The translations under genes and the position numbers were made by a program. A stretch of 49,977 nucleotides of DNA, taken from the IMG/VR virus record IMGVR_UViG_3300020174_001238, positions 1 through 49,977 of that record; one strand, 5' to 3'. This document shows positions 1 to 49,977 of this stretch, one piece after another (within the stretch, counting starts at the first letter, position 1; the number at the start of each line of letters is the position of its first letter). This DNA comes from a virus. The notes under the pieces are model-generated. The model made no database searches, was not told where the DNA came from, and worked only from the letters and a program-made list of their open reading frames with translations.

Positions 1-188
1 TAGCAAAAAAACATGGTATCAATCCAAATTCTTTAAACGCAAAAGATGATGGATTAAAAATAGCAGTAAAATCTATTCAACAATTAGTTCCTATGCTTGA
101 AAAAAGAAAAGTAGATGAACAAACTATTAATGATATAAAAAAATTAGGACAATTTCTATATGATGTATCCGATTCAACCATCGGATAA
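1..188 (+). CDS. C-terminal end of an unidentified protein (partial)
   Basis: An open frame enters from the left edge (first full codon at 3) and ends with TAA at 186-188. It gives about 62 residues of a Lys/Gln-rich, probably helical tail ending in DVSDSTIG. The start lies outside the window. I do not recognise the family. It reads in the same direction as the primase and nuclease genes downstream, from which it is separated by a clear promoter. Confidence 0.6.
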   Translation, partial: AKKHGINPNSLNAKDDGLKIAVKSIQQLVPMLEKRKVDEQTINDIKKLGQFLYDVSDSTIG

Positions 189-220
189 TTTGGATAATTG
201 AAAAATTTTTCGTATATTTG
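189..220 (+). promoter_or_regulatory. Bacteroidota-type housekeeping promoter
   Basis: TTTG at 189-192 and TATATTTG at 213-220 are separated by exactly 20 nt. This matches the established Bacteroidota sigma-ABfr promoter (TTTG around -33, TAnnTTTG around -7). It lies just upstream of the primase start at 236 and begins inside the last codon-plus-UTR of the preceding gene. Transcription would start near 226, leaving a very short leader. The same architecture and spacing recur at 14906-14937. Confidence 0.75.
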
Positions 221-235
221 TTGAAAATTTAATTT

Positions 236-1174
236 ATGCTCTCCGCAAGAAATAAGTTAGTAGTTATAAATGTATTAGATTCTGCTTTAGGTGTTGGTAC
301 ATCAATGAAGGGAAATGAACAAGCACATCATTGTCCTTTTTGTCATCACCATAAGAAGAAACTACAAGTCAATTTAGATTCACAATATTGGCATTGTTGG
401 GTATGTGATTCTAAGGGTAGGAGTATTCAATCCTTACTTTATAAACTAAATGTTGATAAGAGTGAATTAGCAAAGATTCATTCTATCTATGGAGAGTACA
501 AACCAAAACGGAACGAAAGGGAAGTTGAGAAGATAGTACTCAGACTTCCAAAAGAATTTAAATCACTTTATCACAAACCAAAATCAATCAATCCGATTTA
601 TAATCAAGCAATTCATTATCTCAAACAAAGAAGTATTTCTATGGATGAGGTTTTGAAATATAACATTGGTTATTGTGAGGAAGGATTATATAGTGGTAGA
701 GTGATTATTCCATCTTATAATGAAGATGGTGAATTAAACTATTTTATTGCTCGTTCTTTTTACGAAGATGAAAAGATGAAATACAAAAACCCACCCGTTA
801 GTAGGGATGTAATTGTATTTGATAATCAAATCGATTGGAACGAACCCATTACATTAGTAGAAGGTGTATTTGATTCATTCTCAGTAAAAAGAAATGTGAT
901 TCCTATTTTAGGAAAGTTTATTCCAAGAACTTTACAAACTAAAATAAAAGAAAAGGGAGTAAAAGAAATTAATATTTTATTAGATTCAGATGCAGTAGAA
1001 GATTCTACCAAACATGCAAACTACTTTATTAAGAATGGTATAAAGGTAAAGAATGTTATACCTGAAGGTGGTGATGCTGGTGAATTGGGATTTGATAAAA
1101 TAAATAACTTGTTAAAAGAAACCGAAGAAACCGGTTGGGATGATTTAATCCTTTCAAAACTAAATAATATATGA
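236..1174 (+). CDS. DnaG-type DNA primase (zinc finger + TOPRIM)
   Basis: This 312-aa protein probably synthesises RNA primers for phage DNA replication. A zinc ribbon with C33-x2-C36 and C54-x2-C57 lies at the N-terminus, as in the CHC2-type zinc domains of DnaG and T7 gp4. A TOPRIM-like core follows, with the acidic motif VEGVFDS (E209) and LLDSDAVED (D250, D252), the expected metal-binding residues. The protein is short, with no helicase domain, so a separate replicative helicase should lie outside the window. The start ATG at 236 follows a Bacteroidota-type promoter. The stop overlaps the next start (ATGA at 1171-1174), so translation is probably coupled to the recombination nuclease. T4 gp61 is the functional counterpart. 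I infer primase from the domain pair and have not aligned it. Confidence 0.8.
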   Translation: MLSARNKLVVINVLDSALGVGTSMKGNEQAHHCPFCHHHKKKLQVNLDSQYWHCWVCDSKGRSIQSLLYKLNVDKSELAKIHSIYGEYKPKRNEREVEKIVLRLPKEFKSLYHKPKSINPIYNQAIHYLKQRSISMDEVLKYNIGYCEEGLYSGRVIIPSYNEDGELNYFIARSFYEDEKMKYKNPPVSRDVIVFDNQIDWNEPITLVEGVFDSFSVKRNVIPILGKFIPRTLQTKIKEKGVKEINILLDSDAVEDSTKHANYFIKNGIKVKNVIPEGGDAGELGFDKINNLLKETEETGWDDLILSKLNNI

Positions 1175-4100
1175 TAGTAGAAAAAATCTACCATTTAGCA
1201 GATTTACACATTCGTAATTTAAAAAGACATAAGGAGTATAGAGAAGTATTCCAAAAGTTTTTAGATAATGTAGATAGAGATAATATTGAAAACTCCATAA
1301 TCTACTTAGCTGGTGATATTGCACATGCTAAAACCGAAATGAGTCCTGAGTTAATCAGAGAAATCAGTTGGTTCTTAACTGAATGTGCAAATAGAAAACA
1401 TACATTCCTTATTACGGGAAATCACGATTGTAACTTAAATAATAACTATCGATTGGATGTATTGACACCAATCGTTGAAAACTTAGAAAATGACAGAATA
1501 CACTATCTTAGAGATACTGGGACTTACCCTTTTGGTAACATCACTTTTGTTGTTTATTCGATACTCGATAAAAAAGAGAATTGGCCAAAGGCGGAATTGG
1601 TAGAAGGTGAGAATAAAATTTGTTTATTCCACGGACCTGTAAACTTAGCACAAACTGATATTGGATATACCGTATCATCAAACTCTTTTACAACTGATAT
1701 GTTTGAAGGATTTGATATGGTGATGTTGGGTGATATCCATAGGAGACAAACATTAGGTTCACCAACCATTGCATATGCTGGTTCGATGATACAACAAAAT
1801 CACGGAGAAGCATTAGATAAACATGGTTACTTACTTTGGGATGTTGAAAGTAGAACTTTCGAAGAAGTTGATATTCCAAACGATTATGGATTTTACACAT
1901 TAGATGTAAACGATGGTATTGTTCCTAATGTTACCGATATGCCATCTAAACCTCGTTTGAGAGTTAGGATTTCAAATACCGAACCTTCTCAGATTAAAAA
2001 GGCATTAACCCAAATTAAAAAGAAATATAAAGTACAAGAGTTCACTGTTACTCGAATGGATACTTTATCAAAACAAAAAACGGGTAACTTTGATGATAAA
2101 CTTGCAATTGGAAATGTGAGAGATGTAGAGTTCCAAAACGAACTCATCAAAGATTATTTGGAAAGACAGTATTTGGCAGATGAAGAGACTGTTGATAAGA
2201 TACAACAAATCAATAGAGAAATCAACACAAAGTTGGTAGATGATGATGTAACTCCTAATATACAATGGGTGCCAAAACAATTTGAATTTTCTAATATGTT
2301 CTCTTATGGTGAGAATAATTTAATTAGATTTGACAACGCAAAAGGTATGGTAGGTATATTCGCACCTAATGCCTCAGGTAAATCATCTTTATTCGATGCA
2401 CTATCCTTTTGTATATTTGATAAGACAAGTAGAACTTATGTAGCAAAGAATATTCTTAATAATAGAAAGAGTAACTTCTATTGTAAACTGCACTTCCAAA
2501 TAGAAGAAGTGGATTATTACATAGAAAGAAGAGCAAAGTTAATCAATAGAGGGAGAAATCTAAAAGTAGATGTATCCTTTTGGAGAGAAGATGAGAGTGG
2601 TATCCACTCCTTGAATGGAGAGCAAAGGAGGGATACTAACTCCATCATTCAACAATACTTAGGTACATACGAAGATTTCGTTTTAACTACTCTTTCACTT
2701 CAAGGAAATAATGCACTCTTTATTGATAAATCACAATCGGAAAGAAAAGAAATCCTTGCTCAATTTATGGGAGTAGATGTGTTTGATAAATTGTATTCAC
2801 ATGCATCGGATGAGAATAGAGATAACGCTTCTCTAATCCGTAAGTTTAAGCAGGATGATTTTACACAAAAGTTAGCTGATATTGGTGTTGGGTTAAAGGA
2901 GAAAGAAGCTGAGTATAAGTTAAAGGAAATTCAATTGAACGCTTCAAAAGATGAAGTGGAGAAGCACAATCAGAAATTAATCTCTCTCAACGAAAAGATT
3001 GTAAAAGTTAAATCCGACAATTATTCTTTAGACGAGTTAGAAACTAAAAAATCGACTTTAGAAACTTCGTTGACCGACTTGTTATCTCAAAGAGATACAA
3101 CACAATCTAAGATTGATAAGTTTGAAGAAACTCAAATTGGATTAGAAGAAAAGATTGATTCATATGATGAAGATAAAATCGATGAGGGTCTAACCGAATA
3201 TACTGAGGTGGGGAGTGAACTTACATTGATTGAAAACAATATTGAGAAACATCTTATAAAGAGTGAATCCCTTAGTGAGAGGAAACAACATTTGGATTCC
3301 CACAAATACAATGAAGAGTGTGATATTTGTATGGAAAACTCACAAACTATCTTAGAGCAAAAAGAAAAGGTAGATGGTGAATTAGAAACCATTAAATCAG
3401 AACTAAATGATTTGGAAACCAAACATTCGGAGTTAGTATCTAAAAGAAAAGAGTTGGCTCCATTTGAATCGGAATATACAAAGTTGAAAAAACTTAAAGA
3501 AGATGAAAACAATGTAAGTAGAGATATTAACACACTTATCAACAAGTTATCAACATTCGAAACTAAAGAAATCAAAATAAATGGTGAACTTCTTCAAGTT
3601 ACACAACTTATCACCGATTATTTGGAGAATGAAAAGCAAATCCAAAAAAACAAAGAACTCAGAACTGAAATGGTTTCAGTAAGAGCAGAATTGACTTCAT
3701 CAAAAGATGATGTTGATAAATTAAACAAACAACTTCTTAAATTGAATGGTGAAGTTTCATCCCTAACAAATCAAAAGAAAACAATCGAAGATAGAATTGA
3801 AGAAGTAGAAAAGTTAGAGGAGCAATTTGGATTATTTGAATATTACCTAAATGCTTTGGGTAAGGATGGTGTATCTTATGAATTGATTTCTAAAGCTCTT
3901 CCAATGATTGAAGGTGAGGTAAATAACATCTTAGGTCAAATCGTAGAGTTTGGCTTACAATTGGAGATGGATGGAAAGAACATTAACGCTAACATCGTTT
4001 ACGATGACCAGAAATGGAGTTTAGAGATGTGTAGTGGTATGGAGAAGTTCATTAGTGGTTTAGCGATTAGAATCGCTCTAATCAACGTATGTAATCTTCC

Positions 4101-4302
4101 TCGTCCTAACTTCTTAGTAATCGATGAAGGATTTGGAACATTAGATAATGAGAACCTTACATCATTGTATATGTTGTTCGCATATCTGAAAACACAATTT
4201 GATTTTGTGATGATTATATCACATATTGATTCAATGAGAGATGTAGTGGATTCTCTTATGGAAATTAAAAAAGTAAATGGATTCAGTAGTATTAAATTTT
4301 AA
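1171..4302 (+). CDS. Fused Mre11-Rad50 / SbcD-SbcC-type recombination nuclease (T4 gp47+gp46 equivalent)
   Basis: One 1043-aa chain carries both subunits of the DNA-end-processing complex. The nuclease part has the metallophosphoesterase motifs DLH (D11, H13), GD (D49), GNHD (N84, H85), FHG (H154) and GDIH (D188, H190). Most relatives have His where D188 stands. The ATPase part has a Walker A motif PNASGKSS (about 399-406), long coiled coils, a zinc-hook CDIC (C717, C720), an SMC-like signature (MCSGMEKF) and Walker B FLVIDEGFG (981-989). In T4, gp47 and gp46 are separate genes that drive recombination-dependent replication and host DNA breakdown. Here the order is nuclease then ATPase with no stop between them. 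It overlaps the primase stop by 4 nt and precedes a sugar-dehydrogenase gene by 3 nt, indicating one operon. Confidence 0.93.
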   Translation: MIVEKIYHLADLHIRNLKRHKEYREVFQKFLDNVDRDNIENSIIYLAGDIAHAKTEMSPELIREISWFLTECANRKHTFLITGNHDCNLNNNYRLDVLTPIVENLENDRIHYLRDTGTYPFGNITFVVYSILDKKENWPKAELVEGENKICLFHGPVNLAQTDIGYTVSSNSFTTDMFEGFDMVMLGDIHRRQTLGSPTIAYAGSMIQQNHGEALDKHGYLLWDVESRTFEEVDIPNDYGFYTLDVNDGIVPNVTDMPSKPRLRVRISNTEPSQIKKALTQIKKKYKVQEFTVTRMDTLSKQKTGNFDDKLAIGNVRDVEFQNELIKDYLERQYLADEETVDKIQQINREINTKLVDDDVTPNIQWVPKQFEFSNMFSYGENNLIRFDNAKGMVGIFAPNASGKSSLFDALSFCIFDKTSRTYVAKNILNNRKSNFYCKLHFQIEEVDYYIERRAKLINRGRNLKVDVSFWREDESGIHSLNGEQRRDTNSIIQQYLGTYEDFVLTTLSLQGNNALFIDKSQSERKEILAQFMGVDVFDKLYSHASDENRDNASLIRKFKQDDFTQKLADIGVGLKEKEAEYKLKEIQLNASKDEVEKHNQKLISLNEKIVKVKSDNYSLDELETKKSTLETSLTDLLSQRDTTQSKIDKFEETQIGLEEKIDSYDEDKIDEGLTEYTEVGSELTLIENNIEKHLIKSESLSERKQHLDSHKYNEECDICMENSQTILEQKEKVDGELETIKSELNDLETKHSELVSKRKELAPFESEYTKLKKLKEDENNVSRDINTLINKLSTFETKEIKINGELLQVTQLITDYLENEKQIQKNKELRTEMVSVRAELTSSKDDVDKLNKQLLKLNGEVSSLTNQKKTIEDRIEEVEKLEEQFGLFEYYLNALGKDGVSYELISKALPMIEGEVNNILGQIVEFGLQLEMDGKNINANIVYDDQKWSLEMCSGMEKFISGLAIRIALINVCNLPRPNFLVIDEGFGTLDNENLTSLYMLFAYLKTQFDFVMIISHIDSMRDVVDSLMEIKKVNGFSSIKF

Positions 4303-4305
4303 TAA

Positions 4306-5124
4306 ATGAAAATAGGAATTGTTGGACAGGGTTTTGTGGGTAATGCGGTGTATCAGAAATTCAAAGAGTATTATGATGTACTTACTTATGATTTAGATGA
4401 AACTAAATGTAATTCAATCTTAGAAGAAGTTGCTAAATGTGATTATGTATTCACTTGCTTACCAACTCCAATGAATGGGGATGGTAGTTGTAATACCAAT
4501 ATTGTAGAAGGTGTAATCAAACAAATTGATGAGATTGGTAAAACGAAGGGTATTGTGGTTAAATCAACTATTGTACCCGGTACTACTCAAAAATGGAATG
4601 ATGAATATAAAACAAACATCGTATTCAATCCAGAATTCCTTACTGAAAGAAATGCGGTTAAAGATTACGAAAATCAAAACCGAATTATATTAGGAGGACC
4701 AAGACCAACAACTACTCATCTGAAAAGAATATTTTCAAAAGTATTTCCAAGTGCATATATAATAAAAACTGATTCAACTCATGCTGAAATGGTAAAGTAT
4801 TTAACAAATACATTTCTTTCAACTAAAGTATCTTTTGCAAATGAGATATATCAAATTTGTAAAGGTTTAGATATCGATTATGATAAAGTAGTAGAATATG
4901 CAACCCACGATGAAAGATTGGGTAAATCACATTGGAACGTACCGGGTCATGATGGTGATTTTGGTTTTGGTGGACATTGTTTCCCCAAAGATTTATCAGC
5001 ACTTTTAAGATTAGCAGAAGATTTGAATGTGGTTGATAATGTACTCAGTGCAGTAGAACAAACTAATTACTCAGTTAGAAAGAATAGAGATTGGGAAAAG
5101 ATGAAAGGGAGAGCAGTTATTTAG
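4306..5124 (+). CDS. UDP-glucose/GDP-mannose dehydrogenase-like protein, truncated form
   Basis: This 272-aa protein has the N-terminal Rossmann motif GIVGQGFVG (residues 4-12) and the central domain of nucleotide-sugar 6-dehydrogenases. The central domain includes the E-x-x-K-Y-x-x-N segment (EMVKYLTN, K164) and the catalytic cysteine in GFGGHCFPKD (C225). Family members oxidise UDP-glucose or GDP-mannose to the uronic acid with two NAD. Full-length enzymes have roughly 400 residues. The C-terminal nucleotide-sugar-binding domain is absent here, so substrate binding or activity may be altered. It follows the recombination nuclease by 3 nt and ends overlapping an opposing gene. A role in supplying uronic acids for surface or virion glycans is inferred from the glycosyltransferases elsewhere in the window. 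Confidence 0.85.
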   Translation: MKIGIVGQGFVGNAVYQKFKEYYDVLTYDLDETKCNSILEEVAKCDYVFTCLPTPMNGDGSCNTNIVEGVIKQIDEIGKTKGIVVKSTIVPGTTQKWNDEYKTNIVFNPEFLTERNAVKDYENQNRIILGGPRPTTTHLKRIFSKVFPSAYIIKTDSTHAEMVKYLTNTFLSTKVSFANEIYQICKGLDIDYDKVVEYATHDERLGKSHWNVPGHDGDFGFGGHCFPKDLSALLRLAEDLNVVDNVLSAVEQTNYSVRKNRDWEKMKGRAVI

Positions 5125-5287
5125 TTTTAAGAACATTAGTAGGAAGTGGTTTCGCATTTGGTGAAACCTTTTCTTTTATGAGAGATTCTACCAACCCATT
5201 CATTTTATATCCTTTATCCTTACAAAAGGACTTTAATAATTGATGAACTTCGGCATCAATTTGTAACATTGCATATTTTTTATTCAT
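5117..5287 (-). CDS. Small ribbon-helix-helix-like DNA-binding protein
   Basis: The protein is about 56 aa from the ATG at 5287. An alternative in-frame ATG at 5299 would add MDKI. I prefer 5287 because it forms an ATGA overlap with the stop of the upstream gene. The sequence KYAMLQIDAEVHQLLKSF followed by KGYKMNGLVESLIKE fits an Arc/CopG-like layout: a short strand, helix, turn, helix. The expected role is a dimeric transcriptional repressor, but no target is visible. The last 8 nt overlap the end of the convergent dehydrogenase gene. The call rests on pattern only. Confidence 0.6.
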   Translation of the reverse strand: MNKKYAMLQIDAEVHQLLKSFCKDKGYKMNGLVESLIKEKVSPNAKPLPTNVLKTK

Positions 5288-5679
5288 AATTTTATCCATT
5301 TTCTTTCACTGTTAAGTGTGAATGAACCAATGTGTTCTCTATTCCACATAGTTGGTTCAATAAGTGATAAAAACATTTCACCACTATCACCTATGTACAA
5401 ATAATAGGTTTCACCAATAACAGGTTCAAAATTAAATTTAGATTTGTAAACTAAATCATTCCATTGATATTCTTCAACCAATTTTTGATACTCTTCTTTA
5501 AGTTCATTAAACTTAGCTGAAAATTGTTTGTTAACTTTATTAACACTTACACCCTTCCAAACTGCTATATTTTCTACCTTAATTGATGGTGCCCCAACAT
5601 TACTACCATATGGTAAAATATTGGCATTGAACCCATCCTTTTCATCATATACAATGTTATCTGGGTATTTTTTCTTCAT
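5284..5679 (-). CDS. DUF2452-like protein of flavobacterial type
   Basis: The protein is 131 aa. The opening (PDNIVYDEKDGFNANILPYG), the middle (KFNFEPVIGETYYLY) and the end (LSLIEPTMW, EHIGSFTLNSERKW) resemble the DUF2452 family, which I know mainly from Bacteroidota genomes. The function is unknown. There is no signal peptide and no membrane segment. It is the first gene of a two-gene reverse-strand operon, with the small RHH-like gene overlapping it by an ATGA. It sits between the rightward early block and the rightward fibre gene, which makes it a candidate host-derived accessory gene. Its promoter should lie in 5680-5769 on the minus strand, but I saw no clear TTTG/TAnnTTTG pair there. 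Confidence 0.75.
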   Translation of the reverse strand: MKKKYPDNIVYDEKDGFNANILPYGSNVGAPSIKVENIAVWKGVSVNKVNKQFSAKFNELKEEYQKLVEEYQWNDLVYKSKFNFEPVIGETYYLYIGDSGEMFLSLIEPTMWNREHIGSFTLNSERKWIKL

Positions 5680-5736
5680 TCTTTAGAACTCTTTAGTTTT
5701 CTTTAGAATAAATACTAAAAATAAAATTTATTAAAT

Positions 5737-5745
5737 ACTTATATA
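5737..5745 (+). promoter_or_regulatory. Candidate phage late promoter element (ACTTATATA variant)
   Basis: ACTTATATA lies 24 nt before the ATG of the giant fibre gene. Closely related elements precede the genes at 14629, 19481, 19895, 23087, 26035, 28739, 34314 and 37251. The recurrence ahead of late genes, not a match to a known consensus, supports the call. Confidence 0.5.
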
Positions 5746-5769
5746 GGAATAACAAAGAAACTTTAGTTA

Positions 5770-8700
5770 ATGGCCAGAATTAAAAAGTATTCACCTGAAC
5801 AAAATTTATCATCGTTTCAAACTTTAATAGTAGATGAAAATCCCAATTCGGATTATTTTAGAATTACCGAATTTAAAGATACATTTACTGGTGGTAAAAA
5901 TGGATTCCTAATAGAGGGTTCAGAATATCTAAAAGAATCTACTGAAATAAAAATTGAGATTTTAGATGTTAATGGAGAACCAATATATTATGAACCAGGT
6001 AATGGAATCCCAGAATACTATGAAGGTATATCAAAGTTAATAGCTGTTTATATCTATGAAGATACTCCAATCGGATTGGGTAAGATTACTATTTTGGGTG
6101 AACTAAAGGAGTATGATGATAATGGTGTAAAAAGACAAATTCCATCAGATTGGCGAGGTGCTTATAATGTTAAATGGGAAAGAACTTTTCAGATTAATAA
6201 AAATCTATCAAACGAAGATAGGGTAAGATTTTATCGTAGACCTAAGGTGGGTATTGATGAGATAGTTAAACCAATATTTAACAAAACCCCACAAACAATT
6301 ACTCAAACTGGGCAAGTAGATGGTTTACCTTTAATCCCAACCGAAAATACTCAACTATCTAATTTTTCTTTACCAACATCATATAGATTAAAAATCACAG
6401 ATGATACATATTGGACCGGTTCTGCGGTTGGTCAACAAATAGAATTTAGTGGACTAAACTATTCACCAACCATTACTGATATTGTCAACAAAGATGAAGT
6501 ATTAGTATCTCCACCATATTCTGAATCGGATTTAGTTAAACCATTTTCATCTCAAAATTATTCGGTATCATTTCCATATGTTGAGGGGGCAGTTGATTTA
6601 GCAACCGCTTTAACTGGTTCATTTGCTAAAATTAACATCACCAATATGAAAACATTTGTTGGTGATGCCGCTAGGGTTAAGGTGTTTAGAAAATCGGTAT
6701 CCCAATTAACTGATTATGAGTTCGTACAAGAAATACAATTAGAATCAAACGAATTGTTGAGAGATTTAGAAAGTGTTGAATCAACGGAAACTTTCTATGG
6801 TAATCTAAGTCAAAACTACATTAATAATTATTGGTTAACATCATCAAATGATTTAGTAACTACATTTAATCAAGATTTTTTATACAATTCTGTTGAACTT
6901 GATAATGGGGCATCTACTCCACAATATTTTTATACATCTCAATCATTGGGTATAACCAATGGTGTTGAATATAATTTATCGTTTAATGTTAGAAAAAGAA
7001 CAAACATCTCAGCCGATGATTATTTAAAAGTTTATCTAAGTGGTTCGTTTGGAAATACAACTGTAGCACAAACAATTACAAATATAGGTAGTTCGAATGA
7101 ATTATTACAAAAAACTTTAGTAAATGAAAATATAATTGCAGATAATATATCTGGTTCACAATTATATTTTGAAGTAAAAGGTAATGATTGGTTAATTAAT
7201 AATATTTCATTAAGAGCAGCAGAAGAAACTTCTTTTTCTCCCGATGAAATTACATTTATACAAAGTGTACCAAAAACATTAGCTGAAGAAACATTTGATT
7301 TTCGTTTTGAATTTTATGATATAAATAATAATTACATACCTGTATTAGTTGAAGAAACAAAAACATTCACAGGTGGTAACTTAAACTTATTTACAAAAGA
7401 ATTAATTCTTACACCAAATCAATTATATTTTGCATTTGATTCAGCATCGGCACCTGCAAATCCATTACCTCCATTAAACATTTTTATTGATGTTGAAAAA
7501 AGAGTAATAACTGGTTCGGTAACATTTACATCTGGTGCATATGATGAGTTTGGAAATTTATTATCATCATCACAATATAATGGTGGGGTATTTCCTGGTC
7601 TATTAACGGACAGAGATAAAGATATTGTAAAATTAAATGTATCTGATTATACTGGTTCAAGAGATGATATTACAGTTCAATATATTGAATATACTGGTGA
7701 GGTTGAGGGTGTAACCGATTCATTCGTAATCACTAGAGTTCAAGATGGTAAGGGTGGTGTAAACTTTGAGATTAGGCCTTACAGAGGTACAATTATCAAA
7801 AACAAAGATGATAAAGAATTAGAAATTCAAGCAATTCGTATTGATGGTATTAATGAAATTATTCTTAAAGATAATTTACCACAAACTGGATTTTCCGATG
7901 CAAAACTTAGAGTCCTTTCATCATCAATAGATGAAGTAACATTGGAAGAAAGTGGTTCTTATATACTTCTTTCAGAGGCATCATCTACTAAATTTATTAA
8001 AGGATTAAACGCTGGTTTAACTGGTAGTGGTGAAATTGATTATAACGCAAGATTTAATAGAGATTCTATTGATAATGAATTGACCGTATTCTTAATGGAT
8101 GGTGAAACTTCTCAATCAATTCTTACATCAATTATTCTTACCGATTTACAAGATGGTTTAGATAGTGGGTTTGTAACATTTGATGCAGATGTATTTACTA
8201 TTAATCCAAGAACACAAACTCAATTTACTCCGCAATTTAGTAGTGTAACGGGTTCTTTTTATAAGAGGGGTACTAAAGCAAATCCAGTATCAGCATCGAT
8301 TGAGATATTCCCATCGATGTCAATCAATAAAGATTTTGTTCCTGAATACTGGATGTATTTTGTATCTCATTCTAAAGATGAAAGTATTGAGGTAACGGCA
8401 TATGATGAGAATGGATTCTATTCACCACATGGTGAGTTGGGTTCATATATTGGGTTACCTGCTTCACAAAGCAAACAACTATTGGTAAACTTTACTTACA
8501 CAGAACCAGTAACTTCTGCATCGGTTCAAGTTGACCATATTTTCACCATTGTACCTGAAGGTAAGCCGGGTGATGAAACTGTATTGTTTGAAGTTAACCC
8601 TCAGACTGTAAATCTAAAATCGGATAGTAGAGGTAATGTCAATGATTTTAAACAATCTATAACTGATATTAGTTTAAGACAGGGTTCAAGACGATTAATA

Positions 8701-11700
8701 TTTACGGGTAGTGCAGAACCCGGTACGTTTACAATAGCATCCGAATCTATCAGTTCACAAAACATTGAAGTGGGATTACTACACTTAACTTCATCATTTG
8801 GTACTGATTATACGGCATCATTGATTGTAAGTGAATCATCAAACTTTACACAACTTAGTGGTAGTATTACATATCCATTAGAGATTAGACCTTACTTTAC
8901 ATCATCTGTTTACACACAAAGTTTTACTCAAAATTTTACTAAAATATTAGATGGACCTCCTCCAATAGAACTAAACATAGTTCCTCAATCTGTAACTTTA
9001 ATTGCTAATGAAGTAGAATTTGTAGGTGATTATTCCAACGCTACAACAACAATTACGGTAAAAGAGGGTTCTGATAATTTAATAAACACCAGTAGTGGTG
9101 CACCTGGTACATTTACTTTAGAATCTATTAATACAACAAACATAACTTCAAATTTAGTTTCGTTGGAAGGTGGAATATCTGCTAGTGTTGAATTTAGTGA
9201 ATTTGAATATCCATATGTATCTGCTAGTGTTACATATAATATTAATGTATTTCCATTTTCATTAGGACCTGGTCATGAATATTCATCTTCTGTTTTTGAA
9301 AGAACTCAAAATTTTGTTAAAAGTATTACACCTCCAAACGCTAGAAGTGTTGAGTTAACAGCAACATCAGAAGTAGTTCACTTTGATGGTGATGGACAGG
9401 TAACATCTCCATTAGGTGCAATTACATTAACTGCTGAAGCTTACAATACAACAGGTTCTGTTTATTACGGATTCTTTAGAGATAGTTATGTGTGGCAACC
9501 ATATTCACAAACAAATACAGTAACTGTTGGTTCTGGTGATGCAACTGAAGCTGGTGAAACTGTAAGCTGGGAGGTACGAATTAGAGATGGTGGTTCAACG
9601 GCTAATGTAGTAGCTACTGATGCAATTACTATTACTGGTGTACAAGATGGAGCATCAAATTATAATGTACAATTGGATAACCCATCTGTAACTCTTACAT
9701 CTGATGTAGATGGTACAACTCACTTTACTGGTAGTGGTGCTGTAATCAGAGCCGTAAAAGGTGTAACACCGCTAACTCACGTAACTTCATATTCACCATC
9801 CGACTATGTTTATGATGAGCAGGGTGTATTTATTGGTAACTTAGGACAATATTCTGCATCGATAGAATCTAAAAGTCCTTATTTAAATCAAACGGGAATA
9901 TTCGCTGGAAACCCTGCAACTTTACCTGAAATACCAAATGGTGGTTGGACTTCACCATTTGATAATCCAACTGGAACAATTGTTTACAAAGTTGATATTG
10001 AAAATGGTAGAGCAACTTATTTCTTATCACAATCATTTGCAGTAACATTCGAAGGAGCAACTGGTCCTGGTGTTGTTGTAAGAGGTGAGTGGAATGCGAA
10101 TGTTCCATATCTGTTTACTGGAACAAGAAGAGATGCGGTTGTTCAAGAGATTAGTGGTGATACACACTATTGGGCAACAACTGAAGCACTTATAAACAAA
10201 CCAGCATATACTGATGGAAGTGCACCATATACCGCACAACCAACATTACCACCTGGCCCACCATATGAAGAAGGTTATGAAGATGCAACAACTGGGTGGG
10301 AATACTTAGGACAAGAAGATTTCTTCGTAGCTGCTAAGATTGCAATTTTTGAAGAATCATTTGTAGAAAACACAATAAATGTTGGTAAACCATCAACTGA
10401 TTATAGTGTTAATCCACAAATAGCAATTTATGGTGGTGATAGTGAACCTTATATAGCCATCGGACAAGGAACTCAAGGATATGGACAGCAAGGTATATTT
10501 TTGGGTGTAACTGAAGATGGTGGACCTAATGGAACACAAGGAACATCTGGATTATTCTCAATAGAAAATGATACTGGTGATAGATATCTAAGATGGGATG
10601 GTTATGATTTAGAAATAGCAGGTTCGATACAAATCAAAGGAGGTTCTGCCGCAACCACTTCAAGCGTTGATGCTATCAACAACGCAACAGGTGGATTTAT
10701 AAACCCATCGGAATATCAATTCGGACCAGGTAGTAGTCCTGATTTCTTCGAATTGGGAGAATTACCAGCAACTCCATCAGTTCCAGGTCTATATTTAGGT
10801 TCTGATAATTTAGGTTATCACGATGGAACTGATTGGAACGCATTTTTAGATAATAATGGTAACTTTTATTTAGGAGGAGAAGAAGGTGGTTCATTATCAT
10901 TCCAACAATCATCGGGTAATTTAAAAGTTTCTGGTATCGTATCAGCATCGGCTGGTATATTTGGTGGATTGGTAATTGATAATACTGGTGTATTCTTCCC
11001 ATCAACATATGATGTGGGTAATCAATACTTTGGTGAAAGTGTTGTAACTCAATCTTTATCTTATATTGATTTTACGGATGCTATAACAAATCAAGGTGGA
11101 GGTAGTAGAGCAATTATTGAAAGAAATACATCAATTTCTGATGTTGGTGATAATGCATATAAACAAATGACGAGAACCGCAGACCCATTTGGTAGTGGTT
11201 CTGCAGTTATGACAGCATTTGGTCTTGTAACCACAACAAACTTAGTAACAGGTTCAGCATCTGGTTCTTTCTTTGGTTCAGATAATGCACACTTTAAAGT
11301 AACTCCAAACTTATACGCACTTAATTCATCATATGAAATTGATTTTTGGTGGACTGGTTCATTTAATTTAGATGCTGGTGGTGCCAATGCCTCTAACTTA
11401 GTTTGGCAAGCTGGTACAAATCAAATTATAACATCCGATTCATCTTGGGAAGATGCTATCGGTTCACCTTATATACCAGATGAGTGGTTTCATGGTAGCC
11501 TTGATAGTGGAGCTGACCCAAGAATGAGTGCGTACATTCATGCATATGATGTACCTGTTTTAGGTATTGGTAATATTGTAGATTTGTATATTCCAATTGT
11601 TCAATATCTAAACTCAACAACTTTACGTTCAACGGAAGATAATAACTATGGTAGTGATATAGAACTACATAACGCAGGAAGCGTAACTTTATATTTAATT

Positions 11701-14178
11701 GATAGAATGTATGCAGGTGGTGGTGGAGAAGGTGTAAATACAATTAATGCTGGTTCACTTACTGCTGGTAGAGTTGAACCAAGAAGTATAACTGGAGAAG
11801 CATTAAGAATATCAACATCTGGTTCATTGGATGGACAAACTCTCCCATTCTTATCTATGGGACAGCTTACTGCATCATATGATGCGCAAGGATTATTTTT
11901 CGGATTCCCATCTGGTTCAACTGTTCCAAGAATTTCTATGAGAGGACCTGATGGTAGTTTCTTTAGATATGATGGTAGTGTAGTACAAATGAGTTCGGAT
12001 ATTATTGGTGGGGCAATTGAAGGTTCGGATATTGTTGGAGGTACAATCAGCGTACCAGCTACTGGAGTAAGTGCATCATTTAGTGTAAATGCTCAGGGAG
12101 CATTATCAGCTTCCGATGCAAACATTCAGGGTATTATCAATGCTAATTCTGGTAGAATTGGTTCTTGGGTAATTGATGAAGATACTCAGGCATTAAGAGA
12201 TGATAACTCTGAAATCGTATTTGAACCTAATATTCCTGAAATACAATTATTTGATAGTGCAGCTGCTAAGAAAGTAATTATTTCTCCATCGGATACCTTA
12301 ACTGGTACGGGTGGAACTACAACTACTGTAGAATGGATAACAGCAGCACCAGACCCCAGTGATGTTAGATACGCTGGTACTGGAAATTCAAGCGGTATAA
12401 TATCACAAGCATCCAGTGCTACAACAACACTTGTTCAATTTGGTAGTTACATATCTGGTGGATTAAGTGATTCTGATGATGAGGGAACAGATGATGGATT
12501 GTTTGGTGTAACTGCTGGTGATTTAGAAGTAACGATAAATGTACCAGAAATGTATTTGATGAAACCAGAAGGTAGTTCGGTATCACATACTACATCTTAT
12601 CCAAATTATAATCCAACTTATAATTCTCAACTACATGGAGGAAGTTCTTTTCCGAAATATGCCTATGCATATCTTTATTTAGAATGTGTAGATACCGATA
12701 CCTCTAATAGTGTTTTGGGTAGAACATTAATAGCAGCCGTTAATTCAAGAAGTGATTATACTGCTGGTAATTATTACGTTGGTGATGTTAATGACGGTGG
12801 TGGTGGGGGAACATCTTTCCCAGGTATAAGTTCAGTAACTGGTGATACTGAAATTACATTAGCATCTGGAAGAAAAATGAGAGCAGACCAGATATTTAGT
12901 GGTGAACCTTTAAAAGTTTGGAGTTGGAACGATAAAATAGATGGTGTAGATGAAATAAATAAATTTGATTCATTTAAATTAGAAAAAGTAAAAAAACGAA
13001 AAGTAGATAAAGTTTATAAAGTAGTTGTTGGTGATAAGGAAGTGAGAGTTTCCGATACTCATGGGTTTTGGTTAGATAATAATGAAGAAGTAACCGCAGT
13101 TGATATTATACCAAATGAAACTAAAGTTTACATAGTAGATGGTGATACTATAAAACTACAAACAGTTGATTCAGTTGAAGAGATTGAAACTGATGAGTGG
13201 GTATATACATTTGAAGTACCGGGTGTTCATAATTACATATCAAATGATATTTTATCACACAACCCATCAACTTGGACTTATACATCTGCTACTACTGTAA
13301 GTGGATATGTTGGTTCTCAATCAGCAATAAGCAATCAAACTAAAACAATTAATATATCTCGAGCGGCAACTAATGCAGCATTCAGATATTCTATACGTTT
13401 AGCAGCTGCTTCAGGTAGAGCTATTAATGTAGATTCATCTGGTAACAGTTTAAATAGTTACAAAACACATACTGTTAGGTATGATGCTCTAAGAGCAGCA
13501 GGTCCAATACCAGCTGGATATTTGGGTAGAGCGGGTGGATATCAACCTGATTTATTATTAGATACTAATGTTAGTTTTGCGTTAGCATCTAACTTTGTTG
13601 AAATTAAAGCAGGTGGTATTCAGGTTGTATCAGACCCAGATACATTTGTTAAAATACCTAGACAAGCTACTGGGGGTGGAACAATTTTAGAAGCAAAAGG
13701 TGGAGAATCTATTTTCGAAGCTACGGGAACTGGAATTGGCCAGACTGCAATGACTGTAAAAGGTAATCTTATGCCAGAAAATGGTGATGATTTTGATTTC
13801 GGTAGTGCTTCGGATATGTGGAAAAATATTTACGGCCATAACCTCAATGGTGTAGATATTGAAAACTTAGCTGTATCATTAGATGATGGTCCCGGTGCAA
13901 CTACCACAGATACTAACTCAGTTAATGATAACTATGATAGTTATGTAAAATTGCCTGGTGGTGTTATCTTACAATGGGGACATATTTATGATACATCATC
14001 ACCAAGATATGTTGCATTCCCTACCCAATTCCCAAATGTTATTCATTCGGTAGTTTGTTCTACAAATAGAAATTCTGGTGGTAGTAACGGGTATAATCAT
14101 GTTTACAACTACGATAGAAATGGTGTAGAATTAATTTTAGATGGTAATTATGGATTTTGGATTGCAATCGGACATTAA
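5770..14178 (+). CDS. Giant tail fibre / adhesin with Ig-like repeats and embedded Hint domain
   Basis: This 2802-aa Ser/Thr/Gly-rich virion protein has no signal peptide or membrane segment. After an N-terminal attachment-like region (about 1-170) come tandem beta-rich Ig-like units. Several end in hinge motifs: VQDGKGG (about 657), LQDGLDSG (about 794), EGKPGD (about 931), LDGPPP (about 1060) and VQDGAS (about 1290). The units at about 940-1060 and 1065-1185 are visibly duplicated (PGTFTIxS / PGTFTLES). A GATGPG turn lies near 1430. Residues 2355-2498 form an intein-like Hint domain. The C-terminus (KLPGGVILQWG to WIAIGH) resembles the gp53-like tip domain of phage receptor-binding proteins. 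A tail-assembly-chaperone-like gene follows 11 nt downstream, as is common for fibres. The family-level function is host adsorption; the receptor is unknown. Confidence 0.8.
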   Translation: MARIKKYSPEQNLSSFQTLIVDENPNSDYFRITEFKDTFTGGKNGFLIEGSEYLKESTEIKIEILDVNGEPIYYEPGNGIPEYYEGISKLIAVYIYEDTPIGLGKITILGELKEYDDNGVKRQIPSDWRGAYNVKWERTFQINKNLSNEDRVRFYRRPKVGIDEIVKPIFNKTPQTITQTGQVDGLPLIPTENTQLSNFSLPTSYRLKITDDTYWTGSAVGQQIEFSGLNYSPTITDIVNKDEVLVSPPYSESDLVKPFSSQNYSVSFPYVEGAVDLATALTGSFAKINITNMKTFVGDAARVKVFRKSVSQLTDYEFVQEIQLESNELLRDLESVESTETFYGNLSQNYINNYWLTSSNDLVTTFNQDFLYNSVELDNGASTPQYFYTSQSLGITNGVEYNLSFNVRKRTNISADDYLKVYLSGSFGNTTVAQTITNIGSSNELLQKTLVNENIIADNISGSQLYFEVKGNDWLINNISLRAAEETSFSPDEITFIQSVPKTLAEETFDFRFEFYDINNNYIPVLVEETKTFTGGNLNLFTKELILTPNQLYFAFDSASAPANPLPPLNIFIDVEKRVITGSVTFTSGAYDEFGNLLSSSQYNGGVFPGLLTDRDKDIVKLNVSDYTGSRDDITVQYIEYTGEVEGVTDSFVITRVQDGKGGVNFEIRPYRGTIIKNKDDKELEIQAIRIDGINEIILKDNLPQTGFSDAKLRVLSSSIDEVTLEESGSYILLSEASSTKFIKGLNAGLTGSGEIDYNARFNRDSIDNELTVFLMDGETSQSILTSIILTDLQDGLDSGFVTFDADVFTINPRTQTQFTPQFSSVTGSFYKRGTKANPVSASIEIFPSMSINKDFVPEYWMYFVSHSKDESIEVTAYDENGFYSPHGELGSYIGLPASQSKQLLVNFTYTEPVTSASVQVDHIFTIVPEGKPGDETVLFEVNPQTVNLKSDSRGNVNDFKQSITDISLRQGSRRLIFTGSAEPGTFTIASESISSQNIEVGLLHLTSSFGTDYTASLIVSESSNFTQLSGSITYPLEIRPYFTSSVYTQSFTQNFTKILDGPPPIELNIVPQSVTLIANEVEFVGDYSNATTTITVKEGSDNLINTSSGAPGTFTLESINTTNITSNLVSLEGGISASVEFSEFEYPYVSASVTYNINVFPFSLGPGHEYSSSVFERTQNFVKSITPPNARSVELTATSEVVHFDGDGQVTSPLGAITLTAEAYNTTGSVYYGFFRDSYVWQPYSQTNTVTVGSGDATEAGETVSWEVRIRDGGSTANVVATDAITITGVQDGASNYNVQLDNPSVTLTSDVDGTTHFTGSGAVIRAVKGVTPLTHVTSYSPSDYVYDEQGVFIGNLGQYSASIESKSPYLNQTGIFAGNPATLPEIPNGGWTSPFDNPTGTIVYKVDIENGRATYFLSQSFAVTFEGATGPGVVVRGEWNANVPYLFTGTRRDAVVQEISGDTHYWATTEALINKPAYTDGSAPYTAQPTLPPGPPYEEGYEDATTGWEYLGQEDFFVAAKIAIFEESFVENTINVGKPSTDYSVNPQIAIYGGDSEPYIAIGQGTQGYGQQGIFLGVTEDGGPNGTQGTSGLFSIENDTGDRYLRWDGYDLEIAGSIQIKGGSAATTSSVDAINNATGGFINPSEYQFGPGSSPDFFELGELPATPSVPGLYLGSDNLGYHDGTDWNAFLDNNGNFYLGGEEGGSLSFQQSSGNLKVSGIVSASAGIFGGLVIDNTGVFFPSTYDVGNQYFGESVVTQSLSYIDFTDAITNQGGGSRAIIERNTSISDVGDNAYKQMTRTADPFGSGSAVMTAFGLVTTTNLVTGSASGSFFGSDNAHFKVTPNLYALNSSYEIDFWWTGSFNLDAGGANASNLVWQAGTNQIITSDSSWEDAIGSPYIPDEWFHGSLDSGADPRMSAYIHAYDVPVLGIGNIVDLYIPIVQYLNSTTLRSTEDNNYGSDIELHNAGSVTLYLIDRMYAGGGGEGVNTINAGSLTAGRVEPRSITGEALRISTSGSLDGQTLPFLSMGQLTASYDAQGLFFGFPSGSTVPRISMRGPDGSFFRYDGSVVQMSSDIIGGAIEGSDIVGGTISVPATGVSASFSVNAQGALSASDANIQGIINANSGRIGSWVIDEDTQALRDDNSEIVFEPNIPEIQLFDSAAAKKVIISPSDTLTGTGGTTTTVEWITAAPDPSDVRYAGTGNSSGIISQASSATTTLVQFGSYISGGLSDSDDEGTDDGLFGVTAGDLEVTINVPEMYLMKPEGSSVSHTTSYPNYNPTYNSQLHGGSSFPKYAYAYLYLECVDTDTSNSVLGRTLIAAVNSRSDYTAGNYYVGDVNDGGGGGTSFPGISSVTGDTEITLASGRKMRADQIFSGEPLKVWSWNDKIDGVDEINKFDSFKLEKVKKRKVDKVYKVVVGDKEVRVSDTHGFWLDNNEEVTAVDIIPNETKVYIVDGDTIKLQTVDSVEEIETDEWVYTFEVPGVHNYISNDILSHNPSTWTYTSATTVSGYVGSQSAISNQTKTINISRAATNAAFRYSIRLAAASGRAINVDSSGNSLNSYKTHTVRYDALRAAGPIPAGYLGRAGGYQPDLLLDTNVSFALASNFVEIKAGGIQVVSDPDTFVKIPRQATGGGTILEAKGGESIFEATGTGIGQTAMTVKGNLMPENGDDFDFGSASDMWKNIYGHNLNGVDIENLAVSLDDGPGATTTDTNSVNDNYDSYVKLPGGVILQWGHIYDTSSPRYVAFPTQFPNVIHSVVCSTNRNSGGSNGYNHVYNYDRNGVELILDGNYGFWIAIGH
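12832..13263 (+). other. Hint (intein / bacterial-intein-like) domain inside the fibre protein
   Basis: Residues S2355 to N2498 (144 aa) show the Hint blocks. The N-terminal block reads SVTGDTEITLASGR, with Ser in place of the usual Cys1. The B block has a TxxH-like SDTHGFWL. The F block (VYTFEVPGVHNYI) leads to the terminal HN (H2497, N2498). The next residue is Pro2499, then Ser2500, so a standard +1 Cys/Ser/Thr nucleophile is missing. There is no room for a homing endonuclease. This composition fits bacterial-intein-like domains, which may cleave rather than splice. The Hint assignment is strong; the activity is inferred. Confidence 0.85.
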
Positions 14179-14189
14179 AAAAATAAATT

Positions 14190-14579
14190 ATGAGTGATAT
14201 ACGATACTTTGGACATTATGATGAAAATGGGGATTATAAAGCATTTTTCCCAACGGATATACATCCCGATACAGGTTCTATGGACACTCCCAACATAGAG
14301 TTAACAAAAGAACAATGGATTGAGGCAAGGCAAACTAGATGTAGAGTAATCGATGGTATTCACACAGTTGTACCATTAACTACCGAAGAACAAAACGAAA
14401 GAGATTTACAAAATATTAGAAGAGAAAGAAATGAACTTTTGGATAAATCGGATTGGGTTGTACTTCCTCATTCTCCTATTACTGGTTCTAAATTAGATGA
14501 TTGGTTACAATATCGACAATATTTAAGAGATGTAACTTCTCAAACTCCTCCATATACTTTACCAACTCAACCGGAATAA
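14190..14579 (+). CDS. Tail fibre assembly chaperone-like protein
   Basis: The protein is 129 aa. The C-terminal half RRERNELLDKSDWVVLPHSP followed by WLQYRQYLRDVT matches the pattern RNxLLxxSDW...W..YRQxLRD. That pattern is typical of phage tail assembly chaperones (Phage_tail_APC-type) encoded next to fibre genes. The N-terminal part is beta-rich and aromatic (RYFGHYDENGDYKAFF) and could be the client-binding region. It starts 11 nt after the giant fibre gene stop, so it is almost certainly co-transcribed and acts on that fibre. It is not expected in the mature virion, although some relatives remain attached. Confidence 0.7.
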   Translation: MSDIRYFGHYDENGDYKAFFPTDIHPDTGSMDTPNIELTKEQWIEARQTRCRVIDGIHTVVPLTTEEQNERDLQNIRRERNELLDKSDWVVLPHSPITGSKLDDWLQYRQYLRDVTSQTPPYTLPTQPE

Positions 14580-14605
14580 TTTTTCGTTAAATATAATTCA
14601 TATAT

Positions 14606-14620
14606 ACTTATATATAAATA
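14606..14620 (+). promoter_or_regulatory. Candidate late promoter element
   Basis: ACTTATATATAAATA lies 8 nt before the ATG at 14629. It also contains TATAAATA (14613-14620), the T4 late -10 sequence. The short distance to the start codon implies a very short or absent leader if this is the -10 region. Confidence 0.5.
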
Positions 14621-14628
14621 AAGGTAAC

Positions 14629-14901
14629 ATGCAAAACAAAACAGAACAATTGGATTTAAATTTAGTTGCTAAACTAAAAAAAATTCAAGAAGAACAAAAT
14701 AATATAGTAATTTCATTAGGACAAATCACAGTACAAAAAAGACAATTATCAAAAAGTATTGAAGATTTGGAAAATAGGGAATTAACATTAGGTGAAAGTT
14801 TGGATAAATCAATTGAAATTCTAAATAAAGAATTAGCTGAAATTGATGGAAAATATCCAAATGGACAAATTGATTTAGAAAAAGGTACAATTACTTACTA
14901 A
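14629..14901 (+). CDS. Small coiled-coil protein, paralogue A
   Basis: This 90-aa, charged, almost entirely helical protein consists of heptad-like coiled coil over about residues 10-72, followed by the C-terminal motif YPNGQIDLEKGTITY. The gene at 19481 encodes a longer relative ending the same way (YPRGQINLKEGTLTY). I do not recognise a named family. The size and pattern suggest a structural or chaperone-like protein that oligomerises through the helix. The two copies bracket the glycosylation cassette. A candidate late element sits immediately upstream, and a Bacteroidota-type promoter begins 5 nt after its stop codon, so it is probably transcribed separately from the glycosyltransferases. 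Confidence 0.75.
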   Translation: MQNKTEQLDLNLVAKLKKIQEEQNNIVISLGQITVQKRQLSKSIEDLENRELTLGESLDKSIEILNKELAEIDGKYPNGQIDLEKGTITY

Positions 14902-14905
14902 AATA

Positions 14906-14937
14906 TTTGGTAATTCAAATATTTTTTAGTATATTTG
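14906..14937 (+). promoter_or_regulatory. Bacteroidota-type promoter driving the glycosylation cassette
   Basis: TTTG at 14906-14909 and TATATTTG at 14930-14937 have a 20-nt spacer, the same arrangement as at 189-220. The start codon of the glycosyltransferase fusion is at 14974, giving an expected leader of about 30 nt. This suggests the cassette is read by the host sigma factor rather than only by the late system. Confidence 0.8.
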
Positions 14938-14973
14938 TATTGAAGTGTATCTATACACTAAAAAGTTTCGTTT

Positions 14974-17157
14974 ATGCCTAAAAAGAAAAAACTGTTATAC
15001 ATTGCACCCCATCTTTCTACTGGGGGCATGCCACAATATCTTCTCAAACAAATCCAAACATTTGTAAATGATTTTGAAATAGTTGTTGTTGAATATAATG
15101 ACCATAGTGGTGGTGTATTTGTAGTTCAAAAAAATCAAATAAATGATTTAGTGAAACTATACTCTTTATATGAAAATAAAAAAGAGTTATTAGAGATTAT
15201 AGATTCCGAAAATCCTGATATAATTCATTTTCACGAAATACCACATCATTTTGTAGATACATCTTTATTAGATATTATTTTTGATAATGAAAAAAGAAAT
15301 TATAATATTGTAGTAACCACACATGGTTCACTAACAAATCCAGACGAAATAAGATATCATCCAGATAGATATGTTTTGGTATCTGAGTGGAGTAGAAGAA
15401 AATTTGAACATTTAGGTATTGAAACTGATATTTGGGATTACCCAATTGAAGATTTTAAGTATGATAAAAAATCTGCAAAAAAAGAATTAGGATTTGAATC
15501 CGATTGGAAGCATGTAGTGATGATTGGTTTATTTACTGAGGGTAAAAATCAAGGTGAAATATTTGGGGTAGCTAGACAAATGGAAAAGTACAAAATTAAA
15601 TTTCACTTTGTTGGAAACCAAGCTATGAACTTCGAAAATTATTGGAAACCTTTAATGGATGTTAAACCCGATAATTGTATTATTTGGGGAGAACGAAATG
15701 ATGTAGATAAATTTTACAAAGCATCGGATATGTTTTATTTTAGTTCTAAATTAGAATTAAATCCTTTATCGGTTAAAGAAGCATTATCATATGGATTACC
15801 ATCTATATTCAGAAAACTACATACTTATTTGGATACATATGATGATAATCCACTGGTTACTTATATCGATGATGATTTAAATAATACTAAACAAATTATA
15901 TTAGAAAAGTTACAACCTGATTTTAATGAAGTACCTGGTTGGTTTTCATATTCTGATTTATACGATAAGGTGATTAGGGATTTGCCCGATAATTCTAATA
16001 TAGTTGAGGTTGGTAGTTGGTTAGGTAAATCTACCAATCATATGGCCAACAAAATAAAATATTCAAAAAAGAACTTTAATTTTACAACAGTTGATACGTT
16101 TAAGGGTACAATTGATGAAACTTTACATCAGAGTATTGTAAATAGTTTTGGGGGAGATGTATTTTATGAATTTATAGATAACACAATTTTATCAAACAAC
16201 TATAACAACTTTGAAATTATAAAAGATACATCCGAAAATGCGTCATCCCAATTTCAAAATAACTCATTAGATTTTGTTTTTTTGGATGCGGGCCACACAT
16301 ATGATGATGTGATTAAAGATATAAAATATTGGTATAAAAAAGTTAAGCCAGGTGGAATTATTGCTGGTGATGATTATGTTAAGGAATTTATGGGAGTAGT
16401 TGATGCTGTGAGAGAATCGTTTTATTATCAGTTTGAACAAATAAACAAATTTCAATGGGCTAGAAGAAAACCTCGTATTCAAATCAAACACCTAATGACT
16501 AGGCCAAATGATTTAAGAGAAATGGTATCACAAGCTTCACTTAAACAATTGGAAAGGTATGGAATGGTTTATGAACCAATTGTAAATAAACCTTATACTG
16601 ATTTTGCACCAAAGGAATTTTGTAGAAGGCCTGAACATCTAAGTAAAGATAACAAACCGGGTGAGTTATATCCTGGTGCTGGTTTGGGTTGGATAACTGG
16701 GGGGCATTATGGGTGCTATATGGCTCATAGAGGTGCTTTGGAAACAATGGATAATGATAACTTTGATTATACTCTTATCTTCGAAGCTGATGCATTTATT
16801 TATACTGGTTTAGAGGAGTTTGTAGATATTGTACATAAAGCTTGTTTCATATCAGAAAGAGATGATGTTACCTACATATCTTTCGCTGATAATCCATCTA
16901 GAAGTAAAGAAAAAATAGATGAGTTGTTTTCCAAAACGGCACATAATCAAGATTTAGCACATGCTTATTTAATACCAAATCGTAAAAAACAATGGTGGTT
17001 AGATAGAATCAAAGATTGTAAGTGGGATGTTGCTGATTTGTGGTATAACCACGTATTCTACGAACATCCAGAAAAAAGATATACAACCAATAAAGTATAT
17101 TCAAAGCAAGCAGAAGGATACTCTTTATTAGATTTAAAAAATAAAACTTGGTTATAA
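14974..17157 (+). CDS. Three-domain glycosyltransferase (GT4-like) - methyltransferase - GT25-like fusion
   Basis: The protein is 727 aa. Residues 1 to about 320 look like a GT-B (GT4-type) glycosyltransferase, opening with LYIAPHLSTGGMPQY and carrying SKLELNPLSVKEALSYGLP near the donor site. Residues about 330-490 form a class I SAM-dependent methyltransferase: the glycine-rich loop IVEVGSWLGKS (343-353), FLDAGHTYDD (about 436-445) and KPGGIIAGDDY. Residues about 510-727 resemble GT25/LPS-type transferases, with GCYMAHRGALE (580-590) and the acidic motif FEADAF (603-608). It is the first gene of the cassette and overlaps the heptosyltransferase by one base (TAATG). It probably builds or caps a methylated glycan on a virion or surface acceptor. 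Donor and acceptor cannot be read from sequence. Confidence 0.8.
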   Translation: MPKKKKLLYIAPHLSTGGMPQYLLKQIQTFVNDFEIVVVEYNDHSGGVFVVQKNQINDLVKLYSLYENKKELLEIIDSENPDIIHFHEIPHHFVDTSLLDIIFDNEKRNYNIVVTTHGSLTNPDEIRYHPDRYVLVSEWSRRKFEHLGIETDIWDYPIEDFKYDKKSAKKELGFESDWKHVVMIGLFTEGKNQGEIFGVARQMEKYKIKFHFVGNQAMNFENYWKPLMDVKPDNCIIWGERNDVDKFYKASDMFYFSSKLELNPLSVKEALSYGLPSIFRKLHTYLDTYDDNPLVTYIDDDLNNTKQIILEKLQPDFNEVPGWFSYSDLYDKVIRDLPDNSNIVEVGSWLGKSTNHMANKIKYSKKNFNFTTVDTFKGTIDETLHQSIVNSFGGDVFYEFIDNTILSNNYNNFEIIKDTSENASSQFQNNSLDFVFLDAGHTYDDVIKDIKYWYKKVKPGGIIAGDDYVKEFMGVVDAVRESFYYQFEQINKFQWARRKPRIQIKHLMTRPNDLREMVSQASLKQLERYGMVYEPIVNKPYTDFAPKEFCRRPEHLSKDNKPGELYPGAGLGWITGGHYGCYMAHRGALETMDNDNFDYTLIFEADAFIYTGLEEFVDIVHKACFISERDDVTYISFADNPSRSKEKIDELFSKTAHNQDLAHAYLIPNRKKQWWLDRIKDCKWDVADLWYNHVFYEHPEKRYTTNKVYSKQAEGYSLLDLKNKTWL

Positions 17158-18299
17158 TGATTTACGATAATTTAATAAAATTAGAGGACAATATTAGAGA
17201 AGTTAGAAATACTTTTATTTTTAATTTTGTTAGAGGTGCTTATATCGAAGTAAAGGGTTCCCAACCAAAAAACTATAAAGTACAATTTATAGACCCAAAA
17301 ACAAATTATATTCATTTCCAAACAGATATCTCAAATGGGCAGTGGGCAAAATGTAGTATTGAATTTTTTGTTAATTGGAATGTTAAAATTTGGGAAGGTG
17401 ATATTTTGGTAGAAGATTATCAATATAATGCTGAAAATAAAAGAGTTTATATAGCATTGGATTCGAAGGCATTGGGTGATACTTTGGCTTGGGTTCCATA
17501 TGTTGAGGAGTTTGGTAAACTACATAATTGTAAAATGATAACTTCCACATTTCACAATCATATGTTTGAAAAGCAATACCCAAACATAGAATTTGTTGAA
17601 CCGGGTACAAATGTACATAATTTATATGCTATGTATTCATTAGGGTTATTTTATAATGAAGATAATACATACAAAATGTTAAAACATCCATCTAATTTTT
17701 TAAATGAACCAATGCAGAAAATGGCAACTGATATATTGGGTATGGATTTTAAGGAAGTTAAACCAAAATTAGTGGATAAACAAATTAAAAAAGATAATAA
17801 ACTAATCACTATTGCAATTCATGGAACCGCACAAACAAAGTATTGGAATAATCCAAATGGTTGGCAAGATGTTGTAGATTGGTTAAATGATAAAGGATAC
17901 AAAGTAAAATTATTATCCAGAGAAAACGATGGATATATGGGTAACGAGCATCCTAACGGAATCATTAAACACCCAGAAGGAACATTAGAATCAGTTATGG
18001 ATGAGATGAGAAAATCTAAAGCCTTTATTGGTATTGGTAGTGGATTGAGTTGGTTAAGTTGGGCATTGGGAACTAAGACTGTATTGATTAGTGGATTCTC
18101 ATACGATTGGGCAGAAATGGAAGATTGTATTAGAATTGGAACACCTGAAGGAAAATGTAGTGGTTGTTTCAATAGATTGAGATTAGATGCTGGTGATTGG
18201 AATTGGTGTCCTGACCACAAAGAAACTAAAAGACAGTTTGAGTGTACTAAATCCATTACATCAGAAATGGTAATCAAAGAATTGGAAAAGTTTTTATGA
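17157..18299 (+). CDS. TibC/BAHT-type protein O-heptosyltransferase
   Basis: The protein is 380 aa from ATG 17157, which overlaps the previous stop as TAATG; a TTG at 17148 is possible but less likely. The N-terminal beta-rich part precedes a GT9-like heptosyltransferase core. It resembles autotransporter strand-loop-strand O-heptosyltransferases (TibC, Aah), for example KALGDTLAWVPYVEEF, VEPGTNVHNLYAMYSLGLF and GIGSGLSWLSWALG. The C-terminus carries four cysteines (C334-x2-C337, C351, C363) placed as in the iron-binding finger of TibC. Known members transfer heptose from ADP-heptose to serines of repetitive beta-helical adhesins in the cytoplasm, acting as dodecamers. The next two genes encode HldE-like activities, which supports an ADP-heptose-type donor. 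The acceptor is unknown; the phage's own fibres are plausible. Confidence 0.85.
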   Translation: MIYDNLIKLEDNIREVRNTFIFNFVRGAYIEVKGSQPKNYKVQFIDPKTNYIHFQTDISNGQWAKCSIEFFVNWNVKIWEGDILVEDYQYNAENKRVYIALDSKALGDTLAWVPYVEEFGKLHNCKMITSTFHNHMFEKQYPNIEFVEPGTNVHNLYAMYSLGLFYNEDNTYKMLKHPSNFLNEPMQKMATDILGMDFKEVKPKLVDKQIKKDNKLITIAIHGTAQTKYWNNPNGWQDVVDWLNDKGYKVKLLSRENDGYMGNEHPNGIIKHPEGTLESVMDEMRKSKAFIGIGSGLSWLSWALGTKTVLISGFSYDWAEMEDCIRIGTPEGKCSGCFNRLRLDAGDWNWCPDHKETKRQFECTKSITSEMVIKELEKFL

Positions 18300-18685
18300 A
18301 AAAAGTTTGGATAAATGGATGTTTTGATGTTTTACATCATGCTCATTTTAAAATGATTGAATTTGCATCTACTTTTGGTGATTTATTAGTAATTGGTATT
18401 GATTCTGATAAACGAGTAAAAGAGTTAAAAGGAGAAGATAGACCTTTTCATACGCAAGAAGAGAGAAAGTATAACTTAGAAAGAATTAAAGGAGTAAAAA
18501 AAGTAATAATATTTGATTCATCTCATGCATTGGAAGAAATGATAAAATCATATGAACCTGATGTATTTGTAATTGGTTCTGATTATAAAAATAAACCAAT
18601 AGTTGGTGAACAATATGCAAAATCAATTGTTTACTTTAATCGAATGGAAAATTTTAGTACTACAAAGATATTAAGTAATGGGTAG
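18296..18685 (+). CDS. HldE C-domain-like sugar-phosphate nucleotidyltransferase (RfaE domain II type)
   Basis: The protein is 129 aa. The signature NGCFDVLHHAHF (HxGH-like, H14 and H17, with Ala for Gly), the segment DRPFHTQEER and the ending STTKIL fit the RfaE2/HldE adenylyltransferase and TagD cytidylyltransferase superfamily. VFVIGSDYKNKPIVGEQYA matches the VxxGxDY...IVG pattern of the heptose enzymes. The expected reaction is heptose-1-phosphate plus ATP giving ADP-heptose. A glycerol-3-phosphate cytidylyltransferase role is the main alternative. It overlaps both neighbours (ATGA with the heptosyltransferase, 8 nt with the kinase), so the three are tightly coupled. Confidence 0.82.
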   Translation: MKKVWINGCFDVLHHAHFKMIEFASTFGDLLVIGIDSDKRVKELKGEDRPFHTQEERKYNLERIKGVKKVIIFDSSHALEEMIKSYEPDVFVIGSDYKNKPIVGEQYAKSIVYFNRMENFSTTKILSNG

Positions 18686-19430
18686 AATATTATTAATAGG
18701 AGAACAATGTGATGATATCTTTATTTATGGAGATACACCAAGACTTTCACCCGAAGGACCTGCTCCTGTATTTATTCCGAAAAGAGAAGTTTACAATGGT
18801 GGGATGGGAATGAATGTAATGGGTAATTTAATGGCATTGGGGGTTGATGTAGATTTTGAACATCAACAATCTCCAATTACAAAGACAAGGCACATTCACG
18901 AACCATCGAATACCTTACTTCTAAGAATTGATGAGGAATTAAATATTGATAATATAGGTGATAGATTACCTAAGTTAGATTTTTGGGAATATCCAATGGT
19001 TGTAGTTTCCGATTACAACAAAGGATTCCTAACCGAAGAAGATATTGCATATATCGGATTCAAGCACCCAAATGTAATTTGTGATACAAAGAAAAAGTTG
19101 GGTGAATGGTGTAAAGATTTGCGATTCATAAAATTAAATCGTTCAGAATTTGAAAATAATAAAGAATTTATTGAAGAAAACGATTGGATTTTAGAAAAGT
19201 TAATAATTACATTAGATAAAGATGGGTGTATGTACAAAGGTACATCATATCCAACTGAACAAGTAGAGATTATGGATATCTCAGGAGCAGGTGATACTTT
19301 TGTAGCAGGATTTGTGAAAGAGTTCTTAGATTCCGAAGATATTCCAAAATCAATACAATTTGGAAATCGTTGTTCAGCACAAGTTGTACAAAAACGAGGT
19401 GTAACAACAATAGATTACGAAAATTTATAA
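18678..19430 (+). CDS. HldE N-domain-like heptose 7-phosphate kinase (PfkB family)
   Basis: This 250-aa ribokinase-fold protein resembles RfaE domain I. Visible features are LSPEGPAPVF and GGMGMNV in the substrate region, VVVSDYNKGFLTEED and the PfkB signature DISGAGDTF with catalytic D206. By family, it would phosphorylate D-glycero-beta-D-manno-heptose 7-phosphate at C1. The usual HldE kinase domain is about 310-320 aa, so this is a compact version. In most bacteria kinase and nucleotidyltransferase are fused; here they are separate and in reversed order. GmhA, GmhB and HldD are not in the window and would have to come from the host or elsewhere in the phage. Confidence 0.82.
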   Translation: MGRILLIGEQCDDIFIYGDTPRLSPEGPAPVFIPKREVYNGGMGMNVMGNLMALGVDVDFEHQQSPITKTRHIHEPSNTLLLRIDEELNIDNIGDRLPKLDFWEYPMVVVSDYNKGFLTEEDIAYIGFKHPNVICDTKKKLGEWCKDLRFIKLNRSEFENNKEFIEENDWILEKLIITLDKDGCMYKGTSYPTEQVEIMDISGAGDTFVAGFVKEFLDSEDIPKSIQFGNRCSAQVVQKRGVTTIDYENL

Positions 19431-19436
19431 ATTATA

Positions 19437-19444
19437 TATTTATA
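19437..19444 (+). promoter_or_regulatory. Candidate late promoter element (TATTTATA)
   Basis: TATTTATA within an AT-rich run lies 36 nt before the ATG at 19481, in the short gap after the kinase gene. It is the same element as at 19859, 26021, 28681 and 37214. Confidence 0.55.
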
Positions 19445-19480
19445 TATGAATTCAAAACAAATTAATTAATTTAAAGTCAT

Positions 19481-19849
19481 ATGGCAAAAGAAAGCAAACA
19501 ACAAATTGAATTACTTACTATTGATTTAGGTGAGAGTACAATCGGTTCTATCAAAGAAAAAAATGCAAAGATTAACGATATCGTTAATGCATTTGGTCAA
19601 ATCTATCTTCGTAAAAAAGAATTAAACGAAGAGTTAGAAAAGTTAGAAACAACTTTACAACAAGCTGAAGCTGATTTTAAAGAATCAAACGATGCTTTAA
19701 GAGAAGAATTAAGTGCATTGGATAAAGAGTATCCAAGAGGACAGATAAACCTTAAAGAAGGTACACTAACATACAACCCAGCTATCAAAGAGCAGATGAA
19801 TCAGCAAAACGCAAATTTAACATCTGATAATATAGAAGTGGTAAAGTAA
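19481..19849 (+). CDS. Small coiled-coil protein, paralogue B
   Basis: This 122-aa protein has a long coiled coil (about residues 22-85, rich in KELNEELEKLE-type heptads) followed by YPRGQINLKEGTLTYNP and a polar tail. The same C-terminal motif closes the 90-aa protein at 14629. The two are also similar in overall design, so I call them diverged paralogues. Function is unknown. It is preceded by its own late-type element and followed by another one, so it appears to be a single-gene transcription unit. Abundant structural or fibre-accessory proteins are often arranged this way, but that is only a guess. Confidence 0.78.
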   Translation: MAKESKQQIELLTIDLGESTIGSIKEKNAKINDIVNAFGQIYLRKKELNEELEKLETTLQQAEADFKESNDALREELSALDKEYPRGQINLKEGTLTYNPAIKEQMNQQNANLTSDNIEVVK

Positions 19850-19858
19850 GAAACCTTA

Positions 19859-19866
19859 TATTTATA
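19859..19866 (+). promoter_or_regulatory. Candidate late promoter element (TATTTATA)
   Basis: CCTTATATTTATATAG spans 19854-19869, starting 5 nt after the stop of the coiled-coil gene and lying 28 nt before the ATG at 19895. It is one of the clearest copies of the shared late element. Confidence 0.6.
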
Positions 19867-19894
19867 TAGTACAAAGGAAATAGTACTATATCAG

Positions 19895-22800
19895 ATGAAC
19901 GAACTATCTCAATTTTTAGTAGAGAGTATATTAGGAGAAGCGGACAGTGTAGACAACATCGTTGTAGTTTACGCTGGCCGCTTTCAACCTTTTCATAAAG
20001 GTCATTACGCAACCTATTCCCACTTAGTAAAAAAGTTTGGAAAAAACAATGTGTATATCGGTACATCCAACAAAACCGATAATAATAAATCCCCATTCAA
20101 CTTCAAAGAAAAGGTAATGATTATTACCAAAATGTTTGGGATTCCAAAAAACAAAATTGTTCAAGTTAAAAATCCCTATGTACCAACTGAGGTATTAACG
20201 AAGTTTGATAAAGATACAACTGCATTTATTACTGTTGTAGGTAAAAAGGATGCAAGTAGATTAGGTGGTAAGTTTTTTACTCCTTATAAAGATGGTATCG
20301 ATTTCGAAGGATACGAAGATAGAGGATATGTTTACATCGCACCCGAAGGTGGTGGGGGTGTAAGTGGAACTGAAGTTCGTAACGGATTATCATCAGGTTC
20401 AGAAGAAGATAAGAAAAACTTTTTTGTAAAAAGAGCATATCCAAAATTTGATAAAAAGATATTTGATTTCATAACTAACACACTAAATGAAGAATTTAGT
20501 ATTTCAAAAGAAATAGTAGAAAATTGGTTAATAGCTGAAGGTAGTGATTTAATCAAAGAGGCATCTAAAGTTTTAGGTTCACAAGAAGTTGATGATGGTC
20601 CAAACTTTTTATTTCCATCGTATGCAATATTCGATAGAGTTTCCCAAAAAAGAGCAGAACAAATTGGATACACTGTTTTATCTCAGATTATGAGTGCGGA
20701 ACTTACTGATATTGACCCACATCCAATTTATCCTGATGGGCCTGTAAAAGCAGTAACTCCATTTCCAGCTGGTGTAGCTGGTAAAACAACTGCAACTAAC
20801 CAAAAGGATTACTATGGTTCAATTGCATATGATAAATGGTGGAAGCATGTAACTCGAACCGCTGGTTTAGTTGGATATTCTTTAATTGATTACATTGATT
20901 TGGAGGTTGATAGAAAAGAATCAACTAAAGATTTATCACAAGAAAAGAAACCAGTTAGTAACACACTCAAAGAAGATATCAAACTTCCAGTAAATGTGGG
21001 TGATACAATCTTAACGGGTAGATTTAAAAATAAAAAGACAGTTGTTAAAACTATTGGTAAAGATGAACATGGGATGCCAACAATCAATGGTAGAAAAGTT
21101 GTAAACTTTAGAATCTTAAAAGAAGGTGTACAAGTTCAATTGGATGAAATCCCAATGGCTGATTTACAAAAGATTGACCAATATGCAGATAAACAGCTTA
21201 ATCCAGTTGATGTAGTTTTAACCGATAAGCATTTCTTTGATAGATTAACTGACCCAAGAAATAAAAAACCAATATCACCTGCAGAACTAATTGGATTCTT
21301 TAAAAGATTAGGAAAGAAGAAAAAAGATTTCTTAAACTTCTTACAATTGTACGGACAAATTGTAGCAAAGGATAATAGAAGTAAAATCAACATTCCATTT
21401 ATGAAACAAGCGAATAAAGTAATCGCTAAGACCGTAATGAGAAAAGATGATTTTAAAACACCAGACCCAGAATATAAATTCGAAGGTGTAAATGATTTCT
21501 TCTATATGGATTTCAAAAAATGGGCACATAAAAATAGAGCAAAAATCAATAAAATGGATTATGAAGATAAGATTGAATTCTTATCAGATAAATACATGAA
21601 AGACCACGGAAAGTGGCATAGGGGAGAAAGTCCTGATTATATTGGCGCTGAGTTAGTTCACTTATTGGTAAAAGATAGAATTATCAAAGAAGGATTGGCA
21701 ATGGGTTATCCAGACCAAAAATGGTTAGATGACCACGAAAAGAAATTAAAAAAATTAAGAAAGAAATTTGATAAAGAAAAACTTCAGTATAATGAACCAT
21801 TCGCATTAGGTGGTGGTATTACTGAATCATTGATTTTGGAAGGAGGTGCTTATGGACATATGAATCACCCATTCGATACCGAAATCAATTTAACTTTTGG
21901 ACAATTAAAAGATATCGTAAATAGAGCTTTAGAGGGTAATTTAGAACTCACTAGAGAAAAGACCGATGGTCAAGCATTAGCAGTTAGTTGGAGAGATGGG
22001 AGATTAGTTGCAGCGAGAAATAAAGGACATTTGAAAAACAAAGGAGCTGGAGCATTAGATATCAATGGTGTAGCGATGAAGTTTGCTGGTAGAGGAGAAT
22101 TGGAAAAGGCGTATAACTTCGCAATGAAAGATTTAACGAAGGCAATATCTAAGTTGAGTGAAAAGCAGAGAGATAAGATTTTCAAAGGAGGAGCATGTTT
22201 TATGAATTTGGAGGTAATCTATCCAACTTCTGTTAATGTAATACCTTACGGACAAGCACTATTAGTATTCCACGGAACAATGGAATACAATGAGGATGGT
22301 ATCGCAATTGGTGAGAACCAAGATGCAGCGAGAATGTTGGCAGGTATGATTAAACAAATCAATGCAGATGTTCAATCCGCTTACACAATCCAAGGCCCAC
22401 CAGTAGTTCAATTACCTAAATCCAAAAACCTTTCTTCACTCAAAGGAAAGTATAATGGACAAATCTCAAAACTACAATCTAAATTTAAGTTAAAAGATAA
22501 CGATGGAATCGCTGATTATCATCAAGCATTTTGGATGGATTTTGTGAATAAGAAATCACCATCTAAGTTAGATAACAAAACTCTAATGGGATTAGTAAAG
22601 AGATGGGCATTCTATGATAAATCATTCAGATTAGATAATAAGAATATTACTGATGAAAAAACATTAGAATGGGCAAAGGGAATTGATAAGAATGACCACG
22701 CTAAAATGGCTAAAGATAACATCAGACCATTTGAAGATATCTTCTTAGGTTTAGGAGCAGAAGTACTTTCATTTATGAGTTCAGCACTAACTGTTAATCC

Positions 22801-23041
22801 TGATAGTGCAGTTAGAGATATGAAAAAGAGATTAGACCAAACCATTAAAGATGTAAGAAAATCAGGTGACCCTAAGAAAGTAAAAAAACTAAAATTAGAA
22901 TTGGAAAGATTAAATTCTATCGGAGGAAAGAATAAAATTGTTCCAAACGAAGGAATCGTATTTGTGTATGGTGGGAAAACTTTCAAACTAACGGGCACAT
23001 TCGCACCTCTCAATCAGATTCTTGGGTTATTTTACGAATAG
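19895..23041 (+). CDS. NMN adenylyltransferase-like + nucleic-acid-ligase-like nucleotidyltransferase fusion
   Basis: The protein is 1048 aa. Residues about 22-215 form a nucleotidyltransferase of the NMN/FMN adenylyltransferase superfamily, with GRFQPFHKGH (H34, H37) and SGTEVR (157-162). A middle region includes DKHFFDRLTDPRNKKPIS, a pattern I recall from other phage proteins without known function. The C-terminal part has the ordered motifs of covalent nucleotidyltransferases (DNA/RNA ligases, capping enzymes): KTDGQ (K689, G692) as motif I, FMNLEV (E773) as motif III, EGIVF (1019-1023) as motif IV and FKLTG (K1031) as motif V. Similar ligase-like proteins occur in T4-like marine phages. 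The exact substrate is unknown; DNA, RNA or nucleotide end repair are options. The N-terminus (LVESILGEA) also contains a gp21-type cleavage-like LGE/A, which hints at packaging in the head. Confidence 0.75.
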   Translation: MNELSQFLVESILGEADSVDNIVVVYAGRFQPFHKGHYATYSHLVKKFGKNNVYIGTSNKTDNNKSPFNFKEKVMIITKMFGIPKNKIVQVKNPYVPTEVLTKFDKDTTAFITVVGKKDASRLGGKFFTPYKDGIDFEGYEDRGYVYIAPEGGGGVSGTEVRNGLSSGSEEDKKNFFVKRAYPKFDKKIFDFITNTLNEEFSISKEIVENWLIAEGSDLIKEASKVLGSQEVDDGPNFLFPSYAIFDRVSQKRAEQIGYTVLSQIMSAELTDIDPHPIYPDGPVKAVTPFPAGVAGKTTATNQKDYYGSIAYDKWWKHVTRTAGLVGYSLIDYIDLEVDRKESTKDLSQEKKPVSNTLKEDIKLPVNVGDTILTGRFKNKKTVVKTIGKDEHGMPTINGRKVVNFRILKEGVQVQLDEIPMADLQKIDQYADKQLNPVDVVLTDKHFFDRLTDPRNKKPISPAELIGFFKRLGKKKKDFLNFLQLYGQIVAKDNRSKINIPFMKQANKVIAKTVMRKDDFKTPDPEYKFEGVNDFFYMDFKKWAHKNRAKINKMDYEDKIEFLSDKYMKDHGKWHRGESPDYIGAELVHLLVKDRIIKEGLAMGYPDQKWLDDHEKKLKKLRKKFDKEKLQYNEPFALGGGITESLILEGGAYGHMNHPFDTEINLTFGQLKDIVNRALEGNLELTREKTDGQALAVSWRDGRLVAARNKGHLKNKGAGALDINGVAMKFAGRGELEKAYNFAMKDLTKAISKLSEKQRDKIFKGGACFMNLEVIYPTSVNVIPYGQALLVFHGTMEYNEDGIAIGENQDAARMLAGMIKQINADVQSAYTIQGPPVVQLPKSKNLSSLKGKYNGQISKLQSKFKLKDNDGIADYHQAFWMDFVNKKSPSKLDNKTLMGLVKRWAFYDKSFRLDNKNITDEKTLEWAKGIDKNDHAKMAKDNIRPFEDIFLGLGAEVLSFMSSALTVNPDSAVRDMKKRLDQTIKDVRKSGDPKKVKKLKLELERLNSIGGKNKIVPNEGIVFVYGGKTFKLTGTFAPLNQILGLFYE

Positions 23042-23054
23042 TAAAAAACTTAAT

Positions 23055-23077
23055 ACTTATATATATGGATATATAAG
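23055..23077 (+). promoter_or_regulatory. Late-type element with perfect inverted repeat
   Basis: ACTTATATAT opens the element. CTTATATAT (23056-23064) and ATATATAAG (23069-23077) are perfect reverse complements around ATGG. It lies 9 nt before the ATG at 23087. It may be the late promoter, an AT hairpin in the leader, or an operator; sequence alone does not decide. Confidence 0.5.
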
Positions 23078-23086
23078 TTACATAAT

Positions 23087-23758
23087 ATGGCTGAGAAACA
23101 ATTCAATAAAAAATTCATGCATCCAACTCGTAGGAAGTTGGTAAATATGATTCAAACTGGTGAGTATGATAAGGATACTCAAATTTCACTTTCTAATATC
23201 AAAGAAACAACTAAAAGAGAAGTTGGTGATATTTGGGAAGAGAATGGTGTAGTTTGGGAACAAAAATCATATGGTAAAGTAAAACAATCAAAAGCATCTT
23301 CAGAATTAGCCTCAGTTAGAAAGTTTTTATCAAAATTAGCTGAATGTAAATCGGAAGATTGTGATAAATTAAAATATGGACCTACTGATAAAAAGTTAAT
23401 TAGTAAGACAGGTTATTGTTCTAAGTGCTTATCGGAGAGGGAATCTATTATAAAAAAAGATGGATTGTGGGAAGCTTACAATGAATATAAAGTGTATTCA
23501 AACATGGCGGCGTATGGAACCGAAGTCCTACAAAAATGGAATCTGGCTTTAAATGAAGTTACCAACATTCACGAATATGTGAATGATGATGGCTCCATAG
23601 AAAAATGGTCATCCAATGAAGATGTACAAACTTTAAAATCTCAAATTGAAACAGATATAGAGAATGGTAAAAAAGAACTTACTGAAGTTATTGAAAAGAG
23701 AAACGCTGCCTATGAGAAATTAAAAGATAGAAATTATGAGTTGGTTAAAGAAATTTGA
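23087..23758 (+). CDS. Unknown protein with Cys cluster and coiled coil, upstream of terminase
   Basis: The protein is 223 aa. A cysteine cluster in the middle (AECKSEDCDK and, further on, GYCSKCLSE) could bind zinc. The C-terminal third is charged and helical (ETDIENGKKELTEVIEKRN). I do not recognise a family. It lies two genes before the terminase large subunit, where the T4 small terminase gp16 would be expected. A DNA-recognition role in packaging is therefore possible, but nothing in the sequence proves it. The last 23 nt overlap the following membrane-anchored gene. Confidence 0.7.
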   Translation: MAEKQFNKKFMHPTRRKLVNMIQTGEYDKDTQISLSNIKETTKREVGDIWEENGVVWEQKSYGKVKQSKASSELASVRKFLSKLAECKSEDCDKLKYGPTDKKLISKTGYCSKCLSERESIIKKDGLWEAYNEYKVYSNMAAYGTEVLQKWNLALNEVTNIHEYVNDDGSIEKWSSNEDVQTLKSQIETDIENGKKELTEVIEKRNAAYEKLKDRNYELVKEI

Positions 23759-24419
23759 TTTAAAAACAATAATGATAATGGCACTATGTGTGGTATTATT
23801 ATTAAGAAGTTGTGGTGGTGAAGAAGAAGATAAAGAAATTATAAATGTAGGTGGTAAAGATTATGAGTTATTGGAACAAAAAGTAGATACTGTTGTTGTA
23901 GAAAAAACAGTAAAAGTTCCAACATATATACCAAAATACATCACTAAAGTAGAAACAGTTGAAGTAGAAGTACCAATCGATATTGATACTTTGAAAATCG
24001 TAGAAGATTATTTCGCAAAATACGAAGTAAAGGATACACTTAATCTTACATATGATTTTCCAAAAGGTATTACTGATTCATTAGGACAAAAACCAAATCC
24101 AACTTTAGGGTATGGTATCCTAACTGATATCATTTCACAAAACCAAATTCAATCAAGAGATGTGGATTGGTTCTTCCAAATCCCAACTGTTTATAATACA
24201 ACGATTGTAAAAGAATTACCTAAGAACGAATTTTATTGGGGATTAAACGGAGGATTCAACAAAGAAGATGTAATCAGTAATGTTGGCGCTGGGTTAATCC
24301 TAAAAAGTAAAAAGAATAATCTATATCAATTAGGTTTAGGTATTCAAAACAATTCTAATACCTCACAACTTGCACCATTTGTTACAGGTGGTATGTATTG
24401 GAAAATCGGAAAAAAATAA
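23736..24419 (+). CDS. Membrane-anchored or lipoprotein-like protein with beta-rich C-terminus
   Basis: The protein is 227 aa. A short basic start (MSWLKKFDLK) is followed by a hydrophobic helix (TIMIMALCVVLLL) and RSCGG. C28 could be a lipid-attachment cysteine, but Arg before Ser is unusual for a lipobox, so a plain signal anchor is equally possible. Next comes a stretch rich in Val-Glu (VDTVVVEKTVKVPTYIPKYI). The C-terminal 60 residues have alternating beta-strand character (YWGLNGGF, LGLGIQNN, GGMYWKIG). It could span the periplasm, like a spanin or i-type envelope protein, but I see no coiled coil of the spanin type. It overlaps the upstream gene by 23 nt and precedes the terminase gene by 7 nt. 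Confidence 0.65.
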   Translation: MSWLKKFDLKTIMIMALCVVLLLRSCGGEEEDKEIINVGGKDYELLEQKVDTVVVEKTVKVPTYIPKYITKVETVEVEVPIDIDTLKIVEDYFAKYEVKDTLNLTYDFPKGITDSLGQKPNPTLGYGILTDIISQNQIQSRDVDWFFQIPTVYNTTIVKELPKNEFYWGLNGGFNKEDVISNVGAGLILKSKKNNLYQLGLGIQNNSNTSQLAPFVTGGMYWKIGKK

Positions 24420-24426
24420 ATAGATT

Positions 24427-26007
24427 TTGGCACAAAAGAAATCATTAAAAGAGATTATAGCGGTAGAGTACAAAAAATGTGCTTCTGACCCTATATACTT
24501 TATGAAAAAGTATTGTATGATTCAACATCCGGTGAGAGGAAAAATTCCCTTTCACCTTTTTCCGTTTCAAGAAACTACTTTAACTGATTTCAAAGACCAT
24601 AGATATAATATTATTCTTAAATCCAGACAAACTGGTATTTCAACCTTAACTGCTGGATTCTCACTTTGGAAAATGTTATTTAATGATGATTACAATGTAT
24701 TGGTAATTGCAACTAAACAAGAGGTTGCTAAAAACTTAGTAACTAAAGTAAGAGTGATGAATCAGTATCTTCCAAGTTGGTTAAAGTTAACAACTGTTGA
24801 AGATAACAAACTATCCTTACGATATTCAAATGGTTCACAAATCAAAGCAACTTCAGCAGCAGGAGATGCGGGTCGTTCTGAAGCACTATCCTTATTGGTA
24901 TTTGATGAGGCAGCATTTATCGATAAGATTGAAGAGATTTGGGTATCTGCACAATCTACTTTATCAACGGGTGGTTCTGCAATTATCCTTTCAACACCAA
25001 ATGGTGTGGGTAACTTCTTCCACAAAACTTGGGTAGGTTCTGAAGATGGAACAAATGGGTTTAATAATATTAGATTACATTGGAGTGTACATCCAGAAAG
25101 AGACCAAAGTTGGAGAGATGAACAAGAAACACTATTAGGACCAAAGGGAGCAGCACAAGAATGTGATTGTGATTTTGTGTCTTCTGGTGATTCAGTAATT
25201 GACCCACAAGTTCTTCAATTCTATAAAGAAACTTATGTACAAGAACCTATTGAAAAGGGTGGGTTCGATGGAAACTTATGGAAATGGCAATTTCCCGATT
25301 ATAATAAATCATATATAGTTGTAGCGGATGTTGCGAGAGGTGATTCATCGGATTACTCAGCAGCCCATGTTATTGATGTTGAAGCATCTGAACAAGTAGC
25401 TGAATATAGAGGTAAGTTAGATACCAAAGATTTTGGTAATTTCTTAGTATCTCTATCAACTGAATATAACAACGCATTGTTAGTAATTGAGAACGCTAAT
25501 ATTGGTTGGGCAACGATTCAACAAGTTATTGATAGAAACTATGGAAACCTTTATTATATGAGTAAGGATTTAAAGTATGTAGATACTGAACATCAACACT
25601 CAAATAGATATCGTTCTCAAGATAAAAGTATGGTTGCGGGATTCTCAACCACCTCAAGAACTCGACCTTTAATTGTTTCAAAGTTGGAAGAGTATATAAG
25701 GGAAAAATCAATCATCATTCGTTCAGTTAGAACTATTGATGAATTGTTCACATTTATATGGATGAATGGTAGAGCTGAAGCAATGAGAGGTTATAACGAT
25801 GACCTTACAATGTCTTTGGCTATTTCACTTTGGGTGAGGGATACTGCTCTGAGATTGAGACAAGAAGGTATTGATTTAACCAAACAGGCAATCAATAGTA
25901 TTTCATCATATACTTATAGTGGGGTGTATGGTGGAAACGATTCTGATGATAACCCTTGGCAGATGCAAATCGGAGATGATATCGAAGATTTATCTAAATG
26001 GTTATAA
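24427..26007 (+). CDS. Terminase large subunit (T4 gp17-like)
   Basis: This 526-aa ATP-driven packaging motor and nuclease cuts concatemeric DNA and pumps it through the portal. The ATPase domain shows Walker A LKSRQTGIST (64-73) and Walker B SLLVFDEAAF with D160 and catalytic E161. The RNase H-like nuclease domain shows VVADVARGDSSD (D301), LVIENANIG (E355) and GYNDDLT (D458, D459). The start is TTG. The next in-frame ATG (codon 26) would cut into the conserved DPIYFMKKYCMIQHP region, so TTG is preferred. It is shorter than T4 gp17 (610 aa), mainly at the N-terminus. Confidence 0.96.
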   Translation: MAQKKSLKEIIAVEYKKCASDPIYFMKKYCMIQHPVRGKIPFHLFPFQETTLTDFKDHRYNIILKSRQTGISTLTAGFSLWKMLFNDDYNVLVIATKQEVAKNLVTKVRVMNQYLPSWLKLTTVEDNKLSLRYSNGSQIKATSAAGDAGRSEALSLLVFDEAAFIDKIEEIWVSAQSTLSTGGSAIILSTPNGVGNFFHKTWVGSEDGTNGFNNIRLHWSVHPERDQSWRDEQETLLGPKGAAQECDCDFVSSGDSVIDPQVLQFYKETYVQEPIEKGGFDGNLWKWQFPDYNKSYIVVADVARGDSSDYSAAHVIDVEASEQVAEYRGKLDTKDFGNFLVSLSTEYNNALLVIENANIGWATIQQVIDRNYGNLYYMSKDLKYVDTEHQHSNRYRSQDKSMVAGFSTTSRTRPLIVSKLEEYIREKSIIIRSVRTIDELFTFIWMNGRAEAMRGYNDDLTMSLAISLWVRDTALRLRQEGIDLTKQAINSISSYTYSGVYGGNDSDDNPWQMQIGDDIEDLSKWL

Positions 26008-26020
26008 ATTTAGTTTTTAA

Positions 26021-26028
26021 TATTTATA
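26021..26028 (+). promoter_or_regulatory. Candidate late promoter element (TATTTATA) close to a start codon
   Basis: TATTTATA ends only 6 nt before the ATG at 26035. If it is the -10/-7 element, the transcript would start at or next to the start codon and be leaderless. Confidence 0.5.
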
Positions 26029-26034
26029 CAGTAT

Positions 26035-26610
26035 ATGTATAGTTTGAGTAATAATATTATATTGGAATGTAACGAAAGTAACCTTTCGGAGGCACTACAA
26101 TATCATATAGATACTAACACACCTTTGGTGGAGAATGTATTTAGATATGGTTCAAAGGGTTATTTCGAACTATATAATGAGGCACGTTCTTTGTATAATG
26201 AAGGAAAACTGAACTCTATTGATGAGGATGATATTTGGTTATTAGAATCTGATTTAGGTAAGTGGGGAATTTATGAAGGAAAAAAAGTTCTTTTAGATTT
26301 TCCAATGGAGATTAATGAGGCAGAATATAATGGAAAGAAAGTAAATCTCAATAAACCACAAAGAAGTTCAGGTCCTAAGAAATATCAAGTTTATGTTAAG
26401 AACAAAAAAGGAAATGTAATTAAGGTAAACTTTGGTGATGCAAAGGGTGGATTATCTGCAAAGATTTCTGACAAGGATGCTAGAAAGGCATTTGCGGATA
26501 GACATAATTGTAGTGATAAAAAAGATAGAACCAAAGCTGGGTATTGGTCTTGTAACCTACCTCGTTATGGTAAATCTTTAGGTATTACTCAAGGTAATTT
26601 CTATTGGTAA
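26035..26610 (+). CDS. Phage structural-type protein with conserved basic Cys/Trp C-terminal domain
   Basis: The protein is 191 aa. The N-terminal half is acidic and helical. The C-terminal half (KKYQVYVKNKKGNVIKVNFG through FADRHNCSD and AGYWSCNLPRYGKSLG) matches a domain I know from many marine T4-like phages: K(V/Y)xVY...VxFGD...RHxC...YWSC. It resembles DUF5872-type proteins. C159 and C173, with the adjacent His, could bind a metal. Function is unknown. It lies between terminase and portal, where T4 carries the tail sheath (gp18) and tube (gp19) genes, and it is one base short of overlapping the next start (TAATG). Confidence 0.75.
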   Translation: MYSLSNNIILECNESNLSEALQYHIDTNTPLVENVFRYGSKGYFELYNEARSLYNEGKLNSIDEDDIWLLESDLGKWGIYEGKKVLLDFPMEINEAEYNGKKVNLNKPQRSSGPKKYQVYVKNKKGNVIKVNFGDAKGGLSAKISDKDARKAFADRHNCSDKKDRTKAGYWSCNLPRYGKSLGITQGNFYW

Positions 26611-26870
26611 TGAATCCATATAAAGAAGTTATTGAGAGTGATGTTATTGTAAGAACTTTTTCAGAAGATGTAGAATCTGAAGAATTGGTTTGGCATAGAG
26701 ATAAAAACGATAGAGTAGTTGAAGTTATTCAATCCAATGGATGGAAGTTTCAAATGGATAACGAACTACCTAAAACTTTGAAAAGTGGAAATGTAGTAGA
26801 AATACCAAAAGAAACTTTTCATAGAGTTATTAAGGGTGAGGGTGACCTCATAATTAAGATAAAAGAATAA
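26610..26870 (+). CDS. Small cupin-like conserved phage protein
   Basis: The protein is 86 aa from the ATG at 26610, which overlaps the upstream stop as TAATG. A TTG at 26604 is an alternative. Features such as ELVWHRDKNDRVVEV, GWKFQMDNELP and IPKETFHRVIKGEGDLIIKI fit a single small beta-barrel of cupin type, with possible metal ligands His and Glu. Similar short proteins occur in T4-like phages with no established function. It sits immediately before the portal gene. Confidence 0.7.
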   Translation: MNPYKEVIESDVIVRTFSEDVESEELVWHRDKNDRVVEVIQSNGWKFQMDNELPKTLKSGNVVEIPKETFHRVIKGEGDLIIKIKE

Positions 26871-26893
26871 AGGTTATAAAATAAGGAAACAAA

Positions 26894-28654
26894 ATGGCAG
26901 AAGAGCAAAACAATAGTTCATTTTTTAATCGATTAACGAAACTCTTTTCTACTCAAGCAATCGTAAAGGTTGACAAGGATGGAAAGAGAAAAGTTGTTGA
27001 TGTAGATGATAGACAGCAGGGTGGTACTAACTTAATGAATTTAAGAGATAGGTACACCAAACTACAAAGGTCTTTTTATGGAGACCAGATGGCAGCTCAA
27101 TCGATGGCATACCATCAAGTTCGTAGAGAACTATTCAGAGATTATGATGCTATGGATAATGACCCAATTATCTCATCGGCATTAGATATATACGCAGATG
27201 AATGTACACTTAAAAACGAATTCGGTGAAGTTGTACAAATCAAATCAAAAAACGAAAAAGTAAAAGAAATATTAGAAAACCTTTTCTATGATATTTTGAA
27301 TATAGAATTTAACCTATGGTCTTGGACAAGAAATATGGTTAAGTATGGTGATTTCTTTTTACTACAAGAAATTCAACCAGGTGTTGGTATTATAAATGTA
27401 AGACCACTTCCAGTTTACGAAACTGAAAGATTAGAGAATACTGACCCAACTAATACAAATTATATTAAGTTCAAAGTAAATCACGACCCAAATGGTAAAG
27501 GTGAGTATGAAAACTATGAGATTGTCCACTTCAGATTATTATCAGATACAAACTTCCTTCCTTACGGAAAGGCAATGATTGAGAATGGTAGAAGAATTTG
27601 GAAACAAGTTTCTTTGATGGAAGATGCAATGTTAATTCATAGAATTATGAGAGCACCGGATAAGAGAGTGTTCAAAATTGATATTGGTAACATTCCACCA
27701 CAAGAAGTTGATAACTACATGCAAAGAATTATCAACAAAATGAAGAAAACTCCATTTGTTGACAAAAAGACTGGTGATTATAACTTAAAGTATAATGTTC
27801 AAAACCTAACTGAAGATTTCTTCTTACCTGTTAGGGGTGGTGATAGTGGTACTCAAATTGATTCATTGGGTGGTTTAGAATATACTGCTATCGATGATAT
27901 TGATTACTTAAAGAACAAACTATTTGCAGCTCTCAAAATTCCAAAAGCATATTTGGGATATGATGAGAATGTAAATGGTAAAGCAACTCTTGCTGCAGAA
28001 GATGTGAGATTTGCAAGAACAATTGAAAGAATCCAAAGAACTCTTATTTCAGAGTTAACTAAATTAGCAGTAACTCACTTAGCTGCTCAAGGTATTGAAG
28101 GTGCTGAAATGGTAGATTTTGAATTAGATTTAGTAAATCCATCTACAATTTATGAGCAAGAAAAAGTAAATCTTTGGAGTGAGAAAGTTAGATTAGTTTC
28201 AGATATTCAGGGATTAAATATGGTATCTAAAGATTGGGCATACAAAAATATCTTTAACTTTAGTGATGATGAAGTTGGTTTCCAAAAAACTCAACTTATC
28301 AATGATTTAAAAGATAGATTTAGATATCGTTCAATTGAAGATGAGGGTAATGACCCAGCAATGGAGACAGACCCAACTGATGTAGAGGATGAATTGGAAG
28401 AATTAAAAACTGAATTAAAGAACAAAGGTGGTAGACCAAAAGAGGGAAACACCTATGGTAAAGATAAACATCCTTATGGGAGAGACCCATTGGGTAAAAA
28501 AGAAAATCAAAAAGCGTTAAAGAAAACTGAATCAAAAGTTAGTAAAACTACGCATAAAGTTGCTAGAGAATATGTAAACGGAGTTTCAGCAAAACGAAGG
28601 TTGATGAGTGAAAACGGAGACTTTTTAGATGACGCAAATTTGATTGATGAATAA
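26894..28654 (+). CDS. Portal vertex protein (T4 gp20-like)
   Basis: This 586-aa protein forms the dodecameric ring through which DNA enters and leaves the head. Conserved gp20 features include RELFRDYDAMDNDPIISSALDIY near the N-terminus, SWTRNMVKYGDFF, RIMRAPDKRVFKIDIGN, MKKTPFVDKKTGDYN and LGGLEYTAIDDIDYLKNKLF with a following KATLAAEDVRFARTIERIQ. The C-terminal 80 residues are Lys-rich and low complexity (KGGRPKEGNTYGKDKHPYGR) and are probably a flexible extension. It lies 23 nt after the cupin-like gene and starts the head-assembly block. Confidence 0.95.
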   Translation: MAEEQNNSSFFNRLTKLFSTQAIVKVDKDGKRKVVDVDDRQQGGTNLMNLRDRYTKLQRSFYGDQMAAQSMAYHQVRRELFRDYDAMDNDPIISSALDIYADECTLKNEFGEVVQIKSKNEKVKEILENLFYDILNIEFNLWSWTRNMVKYGDFFLLQEIQPGVGIINVRPLPVYETERLENTDPTNTNYIKFKVNHDPNGKGEYENYEIVHFRLLSDTNFLPYGKAMIENGRRIWKQVSLMEDAMLIHRIMRAPDKRVFKIDIGNIPPQEVDNYMQRIINKMKKTPFVDKKTGDYNLKYNVQNLTEDFFLPVRGGDSGTQIDSLGGLEYTAIDDIDYLKNKLFAALKIPKAYLGYDENVNGKATLAAEDVRFARTIERIQRTLISELTKLAVTHLAAQGIEGAEMVDFELDLVNPSTIYEQEKVNLWSEKVRLVSDIQGLNMVSKDWAYKNIFNFSDDEVGFQKTQLINDLKDRFRYRSIEDEGNDPAMETDPTDVEDELEELKTELKNKGGRPKEGNTYGKDKHPYGRDPLGKKENQKALKKTESKVSKTTHKVAREYVNGVSAKRRLMSENGDFLDDANLIDE

Positions 28655-28680
28655 AAATTTAGGAAATCAAAATTAACTTA

Positions 28681-28688
28681 TATTTATA
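28681..28688 (+). promoter_or_regulatory. Candidate late promoter element (TATTTATA)
   Basis: AACTTATATTTATATACG spans 28676-28693, in the 84-nt gap after the portal gene and about 50 nt before the ATG at 28739. It combines both forms of the shared element (ACTTATA and TATTTATA). Confidence 0.6.
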
Positions 28689-28738
28689 TACGATGTATTG
28701 TATCGTATATTGATATATTATTATAGGATAAAAACACA

Positions 28739-29602
28739 ATGAAGAGGGTAAAACATTCAAAATTTAAGAATACTGGTATTCTATTCGAACTTTTGGTGAG
28801 GCAAATCACTTTAGAAGTATTGAATGGTGATACTACTGAAAAAGCTAAAAAAATCGTAAGGGAATTTTTTAGCCCAAAAACAGAGTTAAACAAAGAGTTA
28901 AGATTGTACGAACTTCTTATGAAGGAAAAATATAGTTCAGAATCAAGAGCTGAAAAGTTTATTGATACTGTCAATGAAGCACACAATCGTATTGACCAAA
29001 AACAACTTCACAAAGAAAAATATAATCTTATCAAAAAGATTAACGAATCGTTCAATATGGATGAATTCCTTTCTTCACCTATTTCTAATTATAGAGTTTT
29101 GGCATCCATCTATAAGATTTTTGAATCTAAAAAGATGGATAACTATGATGTAAAAGATGTATTCAATTCAAAGATTACCCTCATTGAATCTATCACATCT
29201 AATCCATCTATCAAAACTCAAACAAAAAAAGATACATTAGTTGAAAATTATAAAAAACAAGATAAAGATTTAAGATTACTTACTTATAAAATTTTAGTAG
29301 AAACTTTTAACAAAAAGTATTCTAATTTAAATGAATCTCAAAAAGCTTTATTAAAAGAATATATCAATAACTTAACAAACACAACTGGATTTAAATCATA
29401 TATACAAAAAGAAATTCCAAATATTGTGAATGAATTAAAATCAATCCAAAAAAATGTTAAAGATAAAGTAACTAAAATTAAGTTGACAGAAACTATTTCT
29501 GTTTTATCTAAAACTAAAATTGGTAAAGTTGTTTCTGATAATCATGTTTCATCTATAATGATGTCATACGAATTAATTAAAGAATTGAAAGCTAAGATAT
29601 GA
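28739..29602 (+). CDS. Conserved head-region protein of unknown function
   Basis: This 287-aa, Lys/Leu-rich, mostly alpha-helical protein lacks a membrane segment or signal. The opening SKFKNTGILFELLVRQIT and the REFFSPKTELNKELRLYELL segment recur, as far as I recall, in T4-like marine phages between portal and prohead protease genes. T4 has gp67 and gp68 (prohead core proteins) at this position, so a core or internal-head role is plausible by context only. Its stop overlaps the next start (ATGA at 29599). Confidence 0.75.
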   Translation: MKRVKHSKFKNTGILFELLVRQITLEVLNGDTTEKAKKIVREFFSPKTELNKELRLYELLMKEKYSSESRAEKFIDTVNEAHNRIDQKQLHKEKYNLIKKINESFNMDEFLSSPISNYRVLASIYKIFESKKMDNYDVKDVFNSKITLIESITSNPSIKTQTKKDTLVENYKKQDKDLRLLTYKILVETFNKKYSNLNESQKALLKEYINNLTNTTGFKSYIQKEIPNIVNELKSIQKNVKDKVTKIKLTETISVLSKTKIGKVVSDNHVSSIMMSYELIKELKAKI

Positions 29603-30042
29603 AGTTAAGGGAGTTAATTGAAGATTTAATTGCTGAAATTGAGCAAGATGAGTTAGATATTGAAGAGGCTACCACTACTGGTGATGTGGCTGGTTATAAT
29701 ACCCCTAATGCTTTCAAAGATACTGATGGTACTGATGAAGATGAAGAAAACGATGATAAATTTGTTGATACTATAAATAAAGCAAGTGGTTACAAAAGAG
29801 TTAGTGAAAATCGTTGGTTAGAATTAAAAAAAGATGAATCCACTCCAAAGCAAAAAATTGGTAGAGGGATTTCTAATGTAAACAAACAACTTTCTGAAAT
29901 TGAAACATTCCTAAGATGGTATGGTAGAATTAAAAAAGAAAGTGATTTAAATTCTGACCAATATTGGAAAAGAACACAAAAGAATCTTTTTAAGATTAGA
30001 GAAAGATTAAACACTATTGTAACGCAGATTAGCAAATTATAA
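29599..30042 (+). CDS. Probable prohead core / internal virion protein
   Basis: The protein is 147 aa. The N-terminus (MKLRELIEDLIAEIEQDELD) is an acidic amphipathic helix like the targeting helices of packaged head proteins. Next comes TTTGDVAGYNTPNAF, a motif shared with many T4-like phage head-region proteins, then a very acidic linker and a basic helical C-terminus. Glu-containing sites of the L/I-x-E type that gp21 proteases cut occur early (IAE, IEE/A). The name cannot be fixed, but a head-internal role fits neighbours and composition. Confidence 0.75.
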   Translation: MKLRELIEDLIAEIEQDELDIEEATTTGDVAGYNTPNAFKDTDGTDEDEENDDKFVDTINKASGYKRVSENRWLELKKDESTPKQKIGRGISNVNKQLSEIETFLRWYGRIKKESDLNSDQYWKRTQKNLFKIRERLNTIVTQISKL

Positions 30043-30058
30043 ATTAGGATTGGCAATT

Positions 30059-31120
30059 ATGAATATTACCAGAGAAACTATTAAAGACACACTCAGAGCC
30101 ATTATGGCTGAAGAAACTGAGTATCAAACATTTTTCAAAAAAGCTTTAGAGAAAGCAGGGAAATCTATCCCATCAATGTCTGATGAGGAAAAGAAAGAAT
30201 TTTTCAATAAGATTGATGCTGCTTGGAACGCTAAAGGAGAAAAGAATGAAGATTTAAAAGGTGACCAACATAAATTAGATGTTGATGGTGATGGTGAGAT
30301 TGAAGCATCTGATTTAGCTGCTTTAAGAGCTGGTAAGAAAAAGGAAGAATCGGTAAACGAATCTGCAGGATGTGGATGTGGTTGTGGATGTGGTGGTTCT
30401 AAAATGAACGAAGAATTCAAATCAAAAGATTCCACTTTTGAAAAAGTATATGGTATCTTTGATAAAAGAGATTACTTTAATGCTAAAGGTTTAGCAAAAG
30501 TACAAATCGGAAACTTTGAAAGAGCACTACAAAAAAACGATAAAGGTGCACAGCAAATCTTAGATAAGTTCAAAGGTGATATGGATAAGGCAAAAGATTA
30601 CATTATCCAAGTTATCACAGATAGAAAAAAGGAAGATGCGTTCAATCAATATAAAGCATTTAAAGTAGCAGTTGATTCAATCCAAAAAGGAAAACCTATA
30701 TATGGAGCAGTTGATTTAGTAAAATCAAGAATTCATAACAACTCACAAAAATATACGATGGCTCTTTATAGTGCAATTCGTAATCAAAAATTTAATAAAT
30801 GGAAAGATATCCATGCTGATGTTGATTCTTTAATTGGAGAATCGGTAAATGAAGCAAGATTGGGTAAAGTTGCAATGTTGAAAGATGTTGAAGCTGGTAG
30901 AACTTCATCAGTTGAAGGAGTTAAAATTTCTAAAGATTTAGCTTTTGAAATGAGAATGTTCTTACAAAGACCTATGTTATCAAGAAGTAGAACTGGTATT
31001 GCTATTGATAATTCACAAATGAAAGAAGCAATCCCTATGTTAGCAAAAGTTGGAATTCACAAAAGATTATCATCTGGTGTGAAAAAAGAATTTGCTGAGT
31101 TATTAAAGAAATATAAATAA
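30059..31120 (+). CDS. Probable internal head protein with EF-hand-like loop and Cys-Gly run
   Basis: The protein is 353 aa from ATG 30059; a TTG at 30050 would add MAI. The N-terminal helix TIKDTLRAIMAEE resembles a capsid-targeting segment ending in a gp21-type site (IMAE). Residues about 77-92 contain DVDGDGEIEASDL, a textbook EF-hand/dockerin calcium-binding loop. About 20 residues later comes an unusual run of four Cys-Gly pairs (CGCGCGCGG). The motif ESVNE(S/A) occurs twice, before the Cys run and near residue 263, and looks like a junction between modules. The C-terminal half is helical and basic. Function is unknown. It lies directly before the prohead protease gene. Confidence 0.75.
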   Translation: MNITRETIKDTLRAIMAEETEYQTFFKKALEKAGKSIPSMSDEEKKEFFNKIDAAWNAKGEKNEDLKGDQHKLDVDGDGEIEASDLAALRAGKKKEESVNESAGCGCGCGCGGSKMNEEFKSKDSTFEKVYGIFDKRDYFNAKGLAKVQIGNFERALQKNDKGAQQILDKFKGDMDKAKDYIIQVITDRKKEDAFNQYKAFKVAVDSIQKGKPIYGAVDLVKSRIHNNSQKYTMALYSAIRNQKFNKWKDIHADVDSLIGESVNEARLGKVAMLKDVEAGRTSSVEGVKISKDLAFEMRMFLQRPMLSRSRTGIAIDNSQMKEAIPMLAKVGIHKRLSSGVKKEFAELLKKYK

Positions 31121-31131
31121 GGATAACCGAT

Positions 31132-31719
31132 ATGAGAAACCTATTAATAGAAACAAACTTATTTGAAGGAAGGGTGAACGAAGATTCATCAGGAAGAACT
31201 ATGGTTAAAGGTATCCTTCAAAGAGCAGGTGCAGAAAACCAAAATGGTAGAGTGTACCCAAAAAATATCTTAGAAAGAGAGATAAACAAATATCAACAAC
31301 TAATCAAAGAAAGAAGAGCATTGGGTGAATTAGACCACCCAGATTCTTCAGTTATCAACTTAAAGAATGTATCACATAATATTAAAGAGGTACATTGGGA
31401 AGGTAACGATGTTGTAGGTACAGTTGAAATCTTACCTACTCCTTCTGGAAATATTCTAAAAGAATTATTAAGAGCTGGAATCCTATTAGGTATCTCATCA
31501 AGAGGTATGGGTTCTACTCAACCAATGAAAGATAACAAACTTTTAGTTGGTGAAGATTTTGAACTAATCGGTTGGGATTTTGTTTCCAACCCATCTACAC
31601 ATGGTGCATTTATGACTCCAATGAACGAATCGGTAATCAAACAAATTGGTACTGATGTTTGTGGAAATTTTTGTAAAGCACAAGATTTAATGAGAGAAAT
31701 TATAACGGAGTTAGCATAA
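31132..31719 (+). CDS. Prohead core protein protease (T4 gp21-like)
   Basis: This 195-aa serine protease matures the prohead by cutting scaffold, capsid and internal proteins, typically after Glu in L/I-x-E. Visible landmarks are GRVYPKNIL, GELDHPDSS with catalytic H69, LPTPSGNILKELLRAG and the nucleophile region GISSRGMGS (S122/S123), followed by DFELIGWDFVSNPSTHGAF. Length and motif order fit the T4 gp21 family (clan SH, the herpes-assemblin-like fold). It lies in the typical gp20-gp21-gp22-gp23 order, with extra genes interleaved. It shares one base with the next start codon. Confidence 0.95.
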   Translation: MRNLLIETNLFEGRVNEDSSGRTMVKGILQRAGAENQNGRVYPKNILEREINKYQQLIKERRALGELDHPDSSVINLKNVSHNIKEVHWEGNDVVGTVEILPTPSGNILKELLRAGILLGISSRGMGSTQPMKDNKLLVGEDFELIGWDFVSNPSTHGAFMTPMNESVIKQIGTDVCGNFCKAQDLMREIITELA

Positions 31720-32267
31720 TGAGTAAAAAGAATTTTGACATATACGATTATGTTCACAACAACAAATTTACTTTGAAAGTTGAGAACAAAGGAGGTACTA
31801 AAGTATCTAAAGGATATAATGATATTAGAAAAACTAACATCAACGAAGTAAAAATCGTAGATGGTAAATTTTCATTATCTGAATCATTAGAAGGTGAAAA
31901 AAAATTATCAAATGAAGTTAAGAAACACTTCTTAGAAATTATCTCAACTTATAAAGCATACCAAGAACAAATGAAAAGACAATCTGATATCGTTGAGGTA
32001 GCAGAAACTTTGGGTGGTATTGTTGAAGCAGCAAAAACATTAACTCTTTCAGAAAATGATGATTGGTTCGATAAAGTAACCATCAAAAGAAATATGAGTG
32101 AGTTGGATAAAATGGATAAAGCATTTGATAAGGTTGCAACTGAAGCAAGAGCTTTAGATGAAAGGTTACATGCATTATATGAAGATATGGGTAATATCTT
32201 AGGTAGATACTATGAGATTGCTGATATTGATATTAATATGGCAAACGAAAGATTAGGTAAAAAATAA
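31719..32267 (+). CDS. Conserved helical protein following the prohead protease
   Basis: This 182-aa, mainly alpha-helical protein (residues 60-175) has DDWFDKVTIKRNMSELDKMD, which I recall from proteins after gp21 in other marine T4-like phages. The N-terminal 50 residues are basic and beta-like. No catalytic motif is visible. LSESLEGE-type sites could be gp21 cleavage points. The start codon overlaps the gp21 stop (TAATG), so it is co-translated and probably a head-assembly partner. Function remains unknown. Confidence 0.75.
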   Translation: MSKKNFDIYDYVHNNKFTLKVENKGGTKVSKGYNDIRKTNINEVKIVDGKFSLSESLEGEKKLSNEVKKHFLEIISTYKAYQEQMKRQSDIVEVAETLGGIVEAAKTLTLSENDDWFDKVTIKRNMSELDKMDKAFDKVATEARALDERLHALYEDMGNILGRYYEIADIDINMANERLGKK

Positions 32268-32271
32268 TACA

Positions 32272-33204
32272 ATGATTAAACTAACTGATTTATTAGAAGC
32301 TGAGAAAGCATTCACCGCAACAAGCAAAGAAACTGGTAATGTATCAGTATTCAAAACCAAAGCAGCTAGAGATGCTGCTGTAAAAGCTGGTTCTCACGAA
32401 AAAAGAAAAACTGATAAAGATGATGCAGTAGATGTACCAACTGGAGAGAAGAAACCAAATATGTTCTCTAAAGATACTGGATACGATGCACCTGATGCAA
32501 AATCAGATGATACTCCAAAAGTAACTCCAAGAAAAGCAAACAAAGTATTAGTTAAGACTGTTGATAAATTCTCAGAAAGGTTAGGATTAACTCCTGATAA
32601 GTTAGGTAAGGAAGATTATGAAAAGAAAATGCTAACTTTGGTACATGATGCATTAGAAGATGCAAACTTCCATTCAGCAAACAGACAAATCTTCGCTGAT
32701 TTATATGGTAAGCCGGAATTAGCAAAAAGACCTGATTACTCCGAAGCTCCTGAATTTGGAACACCTGAAAGAGATGAGTGGGAAGAAAAAAACTCTATCT
32801 ATGGTAAAAGATTTGATTCAGCAACATCAAACTTTGATGATTCGGATGAAATGGTTGGGGCAATCACTTCACAAGCTTCTTGGGATGGACAACTTACTAT
32901 TGATGCTATCTTAGATAAAATGAGAAGAGATGGTTCTAATGAATTAGCAGATAAAATCCAATCATCTTTTGATAAGGATATGGAAAATAATGAAGGTACA
33001 ATTAAACTAACTGATTTATTAAAAGAAGGTAAATTCAAAAAAGAAGAAAGAGATTTAAAAAACATTGCAGGTACAGTAAAAATTGATTTTGAAGAAGCAC
33101 TTGAAATGTTAGAAGAAGATGGTGTTTTGGAAGCAATGGAACATTTAGAAAACGCTATTGAAAGAATTCAATATGTTCATAAACAATTAAAAAGAAAATC
33201 ATAA
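32272..33204 (+). CDS. Probable internal head protein with duplicated targeting-like motif
   Basis: The protein is 310 aa. It begins MIKLTDLLEAEKAF, and the same motif returns near residue 243 as TIKLTDLLKEGKF. The first copy reads L-L-E/A, a good gp21-type cleavage site, so the segment may be a removable capsid-targeting peptide with an internal second copy. Between them lie a Lys/Asp-rich disordered linker and a helical region with no recognisable enzyme motif. The C-terminal 60 residues form an acidic helix pair (EEALEMLEEDGVLEAMEHLE). Function is unknown; packaging in the head is inferred. Confidence 0.72.
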   Translation: MIKLTDLLEAEKAFTATSKETGNVSVFKTKAARDAAVKAGSHEKRKTDKDDAVDVPTGEKKPNMFSKDTGYDAPDAKSDDTPKVTPRKANKVLVKTVDKFSERLGLTPDKLGKEDYEKKMLTLVHDALEDANFHSANRQIFADLYGKPELAKRPDYSEAPEFGTPERDEWEEKNSIYGKRFDSATSNFDDSDEMVGAITSQASWDGQLTIDAILDKMRRDGSNELADKIQSSFDKDMENNEGTIKLTDLLKEGKFKKEERDLKNIAGTVKIDFEEALEMLEEDGVLEAMEHLENAIERIQYVHKQLKRKS

Positions 33205-33213
33205 AGTAATACC

Positions 33214-34098
33214 ATGCCTGCACAATCTCAACAACAACAAAAACTATTCGGATTAGCATTAGCATTCAAAAGAGGTGAAGTTCCTGCTTCAGAGGTTTCG
33301 GATGAAATAAAAGATATTGCTGATAGAATGAGTGAAAAAGAGATTGAAGATTTCGCAGCAACAAAACATAAAGGATTACCAAAGATGAAAGAACAACTTA
33401 GAAAAATCGTAAGAGAGATAATGAGAGAAAGAGCTATCTCTGAAATTGAACTATCTAAAGATGATATGGAAAAACTACACTCTGATGGTGAAGTTGAAGT
33501 TGATGGTGAGAAAGTAACCTTTGAAGAAGGTAAGAAAAGATTCAGACAGCAAGATGGTATTGGTAAAGCTAAATACACAATCTCTTACCACGATGGAAAA
33601 CAAAAACACAAAGATGGTAGTGATTTCTTTGGAATCCAAATCTTCAAAAACAAAAAGGATTTAGAAACTTTCAGAAATGCACTTTTGAAAAAAGGATATA
33701 TTGAAGAATCAGTAAACGAAGGTATTGAACCACAAATCAAAAAGATTGCTTACTTTACAGGTACAAGACCTGAAGCAGTTGAGGATTTTGTTTCTAAGTA
33801 CGCATTGAATTTTACTAAACTTCTTAAATATGTTGAAAAGGGCGGATTACCCCAAAGAATGGAATTTGTTGCCGCACTTGCTGGTAGACCAAATAATCCT
33901 AAACAAAAGAAAATTATCAAAATGTTTAACGAATCAATTAACGAAGGATACTCTACTGAAGAGAAACGAATCGTAATGATGGCAGTTAGAAAACTTGCCA
34001 AATATAGAAATGTACCATTAGATTATGCAATTAATGATTTATTAGGTGCAGGAAAAGAACTCGAAAGAGATATCAAAAAAGGTAAAATTACAAAGTAA
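33214..34098 (+). CDS. Multi-domain head-region protein with DUF3008-like N-terminus
   Basis: The protein is 294 aa. The N-terminal 55 residues (MPAQSQQQQKLFGLALAFKR, then MSEKEIEDFAATKHKGLP) match the DUF3008-type small phage domain. Next comes a helix LRKIVREIMRE, similar to targeting helices of neighbouring proteins. A beta-rich middle segment follows (KYTISYHDGKQKHKDGSDFF), then two helical segments each introduced by ES(V/I)NEG (about residues 169 and 239). It looks like a chain of small modules joined by protease-type sites. No enzymatic residues are evident. It is the last gene before the structured leader of the scaffold/capsid operon. Confidence 0.72.
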   Translation: MPAQSQQQQKLFGLALAFKRGEVPASEVSDEIKDIADRMSEKEIEDFAATKHKGLPKMKEQLRKIVREIMRERAISEIELSKDDMEKLHSDGEVEVDGEKVTFEEGKKRFRQQDGIGKAKYTISYHDGKQKHKDGSDFFGIQIFKNKKDLETFRNALLKKGYIEESVNEGIEPQIKKIAYFTGTRPEAVEDFVSKYALNFTKLLKYVEKGGLPQRMEFVAALAGRPNNPKQKKIIKMFNESINEGYSTEEKRIVMMAVRKLAKYRNVPLDYAINDLLGAGKELERDIKKGKITK

Positions 34099-34163
34099 CT
34101 ACACCAATTCTATAAAAAACTTATAATTTTCTTTAGTTTTTTATTGTTTTATAAATTTTTATA

Positions 34164-34171
34164 TATTTATT
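34164..34171 (+). promoter_or_regulatory. Candidate late promoter for the scaffold-capsid operon (TATTTATT)
   Basis: TTTTTATATATTTATT ends at 34171. It differs by one base from the TATTTATA element and lies about 140 nt before the scaffold start. It begins the only long intergenic region in the window, as expected for a strongly expressed capsid transcript. Confidence 0.5.
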
Positions 34172-34179
34172 CGTATAAT

Positions 34180-34279
34180 AACCCACGACTATGTGGGTTT
34201 CATTGGTTAATGAATACTAACTTTTAATGTTTAGTGACCGAACAACCAATTTACACTATTCTATATTGAGGTTCCTCAA
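34180..34279 (+). promoter_or_regulatory. Hairpin-rich leader upstream of gp22-gp23
   Basis: The 215-nt region 34099-34313 has no gene. It contains three perfect inverted repeats in a row: AACCCAC/GTGGGTT (34180-34186 with 34193-34199, 6-nt loop), TTCATT/AATGAA (34199-34204 with 34209-34214) and TTGAGG/CCTCAA (34266-34271 with 34274-34279). ATTGGTT (34202-34208) can also pair with AACCAAT (34244-34250), a competing long-range stem. The first hairpin lacks a T-tract, so it is not a convincing terminator. Possible roles are mRNA stabilisation or translational control. Confidence 0.6.
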
Positions 34280-34313
34280 ATAACTTCAGCAAATTTTAAA
34301 AATAAAAAGTAAA

Positions 34314-35474
34314 ATGGCAAATTCAAAATTGTTAAAAGAAGCAATTGCGGATGCTAAAGCTGTAAGAGAAACTGCAATCGCTAACGCTAAGATTGCACTT
34401 GAGGAAGCATTTACTCCAAGATTACAATCAATCCTATCAAAGAAGCTACAAGCTGAAATGGAAGGTGAAGAGGAAGAAATCGAAGAGGAATTAGATTCAA
34501 GTGATATTGGTAACGGTGATGAGGATTCTCCAGTTGAACCATCTGATGTTGCATCTGACGCACACACCGAACTTGGACCTGAATCTGAAGAAGAAACTGC
34601 AGAGGTAGGAGACGAGTTGGAAGAAGGTGAAGGTTCTGTTGAGGACCCAACTAACGCTGATGACGCTACAATTTCGGAAGAAGAAGAATCTGAAATCGAA
34701 GAAGAAGAATCTGAAGAAGAAATTTCTGAAGAGGAAGATGAAATCGAAGAAGAAGAATCTGAAGAAGAAATTGAAGAAGAAGAAGATGAGTTAGATTTGG
34801 AGTCTATCATTAGAGAACTTGAAATGGGTATGGAAGATGAAGAAGAAATTTCTGAAGAGGAAATGGATTCTGAAGAAGAAGTATCTGAAGAAGAACATGA
34901 GGATGAAGTATCCGAAGAAGATGAAATCGAAATGGATTCTGAAGAAGAAGCTGAAGAAGCTGAAGCTGAAGATGAAGATGAAGATGAAGATGAGGATGAT
35001 GAAATCGACTTGGATGAAATTCTTAGAGAAATGGGATACGGCGAAGGTGAAGAAGAAATTGAAGAAGAAGAACACGAAGAAGAGGCTAATGAAGAGGTAG
35101 TTAGACTACAAACTGAATTAGAAGAAGCTCTTTCAACTGTTAAGACTCTACAATCTACCATCAACGAAGTAAACCTTCTTAACGCAAAATTATTATACGC
35201 TAATAGATTGTTCAGAGCTTATAACTTAAACAATGAGCAAAAATCTAAAGTTGTTGAAAACTTAGACAGAACATCATCTGTTAGAGAAGTAAAATTAGTT
35301 TACGCTACGTTAGCAGAATCAATGAATTTTACAGGAACTGAGAAGAGAACTAAGAAAGTTGTAGCTGAAGCTGCATCTAAACCAGTTGCTTCTACTGCAC
35401 CTGCAAAAGAAATTATTTCTGAAAACACAAATGTATTAGCTGAAAGATTTAAACAATTAGCTAATATCAAATAA
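34314..35474 (+). CDS. Prohead scaffold (core) protein, T4 gp22-like
   Basis: This 386-aa protein is the internal core around which the capsid assembles; it is normally destroyed by the prohead protease. The N-terminus (LLKEAIADAKAVRETAIANA, then ALEEAFTPRLQSIL) matches marine T4-like gp22 proteins. The middle (about 45-260) is an extreme Glu/Asp run (EEEESEEE repeats, DEDEDEDED). The C-terminus is a coiled coil (VRLQTELEEALSTVKTLQST) ending NVLAERFKQLANIK, which probably contacts the capsid protein. Many L/I-x-E sites suit proteolysis. T4 gp22 is about 270 aa, so the acidic insertion makes this one long. It precedes gp23 by 29 nt. Confidence 0.9.
   Translation: MANSKLLKEAIADAKAVRETAIANAKIALEEAFTPRLQSILSKKLQAEMEGEEEEIEEELDSSDIGNGDEDSPVEPSDVASDAHTELGPESEEETAEVGDELEEGEGSVEDPTNADDATISEEEESEIEEEESEEEISEEEDEIEEEESEEEIEEEEDELDLESIIRELEMGMEDEEEISEEEMDSEEEVSEEEHEDEVSEEDEIEMDSEEEAEEAEAEDEDEDEDEDDEIDLDEILREMGYGEGEEEIEEEEHEEEANEEVVRLQTELEEALSTVKTLQSTINEVNLLNAKLLYANRLFRAYNLNNEQKSKVVENLDRTSSVREVKLVYATLAESMNFTGTEKRTKKVVAEAASKPVASTAPAKEIISENTNVLAERFKQLANIK
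34678..35098 (+). repeat. Low-complexity GAA/GAT-rich tract coding an acidic repeat
   Basis: The tract is an imperfect tandem of gaagaagaa, tctgaagaagaa and gatgaagat units inside the scaffold gene. It encodes nearly uninterrupted Glu/Asp/Ser. Expansion by slippage is likely. It also creates long false open frames on other strands and frames. Confidence 0.8.
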
Positions 35475-35503
35475 TTTAACTAACATTAAAAAGGAAAAAT
35501 AAA

Positions 35504-37120
35504 ATGGCAAATTTTGATTTATCTAAACTAATGGAAGGCAAAAACCCTCAGTCAGTTATGTTGGCTGAAACTAGACAATTAAAGTCTAAGTGGGAAAATA
35601 CAGGTCTTCTTGAAGGTTTAAATGAGAAAGAGCAAGGCGCAATGTCTGTTCTTTTAGAAAACCAAGCAAAACAATTGCTTGATGAAGCATCACAAACTGG
35701 TGTTGCTAATAACTCTGAAGAGTGGAGCGGTGTAGCTTTACCTTTAGTAAGAAGAATCTTTGGTGAGATTGCTTCTAAAGAATTCGTTAGTGTACAACCT
35801 ATGAACTTACCTTCTGGACTTGTATTCTATCTTGATTTCAAATATGGTACTGCGCAAGGTGGTAACCCAGCATTCTCTGGAAAATCTCTTTTCGGTGGTG
35901 ATGGTTCGGATGTAGGTTCAACTAATGTTGCTGAAAACGGTCTTTACGGAGATGGTAGATTCGGATACTCTGCAAATGATGTAACTGCTTCTATCGCTGT
36001 AGGTGATATCACATTCGCTTCAGCTTCTTGGGCAGAGGTAGGATTTGACGCTTCTTTATCACAATCAATTTCTGATGGTGAAATCGCTAAACTTACTTTC
36101 GCTGCTCCTGCAACTGCTGATTTAGATGGTGCTAACTCTTTCAACATCTCTGATGATGAAATCGTAACTACTATCAACCAATTCAACGGTGCTGCTGGTT
36201 CTAACTTAGTAATGTTCGTATCTGCATCTGCTGGATATGGTACATCTGCTGCAGATTTCGCTATCTTAACTTACTCAGTAGTTCCTGCTGATTACTCAAG
36301 AGGTGATTTCGAAGATGGAATGAACACTGGTAAAGTTGCTGGTTCTGGTACTTTCGGTACTGATATCGATATCCCAGAAGTTGACTTAGAATTGAAATCT
36401 GAAGCAATTGTTGCTAAGACTAGAAAGTTAAAGGCTGTGTGGACTCCTGAGTTGGCGCAAGACCTTAACGCTTACCACTCAATCGATGCTGAAGCTGAAT
36501 TAACTTCTATGTTATCTGATTACATCTCATTAGAGATTGATTTAGAAATCTTAGATATGTTAAAGTCTAACGCATTGACTACTGAGTACTGGTCAGCTAC
36601 AATCGGTGAGGAGTACAACTCTTCAACTGGTGTATGGTCTGCTGGAACTGCTGGTGTTGCATACCAAAAGAACACTTGGTTCCAAACTTTAGGTACTAAA
36701 TTAAACAAAGTATCTAATAAGATTCACCAATTAACATTAAGAGGTGGAGCTAACTTTGTAGTAGCATCTCCTGATGTATGTACTATCTTAGAATCAATCC
36801 CTGGATTTACTGTTTCAGCTGATAAAGATGCAATGTCTTTCGCTGCTGGTGTAACTTCAGTAGGTGCGATTGCTAACAGATACACAGTTTACAAAAACCC
36901 TTATATGACTTCTAACGAAATCTTATTAGGATTTAGAGGAAGCAACTTCCTAGAAACTGGTGCTGTTTACGCTCCGTATGTACCACTTATTATGACTCCA
37001 TTAGTGTATGACCCAACTAACTTCACTCCAAGAAGAGGTGTTATGACGAGATACGCTAAGAAGATGGTAAGACCTGAGTACTATGGTAAGATTTATGTTA
37101 AAGATTTAGCATCTATCTAA
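35504..37120 (+). CDS. Major capsid protein (T4 gp23-like)
   Basis: This 538-aa protein is the main shell protein. Hallmarks are EWSGVALPLVRRIFGEIASK and VQPMNLPSGLVFYLDFKYG in the N-terminal third, ELKSEAIVAKTRKLKAVWTP and AELTSMLSDYISLEIDLEIL in the middle, and YGKIYVKDLASI at the C-terminus. A propeptide cut by gp21 is likely. L-D-E/A at residues 59-62 (LDEASQTG) is close to the position of the T4 site (E65/A66). The central region (about 120-265) is Ser/Ala/Gly-rich and less conserved, probably the insertion domain. The gene ends shortly before a strong terminator. Confidence 0.96.
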   Translation: MANFDLSKLMEGKNPQSVMLAETRQLKSKWENTGLLEGLNEKEQGAMSVLLENQAKQLLDEASQTGVANNSEEWSGVALPLVRRIFGEIASKEFVSVQPMNLPSGLVFYLDFKYGTAQGGNPAFSGKSLFGGDGSDVGSTNVAENGLYGDGRFGYSANDVTASIAVGDITFASASWAEVGFDASLSQSISDGEIAKLTFAAPATADLDGANSFNISDDEIVTTINQFNGAAGSNLVMFVSASAGYGTSAADFAILTYSVVPADYSRGDFEDGMNTGKVAGSGTFGTDIDIPEVDLELKSEAIVAKTRKLKAVWTPELAQDLNAYHSIDAEAELTSMLSDYISLEIDLEILDMLKSNALTTEYWSATIGEEYNSSTGVWSAGTAGVAYQKNTWFQTLGTKLNKVSNKIHQLTLRGGANFVVASPDVCTILESIPGFTVSADKDAMSFAAGVTSVGAIANRYTVYKNPYMTSNEILLGFRGSNFLETGAVYAPYVPLIMTPLVYDPTNFTPRRGVMTRYAKKMVRPEYYGKIYVKDLASI

Positions 37121-37146
37121 TCTGAAGTAATTTAGGATTATAAATT

Positions 37147-37176
37147 AGAGGGGAGAGAAATCTTCCCTCTTTTTTT
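37147..37176 (+). terminator. Intrinsic terminator after the capsid gene
   Basis: AGAGGGGAGA (37147-37156) pairs with TCTTCCCTCT (37161-37170), with one G-T wobble, across a GAAA tetraloop. The T-tract runs 37170-37176. It lies 27 nt after the capsid stop and is the clearest terminator in the window, separating the gp22-gp23 transcript from the neck genes. Confidence 0.93.
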
Positions 37177-37213
37177 ATGCTTCTTATAAAAACACTATTC
37201 TTATATTTCTTTA

Positions 37214-37221
37214 TATTTATA
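37214..37221 (+). promoter_or_regulatory. Candidate late promoter element (TATTTATA)
   Basis: CTTTATATTTATAGATACGA spans 37209-37228, between the capsid terminator and the neck gene start at 37251. A new promoter is required here because the terminator closes the previous unit. That makes this the best positional support for the shared element. Confidence 0.65.
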
Positions 37222-37250
37222 GATACGATATTAAAAGAGAGGAATAATTT

Positions 37251-38399
37251 ATGTCAGTAGAATACATATACCCTGGTTCATCATCATTTTCAGTAGGAGA
37301 TACTCCATTCGGAACTTATGATTCTGATTCTGAGTTCCAAGCCGATGCTCCCAAAATAGCTAATTGGTGTGCAAAAAGATTAGGATATCCCATACAAAAT
37401 GTGGAATTAGTTGATGAAAGTTTGTTTGCTTGTTTTGAAGAAGCTACTGCAGAGTATGCTGCACAAGTTAATCAATTCAACATTAGAAATAACTTAGATA
37501 CATTAAAAGGAAATCCAACTGGTACAAATTATAGTGGAAAGTTGGTACAAGGTTCAAATCTACCTGATTTAGTAGCCATTTCAGATGCTTATGGTACATT
37601 AGCTGGTGTTGGTGGTAATACTGATATTAAAAGTGGTTCTATTGATTTGGTAGCGGGTAAACAAAATTACGATTTAGATATTTTATTTGCTAATGTAAGT
37701 GAAAGCGGAAACCGAATTGATGTAACAACAGTATTTCACGAAGCAACTCCAGCGGTAAATAGATTCTTTGACCCTTATTCGGTAAGTGGACAAGGTACTC
37801 TAAATTTAATTGATGAGTTTGGATTTGGTTCATTTTCACCGGCAGCACAATTTGTGTTAATGCCAATATTTGAAGATGTATTAAGAATGCAGGCAATTGA
37901 GTTTAATGATACTATTAGAAAATCAGCACACTCATTTAATATCGTAAATAATAAATTACAAATTTTTCCAATCCCAACAACTGCTGGTAAGTTATGGTTT
38001 GAATATTTTGTTAGAGATGAATTTATTCAAAACTCAACATCGGTAACATCTGATGTAGTATCGGATTACTCAAATGTTGGATATGATTTTATCCCATATA
38101 CATCTATAAATGATGTGGGTAAACAATGGATTAGAAAATATTCACTTGCTCTTGCTAAAGAACTATTAGGAGCAATCAGAGAAAAATATAGTTCAGTACC
38201 TATTCCTGGTTCCGAAATATCGTTGGATGGAGCAGCATTACGAGCTGAAGCTCAAACTGAAAAAGATGCTTTGATTGAACAACTCAGAGAAAACTTAGAA
38301 GAGTTAAGTAGAAAAAATCAGTTTGAAATTAGAAATAACGAATCTAATTATCAGCAAGAAATGTTACGAAAAGTTCCATTAACGATATACACCGGATAA
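37251..38399 (+). CDS. Neck protein, T4 gp13-like
   Basis: The protein is 382 aa. The N-terminal pattern WCAKRLGYPIQNVELVDESL followed by CFEEATAEYAAQVNQF resembles the start of gp13-type neck proteins of T4-like marine phages (LGxPxxxVELxDxQxxxCxxEA). A beta-rich middle (VDLVAGKQNYDLD; FSPAAQFVLMPIFEDVLRMQ) and IFPIPTTAGKLWFEYFVRDE follow. The C-terminus is helical. gp13 closes the head and forms the tail docking site with gp14. It follows the capsid gene directly, as is usual in non-enteric T4-like phages. Confidence 0.78.
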   Translation: MSVEYIYPGSSSFSVGDTPFGTYDSDSEFQADAPKIANWCAKRLGYPIQNVELVDESLFACFEEATAEYAAQVNQFNIRNNLDTLKGNPTGTNYSGKLVQGSNLPDLVAISDAYGTLAGVGGNTDIKSGSIDLVAGKQNYDLDILFANVSESGNRIDVTTVFHEATPAVNRFFDPYSVSGQGTLNLIDEFGFGSFSPAAQFVLMPIFEDVLRMQAIEFNDTIRKSAHSFNIVNNKLQIFPIPTTAGKLWFEYFVRDEFIQNSTSVTSDVVSDYSNVGYDFIPYTSINDVGKQWIRKYSLALAKELLGAIREKYSSVPIPGSEISLDGAALRAEAQTEKDALIEQLRENLEELSRKNQFEIRNNESNYQQEMLRKVPLTIYTG

Positions 38400-38400
38400 G

Positions 38401-38856
38401 ATGCCAAGATTTGCATTAGATAGAGATATAAGATTCTTTGAATCAATTTCAAGAGAGTTGGTAGATGCTGTAATTGAAACTACGGTAGTTCTATTCAAAC
38501 TTGCTATTGATGATATTTCAACAAACCTTTATGGTGAATCTCTAAATAAATCATATTATCAAGGTACAGAATGTACTGCAGTGATTGAAAGAGATGATTC
38601 TTCTATTTCTTACGAAGGATTTGGACCGGATAGTGGACAAAATGTAGAGTTCAGATTCAATCGTATTAAGTTAAAAGATAAAGGGTTCTATCCAGAAATC
38701 GGTGATATTATCATGCACAATGATGCATATTTTGAAATCGATAATGTAAGAGAGGACCAACTAATTGGTGGACAAAGTGGAGAGAAATTCTCAATCATTT
38801 GTTCAACATTTATGACAAGAAGAAGTACTATTCAAACTGAAATGAGAGTTATCTAA
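38401..38856 (+). CDS. Neck protein, T4 gp14-like
   Basis: The protein is 151 aa. The segment RIKLKDKGFYPEIGDIIMHNDAYFEIDNV (given here in parts: KLKDKGFYPEIGD, then YFEIDNVREDQLIGGQ) parallels T4 gp14 around its [20 protein letters not shown] region. It is shorter than T4 gp14 (256 aa). gp14 cooperates with gp13 to complete the neck and allow head-tail joining. It starts one nucleotide after the gp13-like stop, and its own stop overlaps the next start (TAATG), so the neck genes are translationally linked. Confidence 0.75.
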   Translation: MPRFALDRDIRFFESISRELVDAVIETTVVLFKLAIDDISTNLYGESLNKSYYQGTECTAVIERDDSSISYEGFGPDSGQNVEFRFNRIKLKDKGFYPEIGDIIMHNDAYFEIDNVREDQLIGGQSGEKFSIICSTFMTRRSTIQTEMRVI

Positions 38857-39944
38857 TGAATAAGAAAGAAACAAATAGAGCATTACAAAGAGGTATCAAA
38901 CCAGAATACACTAAAGGTGTAAAACTTTTAGATGTAGATACTACTATTGCAGAGTATATGGTGGATACTATCATTCCTGATGTAGAAGAACACAATAGTA
39001 AAGTTAAAGTTCCTCTACTTTACGGAAATGCTGAAAGATGGAATAATGCTCGAGCAAAAGGATATTTGAGAGACCAAAGGGGTAAGATTCAAATTCCTTT
39101 AGTAATGTTCAAAAGAAATTCCATCGAAAGAGATACAAACTTAGCACAATTTAAGGATATAAACACCTTACCAGCTTACAAAAAATATTCTTCTCAAAAT
39201 AGATACGAAAGATTTTCATTACAAACTGGAGCAAAAAAAGCATTTGAACAATATGAAGTTTCGGTTCCTGATTATGTAACGGTAACTTATGAGGTAATGA
39301 TTTGGACATCATTTACCGAACATATGAATAAGATTGTAGAAGCATTTCAATATGCTACTGATAGATATTGGGGTAAAGAAGATGGATTCAAATTTAGAAC
39401 TCGTATTGATTCATTTGATAACCAACAAGAAGTGGGAGAAGGTTCAGAAAGAATCATTAGAACTTCTTTCACTATGGTAGTAAACGCTTATTTACTTCCT
39501 GAAACATATGATGAAAAACCAACTGTTAAAAAAACATTTACCCCTAAGAAAGTTGTATGGGGTGTTGAAACAGATTTAAGTGGATTAACATTTACTAATC
39601 CCAACATATATAATGAATATCAGAATGTTATAGATTTTGTAGCAATACGAAGTTCACAAAGAGCTGAATTAGTTAATGGTGGTGATGCCGTTACTGGTGA
39701 TGGTGCTATTGTAAAAATAACAAATGTAAGAAAGCCGGTTTTACCAACTGAATTAATTGGTTCGTTTGATACATTAAATTGGTTTAGAGTTTACATAAAT
39801 ACTGAATTCAAACCGGCATCTACTTACACTTATTCTTTTAATGGAAGTACAAATGAAATATCATTTACTTTTAATGAAACTTTAGGATTTCAATTAGATG
39901 CAAATGATGAAGTGGATATTGTAGGTAAATTTGAACAACTATGA
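38856..39944 (+). CDS. Tail sheath stabilizer / tail completion protein, T4 gp15-like, with extra C-terminal domain
   Basis: The protein is 362 aa. Residues about 45-230 resemble T4 gp15. They comprise KVPLLYGNAERW, then an aromatic beta-rich part TVTYEVMIWTSFTEHMNKIV and the strand region IIRTSFTMVVNAYLLPETYD, in the same order as RVPITYAS, MIYELSIFTRYEDD and WSLTFEVNGWMYPP in T4. gp15 caps the tail tube and sheath and binds the neck. The C-terminal 70 residues (NWFRVYINTEF to EVDIVGKFEQL) form an additional beta domain. It is also seen at the ends of the next two genes. The stop overlaps the next ATG by 4 nt. Confidence 0.75.
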   Translation: MNKKETNRALQRGIKPEYTKGVKLLDVDTTIAEYMVDTIIPDVEEHNSKVKVPLLYGNAERWNNARAKGYLRDQRGKIQIPLVMFKRNSIERDTNLAQFKDINTLPAYKKYSSQNRYERFSLQTGAKKAFEQYEVSVPDYVTVTYEVMIWTSFTEHMNKIVEAFQYATDRYWGKEDGFKFRTRIDSFDNQQEVGEGSERIIRTSFTMVVNAYLLPETYDEKPTVKKTFTPKKVVWGVETDLSGLTFTNPNIYNEYQNVIDFVAIRSSQRAELVNGGDAVTGDGAIVKITNVRKPVLPTELIGSFDTLNWFRVYINTEFKPASTYTYSFNGSTNEISFTFNETLGFQLDANDEVDIVGKFEQL

Positions 39945-40315
39945 ATATAAAGACACTAAAAAATATAATGAAGGAAGTTAACGAACCAAATGAATTCGTT
40001 ATGGTTCCTCACGACTTAGTTCATCCTTTATATTGGATTTGGAAAGTAGAAAATTGTAGATTAAAAACTTTAGATAGTAGATTATCTACTAAACGAAAAG
40101 AACAAAATAGATTTGATGTATTTGTATGGGGTGGTTATATTGCACCTAGAGATTACGAATATAAACAAATTGGAAATGATTTTCATATCAAATTTATAAG
40201 AGCAAATTTTCCAACAACTATTGAAAATCCAAATGACCCAAATTATGGACAACCTTGGGCATTTGAAGTTACTGATGAAGTTAAAATCGAAGGAGATTTA
40301 GAAAGAGTAAGATAA
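39941..40315 (+). CDS. Small virion-type protein with shared C-terminal beta domain
   Basis: The protein is 124 aa. Its C-terminal 65 residues (RFDVFVWGGYIAPRDYEYKQ, then DFHIKFIRANF and VTDEVKIEGDLERV) follow the same strand pattern as the C-termini of the gp15-like protein before it and the 127-aa protein after it. The N-terminal part (MVPHDLVHPLYWIWKVENCR) is specific. I do not recognise a named family. Start and stop overlap both neighbours (ATGA, TAATG), placing it in the neck/tail completion operon. It is probably a small structural adaptor. Confidence 0.72.
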   Translation: MNIKTLKNIMKEVNEPNEFVMVPHDLVHPLYWIWKVENCRLKTLDSRLSTKRKEQNRFDVFVWGGYIAPRDYEYKQIGNDFHIKFIRANFPTTIENPNDPNYGQPWAFEVTDEVKIEGDLERVR

Positions 40316-40698
40316 TGCCAACAAGACCAAAACCACATATAGATTTAGGTAGTATTACCAAAAAAAGAGATAGGTTATCTTTTAAAAACTTTGTATTGGA
40401 GGTAATTGATGATACATTCATTTTTGAAGTAATACCCACTTCAATTTCTTTAGATGGTGATAACTTTACATTGGTATTAAATGGATATAGATTTGTTTAT
40501 GAGGATTTAGTTGTTGCGGATTCGAAAGATTATTTAGATGTATATTTATATGGAGTAAAGCAACCAAACGATAGGTATGGTGTTACATTTGATGATACAT
40601 CAATAACCATAACATTTACGGAAAATATTACTCGAGTTCCTGCCGATGTGGTTAGAACTGATTTTGAAGTTAAAGGTAAAATTGCAGAGATTCTATAA
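40315..40698 (+). CDS. Small virion-type protein with shared C-terminal beta domain
   Basis: The protein is 127 aa. Two beta-rich segments are visible: KNFVLEVIDDTFIFEVIPTS, followed by the shared unit YLDVYLYGVKQPNDRYGVTF, TSITITFTENI and DFEVKGKIAEIL. The second unit aligns by eye with the ends of the two preceding proteins. No enzyme motif is visible. It lies 2 nt before the giant repetitive gene and may adapt or anchor that protein, but this is inferred from position alone. Confidence 0.72.
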   Translation: MPTRPKPHIDLGSITKKRDRLSFKNFVLEVIDDTFIFEVIPTSISLDGDNFTLVLNGYRFVYEDLVVADSKDYLDVYLYGVKQPNDRYGVTFDDTSITITFTENITRVPADVVRTDFEVKGKIAEIL

Positions 40699-40700
40699 TA

Positions 40701-43700
40701 ATGGCTAGATTAATACCACAAAAGCAGATTGAAGAAGTAAATATTTTTAGGGATAGTATATCCGTAGGTAATTCTGTCTTTATATCTGGTTCTCTTTTAG
40801 TTTCTCAATCAATCGATATTGGTAATGATTTAACCACACCACAAAGAATAACTGGTTCGGTTCAAATTACTGGTTCAATTAATATTGATGGTGATTTAAC
40901 ATTTGCTAGAGCAGAAAGTAGATTAGATGCAACCGCATCTTTTTCTGATGTATCGGTTGATACTCAAAGATTTGGTGGTATTCCAGTAGCAGAATTCGGA
41001 GGTAGTGATGCAACAGTTTATGTATCTGCTACTAGAGGTGATGATTCCAATGATGGACGTTCACCACAATTCCCAGTTAGAACAATTAAGAGAGCAGCTC
41101 AGATAGTAACTCCTGGTGATGATGGTAGATATGGTTTACCAACTGGTTCCAACTTTACTGGTTTTAGAATTGATGTACAAGCTGGTACTTACTTAGAAGA
41201 TAATCCAGTTGAACTTCCAAGAAACACAACTGTTTGGGGAGCTGGTTTAAGGGTTACCAAAGTTGTTGCTAAGAATGAAAACGAAGATTTATTTTGGGTA
41301 AATAGTGGTAACTATTTAGCAGAGATGACTTTTGCTGGATTAAGAGTATTTCCATCAGTTGATGATTCCCAGAAAGGTTTTGCAATATCATTTGCTCCAA
41401 ACGCATTTATTACAACATCTCCTTATGTTCAGAACTGTTCAATGATTTCCAATCAGGAAAACTCATTCTTAGAAGCATATGAGGATATTCCTGCTGGTGG
41501 TGGTGGATTGAATGTAGATGGTAATAGAATTCATCCTGATTCACCTCTTGCTTCAATGGTACTTGATGCATATACACAGGTTGCACCAAACGGTGTTGGT
41601 TGTCAAGTTGTAGGTAGAGGATTTATTCAGTTAGTATCGTTCTTCACAAACTTCTCTGCATATTCAGTAAAAGTAATTGATGGTGGGCAAGCAGTATTAC
41701 TTAACTCCAACACTTCATTTGGTGATTTTGGTATGTATGCGTCTGGTTCTCGTTTCATCACTGGTAGTGGTGGTAATACTGAAGCATTTTTAAATGTACA
41801 AGATAATTACTCAATTATTGTTGATACAATTGAAAGGGGATTGGGTGAAATTCCTGATTTAGTTACAAATACTGAAGATGGTATTAAAGTAACTAATGAA
41901 TTACAAAAATTCAATACAGGTGCACAAGCAAGTGATAAAGATGCAAAAACAGTTGTATCTGATTATAGATTAATATCTAATTTGATTGAAAGAGGAGTTG
42001 AAAATAAAATTCCTATTTTAGCCGTATCATCGGATAGAGGATATAATTCGGGTTCAGTATGGAATGTTAGTGGTGATAATCAAATAACTTCATCAACTAC
42101 GGCATCTGAAGATGATTTAAGTACAATCAATACTAATTATGATATTGTTTTAGATATAATTGAAAGAGGTAATGCAGCTACATCATCATACATTTATGTA
42201 GATAATGTTAGTTCTTCAATTAAAATAAGTGATGTCGAGCAATACAAATCATCACCGGTATCTGATATTACGGAAGATACAATTGGTGAACGATTTGATA
42301 CTATTATTTCCATCATAGAAAATGGTTTAGATTTTATTCCAGAAATAAAATTAAATACATCTCAATCGTTTAAGGTAACCGATACAACTCAATATATTAC
42401 TGATTTATCTTCATCATTAAATGTTAGAGAAGCAGTAAGTTCTTCGTTATCTATTGTATATAATATTTTGGATAATGGAACAGGTTCAGCACCAGCAATT
42501 ATTCAGAGTAGTTCAAACGAAAATCCAACGATTGATTATCAAAATGCTTACGCATTACTAATTGAAAACATTCCATTTATTCAAGAAGAAACGATTGCTT
42601 ATTTGAGTTCGTCTTGGAGTGAGTTTGAATACAACCAAACTACTTGTAAGAGAGATGTTGGTTATATCGTAAGTGGTGCTGCGCATGATTTATTATATGG
42701 TGGTAATGAAGAATCGGTGAGAAATGGTAACTTCTATTACCTCTATCCATCGGATGCAACAACAACTCAAAAAGACCCAACCCTAACGGCAATCAAATAT
42801 GTTGCTGGTATGGTTGATAATATATTATCAGATACAACTTTTGTAGAAACAACTGCTGAGGCTGATAATGCATACAGCTTATTGTTTGAAAATAAACGAT
42901 TTATACAATCCGAATCTATTGCATATGTAAGTTCTTCTTGGAGTACATTTGAGTACAATGAAGCTAAGTGTGTAAGAGATTTGGGATACATCATAGATGC
43001 GGTAGCAACTGATATCAAATATGGTGGTAATGAGAGAAGTGTAATCGCTGGTAATTTCTATTACAAATACCCATCCCAGGCAACTGTAAATAATAGTACT
43101 GTTGGTGGACAATTAAATCAAACAATTGATGGTATTAAGTACGCTAAGAGGATAGCTCAGAAGTTAGCTAAAAACGAAACATTCGTAACTCAATCGGCAT
43201 CTACACTTACTATCGCTGATACACTATTACAAAATCGTTCTCTAATTCAAGACGAAACGATTACATATATTAATACAACATATCCAAACTTCTCATATAA
43301 CGAAGCAAAATGTAGAAGAGATACTGGATATATTTTGGATGGTGTGATTACCGATTTAAGATATGGTGGGGTGGAACGCTCTCAATTATCGGGTCTATAC
43401 TACTACCTATATCCATCAATCGCAAACACAACTCAATTAGAAGAAACCTTAGAGGGTATCAGATATTCTAAAGGATTTGCATTGGAAGTTGCTCAATCTA
43501 ATTTGATTGAAATACCAACCGCTAAACGAAATATTGAAAAACGAATTAAGGTTGGTGATGTGCAATACATAACATCATCGATTAGTGGTACTGAGTTTGA
43601 ATCTAAGTATATTAGTGGTTCAATTGGAATCGTTGAAGATATCATTAGATTTGGTAATGATTCGGTATTAGCTTCAATTGCTGAAAATACTGGAAGTTTT

Positions 43701-46700
43701 AATTGGAGTATATCTTCACCAATAAATGTAAGTAGTGTACTTCCAATAACATCATCGGTAACTGAATCCGTTAACATACAAAATGTAAGTGATGGGTTTG
43801 ATATTGTTACCTCAATCATAGCTGGTGGTGAATCTGTTATACCTCAACCAACATCTTCTTGGGAAGGTACAATTAAAGTAACTGATACTCCACAATACAT
43901 TAGTAGTAGTTTATCATCAACATCTACCGAAGCAACTTTGGTTTCTCAATCAATTGCTATTGTGGCAAATATAGTACAAAATGGTGTTGATTCATTACCA
44001 CCATTAACAGCTAGTATAGATGGGTTAATCAAAGTAACAAATCAACTTCAGAATACGGATTATAGTGGTTCTTTAACTGAGGCAACTAAAGTTAGTTCAT
44101 CATTTGCTACTATAACAAATATTGTAGAAAATGGTGTAGGTGTGATTCCTACAATTGTATCAAATACAAACGAAAATATTAAGTTCTTTAACGATAGTGT
44201 TCAATACATATCTTCTTCGTTTAGTGGAAGTTTAGAGGATGTATCATTCATTTCATCTTCTATTTCTTATGTAACATCAATTATCGCAAATGGAACTGGC
44301 TCATATACTGCTAGTGAATATCCATCACAACCACTTTCATCATCAAATGCAATTGCGGCATACCAAATCCTAAGAAACAATATTGATTTCATCAAAGATG
44401 AAACAATTGCATATTTGAGTTCTTCTTGGAGTACCGCATCTTATGATGAAAGTAAATGTAGAAGAGATGTTGGTTTAATTATCTCAGGCGCCGCAGAAGA
44501 TTTAATTTGGGGAACTGTATCATCTTCAATAGTAAATGGTAAGTTCTACTATGAATATCCTTCACAAGCACAAGGTGCACAATTAAATCAAACATTAGAT
44601 GGTGTATTTTTCGCAAGTGAAGTAGCACAAAAACTTATTCAGAATATTGAGTTCGTAACCGCATCTGTTGAAAGAAGGGGAGCTTGGAACGCAATTACTG
44701 AAAATGAAGATTTCATTAAAGAAGAAATGATTCAATATCTATCTTCTTCTTGGAGTACTTTTGATTATAACGAAACAACTTGTAGAAGAGATGCTGGATA
44801 TATTTTAGATGCAGTTAAAACTGATATCTACTATGGTGGTAATGAGAGAAGTGCTATTGCTGGTAACTTCTATTACCTATATCCATCGGCAGCAATTTTA
44901 AGTGGTAGTGCATCTCCAACACCTACAACACAATTAGTACCAACATTAGATGGATTGAGATATGCTGGTAGAATTACTGAAGCAGTTGTAACTGGTAGTT
45001 CATTCTCATTCCCATCTCAAGCAAAATTAGATGCTAAGAATGTTCTTCTTAATAACAAACAATTTGTACAAGATGAAACAATAGCATACCTATCTTCTTC
45101 TTGGAGTGAGTTCTCATACAACCAAACAACTTGTAAGAGAGATATAGGATTTATTATAGATGCTGCTGTAACTGATGTAGTTTATGGTGGTAATGAGAGA
45201 AGTAGAATCGCATCTAATTTCTACTATCGTTATCCATCTGCAGCAATTGTAGGTGGTGTTCCTTCAACAACTCAACAAAAAGACCCAACGGTTGATGGTA
45301 TCAAATATGTGGGTGGTATTTCTGAGAAGATTGTATTGGGTGAAACATTCACATCAGCGGATAGCACTAAGATAACAATTAAAAACTCAATCATTGATAA
45401 CAAATCAAATGTACAACAACAAACAATTGATTACATCAATGATACTTACCCAAATCTAAACTATAACAACGATAAGTGTTTTAGAGATGTTGGGTTCATC
45501 ATAGATGCAGTTGTAACTGATTTAGTATATGGTGGAAATGGTAGAAGTGTTCAAGCTGGAGCATTCTATTATAGATTCCCATCACAAGCTACATTCTCAC
45601 AATTAAGTGAAACGGTAGATGGTATCAACTTCGCTAGAGATTTAATTAAATTAGATTTAAGAGGAGCTAATTCAGTAGAGAATTCATTCGATACTGTAAT
45701 TAAAATTATTGAAAGTGGTAGTTCTATTGTAACTGAAGAAACAATCGGAACAGGTTCAGCTCCAGTGCCTGAATCTCAAATAGGAGACCCAATTTCTACT
45801 ATTGGAATTCCTAAAGATTCATATGGTGATGGTTTAGTAAAAACTGTAATTACTACTTCCATACCAACTTTTGAATTGACTGAAAACACAGATTCGGGTA
45901 TTAAGTTTGGTAGTGATACACAAATTACAGGTTCTATAACTTCATCAGTTAGTGAATCATTAAAAGTATCATCTTCATTCTCAGATATTATTGATATCAT
46001 TAAATATGGTACTTCTGGTAGTTTAAGTTTGAGTGGTTCTTTTGATACCTCAACTTACTACGAAGTTGTTACTCCAGAAACTGGTGATTATTATATTATC
46101 AATAGAGCTCAATTGGATGAGTTTGATGGTGTAAGAGCAGGTGGATATTTTAATACCGAAGAAAATACAGGTTCATTCTCAGATGGTATTAAAGACCCAA
46201 CTTTAACATTGAAAAGGGGTGAAATGTACACCTTCTCAGTAAATGCTCTAAAATACGATTTAAATCCATTCTACATTAAAACTGCTAGAAAGCCAAATAA
46301 AGAAGCTCTTTATAATGAAGGTGTAACTAATAATGGTGTAAACTTTGGAACTTTAACATTTATCGTTCCACTAGAAGCACCGGATAGATTATATTATGTA
46401 AATGGTAATAATGTATCTGCTAGTGGTATTATCAATGTAGTTGATAATTTACCAATTTCGGATACTCAAAGATATATTGAAGTTCCATCTAAAGGATTTG
46501 TTGAAATAACTACTAACAATGTTGATAATATTAAGATATCAAATATATCTCAATATTCATCTTCATTCAGTGCTTCGGTTGATGAATCACATGAAATTAG
46601 TTCATCATTTGCAACTACAATAGAAATATTGAAAAATGGTGTAGATGATTTACCAACTATTGTTGAAAATACATCTGGTTCAATAAAAGTAACAAATACA

Positions 46701-49700
46701 TCACAAATTACATCTTCAATAACACCATCTGAATATGAACTAAATAATGTAAGTTCATCATATGCAATTGTTATTGATGTTTTACAAAATGGAACAAGTT
46801 CTTTACCAACCGAAATATCAAATACATCAGCTAGTATAAAAGTAACTGATGTACCTCAATATATTTCATCTTCGGTAAGTGGTACATTAGAAAATGTTAA
46901 TTTTATATCTTCATCGGTATCAATAGTTTATAACATAGTACAATTAGGTTCATCTGGTTCGTACACCGCTAGTTTATATGATACTGGTAGTGGAGTATCT
47001 ACCGATGAATCAACGATAGCTGCATATCAAATTATTAGAAATAATATTCCATTTATTCAATCAGAAAGTTTAGCATACCTATCTTCGTCTTGGAGTACTG
47101 CTTCTTATGATGAAGTAAAATGTGGTAGAGATATTGGCTTAATAATATCTGGTGCGGCTGAAGATTTAATTTGGGGTACTGTATCATCATCAGTTGTAAA
47201 TGGTAGGTTCTATTTAGAATATCCATCTCAAGCTGAAACATCTCAATTAAATCAAACATTGGATGGTATTGAATATGCTAGTAAACTTACTCAAAAATTA
47301 ATTCAAAATATTCAATTTGTAACTGCTTCAAATGAAGCATCTGCATCACATCAATTATTGTTAGATAATAAGGTATTAATTCAAAATGAAACAATTGAAT
47401 ACATATCATCATCTTGGAGTGATTTTGTTTACTCAGATATATTATGTAGAAGAGATATTGGACATATTGTAGATGCTGCAGCAACTGATATTCTTTATGG
47501 TGGTAATGAACGTTCTGTACAAGCGGCATCTTTCTATTACAGTAATCCATCCGCAGCAACTGGTTCACAATTGAATCAAACTGTTGATGCGATTAATTAC
47601 GCTAGAAGAATATCTAATAAAATACTTCAAAATCAAGTTTTAGAATTACCTGAATTACAAACTTTAGGAGTAGCAGAATTAATCTCTGAAAATAAAAGTT
47701 TAATTCAAGAAGAAACTATTCAATTCCTTTCTTCTTCTTGGAGTACATTTGAATACAATGAAGCTAAATGTAGAAGAGATACTGGATACATTATAGATGC
47801 GGTTGTAACCGACTTCGTATATGGTGGTAATGAAAGAGCAGTAAATGCTGGAGAATTCTATTACCTATACCCATCAGATGCAACTGGTTCACAATTAACA
47901 CAAACTGTTGATGGAATCACTTACGCACAACGATTGACAAATAAATTAATTAATAATATAACTTTAGTAACTTCATCATTAGAAAGAAGAGCAACTAAAG
48001 ATTTATTAATGGATAACAAAGGATTGATTCAAAATGAAGTTATCCACTTTATAAGTTCTTCTTGGAGTACATTTGAATATAATGAATCTAAGTGTAAGAG
48101 AGATGTTGGGTATATCCTAGATGCTATCGCTACTGATATTGTTTATGGTGGTAATGAAAGAAGTGTAGTGGCTGGTGAGTTCTATTATAGATATCCATCT
48201 GAGGCAACAACTACTCAATTAGACCAAACAATTACAGGTGTAAAACATGCAGCTGGATTATCAGAAAAAATTATTCAAAACACACTATTAGTAAATCCCG
48301 ATAGTAACACATTAGAAGCTTACAATAGAATTAGAAATAATAAATTATTTATACAATCCGAAGTTATTGAGTTTGTTGATAACTTATATCCATACTTTAC
48401 TTACAATAGAGTTAAGTGTAAGAGAGATGTTGGATTTATTTTAGATGCGGTAGCAACTGATTTATTATGGGGAGGCAATGAAAGAAGTATTATTGCTGGT
48501 GATTACTATTACAGATATCCATCACAGGCAACCACTTTCCAATTAAGAGAAACTATTGAGGGTATTAGATACGCTAAAGCTCTTACTAAGGATGTGATTC
48601 TAAACAAAGAGTTTGAAAGACCAAGAATTATCCTTAATAGTGAAAATCATATTAAGGTTGATGGTGTTCCACAATATAGTGGTTCAATGGCTATTAGTGG
48701 TAGTAATTTAACTGAAATTAGTTCTTCATTTGAAATTATTAACAATGTAATTTTAGGTGGATTAAATAACTTACCAACAGAACATAAGGGTATTGAATCA
48801 TTAACTAAAGTAACAAACGCAATTCAAACAACTAACTCAGCTACTCAATCCGTATCTGATATTAGTTCATCATTCGCAATTGTGATTGATGTGATTCAAA
48901 ATGGAGTTGGAAATATTCCAACGATTGTATCAAACACAAACAACAATATCAAAGTTGGAAATATTGAACAATACATTTCTTCATCTGCTAGTGGTAGTTT
49001 AGAAAATGTAAACTTTATTTCATCTTCTATTGATATTGTAACCGATATTATAACAAATGGTGTTGGTGGATATGTACCTACAAATTACACAACTTCATCT
49101 ACCGATGAATCAACAATTGCGGCTTACCAAATCCTAAGAAATAACATTGATTTCATTCAGGAAGAAACAATAGCTTATTTATCATCTTCTTGGAGTGGAT
49201 TTGTATATGATGAATCAAAATGTAGAAGAGATGTTGGATTGATTGTAAGTGGGGCAGCTGAAGATTTAATTTGGAATACTGATTCATCTTCAATTGTAAA
49301 TGGTAAGTTCTATTTAGAATACCCATCTCAGGCAACAAGCTCACAATTAGACCAAACATTAGATGGTATTTTCTACGCTAGTAATTTAGCTCAGAAATTG
49401 ATTCAGAATGTAACATTCTCATCGGCAGATTCTACTATTGTTGATTCTTATAACTCAATTGTAAATGAAAAAGCAACTATCCAATCTAAGGTAATTGCAT
49501 ACTTATCATCCTCATTCCCAACTCACCAATACAATGAAAGTAAGTGTAGTAGAGATGTGGGTTACATCATTGATGGTGTAGCAACTGACTTACTATATGG
49601 TGGTAATGAAAGAAGCGTTAAATCAGGAAATTACTATTACAAATATCCATCACAAGCAACTGGATATCAATTAGAAGAAACTGTTGCTGGTATTGAGTAC

Positions 49701-49977
49701 GCACAAAGATTAACTGAGGTTGCATCTCAAAACAAAGGAACACAAATTGGAATTGTATCGGCAAGTATTGATATGATTAACGATATTATTAGATTAGGTT
49801 CTGATGATATTCCATTTACTATCGCTAAGCATTTCCAAACTTCTGAGTTAGATACTCCACAACAATTAACAACGGGTTCTTATACTCAAATAGCTGGACC
49901 TACATTAGATTCAGAATACAACAATGGTTCAATTATATCTTTAACTGGTGATGGTAGTGATTTCTTCAAAAAAGAAG
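40701..49977 (+). CDS. Giant repetitive virion protein (partial, runs off the window)
   Basis: The frame is open from ATG 40701 to the window end (3092 complete codons, no stop). The N-terminus MARLIPQKQIEEVNIFRDSI leads to GSLLVSQ/GSVQITGS beta repeats. A parallel beta-helix-like region follows (about residues 105-360), opening VYVSATRGDDSNDGRSP and VRTIKRAAQIV, as in pectate-lyase-like folds. From about residue 620 onward there are at least 14 copies of a module with the pattern SSSWS...YN...C(K/R)RD(V/I)GYI(I/V)DA..TD..YGGNERS...G.FYY.YPS.A. They are interleaved with about 16 copies of a Ser-rich unit, IKVT...QYISSS...SSSF.IV..I..NG. Each module has one conserved cysteine. Large proteins with this module occur in marine T4-like phages as virion structural proteins; their function is not established. 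A fibre, whisker or head-to-tail appendage role is inferred. Confidence 0.88.
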   Translation, partial: MARLIPQKQIEEVNIFRDSISVGNSVFISGSLLVSQSIDIGNDLTTPQRITGSVQITGSINIDGDLTFARAESRLDATASFSDVSVDTQRFGGIPVAEFGGSDATVYVSATRGDDSNDGRSPQFPVRTIKRAAQIVTPGDDGRYGLPTGSNFTGFRIDVQAGTYLEDNPVELPRNTTVWGAGLRVTKVVAKNENEDLFWVNSGNYLAEMTFAGLRVFPSVDDSQKGFAISFAPNAFITTSPYVQNCSMISNQENSFLEAYEDIPAGGGGLNVDGNRIHPDSPLASMVLDAYTQVAPNGVGCQVVGRGFIQLVSFFTNFSAYSVKVIDGGQAVLLNSNTSFGDFGMYASGSRFITGSGGNTEAFLNVQDNYSIIVDTIERGLGEIPDLVTNTEDGIKVTNELQKFNTGAQASDKDAKTVVSDYRLISNLIERGVENKIPILAVSSDRGYNSGSVWNVSGDNQITSSTTASEDDLSTINTNYDIVLDIIERGNAATSSYIYVDNVSSSIKISDVEQYKSSPVSDITEDTIGERFDTIISIIENGLDFIPEIKLNTSQSFKVTDTTQYITDLSSSLNVREAVSSSLSIVYNILDNGTGSAPAIIQSSSNENPTIDYQNAYALLIENIPFIQEETIAYLSSSWSEFEYNQTTCKRDVGYIVSGAAHDLLYGGNEESVRNGNFYYLYPSDATTTQKDPTLTAIKYVAGMVDNILSDTTFVETTAEADNAYSLLFENKRFIQSESIAYVSSSWSTFEYNEAKCVRDLGYIIDAVATDIKYGGNERSVIAGNFYYKYPSQATVNNSTVGGQLNQTIDGIKYAKRIAQKLAKNETFVTQSASTLTIADTLLQNRSLIQDETITYINTTYPNFSYNEAKCRRDTGYILDGVITDLRYGGVERSQLSGLYYYLYPSIANTTQLEETLEGIRYSKGFALEVAQSNLIEIPTAKRNIEKRIKVGDVQYITSSISGTEFESKYISGSIGIVEDIIRFGNDSVLASIAENTGSFNWSISSPINVSSVLPITSSVTESVNIQNVSDGFDIVTSIIAGGESVIPQPTSSWEGTIKVTDTPQYISSSLSSTSTEATLVSQSIAIVANIVQNGVDSLPPLTASIDGLIKVTNQLQNTDYSGSLTEATKVSSSFATITNIVENGVGVIPTIVSNTNENIKFFNDSVQYISSSFSGSLEDVSFISSSISYVTSIIANGTGSYTASEYPSQPLSSSNAIAAYQILRNNIDFIKDETIAYLSSSWSTASYDESKCRRDVGLIISGAAEDLIWGTVSSSIVNGKFYYEYPSQAQGAQLNQTLDGVFFASEVAQKLIQNIEFVTASVERRGAWNAITENEDFIKEEMIQYLSSSWSTFDYNETTCRRDAGYILDAVKTDIYYGGNERSAIAGNFYYLYPSAAILSGSASPTPTTQLVPTLDGLRYAGRITEAVVTGSSFSFPSQAKLDAKNVLLNNKQFVQDETIAYLSSSWSEFSYNQTTCKRDIGFIIDAAVTDVVYGGNERSRIASNFYYRYPSAAIVGGVPSTTQQKDPTVDGIKYVGGISEKIVLGETFTSADSTKITIKNSIIDNKSNVQQQTIDYINDTYPNLNYNNDKCFRDVGFIIDAVVTDLVYGGNGRSVQAGAFYYRFPSQATFSQLSETVDGINFARDLIKLDLRGANSVENSFDTVIKIIESGSSIVTEETIGTGSAPVPESQIGDPISTIGIPKDSYGDGLVKTVITTSIPTFELTENTDSGIKFGSDTQITGSITSSVSESLKVSSSFSDIIDIIKYGTSGSLSLSGSFDTSTYYEVVTPETGDYYIINRAQLDEFDGVRAGGYFNTEENTGSFSDGIKDPTLTLKRGEMYTFSVNALKYDLNPFYIKTARKPNKEALYNEGVTNNGVNFGTLTFIVPLEAPDRLYYVNGNNVSASGIINVVDNLPISDTQRYIEVPSKGFVEITTNNVDNIKISNISQYSSSFSASVDESHEISSSFATTIEILKNGVDDLPTIVENTSGSIKVTNTSQITSSITPSEYELNNVSSSYAIVIDVLQNGTSSLPTEISNTSASIKVTDVPQYISSSVSGTLENVNFISSSVSIVYNIVQLGSSGSYTASLYDTGSGVSTDESTIAAYQIIRNNIPFIQSESLAYLSSSWSTASYDEVKCGRDIGLIISGAAEDLIWGTVSSSVVNGRFYLEYPSQAETSQLNQTLDGIEYASKLTQKLIQNIQFVTASNEASASHQLLLDNKVLIQNETIEYISSSWSDFVYSDILCRRDIGHIVDAAATDILYGGNERSVQAASFYYSNPSAATGSQLNQTVDAINYARRISNKILQNQVLELPELQTLGVAELISENKSLIQEETIQFLSSSWSTFEYNEAKCRRDTGYIIDAVVTDFVYGGNERAVNAGEFYYLYPSDATGSQLTQTVDGITYAQRLTNKLINNITLVTSSLERRATKDLLMDNKGLIQNEVIHFISSSWSTFEYNESKCKRDVGYILDAIATDIVYGGNERSVVAGEFYYRYPSEATTTQLDQTITGVKHAAGLSEKIIQNTLLVNPDSNTLEAYNRIRNNKLFIQSEVIEFVDNLYPYFTYNRVKCKRDVGFILDAVATDLLWGGNERSIIAGDYYYRYPSQATTFQLRETIEGIRYAKALTKDVILNKEFERPRIILNSENHIKVDGVPQYSGSMAISGSNLTEISSSFEIINNVILGGLNNLPTEHKGIESLTKVTNAIQTTNSATQSVSDISSSFAIVIDVIQNGVGNIPTIVSNTNNNIKVGNIEQYISSSASGSLENVNFISSSIDIVTDIITNGVGGYVPTNYTTSSTDESTIAAYQILRNNIDFIQEETIAYLSSSWSGFVYDESKCRRDVGLIVSGAAEDLIWNTDSSSIVNGKFYLEYPSQATSSQLDQTLDGIFYASNLAQKLIQNVTFSSADSTIVDSYNSIVNEKATIQSKVIAYLSSSFPTHQYNESKCSRDVGYIIDGVATDLLYGGNERSVKSGNYYYKYPSQATGYQLEETVAGIEYAQRLTEVASQNKGTQIGIVSASIDMINDIIRLGSDDIPFTIAKHFQTSELDTPQQLTTGSYTQIAGPTLDSEYNNGSIISLTGDGSDFFKKE
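41880..49830 (+). repeat. Second Ser-rich repeat family (about 45-60 aa) interspersed with the modules
   Basis: The pattern is IKVTxxxQYISSS, spacer, SSSFxIVxxIVxNGxxxLPTI. Clear copies occur near 41890, 42230, 42370, 43550, 43870, 44030, 44180, 45900, 46530, 46690, 46840, 48650, 48800 and 48950. Three consecutive copies generally precede each new block of the cysteine modules, giving a higher-order A-A-A-B-B-B arrangement. Confidence 0.75.
42563..49700 (+). repeat. Array of at least 14 protein-coding modules (about 108 aa each)
   Basis: The modules are centred near 42660, 42980, 43330, 44480, 44800, 45150, 45500, 47140, 47460, 47790, 48110, 48430, 49240 and 49580. Ten carry SSSWS and four carry a YP/FP variant. 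The SSSWS codon strings at 47088, 47412, 47736 and 48060 are spaced exactly 324 bp, which indicates recent tandem duplication in that block. A sub-type with LIWGTVSSS(I/V)VNG or LIWNTDSSSIVNG in place of YGGNERS always opens a block (44480, 47140, 49240), which implies duplication of a whole multi-module block. Confidence 0.85.

Follow-up and report, generated by a model that had tools for sequence, protein, structure and literature searches.

What would a phage do with a TibC-like transferase whose gene is followed by two genes resembling those of heptose activation? Viruses have been reported to encode NDP-heptose biosynthetic enzymes (Tang et al. 2024, via PMC11573728 and PMC11461863), and PMC11573728 describes the purpose of heptose-activating enzymes in viruses as unsolved. 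The window analyzed here, the whole 49,977-nt stretch of IMG/VR record IMGVR_UViG_3300020174_001238 (positions 1–49,977), contains such a locus (Table 1). On balance, we favor the view that it encodes a phage protein O-glycosylation unit that would act on serines of long repetitive fibers, with collagen-like fibers as the best candidates.

Table 1. Features of the transferase cassette and its surroundings in the window
Feature	Position	Strand	Details
Tail fiber, gp53-like C-terminus	5770..14178	+	2802 aa; PF21882 46 bits; possible acceptor (candidate)
Tail fiber assembly chaperone	14190..14579	+	PF16778 48 bits; PHROG tail fiber assembly
Small protein, left flank of cassette	14629..14901	+	Paralogue of 19481–19849 (phmmer cross-matches)
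Three-domain protein: GT4-type glycosyltransferase / Methyltransf_24 / C-terminal GT25-like	14974..17157	+	727 aa; Pfam
TibC/Aah-type glycosyltransferase (phage subfamily)	17157..18299	+	380 aa, ATG at 17157
HldE adenylyltransferase-like nucleotidyltransferase (NT)	18296..18685	+	129 aa; HxGH motif = HHAH; TIGR02199, PHROG 7878, PDB profile matches
Compact HldE-kinase-like PfkB kinase (KIN)	18678..19430	+	250 aa; TIGR02198, PHROG 8133, PDB 4e84
Small protein, right flank of cassette	19481..19849	+	Paralogue of 14629–14901 (phmmer cross-matches)

A sequence-only reading had described three overlapping genes. All three ORFs exist and overlap, by 4 bases between transferase and NT and by 8 bases between NT and kinase, but the overlapping set comprises four genes because the stop of the previously uncounted 727-aa gene extends 1 base into the transferase gene. 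The GT25-like C-terminal domain of the 727-aa protein scores below its Pfam cut-off. As had been proposed, the cassette lies between a fiber/tail-fiber-assembly gene and terminase, portal and capsid genes (Pfam and PHROG matches). A 727-aa-type gene adjoins the transferase in those close relatives whose sequence reaches far enough upstream, and the small flanking proteins also adjoin it in terminase relatives. A promoter and terminator scan performed no better than on shuffled sequence. The cassette is not a chance arrangement because its gene order is kept in relatives and the median dN/dS values are 0.21 for the transferase, 0.12 for the NT and 0.17 for the kinase, as calculated from 21 chosen sequences, in which some contigs appear twice with separate locus numbers, and only from pairs with a dS of 0.15–1.2. 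The cassette is under purifying selection.

The 380-aa protein matches the TibC/Aah model TIGR04414 with 272 bits (E 7e-81, curated cut-off 200) and TibC itself (PDB 4rap) with an E value of 2.4e-48; PF21129 taken alone falls below its cut-off (20.1 versus 27). An AF2 model (pLDDT 92) superimposes on TibC with Z 40.7 and an rmsd of 2.2 over 354 residues (model 17–380). The general Pfam GT9 model also exceeds its cut-off (31.1 versus 22), as expected because the TibC fold is kin to GT9. We rejected an LPS heptosyltransferase (GT9: WaaC, WaaF), for which heptsyl_trn_I and RfaC reach 27 and 24 bits versus 272, and the predicted fold matches WaaC and other GT9 enzymes with a Z of only about 19. 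This structural comparison had been named in advance as the check that could refute a TibC-type assignment, and the assignment survived it.

Like TibC/Aah of Escherichia coli (BAHT, TIGR04414; PDB 4rap/4rb4), the phage protein is predicted to have the full fold, including the N-terminal barrel region, the catalytic aspartate (Asp108; TibC Asp110), the donor contacts Thr224, Lys228 and Trp299 (TibC Thr226, Lys230 and Trp305, which contact the β-phosphate and heptose) and a four-cysteine iron finger. The cysteines, correctly placed by the sequence-only reading at 334/337/351/363, align with the TibC iron ligands Cys339/342/358/370. Among 104 dereplicated phage rows, Asp110, Lys230, Trp305 and all four cysteines (TibC numbering) are invariant (104/104), and at the Thr226 position 97 rows have Thr and the other 7 have Ser. 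Sequence and model together support a TibC-type transferase with an intact predicted iron finger. Differences from TibC/Aah include that the protein is phage-encoded, that it lacks Arg286 and that its thumb, where the Phe-Val pair of TibC is replaced by Tyr-Met, is three residues shorter in the alignment and has no hairpin strands in the AF2 model.

The transferase is widespread in uncultured phages, occurring in at least 589 IMG/VR stretches. Because only the best-scoring 80 loci per scan were kept, the sample leans toward relatives of the window; within it, NT and kinase genes lie within about 1 kb downstream of 25 of the 96 dereplicated viral transferases, and 64 of the 96 have neither in the flank examined. 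The NT was also found in 7/7 of the tree rows from the kinase scan that were labeled as carrying both partners. The pairing occurs in two distinct regions of the family tree, which bears out the earlier proposal that the transferase is coupled to an HldE-like kinase and NT. Neither this pairing, seen in some lineages, nor the fusions found in distant phages, where the transferase is joined to GT4, GT2 or methyltransferase domains, is a feature of TibC/Aah. Compact HldE-like kinase and NT genes are also present in cyanophage clusters (P-SSM2, S-SM2, S-CAM1, S-CAM3 and others), whereas a tblastn search of INPHARED found no TibC-type gene there. A cyanophage host was considered for the present phages and rejected, with no Photo_RC match in 8 records.

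Which protein might receive the sugar? The expectation of an autotransporter-like β-helical acceptor fared poorly: in contrast to TibC/Aah, none of 9 records has a TIGR04415 target repeat over the cut-off, in a weak test on fragments whose single match, to a 2481-aa frame of G008, was itself weak (E 0.0117). Ser/Thr-rich collagen-like triplets, on the other hand, occur in 32 of 40 transferase contigs compared with 1 of 39 contigs that have a kinase but no transferase. With the near-identical transferase pair L157/L158 merged, the count is 31/39, and an identical kinase pair (L224/L226) is also within the sample. The Fisher value for the comparison is 1.9e-13 or 6e-13, treating as independent contigs that are related to each other. 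We selected both sets from contigs at least about 35 kb long, and the controls belong to another phage pool, so that the comparison does not remove ancestry. A reversed-pattern control gave 0 throughout, and the cyanophages P-SSM2 and S-SM2 showed no Ser/Thr triplet pattern.

In the converse search, a TIGR04414 protein is present in 16 of 50 contigs caught by a Ser/Thr triplet pattern; the 34 without a transferase include many short fragments. Only 5 of 79 stretches from the triplet scan carry the transferase. In another triplet check, the eight positive records include copies of one phage (G001/G002 and G004/G005), and the cluster of L036 there is also that of a contig in the association sample (L029). 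Exceptions run in both directions: G076 has collagen-like fibers and no transferase, and G146, a 29-kb fragment, has a transferase and no triplet match. Among 13 terminase relatives picked regardless of the transferase, the sole one with the triplet pattern also has the enzyme.

Within the window, the adjacent tail fiber included, the triplet scan found no run reaching 8 Gly-X-Y triplets. Near the transferase in the window's own clade, runs occur in 9 of 37 loci, are short and are Ser-rich in 1, in a scan whose control loci were not dereplicated. A 252-kb sister contig with an identical enzyme encodes two Ser/Thr-rich collagen-like proteins about 48 kb downstream. Their ORFs span at least 1663 aa and at least 2639 aa and contain 340 and 187 serines in triplet runs, respectively; the first matches PF01391 with 386.8 bits. 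Tail fibers end in a Peptidase_S74 chaperone, and so does one collagen-like fiber of another relative (L044). A virion fiber is the likely acceptor, and we propose that serine-rich collagen-like fibers encoded elsewhere in the genome are better candidates than an autotransporter-like β-helical protein.

The strongest competing explanation is that the acceptor is the adjacent fiber or a host surface protein and that the collagen association reflects shared ancestry or habitat. Where the sequence of close relatives extends far enough upstream, the transferase does lie behind a fiber gene, and short Gly-X-Y linkers are present in the fibers of some close relatives. We nevertheless consider this explanation rather unlikely, since no target repeat exceeds its cut-off in the 9 records and the Ser/Thr triplet link is seen in distantly related members of the phage family and whichever way the search is run. 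Less probable still is that the cassette remodels the host surface, altering LPS or other host glycans to block superinfection. Pelagimyophages carry rfaE and glycosyltransferases for which host O-chain modification has been proposed (PMC7029224), and 57 of 72 dereplicated HldE-like kinases have no transferase nearby. Against this, the transferase resembles TibC rather than LPS GT9 by model, residues and fold, and it combines a fiber-adjacent slot with Ser/Thr triplets that 38 of 39 kinase-bearing controls lack.

Identification of the sugar donor is less straightforward. The best NCBIfam model for the NT is the HldE adenylyltransferase domain TIGR02199 (103 bits, cut-off 181.5), ahead of a glycerol-3-phosphate cytidylyltransferase model (71 bits), whereas the order of PDB matches differs. 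The kinase is led by the HldE kinase domain TIGR02198 (101.8 bits, cut-off 345), matches its PHROG with 249 bits and keeps the GAGD motif, but falls short of the bacterial domain model by about 65 aa. Both proteins had been called HldE-type; their leading models agree with this, but the scores lie below the curated cut-offs and "HldE-like" is the appropriate term.

TibC uses ADP-D,D-heptose, and exchanging its Arg286 for Ala abolishes or nearly abolishes activity (PMC4358343). This adenine-contacting arginine is Val280 in the window protein; it is absent from 96 and present in 8 of the 104 phage rows, compared with 24 of 31 rows from a bacterial collection. ADP-heptose, the donor assumed in the sequence-only reading, is therefore unproven. 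With the adenine contact gone and a partner NT that is cytidylyltransferase-like, the nucleotide-heptose may not be ADP-heptose. That the donor is no heptose at all, with the kinase and NT making another activated sugar or alcohol for a TibC-like enzyme of changed specificity, is the least probable alternative, since the loss of Arg286, the replacement of TibC Pro300 by Gly in most phage copies, the sub-threshold HldE scores and an NT profile whose match to the putative cytidylyltransferase 5x9q is no better than those to ethanolamine-phosphate and glycerol-3-phosphate cytidylyltransferases are opposed by HldE models that lead for both proteins, conserved β-phosphate and heptose contacts and a phage kinase profile clearly led by heptose-7-phosphate kinase 4e84 (E 8.6e-24; next match 7.5e-13).

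The precursor genes GmhA, GmhB and HldD had been described as missing from the window, and indeed had no match in the 24 window ORFs scanned against NCBIfam. TibC should not need HldD because its donor is ADP-D,D-heptose (inferred from PMC4358343). A full precursor pathway in the phage was rejected: across 10 records each, there was no SIS_2 match, the 252-kb sister contig included, and no TIGR01656 match over the cut-off, with one weak match (G008, E 0.005) and none in the sister contig. A relative of a P-SSM2 protein annotated as "phosphoheptose isomerase" is present in 1 of 8 records (G009) and not in the sister contig.

From these observations we infer which donor and acceptor are used, how the steps follow one another and that the product is carried on virions. 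The transferase would act in the cytoplasm, either ahead of virion assembly or in the course of it, and attach heptose to serines in long repetitive fibers of the phage. The best candidate acceptors would be Ser/Thr-rich collagen-like (Gly-Ser-Ser/Gly-Thr-Ser) fibers encoded elsewhere in the same phages, and the neighboring GT4/methyltransferase/GT25-like protein probably extends or methylates the heptose. A more specific version, which we offer tentatively and hold to be possible rather than probable, is that the phage TibC subfamily hyper-heptosylates serines of Gly-Ser-Ser/Gly-Thr-Ser fibers, using an NDP-heptose that is perhaps not ADP-heptose, and that the heptose starts a longer methylated glycan.

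The sequence-only reading knew of no characterized phage system of this kind. For the transferase this holds in the literature that we searched, whereas viral heptose-synthesis enzymes have been published (PMC11573728 and PMC11461863). Our search, with subscription papers and preprints outside its scope, found no phage TibC-type enzyme and no link to collagen-like fibers. What is new is that the phage transferase is widespread and co-occurs with Ser/Thr-rich collagen-like fibers. The viral enzymes of Tang et al. share the heptose kinase and nucleotidyltransferase activities predicted here, but their viral role is called unsolved, whereas in the present phages such HldE-like genes are coupled to a heptosyltransferase of the protein type. 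Mimivirus L230 is likewise a viral glycosyltransferase for collagen-like proteins, the role proposed here; according to PMC9614988, however, it is a bifunctional lysyl hydroxylase/glycosyltransferase that adds glucose to hydroxylysine, whereas heptose on serine is predicted for the present phages.

The presence of HldE-like genes and a TibC-type transferase in one operon, together with the strong co-occurrence of serine-rich collagen-like fibers, offers a direct and testable answer to what such enzymes do: virion fiber glycosylation. The loss of Arg286 likewise makes a nucleotide-choice rule in the TibC family testable. If our interpretation is correct, the product would be a sugar-coated virion fiber, heptose enzymes would have a role in some viruses at least, and nature would offer many enzymes with which heptosylated repeat proteins could be produced. 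Protein heptosylation would then be common in aquatic phages, and not a specialty of bacterial adhesins.

The window spans an entire linear virus record (49,977 bases), in which the TibC/Aah-like transferase is the second of four overlapping genes (14974-19430). The sequence-only reading had an overlapping cassette of three genes; the overlap stands, and the set grows to four with the addition of an upstream GT4/methyltransferase (GT/MT) gene. The overlaps measure 1, 4 and 8 bases, so translational coupling of the four genes is likely.

Features of the window around the transferase gene
Feature	Position	Strand
Primase and SbcC-like genes (in the window)		+
Nucleotide-sugar dehydrogenase-like gene	4306-5124	+
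Tail fibre, 2802 aa	5770-14178	+
Tail-fibre-assembly chaperone	14190-14579	+
Small protein, left flank of cassette	14629-14901	+
GT/MT gene, first of four overlapping	14974-17157	+
Transferase, second of four overlapping	17157-18299	+
HldE-like nucleotidyltransferase (NT), third of four overlapping	18296-18685	+
HldE-like kinase, fourth of four overlapping	18678-19430	+
Second small protein, right flank	19481-19849	+
Large cytidyltransferase-like gene, then terminase, portal, major head protein	downstream of 19481-19849	+

The dehydrogenase-like protein (272 aa) is a second compact sugar enzyme of the window; it scored 196.5 bits against TIGR03026 (cut-off 189.8; model length 413), the start of which is apparently missing, and its PHROG is UDP-glucose dehydrogenase. 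The tail fibre has an Intein/Hint-like domain at residues 2361-2498 (PF14890, 31.1 bits, under the cut-off of 35.8), whose C-terminal junction reads by eye as HN then Pro, not Cys, Ser or Thr.

The earlier assignment of the 380-aa transferase as TibC/Aah-like is solid. The protein scored 272 bits against the TibC/Aah model TIGR04414 (cut-off 200) versus 27 and 24 bits against LPS heptosyltransferase models, and TibC is its only close solved structure by sequence (E 2.4e-48). The AlphaFold model (pLDDT 92) matches TibC with a Z of 40.7 and an rmsd of 2.2 over 354 residues, followed by GT9 enzymes at Z ∼19. We compared functional residues as described for TibC in PMC4358343. The catalytic Asp, Thr226, Lys230, Trp305 (TibC numbering) and the four Cys are kept. 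TibC Arg286, which contacts adenine N1 and is among the positions whose Ala mutants lose most or all activity (PMC4358343), is Val280 in the window transferase; Arg occupies this position in 8 of 104 phage rows versus 24 of 31 bacterial-collection rows of the dereplicated set. The position of Pro300, which decides between D,D- and L,D-heptose in TibC (PMC4358343), is Gly in 85 of the 104 phage rows, and the thumb of the window enzyme is 3 residues shorter than that of TibC. These three differences mark a divergent phage subfamily, which should act like TibC and for which TibC's nucleotide choice and assembly state cannot be assumed.

In a 136-row tree, the phage transferases lie in a largely phage group, apart from TibC and Acetobacteraceae-type bacterial enzymes. 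Ten bacterial-collection rows fall within this group, several of them metagenome bins that may contain phage DNA; the Methylobacter luteus transferase (locus L086), also within it, is on a 4.5-Mb scaffold. The Methylobacter TibC-type gene (L086 10001-11095 and L089 10001-11095) is 51% identical to the phage one, and the L086 neighbour genes appear chromosomal by eye. Median dN/dS was 0.21 for the transferase (162 pairs), 0.12 for the NT (115) and 0.17 for the kinase (202), calculated from 21 chosen sequences in non-independent pairs, some repeating the same contig. The three genes have separate histories; between the window and locus L183, identity is 97.6% for the kinase, 57.5% for the NT and 67.4% for the transferase. 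This mosaic points to single-gene swaps inside the cassette.

A terminase scan returned at least 586 relatives; of the best 80, which were kept, we looked at the 13 whose contigs reach ≥19.5 kb. Two of these (G138 and G146) carry the transferase, flanked as in the window by two small proteins, and in the other 11 neither the transferase nor the flanking proteins appeared in the portion covered, which was most of each contig. In five of the 11, the fibre gene and the cytidyltransferase-like gene are both present, so these contigs should span the slot. This pattern of presence and absence suggests that the small protein, GT/MT, transferase, (NT, kinase) and second small protein behave as a unit that can be exchanged, in a slot next to the fibre. 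The flanking proteins are paralogous and, among the 13 relatives, were seen solely with the cassette; they may delimit the exchanged segment or be small partner proteins.

The canonical target repeat of autotransporters, TIGR04415, gave no match over cut-off in 9 records. Long GSSGTSG-type proteins noticed in transferase neighbourhoods prompted a test for collagen-like triplets. Among loci of ≥10 kb, a run of at least 8 Gly-X-Y triplets was present in 43 of 88 with the transferase versus 1 of 60 with a kinase and no transferase, and Ser-rich runs (Ser ≥25%) in 25 of 88 versus 0 of 60. The window's clade contributes few of these (runs in 9 of 37 loci, Ser-rich in 1). Four Gly-[ST]-[ST] triplets were found in 8 of 11 whole records, some being copies of one phage; the pattern was absent from the window fragment and two cyanophages in this test. 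Among the terminase relatives, transferase and triplets occur together in G138 (136 kb); G139 (120 kb) and G140 (68 kb) lack the two, and G146 (29 kb) has the transferase without triplets. Further contigs were positive for Gly-[ST]-[ST] in 32 of 40 cases with the transferase (31 of 39 if a near-identical pair is counted once) versus 1 of 39 kinase contigs, 0 of 39 of which have the transferase; the Fisher p of 1.9e-13 (6e-13 merged) presumes independent contigs, which these are not. The reversed pattern gave 0 hits in the 11 whole records, the 40 + 39 contigs and the terminase relatives. Conversely, TIGR04414 matched in 16 of 50 contigs from a stricter Ser/Thr triplet pattern (50 of the 80 listed), 14 over cut-off, and in 10 of the 15 of them that are ≥60 kb; shorter stretches from the strict scan had the transferase in 5 of 79. 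The kinase-bearing contig G076 (that of locus L237; positions 125-184 kb) shows no match to TIGR04414 alongside its 159 hits of the Ser/Thr triplet pattern, a natural exception where another transferase might be sought.

G001, a 252-kb sister contig with a transferase identical to the window's, has its triplets between 135.4 and 143.3 kb, at a distance of ∼48 kb from the transferase. The two ORFs that contain them (≥1663 and ≥2639 aa, each truncated at the edge of the region analysed) have 340 and 187 Ser, respectively, inside triplet runs, and Pfam matches both ORFs to collagen repeats. A similar protein at locus L044 has a C-terminal Peptidase_S74 chaperone, like tail fibres. Because TibC glycosylated Ser, not Thr, of its autotransporter fragment (PMC4358343), Ser-rich triplet fibres are plausible acceptors by association. 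In our view the cassette probably O-glycosylates phage fibre proteins, the best acceptor candidates being the collagen-like fibres; a different protein acceptor is possible, if doubtful.

By tblastn, the transferase was found in 4 of 50,697 phage records, including Microcystis phage Mel-JY01, where it makes up the C-terminal portion of a protein of 1226 aa; this phage also has Ser/Thr triplets. IMG/VR relatives numbered 135 in one scan (80 loci kept) and at least 589 by profile scan (best 80 kept). Both NT and kinase lie ≤∼1 kb downstream in 25 of 96 dereplicated viral transferases; within the retrieved flank, the other 71 have only the NT (5, one of them with the NT ∼10 kb off on the opposite strand), only the kinase (2) or neither (64). 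The NT+kinase label changes 9 times on the tree, at least 5 of them by strong branches; seven kinase-scan rows were labeled by origin of find, and the NT was later found in 7 of 7. Where a phage lacks NT and kinase, the donor would need to come from the host. No transferase lies in the retrieved flank of 57 of 72 dereplicated phage kinases, indicating that kinase genes serve other ends too. Distant transferase copies form fusions with GT4, GT2 or methyltransferase domains, and the close relatives (L003-L026) have a GT4/methyltransferase gene upstream wherever the locus extends far enough, which suggests a larger, possibly methylated glycan. In pelagimyophages, the available text of PMC7029224 reports rfaE and reads glycosyltransferases as host-LPS modifiers; host-surface remodelling by the present cassette seems unlikely to us beside fibre glycosylation.

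For both the NT and the kinase, the best NCBIfam matches are HldE models, well under cut-offs. Members of the phage-type kinase family (∼250 aa) retain the GAGD motif as well as SPE-x-P-x-PV at the N-terminal end, and the family profile matched heptose-7-phosphate kinase 4e84 (E 8.6e-24), then ribokinase (7.5e-13). The NT profile matched ethanolamine-phosphate cytidylyltransferase (1e-31), glycerol-3-phosphate cytidylyltransferase (2e-23) and a putative cytidylyltransferase, 5x9q (3e-22), which we take to be HldC of B. pseudomallei. The promiscuity motif (F/L)XXGRSTT, as given in the available text of PMC11573728, is absent from the window NT, which has RMENFSTT. The NT co-substrate may therefore be ATP or CTP. 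We hold a donor other than heptose to be the least probable of the alternatives; the several readings overlap, and our estimates for them do not have to add up to one. In 3 of 14 aligned rows (those of the window, L006 and L014), the NT has HHAH in place of the HxGH motif.

In line with the earlier note, 24 of the window's ORFs scanned against NCBIfam gave no match to GmhA, GmhB or HldD. In 10 records, G001 included, SIS_2 (GmhA-type) gave no match and TIGR01656 none over cut-off, so the host must supply the early heptose steps. By analogy, HldD should not be required because TibC takes ADP-D,D-heptose (PMC4358343). Cyanophage proteins annotated as phosphoheptose isomerase (L083 8722-9066; L084 13981-14292 and 15622-15951; no SIS_2 match in either record) resemble HAD-type phosphatases by eye and are candidates for the missing phosphatase step.

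Viral NDP-heptose enzymes producing ADP-heptose have been published, with their viral role called unsolved in the available text (PMC11573728, PMC11461863). The accessible parts of two other papers describe Mimivirus L230, which glucosylates a collagen-like protein (PMC9614988), and a mycobacteriophage for which capsid glycosylation is inferred from two putative glycosyltransferases (PMC11256854). Our literature search, mostly outside subscription papers, found no report of a phage TibC-type enzyme or of a connection between it and collagen-like fibres. The phage transferase subfamily and its likely substrate are new variants.
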